Shown one piece after another: positions 1-33,569 of a stretch of DNA of 33,569 nt. The position numbers and the translations under genes are program-made. The notes under the pieces are model-generated. The model ran no database searches and had not been told where the DNA came from. It worked only from the letters and a program-made list of their open reading frames with translations. Numbering within the stretch: the stretch's first letter is position 1; every line of letters begins with the position of its first letter. The stretch is from Planctomycetota bacterium (GTDB lineage Bacteria > Planctomycetota > Planctomycetia > Pirellulales > Lacipirellulaceae): the NCBI GenBank assembly GCA_013152515.1, contig JAADGD010000188.1:1-33569 (forward strand), in the 5' to 3' direction.

Positions 1-1
1 C

Positions 2-817
2 TCGTGGTTGCTGCTGCTCGGTCGCGGCACGAGTTCGCACCGATTGCTAAGCGATCTGTTTGACGAAGCGACGCGCGAAGACGAAAGTCAGACGCAATGG
101 AATCGAGCTTTCGTTTATCCAACCGTTGTCTTCCTGGGATCACTGGGAGTACTCCTATTTCTTTGTGTCACGTTGGTCCCTGCATTTAAGAGCATTTTTG
201 ACGATTTTGATTTAGATTTGCCCATCATAACCGTATGGACTGTGGGAATCTCGAGCATGATGCTGAGAAACCCGATTGGTTTTGTGTTTGGTATTTCTGC
301 TGCTTTGGGAGCCTGTTACCTCCTGATGCAACTCGTCCGCATCTGGGGGTTACCAGGGCGATTGGGGGGGTTGTTGACCACTGGCAGTTCATGGCAAGTG
401 ACCGCCGTGGCGCGATTTACACGCCAGTTGGCCGAAGCACTTGACGCGGGGTTGGAGCTGCCTGCGGCGCTGCGGCTTGCTGGAGGAGTTGGCAAACAAA
501 GCACGATGCGCCGCATTGCACTGCGACTCGCCAACGATGCGGAGCGGGAAGATTTTGATCTGAATACTTCGCCCCTGGCACGTCGGCTACCCTCGACGAT
601 GGTCCACGCATTGCAGGCAGGCGCAGACAACAGGCCGAGCATCCCTTTGCTGCGGCAGTTGGCGGAACTCTATACCACACGAGTCCGTGACCGACACAAT
701 TGGGCGACCGGATTCATGGCCCAATTTGCCATCCTCGGCATGGGAATCACGGTGGGGTTTGTTGTGTTGGCGCTCTTCATACCGTTGGTGCAACTAATTA
801 ATGGGCTAACGGGATAA
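2..817 (+). CDS. GspF-family type II secretion inner-membrane protein, 5' end outside window
   Basis: The reading frame is open from the first complete codon at position 2, so the start lies upstream; the in-frame TTG at 8 is probably an internal Leu. The visible 272 residues hold a membrane segment near residues 35-60, another near 85-110, a cytoplasmic domain and a C-terminal membrane segment. The stretch FTRQLAEALDAGLELPAALR is the typical start of the second T2SF (GspF/PilC) domain, followed by the usual C-terminal hydrophobic segment ending in LIPLVQLI-like residues. GspF proteins sit in the inner membrane and couple the assembly ATPase to pseudopilus growth. A second GspF-like gene follows at 1077 and three pseudopilin genes follow that, so the gene belongs to a pseudopilus operon. 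The gap to the next gene is occupied by a repeat element. Family assignment is firm; the exact system (type II secretion or a planctomycete pilus) is open. Confidence 0.88.
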   Translation, partial: SWLLLLGRGTSSHRLLSDLFDEATREDESQTQWNRAFVYPTVVFLGSLGVLLFLCVTLVPAFKSIFDDFDLDLPIITVWTVGISSMMLRNPIGFVFGISAALGACYLLMQLVRIWGLPGRLGGLLTTGSSWQVTAVARFTRQLAEALDAGLELPAALRLAGGVGKQSTMRRIALRLANDAEREDFDLNTSPLARRLPSTMVHALQAGADNRPSIPLLRQLAELYTTRVRDRHNWATGFMAQFAILGMGITVGFVVLALFIPLVQLINGLTG

Positions 818-843
818 TCACATGAAACACGCAAAAAGAAATA

Positions 844-1048
844 GTAACCTTTCACGGCGAGGAAAGAAGAAAAAGGAAAAGCCACAGATAAACACGGATA
901 AACGCAGATGAGGAAGGATTTATTAGCCGAATTGGATTGCCGAAAAGAAAAATGGGGGGAATAGCGGAAAAATTCCGACTCCCTCCAGGAAATCGGTGTT
1001 TATCTGTGTTCATCGGTGGCTATTTTTTTCCCTCGCGTGAACTGTTAC
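844..1048 (+). mobile_element. MITE-like element, copy 1 (about 205 bp, terminal inverted repeats)
   Basis: This fills the gap between the two GspF-like genes. It begins GTAACCTTTCACGG and ends CGTGAACTGTTAC, which are inverted repeats of each other with one or two mismatches. Inside it a second inverted pair is visible: CCACAGATAAACACGGAT near 881-898 and GTGTTTATCTGTGTTCATC near 992-1010, so the whole unit could fold back on itself. No coding frame is present. The reverse complement of the same sequence occurs at 20105-20318 with most positions matching by eye. Flanking target duplication is not clear here (an A-rich sequence on both sides), unlike the second copy. Confidence 0.8.
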
Positions 1049-1076
1049 GAAAAAAACTACCACAAGGATCTCGATT

Positions 1077-2192
1077 TTGAGTCAACTGTTTCCTACCTTT
1101 GCTCGATTTTTGCCGTGGCTTGAATTTCCGGTCTGGCCGCTGTCGTCGTGGACGAGTACGCCGTGGTGGCCGGCAGATACGCTCGCCTCGAAGCAACGTG
1201 CCTTGTTGCAAGTGTTGTCGGTGGCGGTCTCGCAGCGGTTGGAACTTGCACCGCTGGTTATGAGTTTGGCCCAAGAACATCGGGGACGCTACCGCCGTCG
1301 ACTCGCCCGCTTGGCCAAGCGAATGGCTGCGGGCACCTCGCTGCCTGACGCCTTAGAACAAACGCCTGGCGCTCTCTCCGACGAGCAGATGCTCGCCATC
1401 CGTTTTGGCATTCAATCGGGAACACTCACCGAAGCCTTAGATTCCTTAGTCACCCAGCAAGAACAATCCTCCAGCCCGATCAGCCACCGCCTGCGACAAA
1501 TCGGCTTTTATGGAGTGCTTGTGGCCTCGCTGTTTTTCTTGGTGCTGTCGTTCATTCTCATAAAGATTGTTCCGAGCTTTCAAGCGATCTTGGACGATTT
1601 CGAACTCGATATTACCGAGCCACTCAAGCAGTTGATAATCATCTCGAATGCACTGGTCGATATGTGGTGGCTGTTTGCGCTGGCGCTCTTGTTGTGTGTT
1701 TGGCTGATAAGGTCGGAATACTCGCAACGTTTTTTCCGTCGTCGTGTGCTGTCGCGAATTTTTAGGCCGGTGGCTCAACTTCGCTCGGCCAATTTGCTGA
1801 ATTTGTTGGCGATTGCACAACAAGCGGGCCGACCGCTGTCGGGGACGCTTTCGACTTTGGCGCGGTACCACTACGACTCGATGATCCGTCACAAGTTGCT
1901 TTTTGTCCGCAACGAAGTCGAGCAAGGCGCAGACCTCTGGACGAGCCTGACCCAAGCCCGCTTGCTTTCGCCGGTCGAATCGCGTGCCTTGACGAAATCG
2001 ACCGCGGCGAAATCGACCGTTTGGACCTTACGGCATCTGGCCACATGGAAACGCGATCTGGTCGCGCGACGCTTTGATATCTATGTCGACTTTTTATTAC
2101 CGGTGGTGATCGTGATAATGGCCTCGGTCGTACTCCTCACCGCCCTGGCGACGCTGACGCCACTGTTCAAACTGATTGATAATTTGAGCTAA
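1077..2192 (+). CDS. Second GspF-family type II secretion/pilus assembly membrane protein
   Basis: This is a 371-residue protein with two T2SF domains. Domain 1 (about residues 45-165) contains the typical pattern LAKRMAAGTSLPDALEQTPG, and a membrane segment follows near 143-165. A second pair of membrane segments lies near 195-215 and 340-365. The start is TTG at 1077, chosen because AAGGA at 1064-1068 lies 8 bases upstream and the alternative in-frame starts have no ribosome site. It is shorter than typical GspF (about 400 residues) because the N-terminus is brief. The stop at 2192 is followed after two bases by the next ATG, so it is co-transcribed with the pseudopilins. Two GspF-type genes side by side could form a heteromeric platform or a split-paralogue arrangement; the sequence cannot decide. 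Confidence 0.88.
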   Translation: MSQLFPTFARFLPWLEFPVWPLSSWTSTPWWPADTLASKQRALLQVLSVAVSQRLELAPLVMSLAQEHRGRYRRRLARLAKRMAAGTSLPDALEQTPGALSDEQMLAIRFGIQSGTLTEALDSLVTQQEQSSSPISHRLRQIGFYGVLVASLFFLVLSFILIKIVPSFQAILDDFELDITEPLKQLIIISNALVDMWWLFALALLLCVWLIRSEYSQRFFRRRVLSRIFRPVAQLRSANLLNLLAIAQQAGRPLSGTLSTLARYHYDSMIRHKLLFVRNEVEQGADLWTSLTQARLLSPVESRALTKSTAAKSTVWTLRHLATWKRDLVARRFDIYVDFLLPVVIVIMASVVLLTALATLTPLFKLIDNLS

Positions 2193-2194
2193 AT

Positions 2195-2662
2195 ATGCTT
2201 CACCTACATTCAAAATTGCCAAAACGTCGTGGCGGCTTCACGGTCACCGAATTGATCGTTGCCGCCACGCTGCTAGTCGTCCTCATGTCGGTGGTTGGCA
2301 CCTTGACGGTGAGCAGTGGTCGGCTCTGGCAAGATACTCGCCACTATCGGCTGGCAATCGATGAGCTTTCCAACCAACTCGATCGATTGACCGCTCTCGA
2401 TGATACCCGCCTAACGACAGCCATCGCGGAGCTGTCCGCGTCTCCACAAATCCGCTCCGTACTACCCAATCCGGTTCTAACCGCCGAGTCACTCGCAGAC
2501 GAAAACGGCACACGCGTGGTCTTGCAACTCGCCTGGGACCGTCTTGGCAAGAGCCGGCCGGTGTCGCTCGTTGGGTGGATGAATCCTCTGCCGAACGAAG
2601 AAGAACCAAAGGCTGAAGAGCCGGAGACTGAAGAGCAGAAGACTGAGGAGGCAGCACCATGA
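2195..2662 (+). CDS. Pseudopilin with prepilin N-terminal motif and acidic tail
   Basis: This is a 155-residue protein. The class III prepilin signal is GGFTVTELIVAATLLVV (from about residue 13): Gly then Phe at the cleavage point, Glu at mature position 5, then a hydrophobic helix. The remainder is a short soluble domain. The last 25 or so residues are Glu-rich with an imperfect repeat (EEEPKAEEPETEEQKTEE), a disordered acidic tail not usual for GspH/GspI minor pseudopilins. The ATG lies two bases after the stop of the GspF-like gene without a strong ribosome site, suggesting translational coupling. Its stop overlaps the next start (ATGA at 2659-2662). It is likely a minor pseudopilin processed by a prepilin peptidase not encoded in this window. 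Confidence 0.82.
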   Translation: MLHLHSKLPKRRGGFTVTELIVAATLLVVLMSVVGTLTVSSGRLWQDTRHYRLAIDELSNQLDRLTALDDTRLTTAIAELSASPQIRSVLPNPVLTAESLADENGTRVVLQLAWDRLGKSRPVSLVGWMNPLPNEEEPKAEEPETEEQKTEEAAP

Positions 2663-3189
2663 ACAACCCCAGAGCGTTTCCCCGTGCGTTTACTTTGGTC
2701 GAAATGATGGTCTCGATTTCTGTCGGGAGCGTGTTGATGGCGTTGGCTTTGGGCATGGTTCACCGCACGATGCGAACTGAATCAACGGCTAACACCAACG
2801 CAAAAGTCGAGCGTACCGCTGCTCGTTTGTCTCGTCAGTTTCGGCACGACATCCATCAAGCAGAAAGTGTCTCGCTCGACAACCAGCAGCCAGACGCGGC
2901 CCTTTTGCGACTGATGCTAACCGACCAACGTCCACTCACCTACCGTATCGAAAACGGTGGTATTCTCCGCGAACAGCAGCAAAGCGACGAACGAACTCAG
3001 CGAGAATTCTTTGGATTTCCCGAAAACTTCACTTTGCAATTCGCCCAGTTGTCCGAACCGGCACGCATTACTCTGACGCTCGAACACGACACCCAACTGG
3101 TTGGTATCGCACCACAGATTAGGCTCCATGTCGAGGCTGTTGTCGGCCAATTCCTGCGGCTTCGTCAATCCGGAGGAGATTCCCAATGA
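2659..3189 (+). CDS. Pseudopilin (GspJ/PilW-like size) with prepilin N-terminal motif
   Basis: This is a 176-residue protein. The motif FPRAFTLVEMMVSISVGSVL near residues 5-24 shows a prepilin-type leader: Phe-Thr-Leu-Val-Glu with Glu at +5, then a hydrophobic helix. After the helix comes a soluble region with MVHRTMRTESTANTNAKVER and a beta-rich segment, as in minor pseudopilins of the GspJ class. The Ala rather than Gly before Phe (R-A-F) is a conservative variation of the cleavage site. The start overlaps the previous stop by ATGA, and its own stop overlaps the next start at 3186-3189, so three pseudopilin genes are translationally coupled. GspJ identity is inferred from order and size only. 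Confidence 0.8.
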   Translation: MNNPRAFPRAFTLVEMMVSISVGSVLMALALGMVHRTMRTESTANTNAKVERTAARLSRQFRHDIHQAESVSLDNQQPDAALLRLMLTDQRPLTYRIENGGILREQQQSDERTQREFFGFPENFTLQFAQLSEPARITLTLEHDTQLVGIAPQIRLHVEAVVGQFLRLRQSGGDSQ

Positions 3190-3602
3190 AGTCACGTTCG
3201 ACACGCACGAATAGACGCCGCACTCCACGCCCAGCCTCCGTGCTGGTGGCTGTTCTCGTCTGTTTGGCAATTGCCACAACGCTCGTCACCTCGTCGGTTC
3301 GCACCGCATTAAACGCCAGGCGCGCCATGCACACGCAACATCAGCTACGACAAACCGAACTGCTGCTCGCCGCCGGCATCCAGCGAGCTTCGCGTCAATT
3401 TCAAGTGGCTACCAACTACACCGGCGAGACTTGGGAGTTGCCCTCGCTCGTGATTCCCAACATCGACTCCGCGCAAGTAAAAATCGAGATCACCCCGACA
3501 GCCGAAAATTCCTCACGCTCGATTAGCGTAACGGCTCGGCTCTCGACAGGTCCTCACACAGCGATCCAACGTTCGTACATTTTTACGGTCGATTCTCAAT
3601 AA
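3186..3602 (+). CDS. Small membrane-anchored minor pseudopilin-like protein (GspK/PilX position)
   Basis: This is a 138-residue protein. A basic N-terminus (KSRSTRTNRRRTPRP) is followed by one hydrophobic helix, ASVLVAVLVCLAIATTLVTS (about residues 17-36), and a short soluble domain rich in beta-forming residues. The helix begins Ala-Ser-Val-Leu-Val and lacks Glu at position 5, as is common for GspK/PilX-type tip proteins, but it is far shorter than GspK (about 300 residues). The region TALNARRAMHTQHQLRQTEL resembles the post-helix part of PilX/GspK-like proteins. The gene overlaps its upstream neighbour by ATGA and ends 22 bases before the DUF1559 gene. A role at the pseudopilus tip is inferred from position; the family was not recognised with certainty. 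Confidence 0.7.
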   Translation: MKSRSTRTNRRRTPRPASVLVAVLVCLAIATTLVTSSVRTALNARRAMHTQHQLRQTELLLAAGIQRASRQFQVATNYTGETWELPSLVIPNIDSAQVKIEITPTAENSSRSISVTARLSTGPHTAIQRSYIFTVDSQ

Positions 3603-3624
3603 CTGCATTTAAGGAGTATTTCTT

Positions 3625-4569
3625 ATGACGATGAAACATAGCTTTAGCCGGAACACACTACGCGCATCCAGGCGATCCGCCTTTACGCTCGTTGAACTTT
3701 TAGTCGTGATCGCGATTATCGGCGTGTTGGTGGCACTCTTGCTGCCAGCGGTACAGGCAGCCCGCGAAGCCGCACGACGTTGCTCCTGTTTGAACAACAT
3801 TTCTCAACTGGCGCTAGCAGTCCACAATTACGAATTCAGCACCGAACACCTGCCCTCGGGTACCATCAACCCAACAGGCCCCATCCGCAGCGAACCCGAG
3901 GGACAGCATATCAGTTGGCTCGTGCAAATTTTGCCTTATGTCGAGCAGCACAACGCCTACCGACTTTTTGACCAACAAGCAGGTGCCTACGCCCGCGCCA
4001 ACAGCGAGGTTCGCGCACTGACGGTCGGACTATTTTTGTGCCCCTCCTTTCCTGGTTCCGATACCAACGAGTCTCTTCCGTCCTACGGTGGTGGCTACCA
4101 ACAAAACCAGGAAATTCCGGAGCGAGGAATTGCAGCTCGAACGACCTATGCCGGCTGTCATAACGACCAAGAGTCGCCGATCGATGCCGACAACAACGGT
4201 CTACTTTTTTTGAATAGCCAACTCCGCTACACCGACATTTTGGACGGGAGTTCGCAGACGATCTTGATCGGTGAGTATCGAGCCGACGAGGACGAACTTG
4301 GTTGGGTGAGCGGGACGCGGGCGACGTTGCGAAATACCGACAGGTTCGATGAGAATGATTTCCTGCGAAACAATCGCCGCCAACCACAAAAAAAGCTCCC
4401 ACCAGCGGGACCACTCGATGTGGGTGGCTTTGGAAGTGCCCATCCGGGCGGCGCTCAATTCGCCTTTGCCGATGGTTCGAGCAAAATGATCAGTGACAAC
4501 GTCGAACCGGCTGTGTTGCAGCAACTAGGCCACCGCGCCGACGGCAAATTGCTGAAAGCAAGGTTCTGA
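3625..4569 (+). CDS. DUF1559 domain protein with prepilin leader
   Basis: This is a 314-residue protein. The leader FTLVELLVVIAIIGVLVALL (about residues 21-40) is a textbook class III prepilin signal, followed by LLPAVQAAREAARR, the standard DUF1559 opening found in very large numbers in planctomycetes. The N-terminal part of the soluble domain has CLNNISQLALAVHNYE. The C-terminal signature is present: GFGSAHPGGAQFAFADGS, the H-x-G...DG motif characteristic of the family. ATG at 3625 is preceded by AAGGAG at 3611-3616; a second in-frame ATG at 3631 is possible. It closes the pseudopilus operon, where a major pseudopilin (GspG) would be expected, so it may act as the structural subunit of this fibre. 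That role is inference; the family function is not established. Confidence 0.92.
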   Translation: MTMKHSFSRNTLRASRRSAFTLVELLVVIAIIGVLVALLLPAVQAAREAARRCSCLNNISQLALAVHNYEFSTEHLPSGTINPTGPIRSEPEGQHISWLVQILPYVEQHNAYRLFDQQAGAYARANSEVRALTVGLFLCPSFPGSDTNESLPSYGGGYQQNQEIPERGIAARTTYAGCHNDQESPIDADNNGLLFLNSQLRYTDILDGSSQTILIGEYRADEDELGWVSGTRATLRNTDRFDENDFLRNNRRQPQKKLPPAGPLDVGGFGSAHPGGAQFAFADGSSKMISDNVEPAVLQQLGHRADGKLLKARF

Positions 4570-4657
4570 GTGTTTACTACAGGGTCGTTTCGGACACAAG
4601 GAATCTCACGTCTCCACCAGGAGGACTGCAAAGTCGTGTAGATCAAGAAAAATTTAG

Positions 4658-4673
4658 GTTCATCCGGATGAAC
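4658..4673 (-). terminator. Possible terminator for the sulfatase gene (16-base perfect palindrome)
   Basis: The sequence GTTCATCCGGATGAAC is a perfect palindrome. Read on the minus strand it is followed by CTAAATTTTTCTT, a T-rich run, and lies about 130 bases after the sulfatase stop. It could also serve the convergent pseudopilus operon. The stem is short, so the call is weak. The rest of the gap 4570-4805 holds nothing I can identify. Confidence 0.35.
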
Positions 4674-4805
4674 TCAAAAAATGTCGATTGCTTGTTGAGC
4701 ATTGTTCGTTGCGCGCGGCAGATAGGAATCCGTCAATCTTTGGCTATCGCAGGGCGAACTGTGTAGATAAATCGGTAAAATTTTGTTGTTGGATTGCATG
4801 TGGCG

Positions 4806-6275
4806 CTACTTTTTTGGCTGAGGAAACTTCCAGCGCTCCGACGGTGTATTTGCCTCGACCATCAAGTGCCGCATTTCTTTCACGACTTTTGGATGATCGC
4901 TGGCAAGGTCTTTTTGTTCGCCAATATCGGTGGACAAGTCATAGAGACGGATGGGCGAATGGTAGGGCTGCTGAACTGCCTTCCAGTGGCCCTGCCGTAC
5001 TGCTTGCGCTCCCTCTCCTTCATAAAATGCCCAATATAGATACTTGTGCTGTTTTTGGGCGGTGATATTCCCCAGCAAAGTGGGTAAGAACGAGATGCCG
5101 TCAATGTCGCTAGGAACCGCGTTGGCTGCTCCGGCAATATCGACAAACGTCGGCAGCAAGTCCCAAAAAGCTCCCGCGAAATCGGTGGACGAACCTGCCT
5201 GGATGGTTCCCGGCCAGCGAGCGATCGTGGGAACGCGAATCCCGCCCTCGCTCAAGCTACGCTTGATGCCGGACAAAAACCCATTCGAATCGTTGAAGTC
5301 TGGGTCATTTCCGCCCTCTCTGTGCGGCCCGTTGTCCGAGGAGAACAGAATAAGCGTTTTATCATCAATGCCGAGCGCTTTCAGGCGATCGATCATTTTA
5401 CCGATATCGGTGTCCATGCGCGAGATCATCGCCGCATGACCTTTTTGAGCTTCCGGCCAATCTTTGTCGGCATAGATCCCTAAATCTGGAACCTCCATCC
5501 CGCGGCTGCCCGCCTCGTTATTTGCGTGAGGAATGGTAAGTGCAAGATAGAGGAAAAAGGGACGCTCTTTGTTGCGATCAACAAAGTCGAGTGCCTCGTT
5601 CATGATGAGATCGTGGCTATAGTCGACTTTTTTCGAGGCAACCCCTTGTCCGTACTTTCCTACGTTGGGAACAATGTTTCTCAAAGGAATTCGCTCTTCA
5701 TTGCGATAGAGAAATGTTGGGTAGTAGTTGTGGGCCATGCTCTGGTCGAGGTAGCCGTAGAAATAGTCGAATCCCTGTTTGGTTGGAACGCCCGGGGAAC
5801 CTTCGTGTCCGATTCCCCACTTGCCAGCCAAGCAAGTTGCGTACCCCGCCTGTTGCAACAGCTTGGCAACGGTAACGTCGGTGGGTCGCAGATTATCTTT
5901 GCTGTTGCCTCGAATCAGCGCGTGCCCCGTATGATAGCCTGTCATCAAAACGCAACGCGAAGGCGCGCAGACAGTCGACCCGGCGTAGAAATCGGTAAAT
6001 CGCATCCCTTCAGTCGCCATTTGGTCCAGGTTGGGCGTCTGGATCCGTTTTTGGCCATAACATCCCAAATCTCCATACCCTAAATCATCCGCCAAGATGA
6101 AAATGATGTTTGGCCGCTCAACAGTTTGGGCATCTGGTTGAAGGGCGAAGCTGCTTTCTGCTGTCGTCACTGCAGCGAGCAAAATGGTCCAAGTAGTTAT
6201 TCGGAACAGGGTTCTCGAAAAAGGAAAACGTTGGAAATTTGACTCGTGGTCATTGGAAAAAAGTGCTTGAAACAT
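4806..6275 (-). CDS. Exported sulfatase (arylsulfatase family, Cys-type)
   Basis: This 489-residue enzyme is predicted to hydrolyse sulfate esters, probably on sulfated polysaccharides, in the periplasm or outside the cell. An N-terminal hydrophobic stretch (about residues 24-43, ending SSFA) acts as signal peptide. NIIFILADDLGYGDLGCYG (residues 56-74) carries the first metal-binding Asp pair (63, 64). The sulfatase signature CAPSR is at 103-107, with Cys103 the residue oxidised to formylglycine, followed by LMTGYHTGHALIRGN. FSSDNGPHREGG near 310-325 supplies the second metal-binding Asp-Asn. Length is normal for the family. ATG 6275 is used because no other Met precedes the hydrophobic segment, but no good ribosome site lies before it. 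It stands alone; substrate is unknown. The FGE-like gene at 32638 cannot be its activator because that protein lacks the active-site cysteines. Confidence 0.93.
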   Translation of the reverse strand: MFQALFSNDHESNFQRFPFSRTLFRITTWTILLAAVTTAESSFALQPDAQTVERPNIIFILADDLGYGDLGCYGQKRIQTPNLDQMATEGMRFTDFYAGSTVCAPSRCVLMTGYHTGHALIRGNSKDNLRPTDVTVAKLLQQAGYATCLAGKWGIGHEGSPGVPTKQGFDYFYGYLDQSMAHNYYPTFLYRNEERIPLRNIVPNVGKYGQGVASKKVDYSHDLIMNEALDFVDRNKERPFFLYLALTIPHANNEAGSRGMEVPDLGIYADKDWPEAQKGHAAMISRMDTDIGKMIDRLKALGIDDKTLILFSSDNGPHREGGNDPDFNDSNGFLSGIKRSLSEGGIRVPTIARWPGTIQAGSSTDFAGAFWDLLPTFVDIAGAANAVPSDIDGISFLPTLLGNITAQKQHKYLYWAFYEGEGAQAVRQGHWKAVQQPYHSPIRLYDLSTDIGEQKDLASDHPKVVKEMRHLMVEANTPSERWKFPQPKK

Positions 6276-6316
6276 GATGGGCCTGAGTAAAAGGAGGTGT
6301 GTTCTACATTTTTTCG

Positions 6317-6391
6317 CCGAACCGCGCCCGTAAGGAAGCGTCCAAACAGACTTCTAGCCCCCTCGGACGCTTCCTAACGGGCGCGGTTCGG
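6317..6391. repeat. Dispersed hairpin repeat, CGAACCGCG family, copy 1
   Basis: The left arm at 6318-6343 starts CGAACCGCGCCCGTAAGG and continues to AAGCGTCC; the right arm at 6365-6391 is GGACGCTTCC... to GCGGTTCGG. The arms are nearly perfect reverse complements with a loop of about 21 bases. The same arms occur at 10739-10826, 14645-14755 and 27294-27366. It lies just upstream of the sulfatase start. Confidence 0.85.
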
Positions 6392-6412
6392 TATAGGGTT
6401 GTACGGCTCAAT

Positions 6413-6483
6413 CGTGAGCGAAGGACTTCAATCCGTAGCTCACGAAACTTTCAAACCTACTGGCCTTCAGCCGGTAGTAGTTT
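6413..6483. repeat. Dispersed double-hairpin repeat, copy 1
   Basis: Two small stem-loops in a row: CGTGAGC (6413-6419) pairs with GCTCACG (6438-6444), and AAACCTACTGGC (6453-6464) pairs with GCCGGTAGTAGTTT (6470-6483). A similar unit is at 10835-10906, sharing GAAGGACTT, TCCGTAGCTCACGAAA and a CTTCAGC segment. In both places it follows a CGAACCGCG hairpin on the same strand. It overlaps the 3' end of the racemase remnant. Confidence 0.7.
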
Positions 6484-7281
6484 AGTTTTGAGTAAATATT
6501 TAACTTGCTCCAATGCTAAATGAGGGCTTGTTAGAATAGGCACTAGGCTGCTCTTCAGGAAGAACATATAGTAATCTCGCAGTGGAGGCTTGTGCAAGAA
6601 CTATCTCCTCGACTTGGGTACCCAAATCAAGCACGGCCTTCTTGACTAAGCGATCATGTGTTTCGACGTCTTGTCTCCTGAGAGCCTCAAAAGCGTGTTC
6701 TACCAGCACAAGCTTTATTTCAAGCGGTCGACCTACTCTGGCGGCTTCTGCTTGCAGCAATTGCTGAGTAGGGTTCAGCGTTGTCGGAGTTGGTTGCGAT
6801 GACGCCGATCTTGGTACCTTCTTGAACCGCCTTGGCGATCATCGCTTCGTCGATCTTGTTGATCGGAATTCCAACCGAGGCACGCACGACATCGACGCAA
6901 GGCGAGATCGTCGAACAAGTGACCAAAACTACCTGCGCCCCAATATCTTCGGCAACTGCTATGATTTCTTGTAAATGCCTCGAATCTTCCGACGCAATCT
7001 TTCCTCGCTGGCGAACACGCTCCAGCAGCGGTTCGTTAAGGCGAGCGGCAGTTGAGAACGTACCCACGCGAAACCGCAGGCTAGCGCCAAGCGGCTGATT
7101 TTATCAGCCGCAACGCGCTAGCGTCCGGGTTCTTCGCAGGTAAATTCTCATCTGCCGCTCGCCTAAGAACGTGCATTGTGCGAAAATCTGGCAAGAGCTT
7201 TGCGCACAGCTCGTCGAAAACATCGATCTATTGCGAGGCCGTGTGAACCAAAACGAGCTTGTTGTTTTCTGAAATCTTCAT
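6457..7281 (-). pseudogene. Decayed aspartate/glutamate racemase-family gene, interrupted by an inverted-repeat element
   Basis: Pieces of one protein are readable on the minus strand. From ATG at 7281: MKISENNKLVLVHTASQ, then an in-frame TAG (7228-7230), then IDVFDELCAKLLPDFRTMHV and L. The 123-bp element 7041-7163 follows. The frame resumes with NEPLLERVRQRGK and contains AQVVLVTCSTISPCVDVVRA, with the catalytic-type Cys of the Asp/Glu racemase fold, then IGVIATNSD. A one-base shift near 6779-6785 leads to TLNPTQQLLQAEAARVGRPL and VEHAFEAL. LAQASTARLLYVLPEEQP is followed by a second one-base shift near 6543-6547 and VPILTSPHLALEQVKYLL, the expected C-terminal motif with the second Cys replaced by Thr. 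One stop codon, two shifts and one insertion make this a pseudogene; a sequencing error could explain one lesion but not all. Substrate cannot be inferred. Confidence 0.85.
7041..7163. mobile_element. 123-bp inverted-repeat insertion element with TAAG target duplication
   Basis: The ends are GCGAGCGGCAG (7041-7051) and CTGCCGCTCGCC (7152-7163), inverted repeats of each other. The core is a second palindrome around GCGGCTGATTTTATCAGCCGC (split at 7091-7111), bounded by CTAGCGCC and GCGCTAGCG. TAAG at 7037-7040 and again at 7164-7167 is a perfect 4-bp duplication. Deleting one TAAG plus the element rejoins the racemase frame as His-Val-Leu-Asn-Glu-Pro. No open frame is inside, so it must have been moved by an outside transposase. 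A half copy of the end, CCGCTCGCCTTAGTAACC, is near 7641-7658. Confidence 0.82.
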
Positions 7282-7348
7282 ACTGTCGGTCTGAGTGTTG
7301 CAATCACTGGAACAAATTGACGTATGTGGCGGAGCGTCAGCGCGGCTG

Positions 7349-7603
7349 TCACAGTTCTGGTAGTTTCGTACTTTCGGTCATTTTTGTATTTTCTGTCATC
7401 AAGAGATTGCGGTGACTTCGGTTGACGCTCGGATCTGTGCGAGGCCGGCTGGTGACAACCATCCCTACCGCGATATCTCGAAGCCTCTCCTACCTATACA
7501 TGGTATTGTGCCACGGTCTAAATGCTGGTTTTTCTTCTATCTCGCTGAGTAAGTGCATTGCTTCCAATCCGTGCCATCCAGTCCACCAATGCGTCGCGAT
7601 GTA
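7349..7603 (-). pseudogene. Unidentified coding-like remnant upstream of the racemase pseudogene
   Basis: On the minus strand from 7603, one frame reads YIATHWWTGWHGLEAMHLLS and later RPWHNTMYR, then a TAG stop (7490-7492). It continues ERLRDIAVGMVVTSRPRTDP, SVNRSHRNLLM and ends at a stop near 7349. The composition looks protein-like, but there is no start codon and one internal stop, and I do not recognise the family. It may be the decayed partner of the racemase gene. The rest of 7282-7716 shows only a partial copy of the end of the 123-bp element (7641-7658). Confidence 0.35.
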
Positions 7604-7716
7604 GGAAGTAACGGCTAATTACCATGTGGCGTTTTCAACTCCGCTCGCCTTAGTAACCATTTTTCGTGCGAGAACTACCAACACGGTACACGCAGATAGA
7701 TTTCGTCTTGCACCAC

Positions 7717-9084
7717 TCATTCGTCATTCCCCTTCGGCGGCGTCGCCCACACGCCGGCAATTGCAATCACCAACGCCAGCCCGGCGAACAATCCGAAAGC
7801 GGGCGTAAAACTGCCCAAGTAATCGTCCGATACGCCCATCAGTAGTGGTCCGAGGCTGCTGCCGGCGATGGCTGCGGTGAGCGACATGCCGCGGATTTTT
7901 CCGAGGTGGGCTCGTCCAAAATAGCGTGCCCAACCGGTCGCCGCGACAATCGACATCAGCCCCTGACCAATTCCAAACACGGCAAAACCGGGGATCAAAA
8001 TTGCAGCATTGCCGATGGCCATCATCACGCAACTCGTGGCGAGCAAACCGACGGCAAGGGCCACCAACCAACGCAGGGCAATGCGATCGGCTAACAAACC
8101 GCCCAGTATCTGAAAAGTGCCCATGCCCATAGCCATGTACGTCATCGCCCGAGTCGAAGTCGACTTCCCCAAACCGTGCGCTTGAAAAATGGCTTCCAAG
8201 TGAAAAAAGTACCCGGTCCCGATCAGCGCCCAAGTAGCAGTCGCGGCAAGTAAAATCCAGTACGCCCGATGCTGCCTCGCCTGCGAAAGCGTCAAGCCAA
8301 CTACCCCGGCATCCAGCGGCTTGTTGCTTAGTGCGGTACGCACCCCATCAGGAAATTGCCCCAACCCTCCCGGTGATTCCCGATAAACAATCGCCAGCAA
8401 CGGCAACAGTCCCATCGCCAAGATCGCAGCAATCCCCAGGTAAGCTCCTCGCCAACCAAAAGCATCGATTAAAAAAACCATCCCAGCCGGGACAAAGGCT
8501 ATCGCGCCGGCCATTGCCACTTGCATCAAACCACTCGCTAATCCAAGCCGCCGGTCGAACCATGTCGCCAGCGTATTGTTCGCCAAAAGGACCATCATGC
8601 CTGCACCCAAAACACGAAACAACACAAACGCTGCAAACAACATCGCGACGCCCTGCGCCTGCGACATCAACACGCAGACACCTGCCAGCGCAGCAACAGT
8701 AGCTAACACCGAACGCCTCAACCCAAACCGATCGGTCAGCCCACCGACGAAGGGCAGGGCAAGGGAGGCGGTGACCGTAGCCAGCAAGTAGATCGCCGAA
8801 AGTCGCGTCTGGGTCAGGTCAAACACATCACGAAATTTCACGTTAAAATACGAAAAGCCAAACGTCTGCCCAGGGCTCGAAGCAACCATCAGCAGCATCG
8901 CCAGCGGCAACATCAACCAGCCATAGAAAAATTTAGGTCGAGCGTCAGCAGTAGCGCCGACATTGGCTTCGATGTTAACAGGGGCTTTGGCGACGACGGC
9001 AACGTCGATTAAACCATCAAGAACCACGCCCTCTGCATCGGTAGAATGCTCCGATTCATCCAACATTTCCGTAGCGGTCGACAT
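7717..9084 (-). CDS. MFS transporter, 12-helix
   Basis: This is a 455-residue inner-membrane transporter. After about 45 acidic or neutral cytoplasmic residues there are two sets of six hydrophobic helices, the first beginning FFYGWLMLPLAMLLMVASSP. GGLTDRFGLRRSV (after helix 2) is the classic MFS signature loop, and GGLLADRIALRW is its counterpart in the second half. The pattern is nearest to the oxalate/formate antiporter-like and monocarboxylate-type MFS groups, but substrate cannot be assigned. ATG 9084 (MSTATEMLDESEHS) is preferred over a longer frame to 9231, because that extension is Ser/Pro-rich and runs through a tandem repeat and a hairpin repeat. The final codons and stop (Gly-Asn-Asp-Glu-stop) are written in a GAATGACGAATGA repeat sequence shared with other gaps in the window. 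Confidence 0.88.
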   Translation of the reverse strand: MSTATEMLDESEHSTDAEGVVLDGLIDVAVVAKAPVNIEANVGATADARPKFFYGWLMLPLAMLLMVASSPGQTFGFSYFNVKFRDVFDLTQTRLSAIYLLATVTASLALPFVGGLTDRFGLRRSVLATVAALAGVCVLMSQAQGVAMLFAAFVLFRVLGAGMMVLLANNTLATWFDRRLGLASGLMQVAMAGAIAFVPAGMVFLIDAFGWRGAYLGIAAILAMGLLPLLAIVYRESPGGLGQFPDGVRTALSNKPLDAGVVGLTLSQARQHRAYWILLAATATWALIGTGYFFHLEAIFQAHGLGKSTSTRAMTYMAMGMGTFQILGGLLADRIALRWLVALAVGLLATSCVMMAIGNAAILIPGFAVFGIGQGLMSIVAATGWARYFGRAHLGKIRGMSLTAAIAGSSLGPLLMGVSDDYLGSFTPAFGLFAGLALVIAIAGVWATPPKGNDE

Positions 9085-9146
9085 GGCAGGCGGGAGCAAA
9101 GCGGGGGGGGAATCGGAGGTGAGACAAGCCAGTATAGCCTGGCTGT

Positions 9147-9180
9147 CGTCTGAAGGATACGGCCGTCTGAAGGATACGGA
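9147..9180. repeat. Tandem duplication of a 17-bp unit
   Basis: CGTCTGAAGGATACGGC at 9147-9163 is followed immediately by the same 16 bases and then A (9164-9180). It lies upstream of the MFS start, where the promoter of that gene would be expected. Confidence 0.85.
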
Positions 9181-9197
9181 GGGCGAAATGACAGGAC

Positions 9198-9339
9198 GAC
9201 TGCAAAGTCTTTTTTTTGAACCGCCAAGCACGCCAAGAGCGCCAAGGACATGGCCTAGATCAGCAAATTTCCAAGAGTCTCTTCTTGGCGTCCTTGGCGC
9301 TCTTGGCGGTTAATTTAGTTTCCTATTGACTTTGCAATC
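9198..9339. repeat. Nested inverted repeat with AACCGCCAAG arms
   Basis: Inner arms: AACCGCCAAG (9219-9228) extended by CACGCCAAGAGCGCCAAGGA, against CTTGGCGTCCTTGGCGCTC followed by TTGGCGGTT up to 9311. Outer arms: GACTGCAAAGTC (9198-9209) against GACTTTGCAATC (9328-9339). An 11-base direct repeat, GGGCGAAATGA, flanks the structure at 9181-9191 and 9345-9355. No coding frame is present. Confidence 0.75.
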
Positions 9340-9355
9340 CTTCTGGGCGAAATGA

Positions 9356-9428
9356 GAATGACGAAATACCCAGGACGTAAAAAGGATTTCGTCATTCGGA
9401 TTTCGACATTCAATCGTCATTCGTCATT
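9356..9428. repeat. Inverted repeat of the AATGACGAA family
   Basis: GAATGACGAAAT (9356-9367) pairs perfectly with ATTTCGTCATTC (9386-9397), and two more CGTCATTCG-like units follow to 9428. It belongs with the hairpin at 12620-12686 and with the bases that end the MFS gene at 7717-7729. It sits upstream of the symporter gene at 9500; I see no clear promoter in 9085-9499. Confidence 0.7.
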
Positions 9429-9499
9429 TCCACCACTTCTGCTATCCTAAAGATGTTGTCGTTCTTCCCATTCCCTGTCCCTTCTGTTGCTATCCCCCA

Positions 9500-10582
9500 A
9501 TGGCGTCCACCGAGAGCAGCAACTCTGACGACGGTCGCATCATTGCCGGTCCCTACGCTGCTTTCGCTGCTTGGTTGCATCGCAATCTGCTCTGGCTGCT
9601 GGTTGGCTGCTATCTGCTTGCTGCCGTGTTGCCCAAACCGGGGCAAGCTATCCGGCGCTGGTCACCAGCCCTAGCCGACAACCAAGACATTACCGCTCCG
9701 TTGCTGTTGCTAGCGTTACTGCTATTTTGTGCCGCAGCCGTGGTGCGCTGGACGCAAATGCGAGAGTTGTTGCAACGACCAGGCATCTTGCTCGTCAGCC
9801 TCATTGCCATCTGGCTGGTGCCGTGCCTGTTTGTCAGCGCGCTGGGGTGGATTTTACCAAGTGTATTAGGAAGCTTTGCCACGTCCGGCATGTTGGTCGG
9901 CTTGGCCTTGGTCGCAGCCATGCCGGTGGCCAACTCGTCGGTTGCTTGGTGCCAGAACTCCAAAGGCAATGTCGGTCTCAGTCTGGGCATCATTGTGCTG
10001 ACGATCGTGCTCTGCCCGATCGTGACACCGCAACTGCTGAACCTGATGGGGTTTTCGCTCTCGCCTCTTGAAACTCAGCAATGCGAACAACTCGTCAAAC
10101 GTTTTTCGAGTTCCACCTTTATTGTCTGGGTGATCTTTCCGTCGTTTGCCGGCATGATGTTCAATCGTCTAGCTGGGCCTGCTTGGATCGAGCGACTCCG
10201 CGATACCTTGCGGCTCATCAGCGCCGGTACGTTGCTGACGCTCAATTACGCCAGCGCTTCGCTCGCCATGCCTCGTATTTTTGGAGAAGAGGTCTGGCAA
10301 ACGATCTTGCTCTCTACGGTTCTAGCAATGGTACTCTCAATGCTCGGCATCGCTAGCGGCTGGGTGACCGCGCGTGCGATGTCGCTCGACAAACCGACGA
10401 CCACCGCCTTGATGTTCGGTTTCAGCATGAAGCATACCGGCCTAGCACTCGTACTCGCCGACTATATTGCCCAACAAGAACCTCGCGTAATCCTGATGAT
10501 CGTCCTCGCCACGCTGCTGCAACACGTCGTGGCGGGATTGACCGATTGGTATTTTATGCACCGAGCAGAACGCGTCTCTTAA
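9500..10582 (+). CDS. Bile acid:sodium symporter (BASS/SBF) family protein
   Basis: This is a 360-residue inner-membrane protein with about ten hydrophobic segments after a short polar N-terminus. The segment GMLVGLALVAAMPVANSSVA, and then WCQNSKGNVGLSLGIIVLTI, matches the SBF family core, where a helix break with Asn-Ser residues binds sodium. The second half-repeat has GFSMKHTGLALVLADY, the matching crossover motif. The family imports organic anions such as bile acids, pantoate or pyruvate with sodium; planctomycete substrates are unknown. ATG 9500 is the first Met before the first hydrophobic segment; the ribosome site is weak. It is divergent from the MFS gene and stands alone. A small hairpin (GTCTAAA ... 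TTTAGAC, about 10632-10656) downstream could act as terminator, though it lacks a T-run. Confidence 0.85.
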   Translation: MASTESSNSDDGRIIAGPYAAFAAWLHRNLLWLLVGCYLLAAVLPKPGQAIRRWSPALADNQDITAPLLLLALLLFCAAAVVRWTQMRELLQRPGILLVSLIAIWLVPCLFVSALGWILPSVLGSFATSGMLVGLALVAAMPVANSSVAWCQNSKGNVGLSLGIIVLTIVLCPIVTPQLLNLMGFSLSPLETQQCEQLVKRFSSSTFIVWVIFPSFAGMMFNRLAGPAWIERLRDTLRLISAGTLLTLNYASASLAMPRIFGEEVWQTILLSTVLAMVLSMLGIASGWVTARAMSLDKPTTTALMFGFSMKHTGLALVLADYIAQQEPRVILMIVLATLLQHVVAGLTDWYFMHRAERVS

Positions 10583-10738
10583 ATTAAGATGCCCGCTCTT
10601 CTTGGGCTGTCGTATTTTATTGCCCTAACGATGGGTCTAAAACCCTCGTCTTTAGACGAATCCTTCAGGGTATTACGATGACCAGAGTTCTAACTCTCCA
10701 TGAGACACTTGGATTACGATGAACAAGCAATGTTTTCA

Positions 10739-10826
10739 CCGAACCGTCCCGGCGCGCCGGGATAAGGAAGCGTCCGTTTGAGTTCGACTCCTGTTGTTGG
10801 AACGCTTCCTTACGGGCGCGGTTCGG
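10739..10826. repeat. Dispersed hairpin repeat, CGAACCGCG family, copy 2
   Basis: The right arm (10799-10826) matches copy 1 closely. The left arm (10739-10775) carries extra bases forming the 14-base perfect palindrome CCCGGCGCGCCGGG at 10748-10761 in place of the expected CGCCCG. It lies between the convergent symporter and DUF1552 genes. Confidence 0.82.
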
Positions 10827-10834
10827 TTTCCCCT

Positions 10835-10906
10835 CGTGAATGAAGGACTTTAGTCCGTAGCTCACGAAATTTTCGAACTCACCTGCTTCAGCGAGTGGTA
10901 GCTGAG
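10835..10906. repeat. Dispersed double-hairpin repeat, copy 2
   Basis: It shares GAAGGACTT, TCCGTAGCTCACGAAA and CTTCAGC with 6413-6483, in the same order and orientation, and again directly follows a CGAACCGCG hairpin. Confidence 0.7.
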
Positions 10907-11018
10907 TAAACGCAGAGAATCGCAGAGAAAATAGATGAAAACTGAAGCTTTCGGAGGATAGATTCTCTACGATGGTTCTCATAACAAACTCTCTGCGACT
11001 CCGCGGGCTCTGCGTTTA
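10907..11018. repeat. Inverted repeat with AAACGCAGAG arms
   Basis: TAAACGCAGAGAATCGCAGA (from 10907) pairs imperfectly with TCTCTGCGACTCCGCGGGCT followed by CTGCGTTTA (10990-11018). The loop is about 60 bases with no reading frame. It abuts the previous repeat directly. Confidence 0.75.
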
Positions 11019-11122
11019 ATGTTTTTTGGTTGCGGCCAGATAACCGTGCCTGGGCAATCCGTGGTTTCTGACCGAACGCTGTTGCACCAAGTTCGACTTT
11101 CGCACTTTTCCTAGGAAAGATT

Positions 11123-11198
11123 GCCCGCGGATGACGTGAATACGCGCAGCTGCTCATAGTCAACGTAGCACTCGCGCTTATTCGCATCATCCACGGGC
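11123..11198. repeat. Inverted repeat with GCCCGCGGATGA arms
   Basis: GCCCGCGGATGACGTGAATA at 11123-11142 pairs with TTATTCGCATCATCCACGGG at 11178-11197, with several mismatches. It is one of four successive repeat units in the 650-base gap 10583-11238; the rest of that gap shows no gene. Confidence 0.65.
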
Positions 11199-11238
11199 AC
11201 AAAAAATGTAGGCAAAAGATTAGTGGACAATGCCCACG

Positions 11239-12603
11239 CTACAGATCCTTAACTCGCCCCGTGCTATCGCCAAACCGATCCAACCGAATTCCCATGCGGT
11301 CGAGCATCGAGAGATAGAGGTTGGTCATCGGCACGTCGCGGCCGAAGTCGACGTGACGGTCTGGGGTGAGCGTGCCGCCACCACCGCCGGCGATGACGAT
11401 GGGCAAGTCGTTGTGGTTGTGGCGGTTGCCATCGCCGATGGCGCAGCCGTAGACGATCATCGAGTTGTCGAGCACGCTCGAGCCGTCGGGATCTTTGAGT
11501 TCTTCCAGCCGTCTCAGGAAGTAGGCCAACTGCTGCATGTAAAAATGGTCGATCTTGGCGATTTTTTCGAGTGTGTCTGGCTTGTTTTTGTGATGCGATA
11601 GATGGTGATGCCCCTCGCTGATGTCCAGCTCAGGGAAACTGCGGTTACTGCCCTCATGGGCCAGCGGAAAAGTTGCCAAGCGTGTGGAATCGGTCTGAAA
11701 ACTGATCGCCAAAAGATCGAACATCAGCCGCATGTGGTCTTGATAGCTTTTAGGGATGCCTGTCGGAGCCTCCACGGTCGCGGTCGGCAACGGAAAACGC
11801 TCGGCCTGTTCGATCTGCTGCTCAATCGTCCTTACGCTGTCGAGATACTCGTCCAACTTATGGCGATCGTTACCACCTAGTCGGCTACTCATGGCTTTGG
11901 TTTGTTCGTTGACCAGATCGAGAATACTCCGGCGTCGGGCTTGCCGCTCAAGCAAACTACGCTGTCGTTCGGCCGGTGCGCCGGCACCAAAAATCTGCTC
12001 AAAGACAGCTCGTGGGTTGACTTCGGGAGCCAAGGGCAAAGTGGGAGACGCCCAAGATAAATTGAACTGATACGCACAACTGTAGCCTGTGTCGCAATCG
12101 CCCGTTGAACGGCCTTTCTCACAACCAAGTTGTAGTGATTTGAGTCGCGTGAGATGTCCAATCTTTTGCGCGGCGATTTGATCGACAGAAATGCCGTTGC
12201 GAAAATTGGCACCGGCGGTTTTGAATGGATGAACCCCCGTCAGAAAGGCAGCATTCGCACGGGCATGATCGCCGCCGCCATCGCCGAGAGCGGTGGCATT
12301 CTTGTGCTCGAAACCGGTGAAAACCTGAAACTTGTCTTTGAGATCTGACAGCGGAGCGAAAGTTTTGCCGAGTTGATAGTCGACACCAACACCTTGCGGT
12401 CGCCAATGTTCGACGTTCACCCCGTCGGGAACCATCAGAAAGGCCGTTCGCAGCGGCAAGCCTGACGCAGTGGTTGCCAGCGTCGAATGCTGCACCGTCG
12501 CTGCGCGAGCTGCCGGTGCCAAGGCTTCCAGCGCAGGTAATGCTAGGCAGGCTCCCGCACCACGGAGAAAATTACGCCGGTGAAACTTGTGTTGGTTGGC
12601 CAT
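11239..12603 (-). CDS. DUF1552 exported protein
   Basis: This is a 454-residue protein of the DUF1552 family, abundant in planctomycetes and usually encoded beside a DUF1592/DUF1588/DUF1585 gene, as here. The N-terminus has a twin-arginine-type signal, RRNFLRGAGACLALPALEA (about residues 8-26), followed by an Ala-rich cleavage region. Family features are visible: RTAFLMVPDGVNVEHW near residue 50, FTGFEHKNA, HARANAAFLTGVHPFKT, and a C-terminal block with IVYGCAIGDGNRHNHNDLPI. It is presumed to be exported folded through the Tat pathway; its activity is not known. ATG 12603 is chosen because it starts directly before the signal and GAAGG lies about 9 bases upstream; an extension to 12639 runs into a hairpin repeat. 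It follows the DUF1592 gene by 78 bases, which the hairpin fills. Confidence 0.92.
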   Translation of the reverse strand: MANQHKFHRRNFLRGAGACLALPALEALAPAARAATVQHSTLATTASGLPLRTAFLMVPDGVNVEHWRPQGVGVDYQLGKTFAPLSDLKDKFQVFTGFEHKNATALGDGGGDHARANAAFLTGVHPFKTAGANFRNGISVDQIAAQKIGHLTRLKSLQLGCEKGRSTGDCDTGYSCAYQFNLSWASPTLPLAPEVNPRAVFEQIFGAGAPAERQRSLLERQARRRSILDLVNEQTKAMSSRLGGNDRHKLDEYLDSVRTIEQQIEQAERFPLPTATVEAPTGIPKSYQDHMRLMFDLLAISFQTDSTRLATFPLAHEGSNRSFPELDISEGHHHLSHHKNKPDTLEKIAKIDHFYMQQLAYFLRRLEELKDPDGSSVLDNSMIVYGCAIGDGNRHNHNDLPIVIAGGGGGTLTPDRHVDFGRDVPMTNLYLSMLDRMGIRLDRFGDSTGRVKDL

Positions 12604-12619
12604 AGGAACACCTTCGGTG

Positions 12620-12686
12620 AATGACGAATGTCGAAGCACGAATGACGAAAAATCATTCTGGCATTCGTCATTCGTGCTTCGTCATT
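12620..12686. repeat. AATGACGAA hairpin repeat between the DUF1592 and DUF1552 genes
   Basis: AATGACGAA...CGAAGCACGAATGACGAA (12620-12649) pairs with CATTCGTCATTCGTGCTTCG followed by TCATT (12662-12686), with a 5-base bulge. The stop codon of the upstream gene (minus strand, 12682-12684) lies inside the right arm. It could attenuate or stabilise the operon transcript. Confidence 0.8.
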
Positions 12687-14592
12687 TTGTTGTATTGTTG
12701 CCGCGCCTCATTTGGAATTGTGGCGACTCGACAATCCCCATCAGCATCGTCGAAAAATGGCCTTCCTCAGCCATCATCGCATCGACGATCGTCTCGACCT
12801 GCTGGTTGTCAGTATACTCGATTCCGCGCCCTAAAGCGTAGGTCATTAGTTTTTTCGTGAGACAGCGGTAAAATAGCCGCTTTTTCTGTGCGAGAATCTC
12901 GCGTAATTCTCGAATGCCCGAGAATTTTTCGCCACTGGCCAACTGACTACTCGCATCGATGGGCTGCCCTCCGTCCTCGTCGCGCCAACGACCGATCGCA
13001 TCGAAATTTTCTAAACCGAGGCCAAGCGGGTCCATCCGATCGTGACAGGTTGCGCAGTTTGGGTCGGCCCGGTGTCGAGCAAGCTGGGCAAGCAAGCCAA
13101 GTTGCTTTCCTTCGACTCGCGATTCTTTCAAAGGAGGGACATTGTCGGGCGGCGGGGGAGCCGGCATCCCTAGAATGTTGTCGAGGACAAACTGCCCCCG
13201 TTTGACGGGCGAAGTCCGATCGGGGTTGGAGGTCACCATCAGCACACTGGCGTGTGTCAGCACTCCCCCACGAGGGCTGTCCGCCGGAAATTTGACGAGT
13301 TGTGGGTCGCTCCCTTTGATGTCGGGCACGCCGTAAAAGCTAGCCAAGTCTTCGGTGAGAAACGAATAGTCGGCCGCGACCAATTCGATAACGTCACGAT
13401 CTTCGCGCATGATATGCGTGAAAAATGCGTACGTCTCGTCACGCATATCGCGGCGTAAGCGTCGAACTATTTCGTGGTATTCTGTACTGCGATGAAGGCC
13501 CGCAACGTCGCGTGTCCGAAGCCATTGGCCCACAAAATTCTCCACAAAGCGAGACGACTTTTCGTCTTGCAGCATCCGGTCGACCTGCGCGCGAAGCTGT
13601 TCACGCAGTTGGCTTTTTGAAGCTAGCGTAAGCAATTGTTCGTCGGGCAAACTTGACCACAGAAAGAATGAAAGCCGCGAGGCTAAAGCAAACTCGTCGA
13701 GCGGATGAACACGGTGCGGATCGTCGGGACCCGGCTGGAATTCGGCGCGATAGAGGAAACGTGGCGAAACGAGAATCGCTTCGATCGCACGACAGACCAA
13801 CTCCGCAAACGAGGCCTCGTCGGCATCGAACGCCCCTTTGTTCAAGCTTAACAGTCTATTCACCGTGGCCTCATCCACCGGTTGCCGATAGGCGCGTGTG
13901 GCGATCCGCTCGATAATCTCGCGAGCGCGCTCAAACAACTCCGCCGGATCGGAGGGCAGCTTGTCGGAACCAAAAACATGCTCGTTGGCATTCGAGCGGT
14001 CCGACTTGGCTGCTGTCTCTTGCTCGAGTAGCTCTTCGCTGATCTGCTCAGCAGCAACAAAATACTTCTCCATCAGCGTCGGCGGCACCGTCAACACGTC
14101 GCCGATCGTGTCGAATCCGTAACCTGTGTCGTCTACCGGAAAATGCTCTGCCACCTCGAAATCAATGCCCAGCAAATCGAGTACCGCATAACGATACTCC
14201 ACGCGGTTCAATCGGCGAATCGTCACACGCCCCGGATCGGGTGCGCCCGAGTCGAGCTGAAAAACCGTCTGGCCAATCCAACGCGACAGCGTCCGGCGCT
14301 CGGTCTCGGTCAGTTGAGGCATGTCCGCAGGCGGCATCACCTCGGCCAGCACATTGTCCCAGACTTTGCCCCAAAGCGGGCGGTTGGCGAGCAGCGCCTC
14401 GACCGACTCAGCCGCGTCGAATTCGACGCCCCCTTCGTCTGCCCCCTCGGCGTGGCATTCAAAACAGAGCGTCTGCAAAATGGGTTGAATGTGTTCGTCG
14501 AAGTTGGGCTGCTCGGGCACTTGCGCATGTACCGAACAGGAAATTCCAAAAGTGATCAGAACCAACCAAATTGACTGATGTCGTCTTCGCAT
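12682..14592 (-). CDS. PSCyt1-DUF1587-DUF1595-DUF1592-DUF1588-DUF1585 exported cytochrome-like protein
   Basis: This is a 636-residue protein with the standard planctomycete multi-domain layout. A signal peptide covers residues 1-23. A cytochrome-like segment carries CFECH (43-47), a haem c motif. DUF1587 is near 100-165 (RRLNRVEYRYAVLDLLGIDF), DUF1595 near 215-275 and DUF1592 near 300-430 (LSFFLWSSLPDEQLLTLA). DUF1588 runs near 440-545 with a second haem-type motif, CATCHDRMDPLGLGLENFD, and DUF1585 is at the C-terminus. Two CxxCH motifs suggest an exported redox protein; no substrate is established. The ATG at 14592 is the only start before the signal. It is the first gene of an operon with DUF1552. 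Its last codons and stop fall in a hairpin repeat, and CGAACCGCG repeats lie just upstream at 14645-14755. Confidence 0.93.
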   Translation of the reverse strand: MRRRHQSIWLVLITFGISCSVHAQVPEQPNFDEHIQPILQTLCFECHAEGADEGGVEFDAAESVEALLANRPLWGKVWDNVLAEVMPPADMPQLTETERRTLSRWIGQTVFQLDSGAPDPGRVTIRRLNRVEYRYAVLDLLGIDFEVAEHFPVDDTGYGFDTIGDVLTVPPTLMEKYFVAAEQISEELLEQETAAKSDRSNANEHVFGSDKLPSDPAELFERAREIIERIATRAYRQPVDEATVNRLLSLNKGAFDADEASFAELVCRAIEAILVSPRFLYRAEFQPGPDDPHRVHPLDEFALASRLSFFLWSSLPDEQLLTLASKSQLREQLRAQVDRMLQDEKSSRFVENFVGQWLRTRDVAGLHRSTEYHEIVRRLRRDMRDETYAFFTHIMREDRDVIELVAADYSFLTEDLASFYGVPDIKGSDPQLVKFPADSPRGGVLTHASVLMVTSNPDRTSPVKRGQFVLDNILGMPAPPPPDNVPPLKESRVEGKQLGLLAQLARHRADPNCATCHDRMDPLGLGLENFDAIGRWRDEDGGQPIDASSQLASGEKFSGIRELREILAQKKRLFYRCLTKKLMTYALGRGIEYTDNQQVETIVDAMMAEEGHFSTMLMGIVESPQFQMRRGNNTTK

Positions 14593-14644
14593 GGAAAGTT
14601 ACTTTGATTTTAGGGGAGGTATTTTCTAGGCGGGTACACCCACT

Positions 14645-14755
14645 CGGTCGCTTCCTTACGGTCGCGGTTCGGCAGTACGTTGTGCACGCCTCAATTCCGA
14701 ATCGCGACCGTAAGGGAGCGACCAGATTCCGAACCGCGACCGTTAGGGAGCGTCC
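14645..14755. repeat. CGAACCGCG-family repeat cluster, copy 3 (three units)
   Basis: One inverted unit (14645-14672, ending GCGGTTCGG) is followed by two direct units, CCGAATCGCGACCGTAAGGG (from 14698) and CCGAACCGCGACCGTTAGGG (from 14729). Either of the latter can pair with the first. It starts 8 bases after the Fur-family stop and ends up the promoter side of the DUF1592 gene. Confidence 0.85.
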
Positions 14756-14762
14756 AGAAAAT

Positions 14763-15266
14763 TCAAATCAGATCCAGCGGGCTTTGCTGTCGGTGGCGTT
14801 TGCTGCTGCACTCCGCGCAGACTCCGGTGATAATCAGCCGATGGCCTGTCACGCGAAAGGAATGCTCGCTGGCGACCGCGGTACGAAGCTTTTGTAAATC
14901 GCTGCTCTGAAACTCAATCAACTCGTCACACATCGTGCAGTGCAAGTGGTCGTGCTGGGGATAACCATAGTCATGCTCGTAAACGGCGCGGCCTTTCAAG
15001 TTCATCCGTCGCAACAAACCGGCATCGACCAACTCGTTGAGCGTTCGATAAACAGTCGGCCGGCTGACTTTCGAACCCTCTGGCTGCGTCGCGAGATTGA
15101 TAATCAGCTCTTCGGCGTCAAAATGATCGTGCCTCTCGAAAACGTGATCGACCAAGATCCGCCGCTGTTGGGTGATTCGCTTGCCCTTGCTTTGCAGAAA
15201 CTCAGCGAACCGCTCCTGCGGCGAGCTGGCCACTTCGACCGTGCCAAGAGAAAAACCATCAGACAT
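14763..15266 (-). CDS. Fur-family metal-responsive transcriptional repressor
   Basis: This is a 167-residue protein. Winged-helix DNA-binding domain: residues 20-90, with GKRITQQRRILVDHVFERHD and the recognition-helix region SRPTVYRTLNELVDAGLL. The dimerisation domain carries HDHLHCTMCDELIEF, with His-rich metal ligands around 105-109 and the structural zinc pair Cys110/Cys113. A second pair is at Cys150/Cys153 (CAEC). Both zinc CxxC pairs are therefore intact, as in Fur, Zur and PerR. Metal specificity cannot be read from sequence. ATG 15266 is preferred over 15353 because GGTGG lies about 7 bases upstream and the extension is unlike the family. It is probably monocistronic, followed by a repeat cluster. 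I could not find a convincing Fur box in its own promoter. Confidence 0.93.
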   Translation of the reverse strand: MSDGFSLGTVEVASSPQERFAEFLQSKGKRITQQRRILVDHVFERHDHFDAEELIINLATQPEGSKVSRPTVYRTLNELVDAGLLRRMNLKGRAVYEHDYGYPQHDHLHCTMCDELIEFQSSDLQKLRTAVASEHSFRVTGHRLIITGVCAECSSKRHRQQSPLDLI

Positions 15267-15703
15267 CGTCGCCACCCTATCGAGCCACTCTATCGAAAAA
15301 CCCAGAAGCTTTTGCTTGCTCAGGGTAACAAATCTGTCACAATAAGCTCGCACTTTTCATCTAATTGAGACCACGCCAACGCCGGTTGCCACCAGAAACA
15401 CCAGGAAACAAAGCTTGCGTCAGCGACACGGGCCCGTTATTGATTCTAGACGAATCGCGGTCTAGTCTCAAGAGTGCGGTGAGGAGTGCGGGTTTTATAG
15501 AGTTCGAAGCAGCTGGTTCCCGCCTCGATACCCTGGCAGGCATCCTCCCTACCGCACGAATGACAATGCGCGTCGCATCGCTTTATGATGGGTTTTTAGA
15601 GAAATTCTCGAGTGATAACAAGTTCGCCGATTCTGATTTCTAACATCCACGCACCCTATGGACTGCATTCCTACCGCAAGCCTACGGCATCACTTCATCA
15701 AAC
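15267..15703. other. Intergenic stretch upstream of the Fur-family gene, no gene recognised
   Basis: About 440 bases with short unconvincing open frames only. On the minus strand, TTGTGACAGATTTGTTACC near 15324-15342 lies 60-75 bases before the Fur start and may hold its promoter or an operator, but I cannot match it to a known consensus. Confidence 0.4.
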
Positions 15704-15734
15704 GGGCCGGTCGTTCGCTGGGAACAACCGGCCC
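15704..15734 (-). terminator. Strong hairpin downstream of the 15785-16546 gene
   Basis: On the minus strand GGGCCGGTTGTT pairs with ACGACCGGCCC around an 8-base loop, then GTTTGATG. The stem is GC-rich and placed about 50 bases after the stop, as expected of an intrinsic terminator, though the T-run is poor. Confidence 0.6.
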
Positions 15735-15784
15735 GGCGGTTTGCAAAGCCGCAGCCAAGTGGATTTTTCGTGCGCGGCATGTTC

Positions 15785-16546
15785 TTAGTAGCAAGCTTCG
15801 CCATCGTCGCTGTTCATATCGATGCCAAGTCGCATTTTCAGTTCCTCGAACCGTGCGATGTACTCGTCATTGGTCGAGTGGACATGTTCGGCTTCGGTGA
15901 CGAACTTCATTTCTTCGCTACAGTTGAGACCTGCGTCGATAAGGATACCTTCGTAAGGCGTGAGCTTTTGGCCGTAAACGATCAGCAGCTTGTGCTCGTC
16001 GAATTGGACTTCTTGCGGTGTCTGAGGGTTGAGTACGGCGAGGCCGGTGCAACCATCGTTGACGAGCATGTCTTCAAAATCCCACAGAATGCTCTGCAAG
16101 ATCGGCATGTCGATATGCTCGCGGTACAAGTCTTGATGTCCGGCGGCGCTGTAGTCGTGGCTGGTTTCGAGGACGACGTCGACGACCGGACCGAGCGGTT
16201 CGAGCAGTTCCATGAACGTGTCGAACAATCGTTCTCGCGACACGGCGGCCATCACGACCGGCACGTTTTGATTCGACGATTCGTCACGGTAGGTGTCGTG
16301 TCGAAAACCGGCGGAAGGCACGACATTGAGGTCGTACGAAGGACGAACCGCGTCGGTCAGCGTAAAACTACCATAGCGGCTGATGCCCAAGTGAGCTTCC
16401 AACTCTTGTTCTTCGAGTTCTAGAAAGCTACTCGCAACTTCGGCGACGACTTCTTCGTGCAAGACGTTGTCTTCGTGGAGACTGCCTTCGTGCAAGGCGC
16501 TGTCTTCGTCGAAAACGTCGTTGAAAAATTTCTTTAGGAATCCCAT
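15785..16546 (-). CDS. Unrecognised acidic cytoplasmic protein
   Basis: This is a 253-residue protein that I do not recognise. It begins MGFLKKFFNDVFDEDSALHE, an amphipathic N-terminus, followed by three short Leu-His-Glu repeats (about residues 18-33: ALHEGSLHEDNVLHEEV). There is no signal peptide or membrane segment. The middle contains VPVVMAAVSRERLFDTFMEL and a long acidic region; the C-terminal third includes DEHKLLIVYGQKLTPYEGIL and ends with Cys-Tyr. Overall it is Glu/Asp-rich. ATG 16546 is chosen over 16597 because it begins the regular amphipathic segment; neither has a strong ribosome site. It stands alone, with a GC-rich hairpin downstream. It may be a lineage-specific planctomycete protein. 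Confidence 0.75.
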   Translation of the reverse strand: MGFLKKFFNDVFDEDSALHEGSLHEDNVLHEEVVAEVASSFLELEEQELEAHLGISRYGSFTLTDAVRPSYDLNVVPSAGFRHDTYRDESSNQNVPVVMAAVSRERLFDTFMELLEPLGPVVDVVLETSHDYSAAGHQDLYREHIDMPILQSILWDFEDMLVNDGCTGLAVLNPQTPQEVQFDEHKLLIVYGQKLTPYEGILIDAGLNCSEEMKFVTEAEHVHSTNDEYIARFEELKMRLGIDMNSDDGEACY

Positions 16547-16811
16547 CGGCGAACTCTTTGCTGGGTCGGAGCAAAAAAAGTGGTTAGCAAAATACAATAC
16601 GTAAGGGAGTTGCCGGGAGCTTGATACAGGCGAGGGGACGCCAGCTCGACACGTCGGGTCGCTTCGGAAAGCTCCTCGTCGTGTTCTTACTGAAACTTAG
16701 GTTACCTGTTGACCGATTCTTGGAAGCTAAGAGAATAGCGAGAGGTTTTGGTCAAACGAATGCGGTATAACCGTTATAATTGGCAGCCAGGGAATCAGAG
16801 GCCCGTTTCAT

Positions 16812-16867
16812 AGCTGCAGGCGGAAGCCGCAGTTCCCTCACCTCAACCACTGCTTCCGCTAGCGGCT
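16812..16867. repeat. AGCCGC-GGCGGAAGC hairpin repeat, copy 1
   Basis: AGCTGCAGGCGGAAGCCGCA (16812-16831) pairs with CTGCTTCCGCTAGCGGCT (16850-16867). It lies 25 bases after the stop of the following minus-strand gene and could act as terminator. A related hairpin is at 26694-26748. The rest of 16547-16892 has no gene that I can see. Confidence 0.7.
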
Positions 16868-16892
16868 GTTAGCGAATTTTGCAGTTCGCCGT

Positions 16893-18143
16893 CTACTGGC
16901 CGCTGACGTCATGCTGACAGCGAACCAACGCGCTGATCGCCATTGCAGTGCCGTACTGCTGGTGGTAGTTGTACAGAGGGTAATCCCACCAAGTGCCGTC
17001 TTTTTCTTGGAGTGGTAGTAAAATGTTTGCCAAGTGGTCCTGGAAATAGGGTCGCTCGGTCGCCGGCAACTGCTCGATGCACATCGCGGCGTAAAAATGG
17101 CCGTAGTAATAAAAATATCCGGCGATAGAAAAATGCGACTCGTGAGGTACCGGGTACTTGCGACCAATACTCAGCCAGCCATTGCGGGCAAAGAGCCGAT
17201 CGAGCCAGGTTCGCAGCACGGCGTCGGTGACCAGCTTGTCGCCAACCAATCGCAACGCCAAATTGCAGGCTTGCGAGCGTCCGAGGCTGCCGGCGGGGCG
17301 ATTGATTCCGTAGCGTGGCGACATCCTCAGATATTCGCCATAAGCGTAAGCAAAATCGGGGAAACGCTGCCGTTGGATCGAATCGATTGCCTGTTGTGTT
17401 CGCTTTTCTGGAAATTTTACGCCTAGCTGCTCGGCTTCTTGCAAAGCGATCAAAGCGGTGGCGGTCGTAAAGCTGATCGAGCTGCTGCTGGGCCGTTGGG
17501 TGCGGGCTTGCATATCGTAGTAGGCCCAGCCACCGTTGATCGACTGATAGCGTCGAAGTCGGTCGACTTGGTACTTGAGCAGTTCGATCAGCTGCGTCTG
17601 CAATTCTTTGTTGTCAGCCGCGCGCTGGTGTAATCGTACGATGGCATGGATCGCGTAGGCGTGGCCCCACACGTTGTAGAGGGCTTCGGCTTCGGCCCGA
17701 CGCAGATCGTCGGCATGTTCCAACAGCCAAGCTTGGCCGCGATCGATAGCCGATTCCATGTTGGCTCGTCGGGTACCGTCGAACTGCTCTCGCGATTCGA
17801 TCAAAGCCATCAGCGCCAACGAGGTAACCGCCGTACGGAAGGCGTGATGCGATCCGGGGACTGGGGCGTAAATGTTTAGTTGTTTGGTTCGTTGGGCACT
17901 TCCCCAAGCGCCATGTTTCATCTGGGATTCGAGCAAGAAATCAACACCACGCTCAATCGCCACACGTACCACCGCCTGGGTAGGAGGCGTGATCGCAGCG
18001 GGCTTGGGGCCTTGCACGGCAAGCGGGTAAACCGGTGTCTTTGCCGCTGAGGCTGCACGGTCTTCAGCCAAGCAAGGAGAACTTGCCAAAAGGGCAAGGG
18101 CAACCCAAAGGTACGTCAGCGTGTTTATTTTGAGGTGATTCAT
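16893..18143 (-). CDS. Exported alpha/alpha-barrel protein (prenyltransferase/squalene-cyclase-like repeats)
   Basis: This is a 416-residue protein. Signal peptide: residues 1-26 (hydrophobic LWVALALLASSPCLA). The rest is a set of helical repeats of the terpenoid-cyclase/prenyltransferase type: FLLESQMKHGAWGSA near 70, AWLLEHADD, SINGGWAYYDMQ near 215 and QEKDGTWWDYPLYNYHQQYG near 390. Gln/Gly-Trp pairs repeat as in QW motifs. The DxDD acid motif of squalene-hopene cyclase is not apparent, so cyclase activity is unlikely. A binding or scaffold role is more plausible. The start at 18143 follows the adaptor gene's stop by 10 bases, with GAGGAGG in the end of that gene as ribosome site, so the two are one operon. 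A longer start at 18197 inside the neighbour is less likely. Pairing with an envelope adaptor suggests a periplasmic job; that is inference. Confidence 0.8.
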   Translation of the reverse strand: MNHLKINTLTYLWVALALLASSPCLAEDRAASAAKTPVYPLAVQGPKPAAITPPTQAVVRVAIERGVDFLLESQMKHGAWGSAQRTKQLNIYAPVPGSHHAFRTAVTSLALMALIESREQFDGTRRANMESAIDRGQAWLLEHADDLRRAEAEALYNVWGHAYAIHAIVRLHQRAADNKELQTQLIELLKYQVDRLRRYQSINGGWAYYDMQARTQRPSSSSISFTTATALIALQEAEQLGVKFPEKRTQQAIDSIQRQRFPDFAYAYGEYLRMSPRYGINRPAGSLGRSQACNLALRLVGDKLVTDAVLRTWLDRLFARNGWLSIGRKYPVPHESHFSIAGYFYYYGHFYAAMCIEQLPATERPYFQDHLANILLPLQEKDGTWWDYPLYNYHQQYGTAMAISALVRCQHDVSGQ

Positions 18144-18153
18144 GCTCTGTTTA

Positions 18154-19932
18154 TTAGTCCTCCTCGTCCTTTTTTTCTTCTTTGACGATCTCGTCACCCT
18201 CTTCGAGGCCTTTGAGGATTTCGACTATTTTGCCTTTTTTGCGACCGAGTTTTACGTTGCGACGTGATGGTTTCTCTTGTTCCACTCCGTCTTCTGCGGC
18301 TTCGACGAGCATGACGTACTTGATTTTCTCGTTCTCTTTGTCGGTCTGCACCAAATCGAGTGGAATGACTAAGGCTTCTTTGTTTTCGTACGTGACGATT
18401 TTCGCGTCGCAGGTCATGCCGGCGACCAACCACTCGGGTGCCTTGGCGAGATCGACCTCTAGGTCGACCCTGAATTTATTGCTGGCGCCGGGGATCGTGT
18501 CTACGTGGGCGACCTTGCCTTCTAGTTCCAGCTCTTTGTCGGCTGCGGGAATGAGGGTTGCTTTCAAGCCGGCTGTGACGTCAGGTAGATTTTTTTCGCT
18601 GAGGCTCGATTCGATGTGCAGCGTCCCCGGTTTGACGATCGTCATCAGCACCGACTTGGGCGTGGCTGTGCCAAACGGTTTGAGTTTGGCCTTCAAGGAA
18701 GCGATTTGCGACCATTTGCCGTTGGTGCATTTGCCGTAATAGACGACGCCATCACAGGGAGCACGGAGTTCCATCAGCCCTTTGTCGCTGAGCAATTTGC
18801 CGTGACGCTCCATGCTCTTGGCACGGGCGGTGCGCTTCTTCTCCATGTCATAGTTCTTACGGGTCATGCCCATCTCGACCGCAGTCTTCGCTTGTTTGTA
18901 GGCGAGTTCCGATTCTTCGAGGGACGTTTTGTGATATTCGTCGCTGCGCGGCAACGAGACGTTCAACGTGTAGTCGCGGCTTTCTTTATTCAATTCTAAA
19001 ATCAGCTTGGCCGTCTCGACAGCGAAGCGTTGCCGACGCAAAACAATTTCCTCGGTCTCTTCTGTCAGTTCATCGGCCTCGTACATTTGCTGCAATTGCT
19101 TCAGCTCTTCCTCTGCCGAAGCGAGTTGCTCTTCGGCCGATTTGAAGCGGAAGTTGGCAATCTTGACGGTAAAAGGACGGTCGTTAGCAAGATAGTATTC
19201 GTAATCTTCCTTGGTCTGTTCGTGTCGACGTTCGGCATCTTCAAAGCTGAGTTCTAGTAGACGCTTGATTCGCGGAAATTCTTCTTCGTCTTGTAGCAAC
19301 GAGAGTTGGCCGATGCTTTGACTGAGCGCTTCCACGGCCAAATCTTTCTTCAATTTTTCGTCGTCAAAACGAACTAAGACCTCGCCTTTTTTGACTTCGG
19401 TACCATGTTCGACAGCTTCGAGAACCGTAAATTTCGACCAGACTTCGGGACGCAGGGCGACTTCTTCCATCTCGTCCGCGACAAAGGTGCCGTCGAGGTC
19501 GACTTCGATCTTGAGTTCGTCGCGTTTGACTTTGTACGGCTTCGGTTTTTCCTTGGCCTTCTTTTTGGGCTTGCCAGACTTTGCTGCTGACTTGGTGTCA
19601 GGCTTTTCCTTTTTGTCGGTCTCGTTGTCGGCCTTTTCTTTTTTGTCGTCTTTTTTGTCGGATTTAGCGTCGTCGTCAGCCACCTTATCGGTCGTTTTGG
19701 TTTCGTCGGATTCGCTTTCCTCGCTCTCTTGTTTTTCTGAGTCGGCTTCCGAGTCGTCCTCCTTGGTCTCTTCGCTCGCCTTTCCGGGCTCCTCTGGCTT
19801 TTTTTCAGGCGACTGCTCGGCAGCACTTGGAGAATCCTCGACGGAAGCCTCGCGAACGGCGCTTTGCGCGCCCGGCAAACCGAGCAACAAACAGACGAAG
19901 AAAAACATCGTAATCGCAACAAGACGCTGCAT
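18154..19932 (-). CDS. HlyD/RND-type membrane-fusion (adaptor) protein with long charged linker
   Basis: This is a 592-residue protein. Signal or anchor helix: residues 3-24. A very charged Glu/Lys/Asp/Ser linker spans about 30-135 (e.g. KSDKKDDKKEKADNETDKKE) and is probably disordered. The first half of a lipoyl-type hairpin follows at about 138-205 (EHGTEVKKGEVLVRFDDEKL), and a long helical coiled coil at about 230-410. The second half is LMELRAPCDGVVYYGKC and the beta-barrel domain lies to about 560. Ends in an acidic EEKKDEED tail. The layout is that of periplasmic adaptors of efflux pumps or ABC exporters, but no pump or channel gene is adjacent. ATG 19932 is chosen because GAGGAG precedes it closely; the extension to 19998 is Pro-rich and unlikely. 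The neighbour downstream (18143) is co-transcribed. Confidence 0.85.
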   Translation of the reverse strand: MQRLVAITMFFFVCLLLGLPGAQSAVREASVEDSPSAAEQSPEKKPEEPGKASEETKEDDSEADSEKQESEESESDETKTTDKVADDDAKSDKKDDKKEKADNETDKKEKPDTKSAAKSGKPKKKAKEKPKPYKVKRDELKIEVDLDGTFVADEMEEVALRPEVWSKFTVLEAVEHGTEVKKGEVLVRFDDEKLKKDLAVEALSQSIGQLSLLQDEEEFPRIKRLLELSFEDAERRHEQTKEDYEYYLANDRPFTVKIANFRFKSAEEQLASAEEELKQLQQMYEADELTEETEEIVLRRQRFAVETAKLILELNKESRDYTLNVSLPRSDEYHKTSLEESELAYKQAKTAVEMGMTRKNYDMEKKRTARAKSMERHGKLLSDKGLMELRAPCDGVVYYGKCTNGKWSQIASLKAKLKPFGTATPKSVLMTIVKPGTLHIESSLSEKNLPDVTAGLKATLIPAADKELELEGKVAHVDTIPGASNKFRVDLEVDLAKAPEWLVAGMTCDAKIVTYENKEALVIPLDLVQTDKENEKIKYVMLVEAAEDGVEQEKPSRRNVKLGRKKGKIVEILKGLEEGDEIVKEEKKDEED

Positions 19933-20104
19933 TGCAGACTCCTCAAGTGGTCTCTGGACGCCCGGCACTCTGGGCGTTGGTTTTATTGGTGGTCTCATCC
20001 TCTGATCATCCTCTTCGAATTCTAGCGGACGAATGTTGGATTCGGTAGGCTAGGGGGCTTTTGCGGCTCGCTCAACATGGGTTTTTGCTGCGGTCCCCCA
20101 ATTC

Positions 20105-20318
20105 GTAACCGTTGACGCGAGGGGAAAAATTAGCCACGGATGAACACAGATAAACACCGATTTCCTGGAGGGATTCGGAGCTTTTTCGCTATTTCTCCCC
20201 TATTTCTTTTCAGCAATCGAATTCGGCTAATAAACCCTTTCCTCATCTGCGTTTATCCGTGTTTATCCGCGTTTATCTGTGGCTTTTCCTTTTTCTTCTT
20301 TCAGCCGTGAACGGTTAC
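20105..20318 (-). mobile_element. MITE-like element, copy 2 (214 bp) with perfect 8-bp target duplication
   Basis: It begins GTAACCGTTGACGCG and ends CCGTGAACGGTTAC, inverted repeats. The sequence between is the reverse complement of copy 1 (844-1048) at most positions, including the AGCCACGGATGAACACAGAT block and the central GGAGGGATTCGGAGC. Directly outside, CCCAATTC occurs at 20097-20104 and again at 20319-20326, a perfect 8-bp duplication. No reading frame is inside. It fills most of the gap 19933-20485, which otherwise shows no gene. Confidence 0.88.
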
Positions 20319-20485
20319 CCCAATTCTAGCCCTTGAAATGGCTTCAAGCTGGATTTTGCCAGGTTGCCGTAGTACGTACCGCCGTCGCGACCCCGAATAA
20401 CGGCCTAACGCTTTCATCTGTACGCCCAAAGGCTTAGGATCGTTTGCTGAGTTCGCGACTCTGCTCCAGAACAACAGCAAGCCCC

Positions 20486-21031
20486 ATGAAAATCTACACC
20501 CGGACCGGCGACCAAGGCTCGACCTCTCTGTTTGGCAACGAGCGCGTGTCGAAATGCGACTTGAGGATTGGCACCTACGGCACAGTCGACGAGTTGAATG
20601 CCGTGTTGGGCCTGGCTCGCGCTGAGGGCCTTTCCTCGCGTTGCGACGAAGTGGTGTTGCGTCTGCAGAATCAGCTTTTTGATCTCGGTGCCGAACTCGC
20701 TACCCCTGATCCTGGTGATCGCGGGACCGATTTTTTGCAAGCCAAGGATATTGCCGAGCAAGAAGCGATCATTGATGAGTTGGAGCAAGGCTTAGCTCCG
20801 CTGACCGCGTTTATTTTGCCGGGGGGGACAAAAGCCGCCGCCACGCTGCACTTGGCGCGCTGCGTCTGCCGACGGGCCGAGCGTGAGATTGTCGCGTTAG
20901 CTGCTGACTCTCCGCTCCGAAACATTGTGCTGGAATTTGTCAATCGCACGAGCGATTTGCTGTTTGTGCTGGCGCGTGCGGCAAATGCAGAGTCAGGGAC
21001 TGCCGATGTCCCTTGGGCAAAATCGCGTTGA
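20486..21031 (+). CDS. Cob(I)alamin adenosyltransferase, PduO type
   Basis: This 181-residue enzyme transfers the adenosyl group of ATP to cob(I)alamin, giving the coenzyme form of B12. The N-terminal ATP-binding motif is complete: MKIYTRTGDQGSTSLFGNE at residues 1-19. Then come GTYGTVDELNAVLG, and the C-terminal active-site helix LHLARCVCRRAERE with the conserved Arg and Glu, followed by FVNRTSDLLFVLAR. Length is normal. ATG 20486 is chosen because it starts the canonical motif, although upstream TTG or CTG starts exist. It ends 64 bases before the large exported protein gene; no functional link to it is known. No cobalamin riboswitch was recognised upstream; the space upstream is the 214-bp element. 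Confidence 0.94.
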   Translation: MKIYTRTGDQGSTSLFGNERVSKCDLRIGTYGTVDELNAVLGLARAEGLSSRCDEVVLRLQNQLFDLGAELATPDPGDRGTDFLQAKDIAEQEAIIDELEQGLAPLTAFILPGGTKAAATLHLARCVCRRAEREIVALAADSPLRNIVLEFVNRTSDLLFVLARAANAESGTADVPWAKSR

Positions 21032-21095
21032 TTACTCGTATCGAATTAGACGAGCGGGGCTGAGATTCGTTTTTACTACATCTAGGAGAACACCA

Positions 21096-24000
21096 ATGAT
21101 TCAACAAATCCAACGACTGGTGACATTACTGATCGTCTTGGGATTTTTCAGCGGGACATTGTTTGCTGCTGAAGGCAGTGGCGGAGTACCGTGGACTTTG
21201 GACGAAGCCCTGGAACAGCTTGAGTTGTATCCGCACGATGCGTATTTGCAGTACGTGGCGCTTCAGCTTGCCCGACGAGGTGACGAGGACGAATTCAAAC
21301 GAGTAGTTAAAAGATTGCGGGGCACCGTGGGGCGACGGGGGCAGCGGAATCGTTCCGGACGGCGTGCGCAGATCGATCTTTTTAGTCTCACCTCGGGCGC
21401 TTTGGCCGTGCAGGAAAGTTTGCAGCTTGATGCCATGACAGCGGACGTAGATGGCGGGTTCGTCGATCCACGTACGCGTCAACGTCGGCGGTCACCGACG
21501 GTTTTCCACGGCACACCGACCTTGGCGAGAAAAATGAAACAGTTGGGTCTCGCAATGCACAATTACCATGATGCCATGAAAAAATTTCCGACTGCGGCGA
21601 CGTACGACTCCAAAGGCCAGCCGCTGCTGAGTTGGCGCGTTCAGTTGTTGCCCTATCTCGACCAACAAAAACTCTACGAGCAATTCCATCTCGACGAACC
21701 GTGGGATAGTCCGCACAACAAAACGCTTATTGCAAAAATCCCCAAGGCGTTCCAATCACCAGAGAATCCAGCGGATAAAAAGCATAAAACGCGTTTCTTG
21801 GTTCCCGTGGGCAAGACGACGATTTTTCCTGGTCGCAAAGCGATGAGCTTCGCTTCGATCAGGGATGGTTCGTCGAACACCATTATGCTTGTGCAGGTAG
21901 CCTCAGAGTCGGCGGTCGTTTGGACCAAGCCGGACGACCTTCAATTCGACCCGAAGTCTCCGCTGACGGGCATAGCTGAGCCCAAGCAAGGTTGGTTTCA
22001 GGTCACGATGGCCGACGCCAGCACTCGCAGTATTCCAACCACGGTGAAGCCGGAGTTGCTGCGGAATCTTTTCGGCCGTGCTGACGGACAGCTAATCAAT
22101 TGGGAGGACGTTTACACGACGCGACCGGCGAATCCGACAGATCGCGACCCGACGAACATCGAAATTGGCGAACTAACGGGCCCGACTGTGCGCAGCCATC
22201 CGTTCGAGGAGATGCTCGCTGGCCAGACGCCGAAGGTGTCGGAGCTTGCGGCTGCGGTGCCCGAAGATTTTTACTATGTCCGATTTCGCTCGCTCGGCAA
22301 GCTGCTCGACATGGCCGAAAACTCCGACCTGTGGGCAGCGCACCTTTTCAGCCAGTCGGTGCAGAATTCTTACACCCATCGCACCGCCGTGCGTCTGCAG
22401 GAGCAACTTTGCGTCGAAACCAACGACCTGCTCCGGCCATTTTACGACTCAATTGTCCAAGAGGTCGCCGTTACGGGAAGCGATCTGTTTTTGCGCGAAG
22501 GAACCGATGTGACGCTGCTGTTCCGCTTTGATAAAGAAGCGGTCTTCAAAATGCAGATGAACGGATTTTTGGTGAAAGCAGCCAAAAAGCATCCCAAGTC
22601 GACGCGAAGTACCGGCTCGTACCGCGGCGTTGCGTTCGAGCATCTCACCACGCCCGACCGGCAGGCCCATGTTTTCTCGGCTTACCCGCAAAAAGGCCTC
22701 CATGTGCGAAGCAATTCGAGAGTGGCGTTCGAGCGAATTCTCGACACGCTACAAGGTCGCGGGAACAATGCTTCCGATTCGGCTGCGCCGAAGACGCTTG
22801 CCGACGCCTTTGAATTTCGATACATGCGGACGTTGTACGAAATGGACGCTCCGGAGGAAGATGGATTTATCTATCTGTCGGATGCGTTCATTCGCGAGCT
22901 GGTCGGGCCGGTTCGCAAGATCACTGAACGTCGCCGCGTGCAGTGCTACAATCACCTGCGCATGTTGGGACATGCTTCGATGCTCTATCGGACAGAGCAT
23001 GGCGAAGCGCCCAGGAATCTCGACCAATTGATCAAGACCGAATGTTTGCCCAAGGAATTTGGCACGGGAAAACTTTCTTGCCCCGACGGCGGACGCTACC
23101 AGCTTTCGGAGGCGGGAATGAAATGCAGTTGCACGGTGCATGGGCACGTAGGTCGGTTGACGCCTTGCTGCGAAATTCCCGTTCAGCAGATCACGGCGAC
23201 CGAGCAGAAGCTCTATCAGCGATTTTTGCAGGGATACAATCGGTACTGGCAGACGTTTTTCGATCCGATCGGCATTCGCGTGAAAGCGACTCCCGCAAGC
23301 TATCGGCTCGAAACGATCATACTGCCGCTGATCGACAATTCGATCTACACGACGATGGCGCAGTTGCTCGGCGGAACACCCAAACAGTTGGATAACCTCC
23401 CGGTGCCGAAACGCAACATCTTTAGTCTCGGCCTCAAGTTCGACAAAGAAAAACTCATCGAGTCGGAGGCCGCTGCGGAGGTCGCTGCGGCTAGCAATGC
23501 TGAACTGAGGGACATGAAAAACATCGCGCTGGCTTTTCACAATTACGCAAGTGCCAAGAAACGCTTTCCGCCGAATGACAAGAAAGAAGGCGGACTGAGC
23601 TGGCGCGTGCATCTGTTGCCGTACTTGGGAGCAGGCCAGCTTCATGCTCGTTTCAAGTTGGACGAACCGTGGGACAGTCGACAGAACATCGAGCTGTTGA
23701 AGGAGATGCCAGAAATTTATGGCGAAAAAGGAACGACCACGCGCATCGTCGGTTTTACTGGCGAAGGCGCGCCGTTCGGGAAAGCTCAAGGCCTGCGTTT
23801 TCGAGACGTCCAAGACGGCCTATCCAATACGATTCTGGTGGTCGAAGCGGGCCCAGACAGGGCCGTACCCTGGACCAAGCCTGCTGACCTGCCGTTCGAT
23901 CAGGCAAACCCTCTTGCCGCACTGGGCACGATTCCAGGCGACGAGTTCAAGGCGGCGTTTATGGACGGAAGCATCCAACGGCTGCCCAAGGCCATTGATG

Positions 24001-25112
24001 CCACGCGTTTCAAGGGGTTTGTGACCTATCGAGGAGGCGAAGTAGTTTCGCGGAATAATCGGCCGCGGCGCAGACGGCAGCCACGACCGTTGATCGACTC
24101 TCGCACAATAGCAAAATCGCTACGTGGTTTCGGCGCGTCGGAAGAAGAGATCGAATCGCTCGGTGTCACCAAGTTTCTGACGCGGGGTCTGGGTGACCAG
24201 CTAAGTTTTCATATCTACGACGCGGAACCGACGTTCGCCTTTCGCTTTTCGCAGTTTGTTGGACGAAGCATCGGACGCAGAGGCCGTGGCTTCGACGAAG
24301 AAATGCTGCTCTGGCTCCCGCTGGTCAGCTCGTTGAACTCGCCCATCTATCTAACGCTGCCTGTGGCGGACGAACAGATCGTTGACCAATTTCTCCAGCG
24401 GCTCGATCAAATTCTCGCCAAAGCTGCGCGGAGGCCGATGGGTCGTGGCTGGTTTTCGTTCGATACCGACTTTTATCGCTTCACCTCCGAAGAGCATACG
24501 GTCCGGTGTTTTGCCTGGGAATTTTTCAGTTTCCGTTTTCGATTTTTCGTAGCGCGAGTCGAAGGTGCCTTGGTCATTGCTACACAACCATTTATTATGT
24601 ACGACCTTTTCGAGTTGGCAGCCGCCGACACGAATGTCGCTCCAGATCCCGACTCGGTCGCCCACTTGTTGGTTCGAGTCCGACCGAAGAATTGGGACCG
24701 CGTCCTCGCAGACTTTCGGCTCGGTTGGGCCGAGTCGAACCGAACGAGCTGCCTCAAAAATCTTGGGCCCCTTTCGGGCATTGTCCGCGCCTACGGCGGA
24801 ACGGGCAGGCAGGCGTTGGATCTCGCCCGCGATCTTCACGGCGTCCGCTACTTCTGCCCAGAAGGTGGGCGTTACGAAGTCGTCGCCACAGACAACCCCG
24901 AGAACAGCGGTCGGCAGCAGGTTCGATGCAGCCTCCACGGCGACGCCAACGCACCTCGCCAGCCAACGGCTCCCGTGCGAGACAGCCAACTCGATCATTT
25001 GCTCTCGGAGTTTGCGGGAATGACTGCTGCTTTAACATTTACAGAGGATGGGCTACGAGCCGTTCTGCGAATCGACCGCCAACGAGTCGACCCAAAGGCG
25101 CAGCAGCCCTGA
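21096..25112 (+). CDS. Large exported protein with two DUF1559-like modules and two Cys-rich motifs
   Basis: This is a 1338-residue protein. A classical signal peptide (residues 1-24, ending GTLFA-AEG) replaces the prepilin leader usual for DUF1559. Module 1 (about 141-335) has KQLGLAMHNYHDAMKKFP, LSWRVQLLPYLDQQKLYEQF, LDEPWDSPHN, IRDGSSNTIMLV and VVWTKPDDL. Module 2 (about 801-985) repeats the same series: KNIALAFHNYASAKKRFPPN, LSWRVHLLPYLGAGQLHARF, LDEPWDSRQN, VQDGLSNTILVV and VPWTKPADL. Between and after them are two similar regions, each ending in a Cys motif: CPDGGRY...CSCTVHG (about 661) and CPEGGRY...CSLHG (about 1253). The protein therefore looks like an internal duplication. ATG 21096 is chosen because AGGAG lies 7 bases before it. 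Extracellular or periplasmic location is inferred; the function is unknown. Confidence 0.88.
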   Translation: MIQQIQRLVTLLIVLGFFSGTLFAAEGSGGVPWTLDEALEQLELYPHDAYLQYVALQLARRGDEDEFKRVVKRLRGTVGRRGQRNRSGRRAQIDLFSLTSGALAVQESLQLDAMTADVDGGFVDPRTRQRRRSPTVFHGTPTLARKMKQLGLAMHNYHDAMKKFPTAATYDSKGQPLLSWRVQLLPYLDQQKLYEQFHLDEPWDSPHNKTLIAKIPKAFQSPENPADKKHKTRFLVPVGKTTIFPGRKAMSFASIRDGSSNTIMLVQVASESAVVWTKPDDLQFDPKSPLTGIAEPKQGWFQVTMADASTRSIPTTVKPELLRNLFGRADGQLINWEDVYTTRPANPTDRDPTNIEIGELTGPTVRSHPFEEMLAGQTPKVSELAAAVPEDFYYVRFRSLGKLLDMAENSDLWAAHLFSQSVQNSYTHRTAVRLQEQLCVETNDLLRPFYDSIVQEVAVTGSDLFLREGTDVTLLFRFDKEAVFKMQMNGFLVKAAKKHPKSTRSTGSYRGVAFEHLTTPDRQAHVFSAYPQKGLHVRSNSRVAFERILDTLQGRGNNASDSAAPKTLADAFEFRYMRTLYEMDAPEEDGFIYLSDAFIRELVGPVRKITERRRVQCYNHLRMLGHASMLYRTEHGEAPRNLDQLIKTECLPKEFGTGKLSCPDGGRYQLSEAGMKCSCTVHGHVGRLTPCCEIPVQQITATEQKLYQRFLQGYNRYWQTFFDPIGIRVKATPASYRLETIILPLIDNSIYTTMAQLLGGTPKQLDNLPVPKRNIFSLGLKFDKEKLIESEAAAEVAAASNAELRDMKNIALAFHNYASAKKRFPPNDKKEGGLSWRVHLLPYLGAGQLHARFKLDEPWDSRQNIELLKEMPEIYGEKGTTTRIVGFTGEGAPFGKAQGLRFRDVQDGLSNTILVVEAGPDRAVPWTKPADLPFDQANPLAALGTIPGDEFKAAFMDGSIQRLPKAIDATRFKGFVTYRGGEVVSRNNRPRRRRQPRPLIDSRTIAKSLRGFGASEEEIESLGVTKFLTRGLGDQLSFHIYDAEPTFAFRFSQFVGRSIGRRGRGFDEEMLLWLPLVSSLNSPIYLTLPVADEQIVDQFLQRLDQILAKAARRPMGRGWFSFDTDFYRFTSEEHTVRCFAWEFFSFRFRFFVARVEGALVIATQPFIMYDLFELAAADTNVAPDPDSVAHLLVRVRPKNWDRVLADFRLGWAESNRTSCLKNLGPLSGIVRAYGGTGRQALDLARDLHGVRYFCPEGGRYEVVATDNPENSGRQQVRCSLHGDANAPRQPTAPVRDSQLDHLLSEFAGMTAALTFTEDGLRAVLRIDRQRVDPKAQQP

Positions 25113-25264
25113 TAAGTTATAGGGGGCAGTGAAAGAGCGATTTTTCTTCGTGTCGATCTTATCTGGCACTTGGAGAAGGCACTTTACGAATGCCCTAGCC
25201 GACCTTATTCTGGTGCGGTAACTATGCTTCACTGTTCTGGTGAACTCAATGACTGGAGAAAAAA

Positions 25265-26680
25265 ATGGGTGGATTTTTTCGGACGCTGACTATCGGGTTG
25301 GCCGTGGCTTGGATGGTGATGCCATCGCAGACGCTGCAGGCGAGGGATTTGGCTGAAGTGGAAGCGTTGGCTGAGGATGCGGCGCTAGCGGGCCACAATG
25401 CTTGGATGCTCACCAGTTGTGCTTTGGTTCTGTTTATGACGGTCCCCGGTCTGGCGATGTTTTATGGTGGGCTGGTCCGCAAAAAAAACGTACTCGGCGT
25501 GATGATGCAGTGCCTGTTTCTGATGGGGCTGATGACGGTGCTGTGGGCGTTGTACGGGTACAGCTTGTGCTTCGGCGGCGATAATGCCGAAGCTTTGGGT
25601 AGCACTTATAACAAGTTCATTGGCAACACCGACTACTTGTTCATGCAAAATGTCCAGCGGACTTGGGATGAGGCCGCCGGTGCGCCAAAGACGCCGATGA
25701 ACGGCGTAATCCCACGATTCACGCACATGCTATTCCAAGGCATGTTTTTCATTATCACACCAGCACTGATTTGTGGAGCCTTTGCTGAACGGATGAAATT
25801 CAGCGCGATGGTGTTGTTTAGTATTCTCTGGGGCACCGTGGTTTACTGCCCGCTCTGCCACTGGGTTTGGGGTGGCGGTATTCTTGCTTTTGGCGAGGAT
25901 CACGCGATCATGGGCGGCGCGCTTGATTTTGCCGGCGGAACGGTTGTGCATATTAGTTCGGGGATTTCGGCGCTGCTTTGCGCTTTGGTCCTTGGCAAAC
26001 GAGGCGGTATGGGTTCGTCGGATATGCGGCCTCACAATCTGACCTACACGACGTTGGGCGCAGGCATGTTGTGGGTCGGTTGGTTTGGTTTTAATGCTGG
26101 TAGCGAATTGGCTTCTGATGGTTTGGCTGCCAGTGCCTTTGCGGCGACGCATTTTTCGGCGGCGGCAGGGGTGTTGGGTTGGTGCATTTACGAATGGATC
26201 ACCAGTGGCAAGCCAAGCGTCTTGGGTGCTGCGTCGGGTGCCGTGGCTGGGTTGGTTTGCATTACGCCGGCTGCCGGTTTTGTGCAACCGATGCCCGCAC
26301 TTTTCATGGGACTTGCAGCAGGCGTGGTTTGTGCGATCGCGTGTAGCACGGTCAAAGCGAAATTCGGCTACGACGATTCGTTGGACGCGTTTGGCGTCCA
26401 CGGCGTGGGCGGCACATTGGGTGCCATTCTCACGGGCGTGTTTGCCACGCGTGAGTGCTGGGATATAGCTGGAGCTGGCAAGCTCGGCATGCTCGAAGGT
26501 GGCAGTGTCATGGGCGGTCAGATTGCCGCGGTGGCGGTAACGATCGTGTTCAGTCTTGTGGCGACATTCGTCATCTTGATGGTCGTCAAAGCCTTGATTG
26601 GCTTGCGAGTCAGCGAACGAGACGAAATTCGAGGCCTCGACGTGAGCGAGCATGGCGAGGAAGGCTATATTTTTACGTAA
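25265..26680 (+). CDS. amt: Ammonium transporter Amt
   Basis: This is a 471-residue inner-membrane ammonium channel. An N-terminal signal-like hydrophobic segment (residues 5-26) precedes a short polar region, then eleven transmembrane helices from about residue 45 (TSCALVLFMTVPGLAMFYGG). The family signature DFAGGTVVHISSGISALLCA is near 220, with the first channel His, and DAFGVHGVGGTLGAILTGVF near 375 has the second. Both central His residues are present. GGAG at 25255-25258 is 6 bases before the ATG. It is followed by glnK and glnD, the usual partners: uridylylated or unmodified GlnK docks on Amt to control flux. Nitrogen-dependent expression is expected, but no convincing sigma-54 promoter was found in 25113-25264. 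Confidence 0.96.
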   Translation: MGGFFRTLTIGLAVAWMVMPSQTLQARDLAEVEALAEDAALAGHNAWMLTSCALVLFMTVPGLAMFYGGLVRKKNVLGVMMQCLFLMGLMTVLWALYGYSLCFGGDNAEALGSTYNKFIGNTDYLFMQNVQRTWDEAAGAPKTPMNGVIPRFTHMLFQGMFFIITPALICGAFAERMKFSAMVLFSILWGTVVYCPLCHWVWGGGILAFGEDHAIMGGALDFAGGTVVHISSGISALLCALVLGKRGGMGSSDMRPHNLTYTTLGAGMLWVGWFGFNAGSELASDGLAASAFAATHFSAAAGVLGWCIYEWITSGKPSVLGAASGAVAGLVCITPAAGFVQPMPALFMGLAAGVVCAIACSTVKAKFGYDDSLDAFGVHGVGGTLGAILTGVFATRECWDIAGAGKLGMLEGGSVMGGQIAAVAVTIVFSLVATFVILMVVKALIGLRVSERDEIRGLDVSEHGEEGYIFT

Positions 26681-26693
26681 CAAATGTTCTCGT

Positions 26694-26748
26694 AGCCGCT
26701 GACGGAAGCCGCGATTCGGTCTTGGAAAACGCAGCTTCGTCTGCGGCT
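26694..26748. repeat. AGCCGC-GGCGGAAGC hairpin repeat, copy 2
   Basis: AGCCGCTGACGGAAGCCGCG (26694-26713) pairs with GCAGCTTCGTCTGCGGCT (26731-26748), related to the hairpin at 16812-16867. It lies between amt and glnK and could tune the relative expression of the two. Confidence 0.7.
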
Positions 26749-26812
26749 GCCAGGACGTAGAAGGCTCAGCCGAATTTTGTTAGACTAAAGAGCTACTAAT
26801 CAAACAACATAG

Positions 26813-27163
<351 letters not shown>

Positions 27164-27168
27164 AAGAA

Positions 27169-27267
27169 TGCAAAATGCAAATTGAAAAATGCAAATTGAA
27201 AAATTGAGTAACGTCAAGTAAGCAAACCCTTTGCCCTTTGCATTTTGCATTTTCCAATTGGCAATGC
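27169..27267. repeat. Inverted repeat with ATGCAAAATGCAAATTG arms
   Basis: The left side has ATGCAAATTGAAAA twice in tandem near 27175-27203; the right side CTTTGCATTTTGCATTTTCC then AATTGGCAATGC (27236-27267) is the inverted partner. It follows the glnK stop directly. Confidence 0.7.
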
Positions 27268-27293
27268 TCAGACTTTCTAGCCGAACCGCCTAG

Positions 27294-27366
27294 CCGAACC
27301 GCGACCGTGAGGGAGCGTCCGGACAAGTTTCAAATTTAACTCGACGCTCCCTCACGGTCGCGGTTC
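27294..27366. repeat. Dispersed hairpin repeat, CGAACCGCG family, copy 4
   Basis: Arms at 27294-27320 (CCGAACCGCGACCGTGAGGG...) and 27343-27366. The motif CTAGCCGAACCGC is also duplicated just before (27278-27301). It separates glnK from glnD and could act as a transcript hairpin between them. Confidence 0.82.
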
Positions 27367-27419
27367 TGTCGTTTTGTGCAATGTTGCATTTGAAGTTTGA
27401 ATTCGCCATCTGAATCCCT

Positions 27420-30050
27420 ATGCCGCCTGACTCGAACCTAAGCGACATCGTCCAAACGCTGCGTGAAGAGTTGCGCGACCAGCTTGCTGTAATCCGGCAG
27501 TCGCATGATCGCAAGCTTGCCGGTCCGCAAGTTTCGGCCAAATTGGCTTCGCTGATTGATCGAGTTGTTCAGCGGTTGTTCGAGGCAGCGCTTTTGCAGC
27601 TCGACCAAAAGCAAGCCGACGCGCTTCGCAACGACATCGCTTTGGTCGGACTGGGTAGCTACGCGCGCCGGCAATGTTCGCCGTATTCGGATGTCGACCT
27701 GATGATCTTGCATCAGAATCAGGACAAAGACGACATCGCCGCGCAACTTCGGCCGTTGACGCAGGGGATTTTTGACATTGGTTTACAACTTGGCCACAGT
27801 GTGCGTACTCCGGCGGAAGCGTTGCAACTGGCGCGTGGCGATGCGGTGATTGGTACTTCGCTGATCGATGCCCGTTTGTTGATCGGCAATCGAGAATTGT
27901 TCGAGACGTTTCGCAGCAGTTTTGAGACGATGGTACGGAAAAACAGCAAGACGCTCTGCCGCACTTTTCTCGACGCACGCGCCACCGAACGCGATCAATA
28001 TGGTGAGACGGTCTACTTGCTCGAGCCTCATGTCAAACGCTCACGTGGCGGGCTTCGCGATCTGAATTTGCTCCGCTGGCTAAGTTTTGCGGAGCACGGC
28101 ATTTCGGATCCCGATCGGCTGTATTTGGCGGGCGCCTTGTCGAAGTTTGATTATCGAAGGCTCCAGTCTGCCCGCGATTTTTTGCTACGACTACGTAACG
28201 AGATGCACTTTCATGCGGGGTCGGCTCACGACTTGCTCCATCGGGCCGAGCAACTGCGAGTCGCCGATTGGCATGAGCATACCCATCAGAGTGGGCTGCT
28301 GCCGGTCGAGCATTTCATGCGAGATTATTTCAGGCATACCAACCACCTCTGGCAACTCGTGCGGCGACGTGCAGCCAGTTTGCAGGTAGTCTCGACGATG
28401 ACGCGTGTCTTGGAGCCGATGCTGGGGAAGAACATCGATGGCAATTACCGTGTAGGCATGAAAAGCGTCAGTGCGACTCCGCATGGTATCTCAAAGCTCA
28501 AAGAAGATTTGGGCGAGGTGCTGCGGCTGGTCGTACTCTCGGCGAGCAAGGGGAAACACATCGATCATGCGACTTGGTCGACGTTAATTTTGGCTTCTCC
28601 AGAATTTACGGGGGAAGTGCCTCCCAAAGTACATCAGCAATTTTATGAATTACTTGCCGATTCGAAGACGGTTGGCGAAGTGTTGCGTGTGTTGCACGAG
28701 TTGGGGTACCTGGAAAAAATCATCCCGGCGATGAAGCATGTGCGCTGTTTGCTTCAGTTCAACCAGTATCACAAATACACCGTCGACGAGCACTGCCTCC
28801 GCACCGTTCGCAAGGCAGCAGACTTTGCTAAACGCCAGGATGCCTTGGGCGAAGCCTACCGCGAAGTCGCTGACAAACGAGTGTTGCATTTGGCGCTGCT
28901 GATGCACGACTTGGGCAAAGGTTTTGAAGAGGATCATTGCGACGTCGGCAAGCGGATTGTTGAAGAAACCGCCCAGTTATTGAAGCTCGATGAGCAAACG
29001 ACTGAGGACGTTGCGTTTTTGGTTCATCAGCATCTGGTGATGGCGCATCTCACGTTTCGACGCGACACGAGCGACGAACGACTCATCCAAAACTTTGCGC
29101 GCGAAGTTGGCAGTGTCGAGCGGCTGCGAATGCTGTTTGTATTGACCTGCGCCGATTTGGCCGCGGTGGGGCCAGGAGTGCTGAATGATTGGAAGACCGA
29201 TTTGCTGGCCGACGTTTTTGCGAGGTCGGCGGCCTGTTTTCAGCAAGATGACGGGTCTAGCCCGGCAAGCAAACTGACGGCATATCGTGACGCGGTTTTG
29301 AGAGAATTGTCTGCCAGCGAGCGGAGCGATGCTTGGTTTCTCCGTCAAGTCGAGGCGCTTCCGGCCAGTTTTTTAGCGGGTAGCAAAGTGACCGAGGCGG
29401 CGACGACGTTGCAGCGTTTTCATGCCCTTGCCGATCGCGCTGCTGAGGCTTGGTGCGTCTACTTGCCCGAGACCAAAACGCTCGAATTCACCGCCGGAGT
29501 CAGCCAAGGCTCGGGACGAGGTGGTTTTTCGAGCATGGCGGGGGCGCTCTCAAGCGCGGGGATGAAGATTCACTCCGCCGGGACCGACCTGCTCGACGAT
29601 GGGCTGCTGATGTTGCGCTACGTCGTCACCGATCCGACTAGTCCGCAAGGTACGACGCCAGAGCGACAGGAAGAAGTTTGCCGGACGTTGGTTGCAGCGG
29701 TCGATTCGGACGAACCGCCGAAGTTTCCCTCCGTTTGGGGAGCCGATCAGGCCGAGGCGTCGATCCAGCTTTCGGCGCTGCCCAACGAAGTGCGGATTGA
29801 TACGGAGCTTTCCGACGACTTTACGATCGTCGAAGTCTTTACGTTTGACCGTCGCGGACTGCTCTACCAGCTAGCGCGCAAGCTACACGACCTCAAGCTC
29901 GTCATCGCGCACGCCAAAATTGGTACGTATCTCGATCAGGTTGTCGATGTGTTCTATGTGACCGATCGTGCCCGGAAGAAAGTGGTCGAGGGGGCGCGGC
30001 TTGAGCAACTGCGCGAGGAGTTGCTGGAGGTGATTCGACTAAAGAAATAG
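27420..30050 (+). CDS. glnD: [Protein-PII] uridylyltransferase / uridylyl-removing enzyme GlnD
   Basis: This 876-residue bifunctional sensor adds UMP to PII when glutamine is low and removes it when glutamine is high. Domains in order: nucleotidyltransferase about 60-220, with GLGSYARRQCSPYSDVDLM near 76-94, where Asp-x-Asp binds metal. The middle helical region is GlnD-type, to about 430. The HD domain is at about 450-560 (YTVDEHCLRTVRKAADFA, then LALLMHDLGKGFEEDH near 495), which performs UMP removal. Two ACT domains follow at about 678-740 and 800-855 (VEVFTFDRRGLLYQLARKLH), which bind glutamine. The NT signature differs from the enterobacterial GGYGRGEL: here GSYARRQC, with Ser for the second Gly, Ala for Gly and Gln for Glu, so catalytic efficiency may differ. 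ATG 27420 has no clear ribosome site. It is the third gene of the amt-glnK-glnD set. Confidence 0.94.
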   Translation: MPPDSNLSDIVQTLREELRDQLAVIRQSHDRKLAGPQVSAKLASLIDRVVQRLFEAALLQLDQKQADALRNDIALVGLGSYARRQCSPYSDVDLMILHQNQDKDDIAAQLRPLTQGIFDIGLQLGHSVRTPAEALQLARGDAVIGTSLIDARLLIGNRELFETFRSSFETMVRKNSKTLCRTFLDARATERDQYGETVYLLEPHVKRSRGGLRDLNLLRWLSFAEHGISDPDRLYLAGALSKFDYRRLQSARDFLLRLRNEMHFHAGSAHDLLHRAEQLRVADWHEHTHQSGLLPVEHFMRDYFRHTNHLWQLVRRRAASLQVVSTMTRVLEPMLGKNIDGNYRVGMKSVSATPHGISKLKEDLGEVLRLVVLSASKGKHIDHATWSTLILASPEFTGEVPPKVHQQFYELLADSKTVGEVLRVLHELGYLEKIIPAMKHVRCLLQFNQYHKYTVDEHCLRTVRKAADFAKRQDALGEAYREVADKRVLHLALLMHDLGKGFEEDHCDVGKRIVEETAQLLKLDEQTTEDVAFLVHQHLVMAHLTFRRDTSDERLIQNFAREVGSVERLRMLFVLTCADLAAVGPGVLNDWKTDLLADVFARSAACFQQDDGSSPASKLTAYRDAVLRELSASERSDAWFLRQVEALPASFLAGSKVTEAATTLQRFHALADRAAEAWCVYLPETKTLEFTAGVSQGSGRGGFSSMAGALSSAGMKIHSAGTDLLDDGLLMLRYVVTDPTSPQGTTPERQEEVCRTLVAAVDSDEPPKFPSVWGADQAEASIQLSALPNEVRIDTELSDDFTIVEVFTFDRRGLLYQLARKLHDLKLVIAHAKIGTYLDQVVDVFYVTDRARKKVVEGARLEQLREELLEVIRLKK

Positions 30051-30152
30051 CCGTAGCGACTGCCTTAAACGTCAAGCGTTTTGTTGGCAAATCCAGGAGC
30101 CGATTCCCCGTATCCTGTCGATCCTGTCAGATTTCCTTTGCTTTCGCCCCAC

Positions 30153-30203
30153 ATTCCCGAACCCCCCAGTCCCGAGCCCCCAGTCCCCAACCCCTCACTC
30201 CCG
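30153..30203. repeat. C-rich degenerate tandem repeat
   Basis: Successive units CCCGAACCCCCCAGT, CCCGAGCCCCCAGT and CCCCAACCCCTCACT follow one another. No gene lies here; it is part of the 384-base gap after glnD. Confidence 0.65.
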
Positions 30204-30234
30204 GCCAGAATGACCGGGCTAGGACGATTTTGCG

Positions 30235-30263
30235 GGCCGATTTCCGTCAGAATCGGCCTTTAT
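30235..30263 (+). terminator. Probable glnD terminator
   Basis: GGCCGATT (30235-30242) pairs with AATCGGCC (30251-30258) around an 8-base loop, followed by TTTAT. It lies about 185 bases after the glnD stop and is the only good hairpin with a T-run there. Confidence 0.6.
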
Positions 30264-30275
30264 AGCAGCAAAAAC

Positions 30276-30304
30276 TTGACGATCGGCACTGTCCCGCTTA
30301 CGAT
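30276..30304 (+). promoter_or_regulatory. Predicted sigma-70-like promoter for the 30435 gene
   Basis: TTGACG (30276-30281) and TACGAT (30299-30304) are separated by 17 bases. Both resemble the -35 and -10 consensus (5 of 6 and 4 of 6). It lies directly after the terminator and 130 bases before the gene. Confidence 0.4.
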
Positions 30305-30434
30305 CGGAACTAGAAGGCTCTGCCTAGTTTACCTTGTTTCACAGGGATGCCGCCCTTGAGGTGGCTGGCCAGCGCTTTACCTGCGGTCGCAGCTAGGCCG
30401 CAATCCACGGAACATTGGCCGTGCTGCACATGAT

Positions 30435-31643
30435 TTGCAGCCGAAATTTAGAAAGATAATTCGTTTGACGCTCATTGTCCAAATTGTGTTGGGGCTGTCG
30501 GTGCTGGTTGGCTTGGTGACCATCATCATGAGCAGCAAGAACTGGCATTGGACCCAATTGGTGCTGGTGCTGTTTATCTTCTTCTCAGCGATTGGCTTTT
30601 TGTTTTTGGGTGCCGAGACAGTGCGCATTCACCAAAACCTGCGCAAAGCTATCCCTGCAAACGAGCAGAAACTTGCTCGGTGGCAGCAACAAAACGACGA
30701 ACTACTCAACGGCGCTGGCGAGAAGCCGGGCATCCTTAAACTTGAGCACCGACTGAAAATTGTTACCCGCGAGCGTGGGCGCGTTTGGCGTGGTGTTATG
30801 CCTGCGGGGCAAGTCGACCAACAAGGTCGCGTGTCGGTCGAAATTACCAAGCCAAAGCCACATGGCCTAGAAAAAGATGCGATTCTCTACGCCTTCGAGG
30901 AAGGCAACGCCAACGCGGCAAACCCTGCGGAAGGCAAGCAGTACTTGGGCGAATTTCGCGTGGCCGAGGTCCAAGAAGGCGGCGCAGTACTCGATCCTGT
31001 GTTGTTGATTGACAACCGCACGGGCGAACGGCTCGCCAAGAGTGAAGGGCCTTGGAGCCTGTACGAAACGATGCCTATCGATCGTCATCGATTGTTTGCC
31101 GGCTTCCCCGAAGAGGCGCTGCGTGCGATGCTCCCCGCCGAGTCGGTCGAAGAGTACCTCCGCCACGGTTCCGAAGCGACCTCCGACGACGACGAGTGGC
31201 ACGTCACGGGCTTAGACCAAGACGGCAAGCGTGTCGGACCTGACAACATCGACCAAGCGGTCAGGCGGCTTTACGATCGCAGTTTGCGTGATTATGCGTA
31301 TATTTTCAGCGAGCTTGCTGGCGAAAAAGTAGTCACCCTCGCCAAGCAAGAAGCGGTCGCCAAAGACAACGCCTTGCTCGTCAAAGCTCTCGCCGGAGCT
31401 GAAGAGACCGGCAAATTCCGCCAGCAGCAAATTGCCGCACTCAACGCCGATTTGGCCGGCATGAAGCAAGACCGAGCTGCCATCCAGTCGCACCGCGACG
31501 CGGTTCTCGGCCTGCTGAGCCATTTCCAAGAGCGTATCGAGAGCTATCGACAAGCCAATTCGGACTTCGTCAGGCAGTTCACCGAGCGGCAACTCAGCTT
31601 GACGAGCTACATCAACCGCGTCGCCCCGGCCCCTTCGCGGTAG
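30435..31643 (+). CDS. Membrane-anchored protein with coiled-coil C-terminus, function unknown
   Basis: This is a 402-residue protein that I do not recognise. Two hydrophobic helices stand at the N-terminus (about residues 9-32 and 40-62: LTLIVQIVLGLSVLVGLVTI and LVLVLFIFFSAIGFLFLG), followed by a helix to about 95. A beta-rich region follows (about 105-200: RLKIVTRERGRVWRGV, GRVSVEITKPKP, QYLGEFRVAEVQ), then an acidic segment. The last 110 residues are helical and heptad-rich (ETGKFRQQQIAALNADLAGM), probably a coiled coil. The start is TTG at 30435, since no ATG precedes the first helix in frame; there is no clear ribosome site. The neighbour is a rhomboid protease 56 bases downstream. The beta-rich domain could sense or bind something, but I cannot name it. 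Confidence 0.7.
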   Translation: MQPKFRKIIRLTLIVQIVLGLSVLVGLVTIIMSSKNWHWTQLVLVLFIFFSAIGFLFLGAETVRIHQNLRKAIPANEQKLARWQQQNDELLNGAGEKPGILKLEHRLKIVTRERGRVWRGVMPAGQVDQQGRVSVEITKPKPHGLEKDAILYAFEEGNANAANPAEGKQYLGEFRVAEVQEGGAVLDPVLLIDNRTGERLAKSEGPWSLYETMPIDRHRLFAGFPEEALRAMLPAESVEEYLRHGSEATSDDDEWHVTGLDQDGKRVGPDNIDQAVRRLYDRSLRDYAYIFSELAGEKVVTLAKQEAVAKDNALLVKALAGAEETGKFRQQQIAALNADLAGMKQDRAAIQSHRDAVLGLLSHFQERIESYRQANSDFVRQFTERQLSLTSYINRVAPAPSR

Positions 31644-31699
31644 CAAATACCGCAGGATTCCACTTTCGACGTTTGCCTCGGCCCGTTATCTTTGCAGAC

Positions 31700-32617
31700 A
31701 TGGGAATCTACGATCGTGATTACGAGCGCAATGGGGGCTATGGCCAGCAGCCGGGGCTGCGATTGGACGGACCTCGGACGCTGACGACCAATCTGGTGCT
31801 GTTTACGTTTGGGATCTATCTTGTCCAATTGCTCACGCAACCTTCCGAAGCAAAATTTCCTGGAGTTAATGGCCCTGGAGGTAGTGGCTGGTTCACCGAA
31901 TTGTTTGCGTTGCATGGCAATCTGCTTCAGCAACCTTGGCGGATATTTGAACTCCTCACCTACGGATTTTTGCACGCCCCGAACGACCTCAAACACATTC
32001 TGTGGAATATGGTCGGCTTGTGGTTTTTCGGCAGGACCGTCGAAAGCCATTATGGGCGACGTGAGTACCTCCTGTTTTATCTCGTTGCCATCGTTTTTGC
32101 GGGAGCAGTCTGGTTGGTTGCAGAATATCTTTCTCACCAGGGCCAATTGCCGGTCTCGATGCTGGGAGCCTCAGGAGGTCTGACGGCGGTACTGATACTT
32201 TTTGCATTGAACTTTCCCAATGTCGAACTCCTTGTCTTTGGAATTCTGCCTGTTCGTGCTTGGATGATCGCGGTCTTCTGCATAGGTACCGATGTCTTAG
32301 GAGCCATCCAACGCACCAGTAACGTAGCTTTCACGGCCCATTTAGGTGGAGCTTTGTTTGCCTATTTGTATTTCAAACAAGGCTGGAAGCTGGGAAACAT
32401 GACACCTACAGGGTGGTCGCTCCCCTCGCCGAAAAGAAGGCCGAAGCTTCGCGTCCACGATCCCGGCGAAAATAAACCGGAAGCCGAATCTGAAACCGAC
32501 AAAATTGTCGACGAAATCCTCAAGAAAATCCAAGCGCAAGGCCAAGACAGTCTCACACGACGCGAGCGACGCATACTCGAAAAAGCGAGCAAGGAATACC
32601 AACGCAAAAGAAAATAG
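31700..32617 (+). CDS. Rhomboid-family intramembrane serine protease
   Basis: This is a 305-residue protein that cleaves membrane-embedded substrates. The Ser-His dyad is present: GASGG with Ser158, and AHLGG with His214. HILWN (His99, Asn103) stabilises the oxyanion site. Six helices are predicted between about residues 25 and 225. The soluble C-terminal tail from about 235 is charged and ends in a helical KSEEE-like segment (TRRERRILEKASKEYQRKRK). ATG 31700 is preferred over TTG 31673 because it gives a normal short N-terminus (MGIYDRDYERNGGYGQQPG). The gene is followed after 20 bases by the FGE-like gene, so they may be co-transcribed. Confidence 0.92.
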   Translation: MGIYDRDYERNGGYGQQPGLRLDGPRTLTTNLVLFTFGIYLVQLLTQPSEAKFPGVNGPGGSGWFTELFALHGNLLQQPWRIFELLTYGFLHAPNDLKHILWNMVGLWFFGRTVESHYGRREYLLFYLVAIVFAGAVWLVAEYLSHQGQLPVSMLGASGGLTAVLILFALNFPNVELLVFGILPVRAWMIAVFCIGTDVLGAIQRTSNVAFTAHLGGALFAYLYFKQGWKLGNMTPTGWSLPSPKRRPKLRVHDPGENKPEAESETDKIVDEILKKIQAQGQDSLTRRERRILEKASKEYQRKRK

Positions 32618-32637
32618 AAAGGGCTGACGGCCCAAAA

Positions 32638-33569
32638 ATGCCACGCCGACGCCAATTTTTGTTGACTGCTTTGGTCTTGCTGCCCGCTTCGATCGCGTTT
32701 GGGCTCTGGCAACGCTTGCCGTCTGCTGACCAACGATCGGACCCGTTGCCGACCCCGATTCCGCTGGAATCTGCGGGCGGCATGATTCGTCTGCCTCATG
32801 GCTCGTTTGTCATGGGGAGCCCGCAGGCGGACGAGACCGATGCTCAGCCGCTGCATCGCGTTCGGCTCGAAGCTTTTTGGCTCGACAAGACACCCGTTAC
32901 GAATCGGCAATTTCAACATTTTGTCGATCAGACCTCCTACGAAACCGAGGCGGAACGTCGAGGCAGCTCGTTGATCTTCGATCGAAAACTTTCCGAGTGG
33001 CGCGATGTCGTCGGCGTGAATTGGCGGCACCCGGACGTGCCTGATGGTTCGCTCGTGGGCAAGGAAAACTATCCAGTCGTTCACGTCACTTGGCAAGACG
33101 CCGCGACTTACGCCGCTTGGGCCAACAAACGTTTGCCGACCGAAGCGGAATTTGAATACGCCGCGCGCGGTGGACTGAGCGATAGCACCTACCCGTGGGG
33201 ACGCGAGCTGACTCCGGCAGGCAGCCACATGGCCAACGGCTGGCAGGGACACTATCCGCAGCAAGACACGGGCCAAGACGGCTATCGGGGCACTTCGCCC
33301 GTCGGCCAATTTCCACCCAATCGCTTCGGTCTGGTCGACATGGCCGGCAATGTTTGGCACTGGTGCGCCGATTGGTACGACGCCGACTACTACGCGTCCA
33401 GCCTCGCTGACAACCCTCGTGGGCCAAAGCGTGGCACTCAGCGTGTCCGCCGTGGCGGCAGTTGGCTCTCGGCCACCAACTTCGGCGGAGCCCTTCGCGT
33501 CGACTCGCGCGATCATGCTCCGCCCGGCGAAAGCACCAATCACACCGGTTTTCGCTGTGCGCGGGACGT
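32638..33569 (+). CDS. Formylglycine-generating-enzyme-like protein without active-site cysteines, 3' end outside window
   Basis: This is translated directly from the sequence; 310 residues are visible before the window ends. MPRRRQFLLTALVLLPASIA opens with a signal or anchor segment. The FGE-sulfatase domain begins near residue 45 (GGMIRLPHGSFVMGSPQADE), followed by HRVRLEAFWLDKTPVTNRQF, PVVHVTWQDAATYAAWANKR, RLPTEAEFEYAARGG and GLVDMAGNVWHWCADWYDAD. The last visible block is RRGGSWLSATNFGGALRVDS and then HTGFRCARD, so the domain is essentially complete. In true FGE the two cysteines that bind copper and activate oxygen follow GGS at about +3 and +8; here they are Ser and Gly. Sulfatase activation is therefore unlikely and a structural or binding role is more likely. 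AAAGGG lies about 14 bases before the ATG. Confidence 0.88.
   Translation, partial: MPRRRQFLLTALVLLPASIAFGLWQRLPSADQRSDPLPTPIPLESAGGMIRLPHGSFVMGSPQADETDAQPLHRVRLEAFWLDKTPVTNRQFQHFVDQTSYETEAERRGSSLIFDRKLSEWRDVVGVNWRHPDVPDGSLVGKENYPVVHVTWQDAATYAAWANKRLPTEAEFEYAARGGLSDSTYPWGRELTPAGSHMANGWQGHYPQQDTGQDGYRGTSPVGQFPPNRFGLVDMAGNVWHWCADWYDADYYASSLADNPRGPKRGTQRVRRGGSWLSATNFGGALRVDSRDHAPPGESTNHTGFRCARD

Follow-up and report, generated by a model that had tools for sequence, protein, structure and literature searches.

Tourist-type MITEs insert at a 3-bp TWA target and have ends starting with GG. Several bacterial MITEs have been named, among them RUP, NEMIS and Nezha (PMC3733652), and the insertion sequences (IS) of the ISAzo13 family generate 3-bp target-site duplications (TSDs) (PMC10045372). 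Here, we describe a small element found in a window of 33,569 nucleotides, i.e., the whole stretch of DNA that was analysed, from a Planctomycetota bacterium (contig JAADGD010000188.1) whose genome assembly amounts to 3.71 Mb in 329 contigs and is 80% complete. The element is a non-autonomous MITE, probably mobilised in trans by an element of an ISAzo13 subgroup.

The element and its hairpin

The element spans positions 7040 to 7163 of the window (124 bp, not assigned to a strand) and, on the basis of sequence and fold, is a non-coding MITE, near-palindromic over its full length. The first-pass annotation had described it as a 123-bp inverted-repeat insertion: the insertion is real, with perfect 12-bp terminal inverted repeats, and the length has to be corrected to 124 bp. 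The left terminal inverted repeat, GGCGAGCGGCAGTTGAGAACGTACC, lies at 7040 to 7064 on the plus strand, and the right one, GGCGAGCGGCAGATGAGAATTTACC, at 7139 to 7163 on the minus strand. These inverted ends extend over about 25 bp and are imperfect (GGCGAGCGGCAGWTGAGAANNTACC), whereas their outermost 12 bp, starting with GG, are perfect inverted repeats. A further inner inverted repeat (7070 to 7132) forms the tip of the hairpin, its arms (7070-7099 and 7103-7132) being 80% complementary.

As a single strand, the element is predicted to fold into one end-to-end hairpin. Folded as RNA, it reaches −82.8 kcal/mol against −41.9 ± 3.9 kcal/mol for shuffled sequences (z = −10.5), a stability matched by 0 of 200 shuffles, and the hairpin of the minus strand has a z of −11.7. 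No open reading frame of at least 80 amino acids is present inside the 124 bp, nor any transposase gene.

The element interrupts a decayed racemase gene

The element lies within an Asp/Glu racemase gene on the minus strand, of which three parts can be recognised: the 5′ part (7164 to 7281, defined by homologue alignment), which contains an in-frame TAG at 7228-7230; the middle part (6774 to 7037, NEPLLERV...NSDNAE, PF01177); and the 3′ part (6500 to 6775), in another frame, where homology resumes past a frameshift. When the flanks of the element are joined (...HVL/NEPLL..., the slash marking the junction), they align without gaps to nine intact homologues of related genomes, with PDFRTMHVL/NEPLLERV beside PEIDLFHIT/DDSLIKDV, and it is therefore a true insertion within a coding frame.

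Two other lesions accompany the insertion, the TAG, which is codon 18, and the frameshift near 6774-6790; with three lesions in all, the racemase gene is a pseudogene. The idea that removing the insert restores a readable gene thus holds for the local frame only, where HVL and NEP are rejoined; the gene as a whole is not restored, because the stop at codon 18 and the later frameshift remain. This is a warning against assuming that the simple removal of such an element restores the gene whose frame it interrupts.

The target is TWA and the duplication is 3 bp

The element is flanked by TAA on both sides, at 7037 to 7039 on the left and at 7164 to 7166 on the right. By pairing the ends across all the loci collected, we obtained 69 non-redundant copies with both flanks. 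Identical 3-bp flanks were present in 53 of these copies (31 TAA, 19 TTA, and 3 others, so that TAA and TTA make up 50 of the 53) and absent from the remaining 16, while only one copy matched over 4 bp. When flank pairings were shuffled (2,000 trials), the number of 3-bp matches had a mean of 27 and a maximum of 41 out of 69, a chance level raised by the predominance of TAA and TTA among the targets. The base beside the triplet was near random over the 69 copies (19 G, 19 A, 17 C, and 14 T). The target is TWA (TAA/TTA), and the duplication is 3 bp long.

Copies in the genome and in its relatives

The genome-wide search for the ends proposed by the first-pass annotation was clearly positive: a 19-base end pattern, allowing up to two mismatches, gave 66 matches in the element's own genome and none for the reversed control. 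These counts, together with the hairpin z of −10.5, exclude a chance origin of the element. Copies of the same subfamily, at other sites and in another genus, are 91-99% identical to that of the window, and relatives in the genus and in the family also carry copies. An exact scan of named genomes with a 25-base pattern retrieved mostly Planctomycetota MAGs, as well as Rubripirellula obstinata, two MAGs named Kuenenia, and one named Verrucomicrobia. In seeing here a small non-coding element that is mobile and has left a target-site scar, the first-pass annotation was correct.

Grouping by interior divides the 69 paired copies into 30 groups, and 40 of the 69 copies form single end-to-end hairpins. 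Open frames of at least 200 amino acids contain 11 of the 69 copies, compared with 191 of 325 points drawn at random from these loci, and the elements are therefore mainly intergenic. The racemase insertion is an exception to this placement, and it sits in a decayed gene. Several contigs start or end within the element, which helps to explain contig breaks in such assemblies.

The own genome (G000, contig C254, locus L002) and a MAG placed in another genus (G022, contig C85, locus L040) share a 2.5-kb segment, 99% identical, in which the element occupies the same site, reflecting either bin contamination or recent transfer. A second G022 insertion site (contig C69) is not continuous in the own genome.

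Empty sites and neighbouring repeats

A search of 43 genomes found no counterpart of the racemase DNA or of the right flank of the element, so that these relatives offered no intact racemase at the same locus and no orthologous empty site; the only part of the locus detected was the neighbouring MFS gene, at 64-73% identity in five genomes of the genus. The recent movement that had been proposed draws support from copies at different sites with identities of up to 98-99%, but not from an orthologous empty site. On contig C83, however, a second repeat, CCGAACCGCGCCCGTWAGGAAGCGTC, carries a nested copy of the element precisely at its TAA; uninterrupted copies of this repeat occur in the window at 6317-6343 and 6365-6391. 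This nested copy is the equivalent of an empty site.

The second repeat belongs to a palindromic family, CCGAACCGCG(C/A)CCGTWAGGRAGCG, present in the window at 6317-6391, near 10801, at 14646-14755, and at 27296-27366, with further copies elsewhere in the genome, including the one on contig C83 that contains the TWA MITE. Both window copies of a 75-bp repeat with small hairpins (6412-6487 and 10834-10907) adjoin a copy of this palindromic family; the 75-bp repeat is 78-91% identical in many planctomycete genomes, reaching other families of the order, and often stands at contig starts. A third small inverted-repeat element, AACCGCCAAGCACGCCAAGAGCGCCAAG, lies at 9192-9346 (arms 9219-9246 and 9284-9311), just outside the MFS gene, and has many copies in the own and in related genomes.

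A candidate mobiliser of the ISAzo13 family

Scanning for end pairs at larger spacing identified two longer elements, L056 and L132, and L192 and L194 came from a search covering 396 genomes of the order. In L056 (positions 1502-2843, 1,342 bp, from genome G004 of the same genus) and L132 (1792-3182, 1,391 bp, from JAGQQQ010000593.1), the end pair surrounds a PF07592 transposase. L192 (241-1607, 1,367 bp, genome G392) has both ends, TAA on both sides and a transposase, while L194 has one end, with TAA outside it, and an ISAzo13-type transposase. In all four, the ends are of the GGCGA(G/T)(C/T)GGCAG...TACC type and the transposase is of the PF07592/NF033519 type. When the right end of the window element is read on to ...TGC, 26 of 28 bases match those of the left end of L192. 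NCBIfam assigns both halves of the L192 transposase to the “ISAzo13 family” (model positions 3-192 and 195-387), each half alone scoring below the whole-protein cut-off of NF033519 (86 and 119 bits against 200). In L056, a contig end prevents the TSD from being read on one side, and L132 is not flanked by a matching TSD.

In the own genome, at 80% completeness and in 329 contigs, we found no transposase gene flanked by matching ends; multi-copy elements tend to be lost from incomplete bins. The PF07592 copies that this genome does contain were rejected as partners: their ends differ, and they belong to other subgroups or, at a contig end, to a truncated relative. The nearest of these matches, at the end of contig C139, is 53-56% identical over a short stretch and looks like an internally deleted relative. 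The search for a transposase suggested by the first-pass annotation thus yielded a candidate, of ISAzo13 type and with shared ends, albeit one with a 3-bp and not a 4-bp TSD.

A conserved frame switch in the transposase gene

The transposase genes of L056, L132, L192, and L194, which come from genomes of different genera, all contain a +1 frame switch at the same G-run/A-rich run, for example CTT GGG GGA AAA AAC (region of GGGGGAAAAAAC). In L107 and L108, other ISAzo13 copies of the genus, the transposase is one open frame. Since the break is conserved, programmed frameshifting or slippage may be a better explanation than four errors that arose independently; no open paper linking ISAzo13 with such a frameshift was found.

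As a tentative extension, to which we would give somewhat less than even odds, planctomycetes could host a MITE superfamily with one set of ends and about 30 mostly hairpin interiors, all needing an ISAzo13 subgroup whose transposase cannot be made without a programmed +1 (or −2) frameshift, or slippage of the transcript, at the conserved G-run/A-run. If this were true, such control would restrain the activity of the IS and of its MITEs alike.

Proposed mechanism and alternative explanations

We consider it highly likely (probability about 0.9) that the element is a MITE with the ends of an ISAzo13-family autonomous subgroup, inserted at TWA by the transposase of that subgroup acting in trans. 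The DDE transposase would recognise the 25-bp ends of the MITE and make a 3-base staggered insertion at TWA (TAA/TTA), after which gap repair would duplicate the TWA; movement in trans would proceed by cutting and strand transfer in the manner usual for DDE enzymes. The observations behind this proposal are the shared ends, the length and sequence of the TSD, the copy number, the insertion in the racemase frame, and the autonomous elements with the same ends.

The first-pass annotation favoured a 4-bp TAAG duplication, and hence a small element moved by a transposase with a 4-bp stagger and a 4-bp target preference. TAAG does stand on both sides at the window site when the target is taken to include the element's first base, but the perfect inverted repeat begins with GG: the G in the left TAAG already belongs to the 12-bp terminal repeat, as its first base, which leaves a duplication of 3 bp and not 4. 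Across the copies, moreover, the 4-bp model fits 17 of 69, as expected for a random base after TWA, whereas the 3-bp TWA model fits 53, and the longer duplication is almost certainly wrong. The same TWA target, together with the GG ends, would also suit a Tourist/IS5-like MITE, since the IS5/PIF-Harbinger type transposases that would move it likewise favour TWA/TNA. This origin is very unlikely, since an ISAzo13 transposase sits between the very ends in question and no DDE_Tnp_4 (PF13359) turned up in 14 genomes of the genus, so that an IS5-type partner was ruled out there.

The end-to-end hairpin, with its z of −10.5 and −11.7 on the two strands, and the avoidance of long frames by the copies (11/69 against 191/325 random points) could instead point to a REP/REPIN-type palindrome spread by a RAYT, or to a hairpin kept for an RNA function, as a terminator or mRNA stabiliser. 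However, the ends are common to a DDE transposon, it is mainly the ends that are shared among the roughly 30 interior groups, and an Rfam search of the window gave no match; to our knowledge, REPs do not have ends and duplications of this kind. We therefore regard this explanation as improbable, and retain that of a MITE dependent on an ISAzo13-type transposase.

Comparison with known systems

As in other MITEs, terminal inverted repeats, a TSD of fixed length, dispersed copies without transposase, and ends common to an autonomous element were all found. On the side of the putative partner, assignment to ISAzo13 follows from a transposase lying between the shared ends, with PF07592 and NF033519 matches over both halves, and from the 3-bp TSD seen in L192 (TAA/TAA) and in the MITEs. 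No description of ISAzo13-linked MITEs was found in the open papers searched, which is weak evidence of novelty, and the element is an ordinary miniature transposon, although of a family for which we found no description. A common small planctomycete repeat is in this way linked to its probable mobiliser, and the ends combined with TWA provide a precise signature for annotation.

The element resembles the Tourist-type PIF/Harbinger MITEs in its 3-bp TWA target and GG ends, but these are eukaryotic and belong with another transposase family than its candidate mobiliser. It shares with RUP, NEMIS, and Nezha a size of 90-250 bp, terminal inverted repeats, a TSD, a non-coding sequence, and many copies, and differs from them in its ends and in its likely ISAzo13-like mobiliser. 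Lastly, the autonomous partners sharing its ends resemble ISAzo13-family IS in their transposase (PF07592, NF033519), and the 3-bp TSD is that of the family (PMC10045372); unlike those IS, the window element is without a transposase, and the transposase gene of the partner subgroup is split at one fixed site.

Follow-up and report, generated by a model that had tools for sequence, protein, structure and literature searches.

Two inverted copies of a gene-free element

The window analysed here (33,569 bp, a single contig) carries two short elements that are very probably copies of a non-autonomous MITE. The inverted ends of this MITE are those of an IS66 subgroup (single-ORF, ISBst12-like), whose transposase would act in trans. 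Both copies lack a gene of their own. A DDE_Tnp_IS66 transposase ORF was found inside neither of them, and therefore they are not themselves IS66 elements.

Copy 1 is 214 bp long (20105–20318, forward strand), with IS66-type ends and a foldback interior. Its 13-bp terminal inverted repeats are GTAACCGTTGACG on the left (20105–20117, forward strand) and GTAACCGTTCACG, read inward, on the right (20306–20318, reverse strand), with 12 of 13 positions identical. The element is exactly abutted on both sides by a perfect 8-bp target duplication, CCCAATTC (20097–20104 and 20319–20326, no strand assigned). A reading made from the sequence only had described this unit by its short inverted ends and perfect duplication, and both were confirmed. 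Divergent reading frames flank the copy.

Copy 2 (844–1048, reverse strand, 205 bp) is inverted relative to copy 1 and, as its reverse complement, 86% identical to it across the full length. Its ends are GTAACCTTTCACG (844–856, forward strand) and GTAACAGTTCACG, read inward (1036–1048, reverse strand). The flanks, AAGAAATA and GAAAAAAA, agree at only 5 of 8 positions, a level reached by ~9% of random flank pairings, and do not form a duplication. The second copy is thus as it had been announced, inverted, with matching ends and without a duplication. It is located between two co-directional frames (window 8–2192) of an apparent operon; by inspection only, these look like GspF-like type II secretion genes. 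The longest exact tracts that the two copies have in common reach 35 bp, so that recombination between them, with inversion of the intervening 19 kb, would be possible.

Copy number and target duplications in the genome

The source genome (G000), from a planctomycete, is a 3.7-Mb draft of 329 contigs, 79.9% complete. A search of this assembly revealed ~41 homologous copies, 80–100% identical, which are spread over many contigs and both strands. Uninterrupted copies of the family measured 194–219 bp.

Target duplications were scored for 39 element candidates, each bounded by two GTAACCGTTCACG-like ends. The mobility of the element had been made to depend on the presence of duplications at other copies, and a perfect 8-bp duplication was found in 21 of the 39. 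Five more matched at 7 of 8 positions, bringing those with at least 7/8 to 26, and most others were near the chance level. When left flanks were paired with the right flanks of other elements, 8/8 matches occurred in 0.07% of pairings. No abutting exact repeats of 5–7 or 9–12 bp were present among the 39 elements; two 4-bp matches were. The 8-bp duplications were AT-rich, with A never occurring at position 8. On contig C313, two MITE copies lie 57 bp apart (L029:1501–1708 and 1765–1968), each with a perfect 8-bp duplication. These duplications differ (CGAAAATC vs. AACGTACC), and therefore the two copies are separate insertions.

The end pattern GTAACNGTTNACG had 66 + 64 matches in the genome (130), compared with 1 + 5 (6) for the reversed control pattern. 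This is more than the copies of the MITE family account for. Elements of ~150–200 bp with unrelated interiors carry the same ends and have duplications too (e.g. GAATATGG, TTGCAATC, TAGTTTCT), and in other genomes of the same order these ends are likewise found around different interiors. Because same-ended elements have unrelated interiors, the transposase seems to need little beyond the ends.

Several further loci were recorded. Elements of 147–163 bp with GTAACCGTTCACG ends and unrelated interiors occur at L098, L099, L101, L102 and others (genomes G000, G007, G127, G139 and G157); those of G127 include GTAGGCTGGGTCGAGCG..GCCCACC repeats. Palindromes of ~35 bp, formed by two IS66-type ends back to back (GTAACCGTTCACGGC..GCCTTGAACGGTTAC), are found at L090 (~1215–1249) and L120 (~2560–2592). 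Possibly, these are minimal end pairs.

IS66 as the presumed driver

In the source genome, the IS66 transposase fragments at C270, C219 and C310 all have GTAACCGTTCACGG at the 3′ end. The gene on C270 runs off the contig edge, and those on C219 and C310 contain stops; in the 79.9%-complete draft, only such truncated or stop-bearing genes of the subgroup were found, and no intact one. The closest relatives of these transposases are mostly in Planctomycetota. In a related IS66 gene of G022 and at further Planctomycetota loci, GTAACCGTTCACGG lies 17–221 bp past the IS66 match. A complete IS66 element was found on JAJDEJ010000255.1 (L112). It measures 1,483 bp, contains an open frame of 484 residues and is bounded on either side by GTAACCGTTCACGG; its flanks agree at 4 of 8 positions, without a surviving duplication. 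The likely candidate for a transposase with matching inverted repeats, which the sequence-only reading had said to look for, is this subgroup, represented both in the source genome and in other Planctomycetota.

IS66 elements are known for ends beginning with GTAA and for 8-bp duplications (PMC11946415), and ISDge4, of the ISBst12 group of IS66, likewise has GTAA-type ends and an 8-bp duplication (PMC12898284). Given the shared ends, the 8-bp duplications and these published features, mobilisation in trans by the IS66 subgroup is the most likely explanation. The proposal of movement by a DDE transposase in trans is supported by the number of copies, by duplications of exactly 8 bp and by the matching IS66 ends. 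An IS66 DDE transposase, supplied in trans, would bind the GTAACCGTTCACG ends, and the element would then be inserted at staggered 8-bp cuts.

The homology between the MITE and IS66 is limited to the 13–14-bp ends; no resemblance to IS66 can be recognised in the interior. It could be asked whether the MITE belongs to another DDE family whose members likewise duplicate 8 bp, its likeness to IS66 ends being convergent. The brevity of the common stretch speaks for this, as does the presence, in the same genus, of IS66 elements with other ends (GTAACTACTCAGCGG, GTAACACTTCAGCC). However, those ends likewise start with GTAAC, and in one IS66 subgroup the transposase gene is directly followed by the exact 14-mer GTAACCGTTCACGG at many independent loci. 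We therefore regard convergence as unlikely.

Foldback interior

The interior of the MITE is a foldback, with arms of CACNGATNAA-type repeats around a variable loop. In copy 1, the 5′ arm (AGCCACGGATGAACACAGATAAACACCGATT, forward strand, 20132–20162) consists of ~10-bp CACNGATNAA repeats, and the 3′ arm (CATCTGCGTTTATCCGTGTTTATCCGCGTTTATCTGTGGCT, forward strand, 20244–20284) has one 10-bp unit more than the consensus in the alignment. Copies vary in how many such units their 3′ arm contains. In sister copies, the arm equivalent to this 5′ arm harbours a nested, hairpin-ended element. As RNA, copy 1 folds with −75.9 kcal/mol, vs. −46.6 for shuffled sequences (z-score −7.4); for copy 2, the DNA z-score is −5.0. 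Folding and arm alignment bear out the internal foldback that had been suggested for the element. The arm motifs alone, without the remaining element, match in many genomes of the same family and order. The strings of the arms and palindromes were not found in the literature searched.

Such a stable foldback raises the question of whether the repeat is not mobile but mainly a hairpin with a function in RNA or DNA (REP-like or terminator-like), maintained by selection. The arms are more conserved (93–97%) than the loop (83%), and the positions of copy 1 between divergent frames and of copy 2 between co-directional frames would suit such a role. However, the clean 8-bp duplications at many sites largely refute it. 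Furthermore, compensatory change in the stem is nearly absent (3 double-change cells of 1,413), and therefore we do not claim a selected hairpin or RNA structure. No Rfam match was obtained in the window, and the element is absent at orthologous sites. At the orthologous place upstream of a cobalamin-adenosyltransferase-like gene, nine congeners have no element ends, in intergenic DNA too diverged to show a single CCCAATTC. A hairpin function as the main explanation is thus highly improbable; the hairpin may still have a secondary role after insertion of the MITE.

A second element nested in the MITE arms

Several copies of the MITE family are interrupted within one of the CCACGGAT/GATAAAC arms. 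Comparison of interrupted and uninterrupted copies placed the insertion point between GATAAA (or GATGAA) and CAC or ACA, at a C. The insert starts with a hairpin, CC[CT]AGCGCGGC..GCCGCAACC or similar, and closes with another hairpin-like stretch, followed by CGTTAGTA. It has no terminal inverted repeats. The pattern of its left end had 49 matches in the source genome and 21 in the complete planctomycete genome G333, vs. none for the reversed control. Over all copies, the flanks read roughly CCAC[GA][GA]ANNNC on the left and ACAC[GA][GA]A on the right. Among 30 two-ended copies, 2 bp were repeated in nine and 3 bp in none; a duplication longer than the shared C (1 bp) does not fit. The composite MITE on C86 (376 bp) has retained its perfect 8-bp duplication, and in the congener G008 (L069) a MITE arm is broken at the same insertion point.

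Most nested copies have no gene. In the source genome, the gene-free inserts are 139–414 bp long, and their interiors contain CGCAGAG, GACAGGATTTACAGGAT, CGCAAAGGCG and other palindromes. At L195 and L206, near-identical host sites carry inserts of different length at one insertion point, suggesting repeated insertion or cassette exchange. The G000 loci L153–L211 comprise gene-free derivatives with similar ends and CGCAGAG, GACAGGATTTACAGGAT, CGCAAAGGCGCGAAG and CCCCTCCC..GGGAGGGG palindromes.

A version of the nested element with a gene, broken in our reading by a stop and a frameshift, is present on C46 (L048:466–2542, G000). In G333, the related gene is a 518-aa ORF, found at no fewer than 10 equal-scoring places that share an identical block. 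There the element is ~1.7 kb long (L135:1225–2928), and the left-end search added further copies. The insertions are for the most part in repeat arms of the CCAC[GA][GA]A type. Searches of the 518-aa protein against Pfam, NCBIfam, PHROGs and PDB matched only a C-terminal winged helix and no transposase family. Distant relatives occur on plasmids of Paraburkholderia, Caballeronia, Rhodococcus and Mycolicibacterium, as "hypothetical" or "ArsR" where annotated. Phage records contained no relatives, and viral contigs contained one fragment (311 aa), whose predicted structure, made without an alignment, was uninformative (pLDDT 31). Judging from the repeated copies with fixed ends, the protein is presumably a transposase.

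Whether these inserts represent an undescribed transposon family is, in our estimate, an evenly balanced question. Such a family would use the MITE arms, with the flank patterns given above, as preferred sites. It would have subterminal hairpins (CC[CT]AGCGCGGCC..GGCCGCAACC and ..TTGCGC..CGTTAGTA / GTAGTA), a duplication of at most 1 bp and a ~510–550-aa enzyme of unrecognised type, and its gene-free derivatives would carry CGCAGAGACGCAGAG, GACAGGATTTACAGGAT and CGCAAAGGCGCGAAG palindromes.

These arms are precisely the target of the nested element, which is equally abundant (49 ends). One could suppose, then, that it had itself spread the copies in a REP/RAYT-like manner, with the IS66 ends being incidental. 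We give this hardly any credence, since the 8-bp duplications lie outside the GTAAC ends and not around the arms, and a nested element is missing from most copies, among them the two in the window. For copy 1 of the window, such an origin is refuted by the CCCAATTC duplication at its GTAAC ends.

Comparison with known systems

The window elements resemble the ISBst12 subgroup of IS66, including ISDge4 (PMC12898284), in their GTAAC-starting ends and in duplicating 8 bp of target. Like that subgroup, the presumed driver has one transposase ORF, of ~480 aa. The window elements themselves are without a gene and have the ends alone in common with IS66, and their end sequence, GTAACCGTTCACGG, is not that of ISDge4 (GTAACTGCTCAGCA).

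In being short, gene-free, present in several to many copies and bounded by IS-matching ends, they are similar to MITECca01, derived from IS982 (PMC9769881), and MITEPsy1 (PMC3189936). They differ from both by the presumed IS66 driver, the repeat-armed foldback interior and the several unrelated interiors per end type. No report of an IS66-derived MITE was found in the literature searched. As an element, the window MITE is of an ordinary type, and the case for its driver is good; it is a well-documented example of unrelated interiors mobilised by IS66 ends.

The layered structure is more surprising and more novel. REP sequences are known as IS targets (PMC1525189), and there, too, a palindromic intergenic repeat is the preferred landing site for another IS. 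Here, in contrast, it is a MITE arm that forms the palindrome, and the element landing there lies outside the families recognised in the libraries searched. The nested element differs from IS200/IS605 and REP/RAYT in its protein, which is 507–550 aa long and has a C-terminal winged helix, with no HUH/Y1 match detected in Pfam, NCBIfam, PHROGs or PDB. It is like them in having subterminal hairpins, no terminal inverted repeats and at most 1 bp of duplication, and its target is likewise conserved in the left flank. Mobility is layered here: foldbacks with repeat arms are carried by IS66 ends, and their arms in turn receive a second transposon with hairpin ends, which brings palindromic repeats with it. 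If confirmed, this would provide a concrete mechanism for the spread of several interspersed palindromes in environmental bacteria, as well as a new enzyme, and the nested transposon would be a vehicle for interspersed bacterial repeats of unexplained origin.
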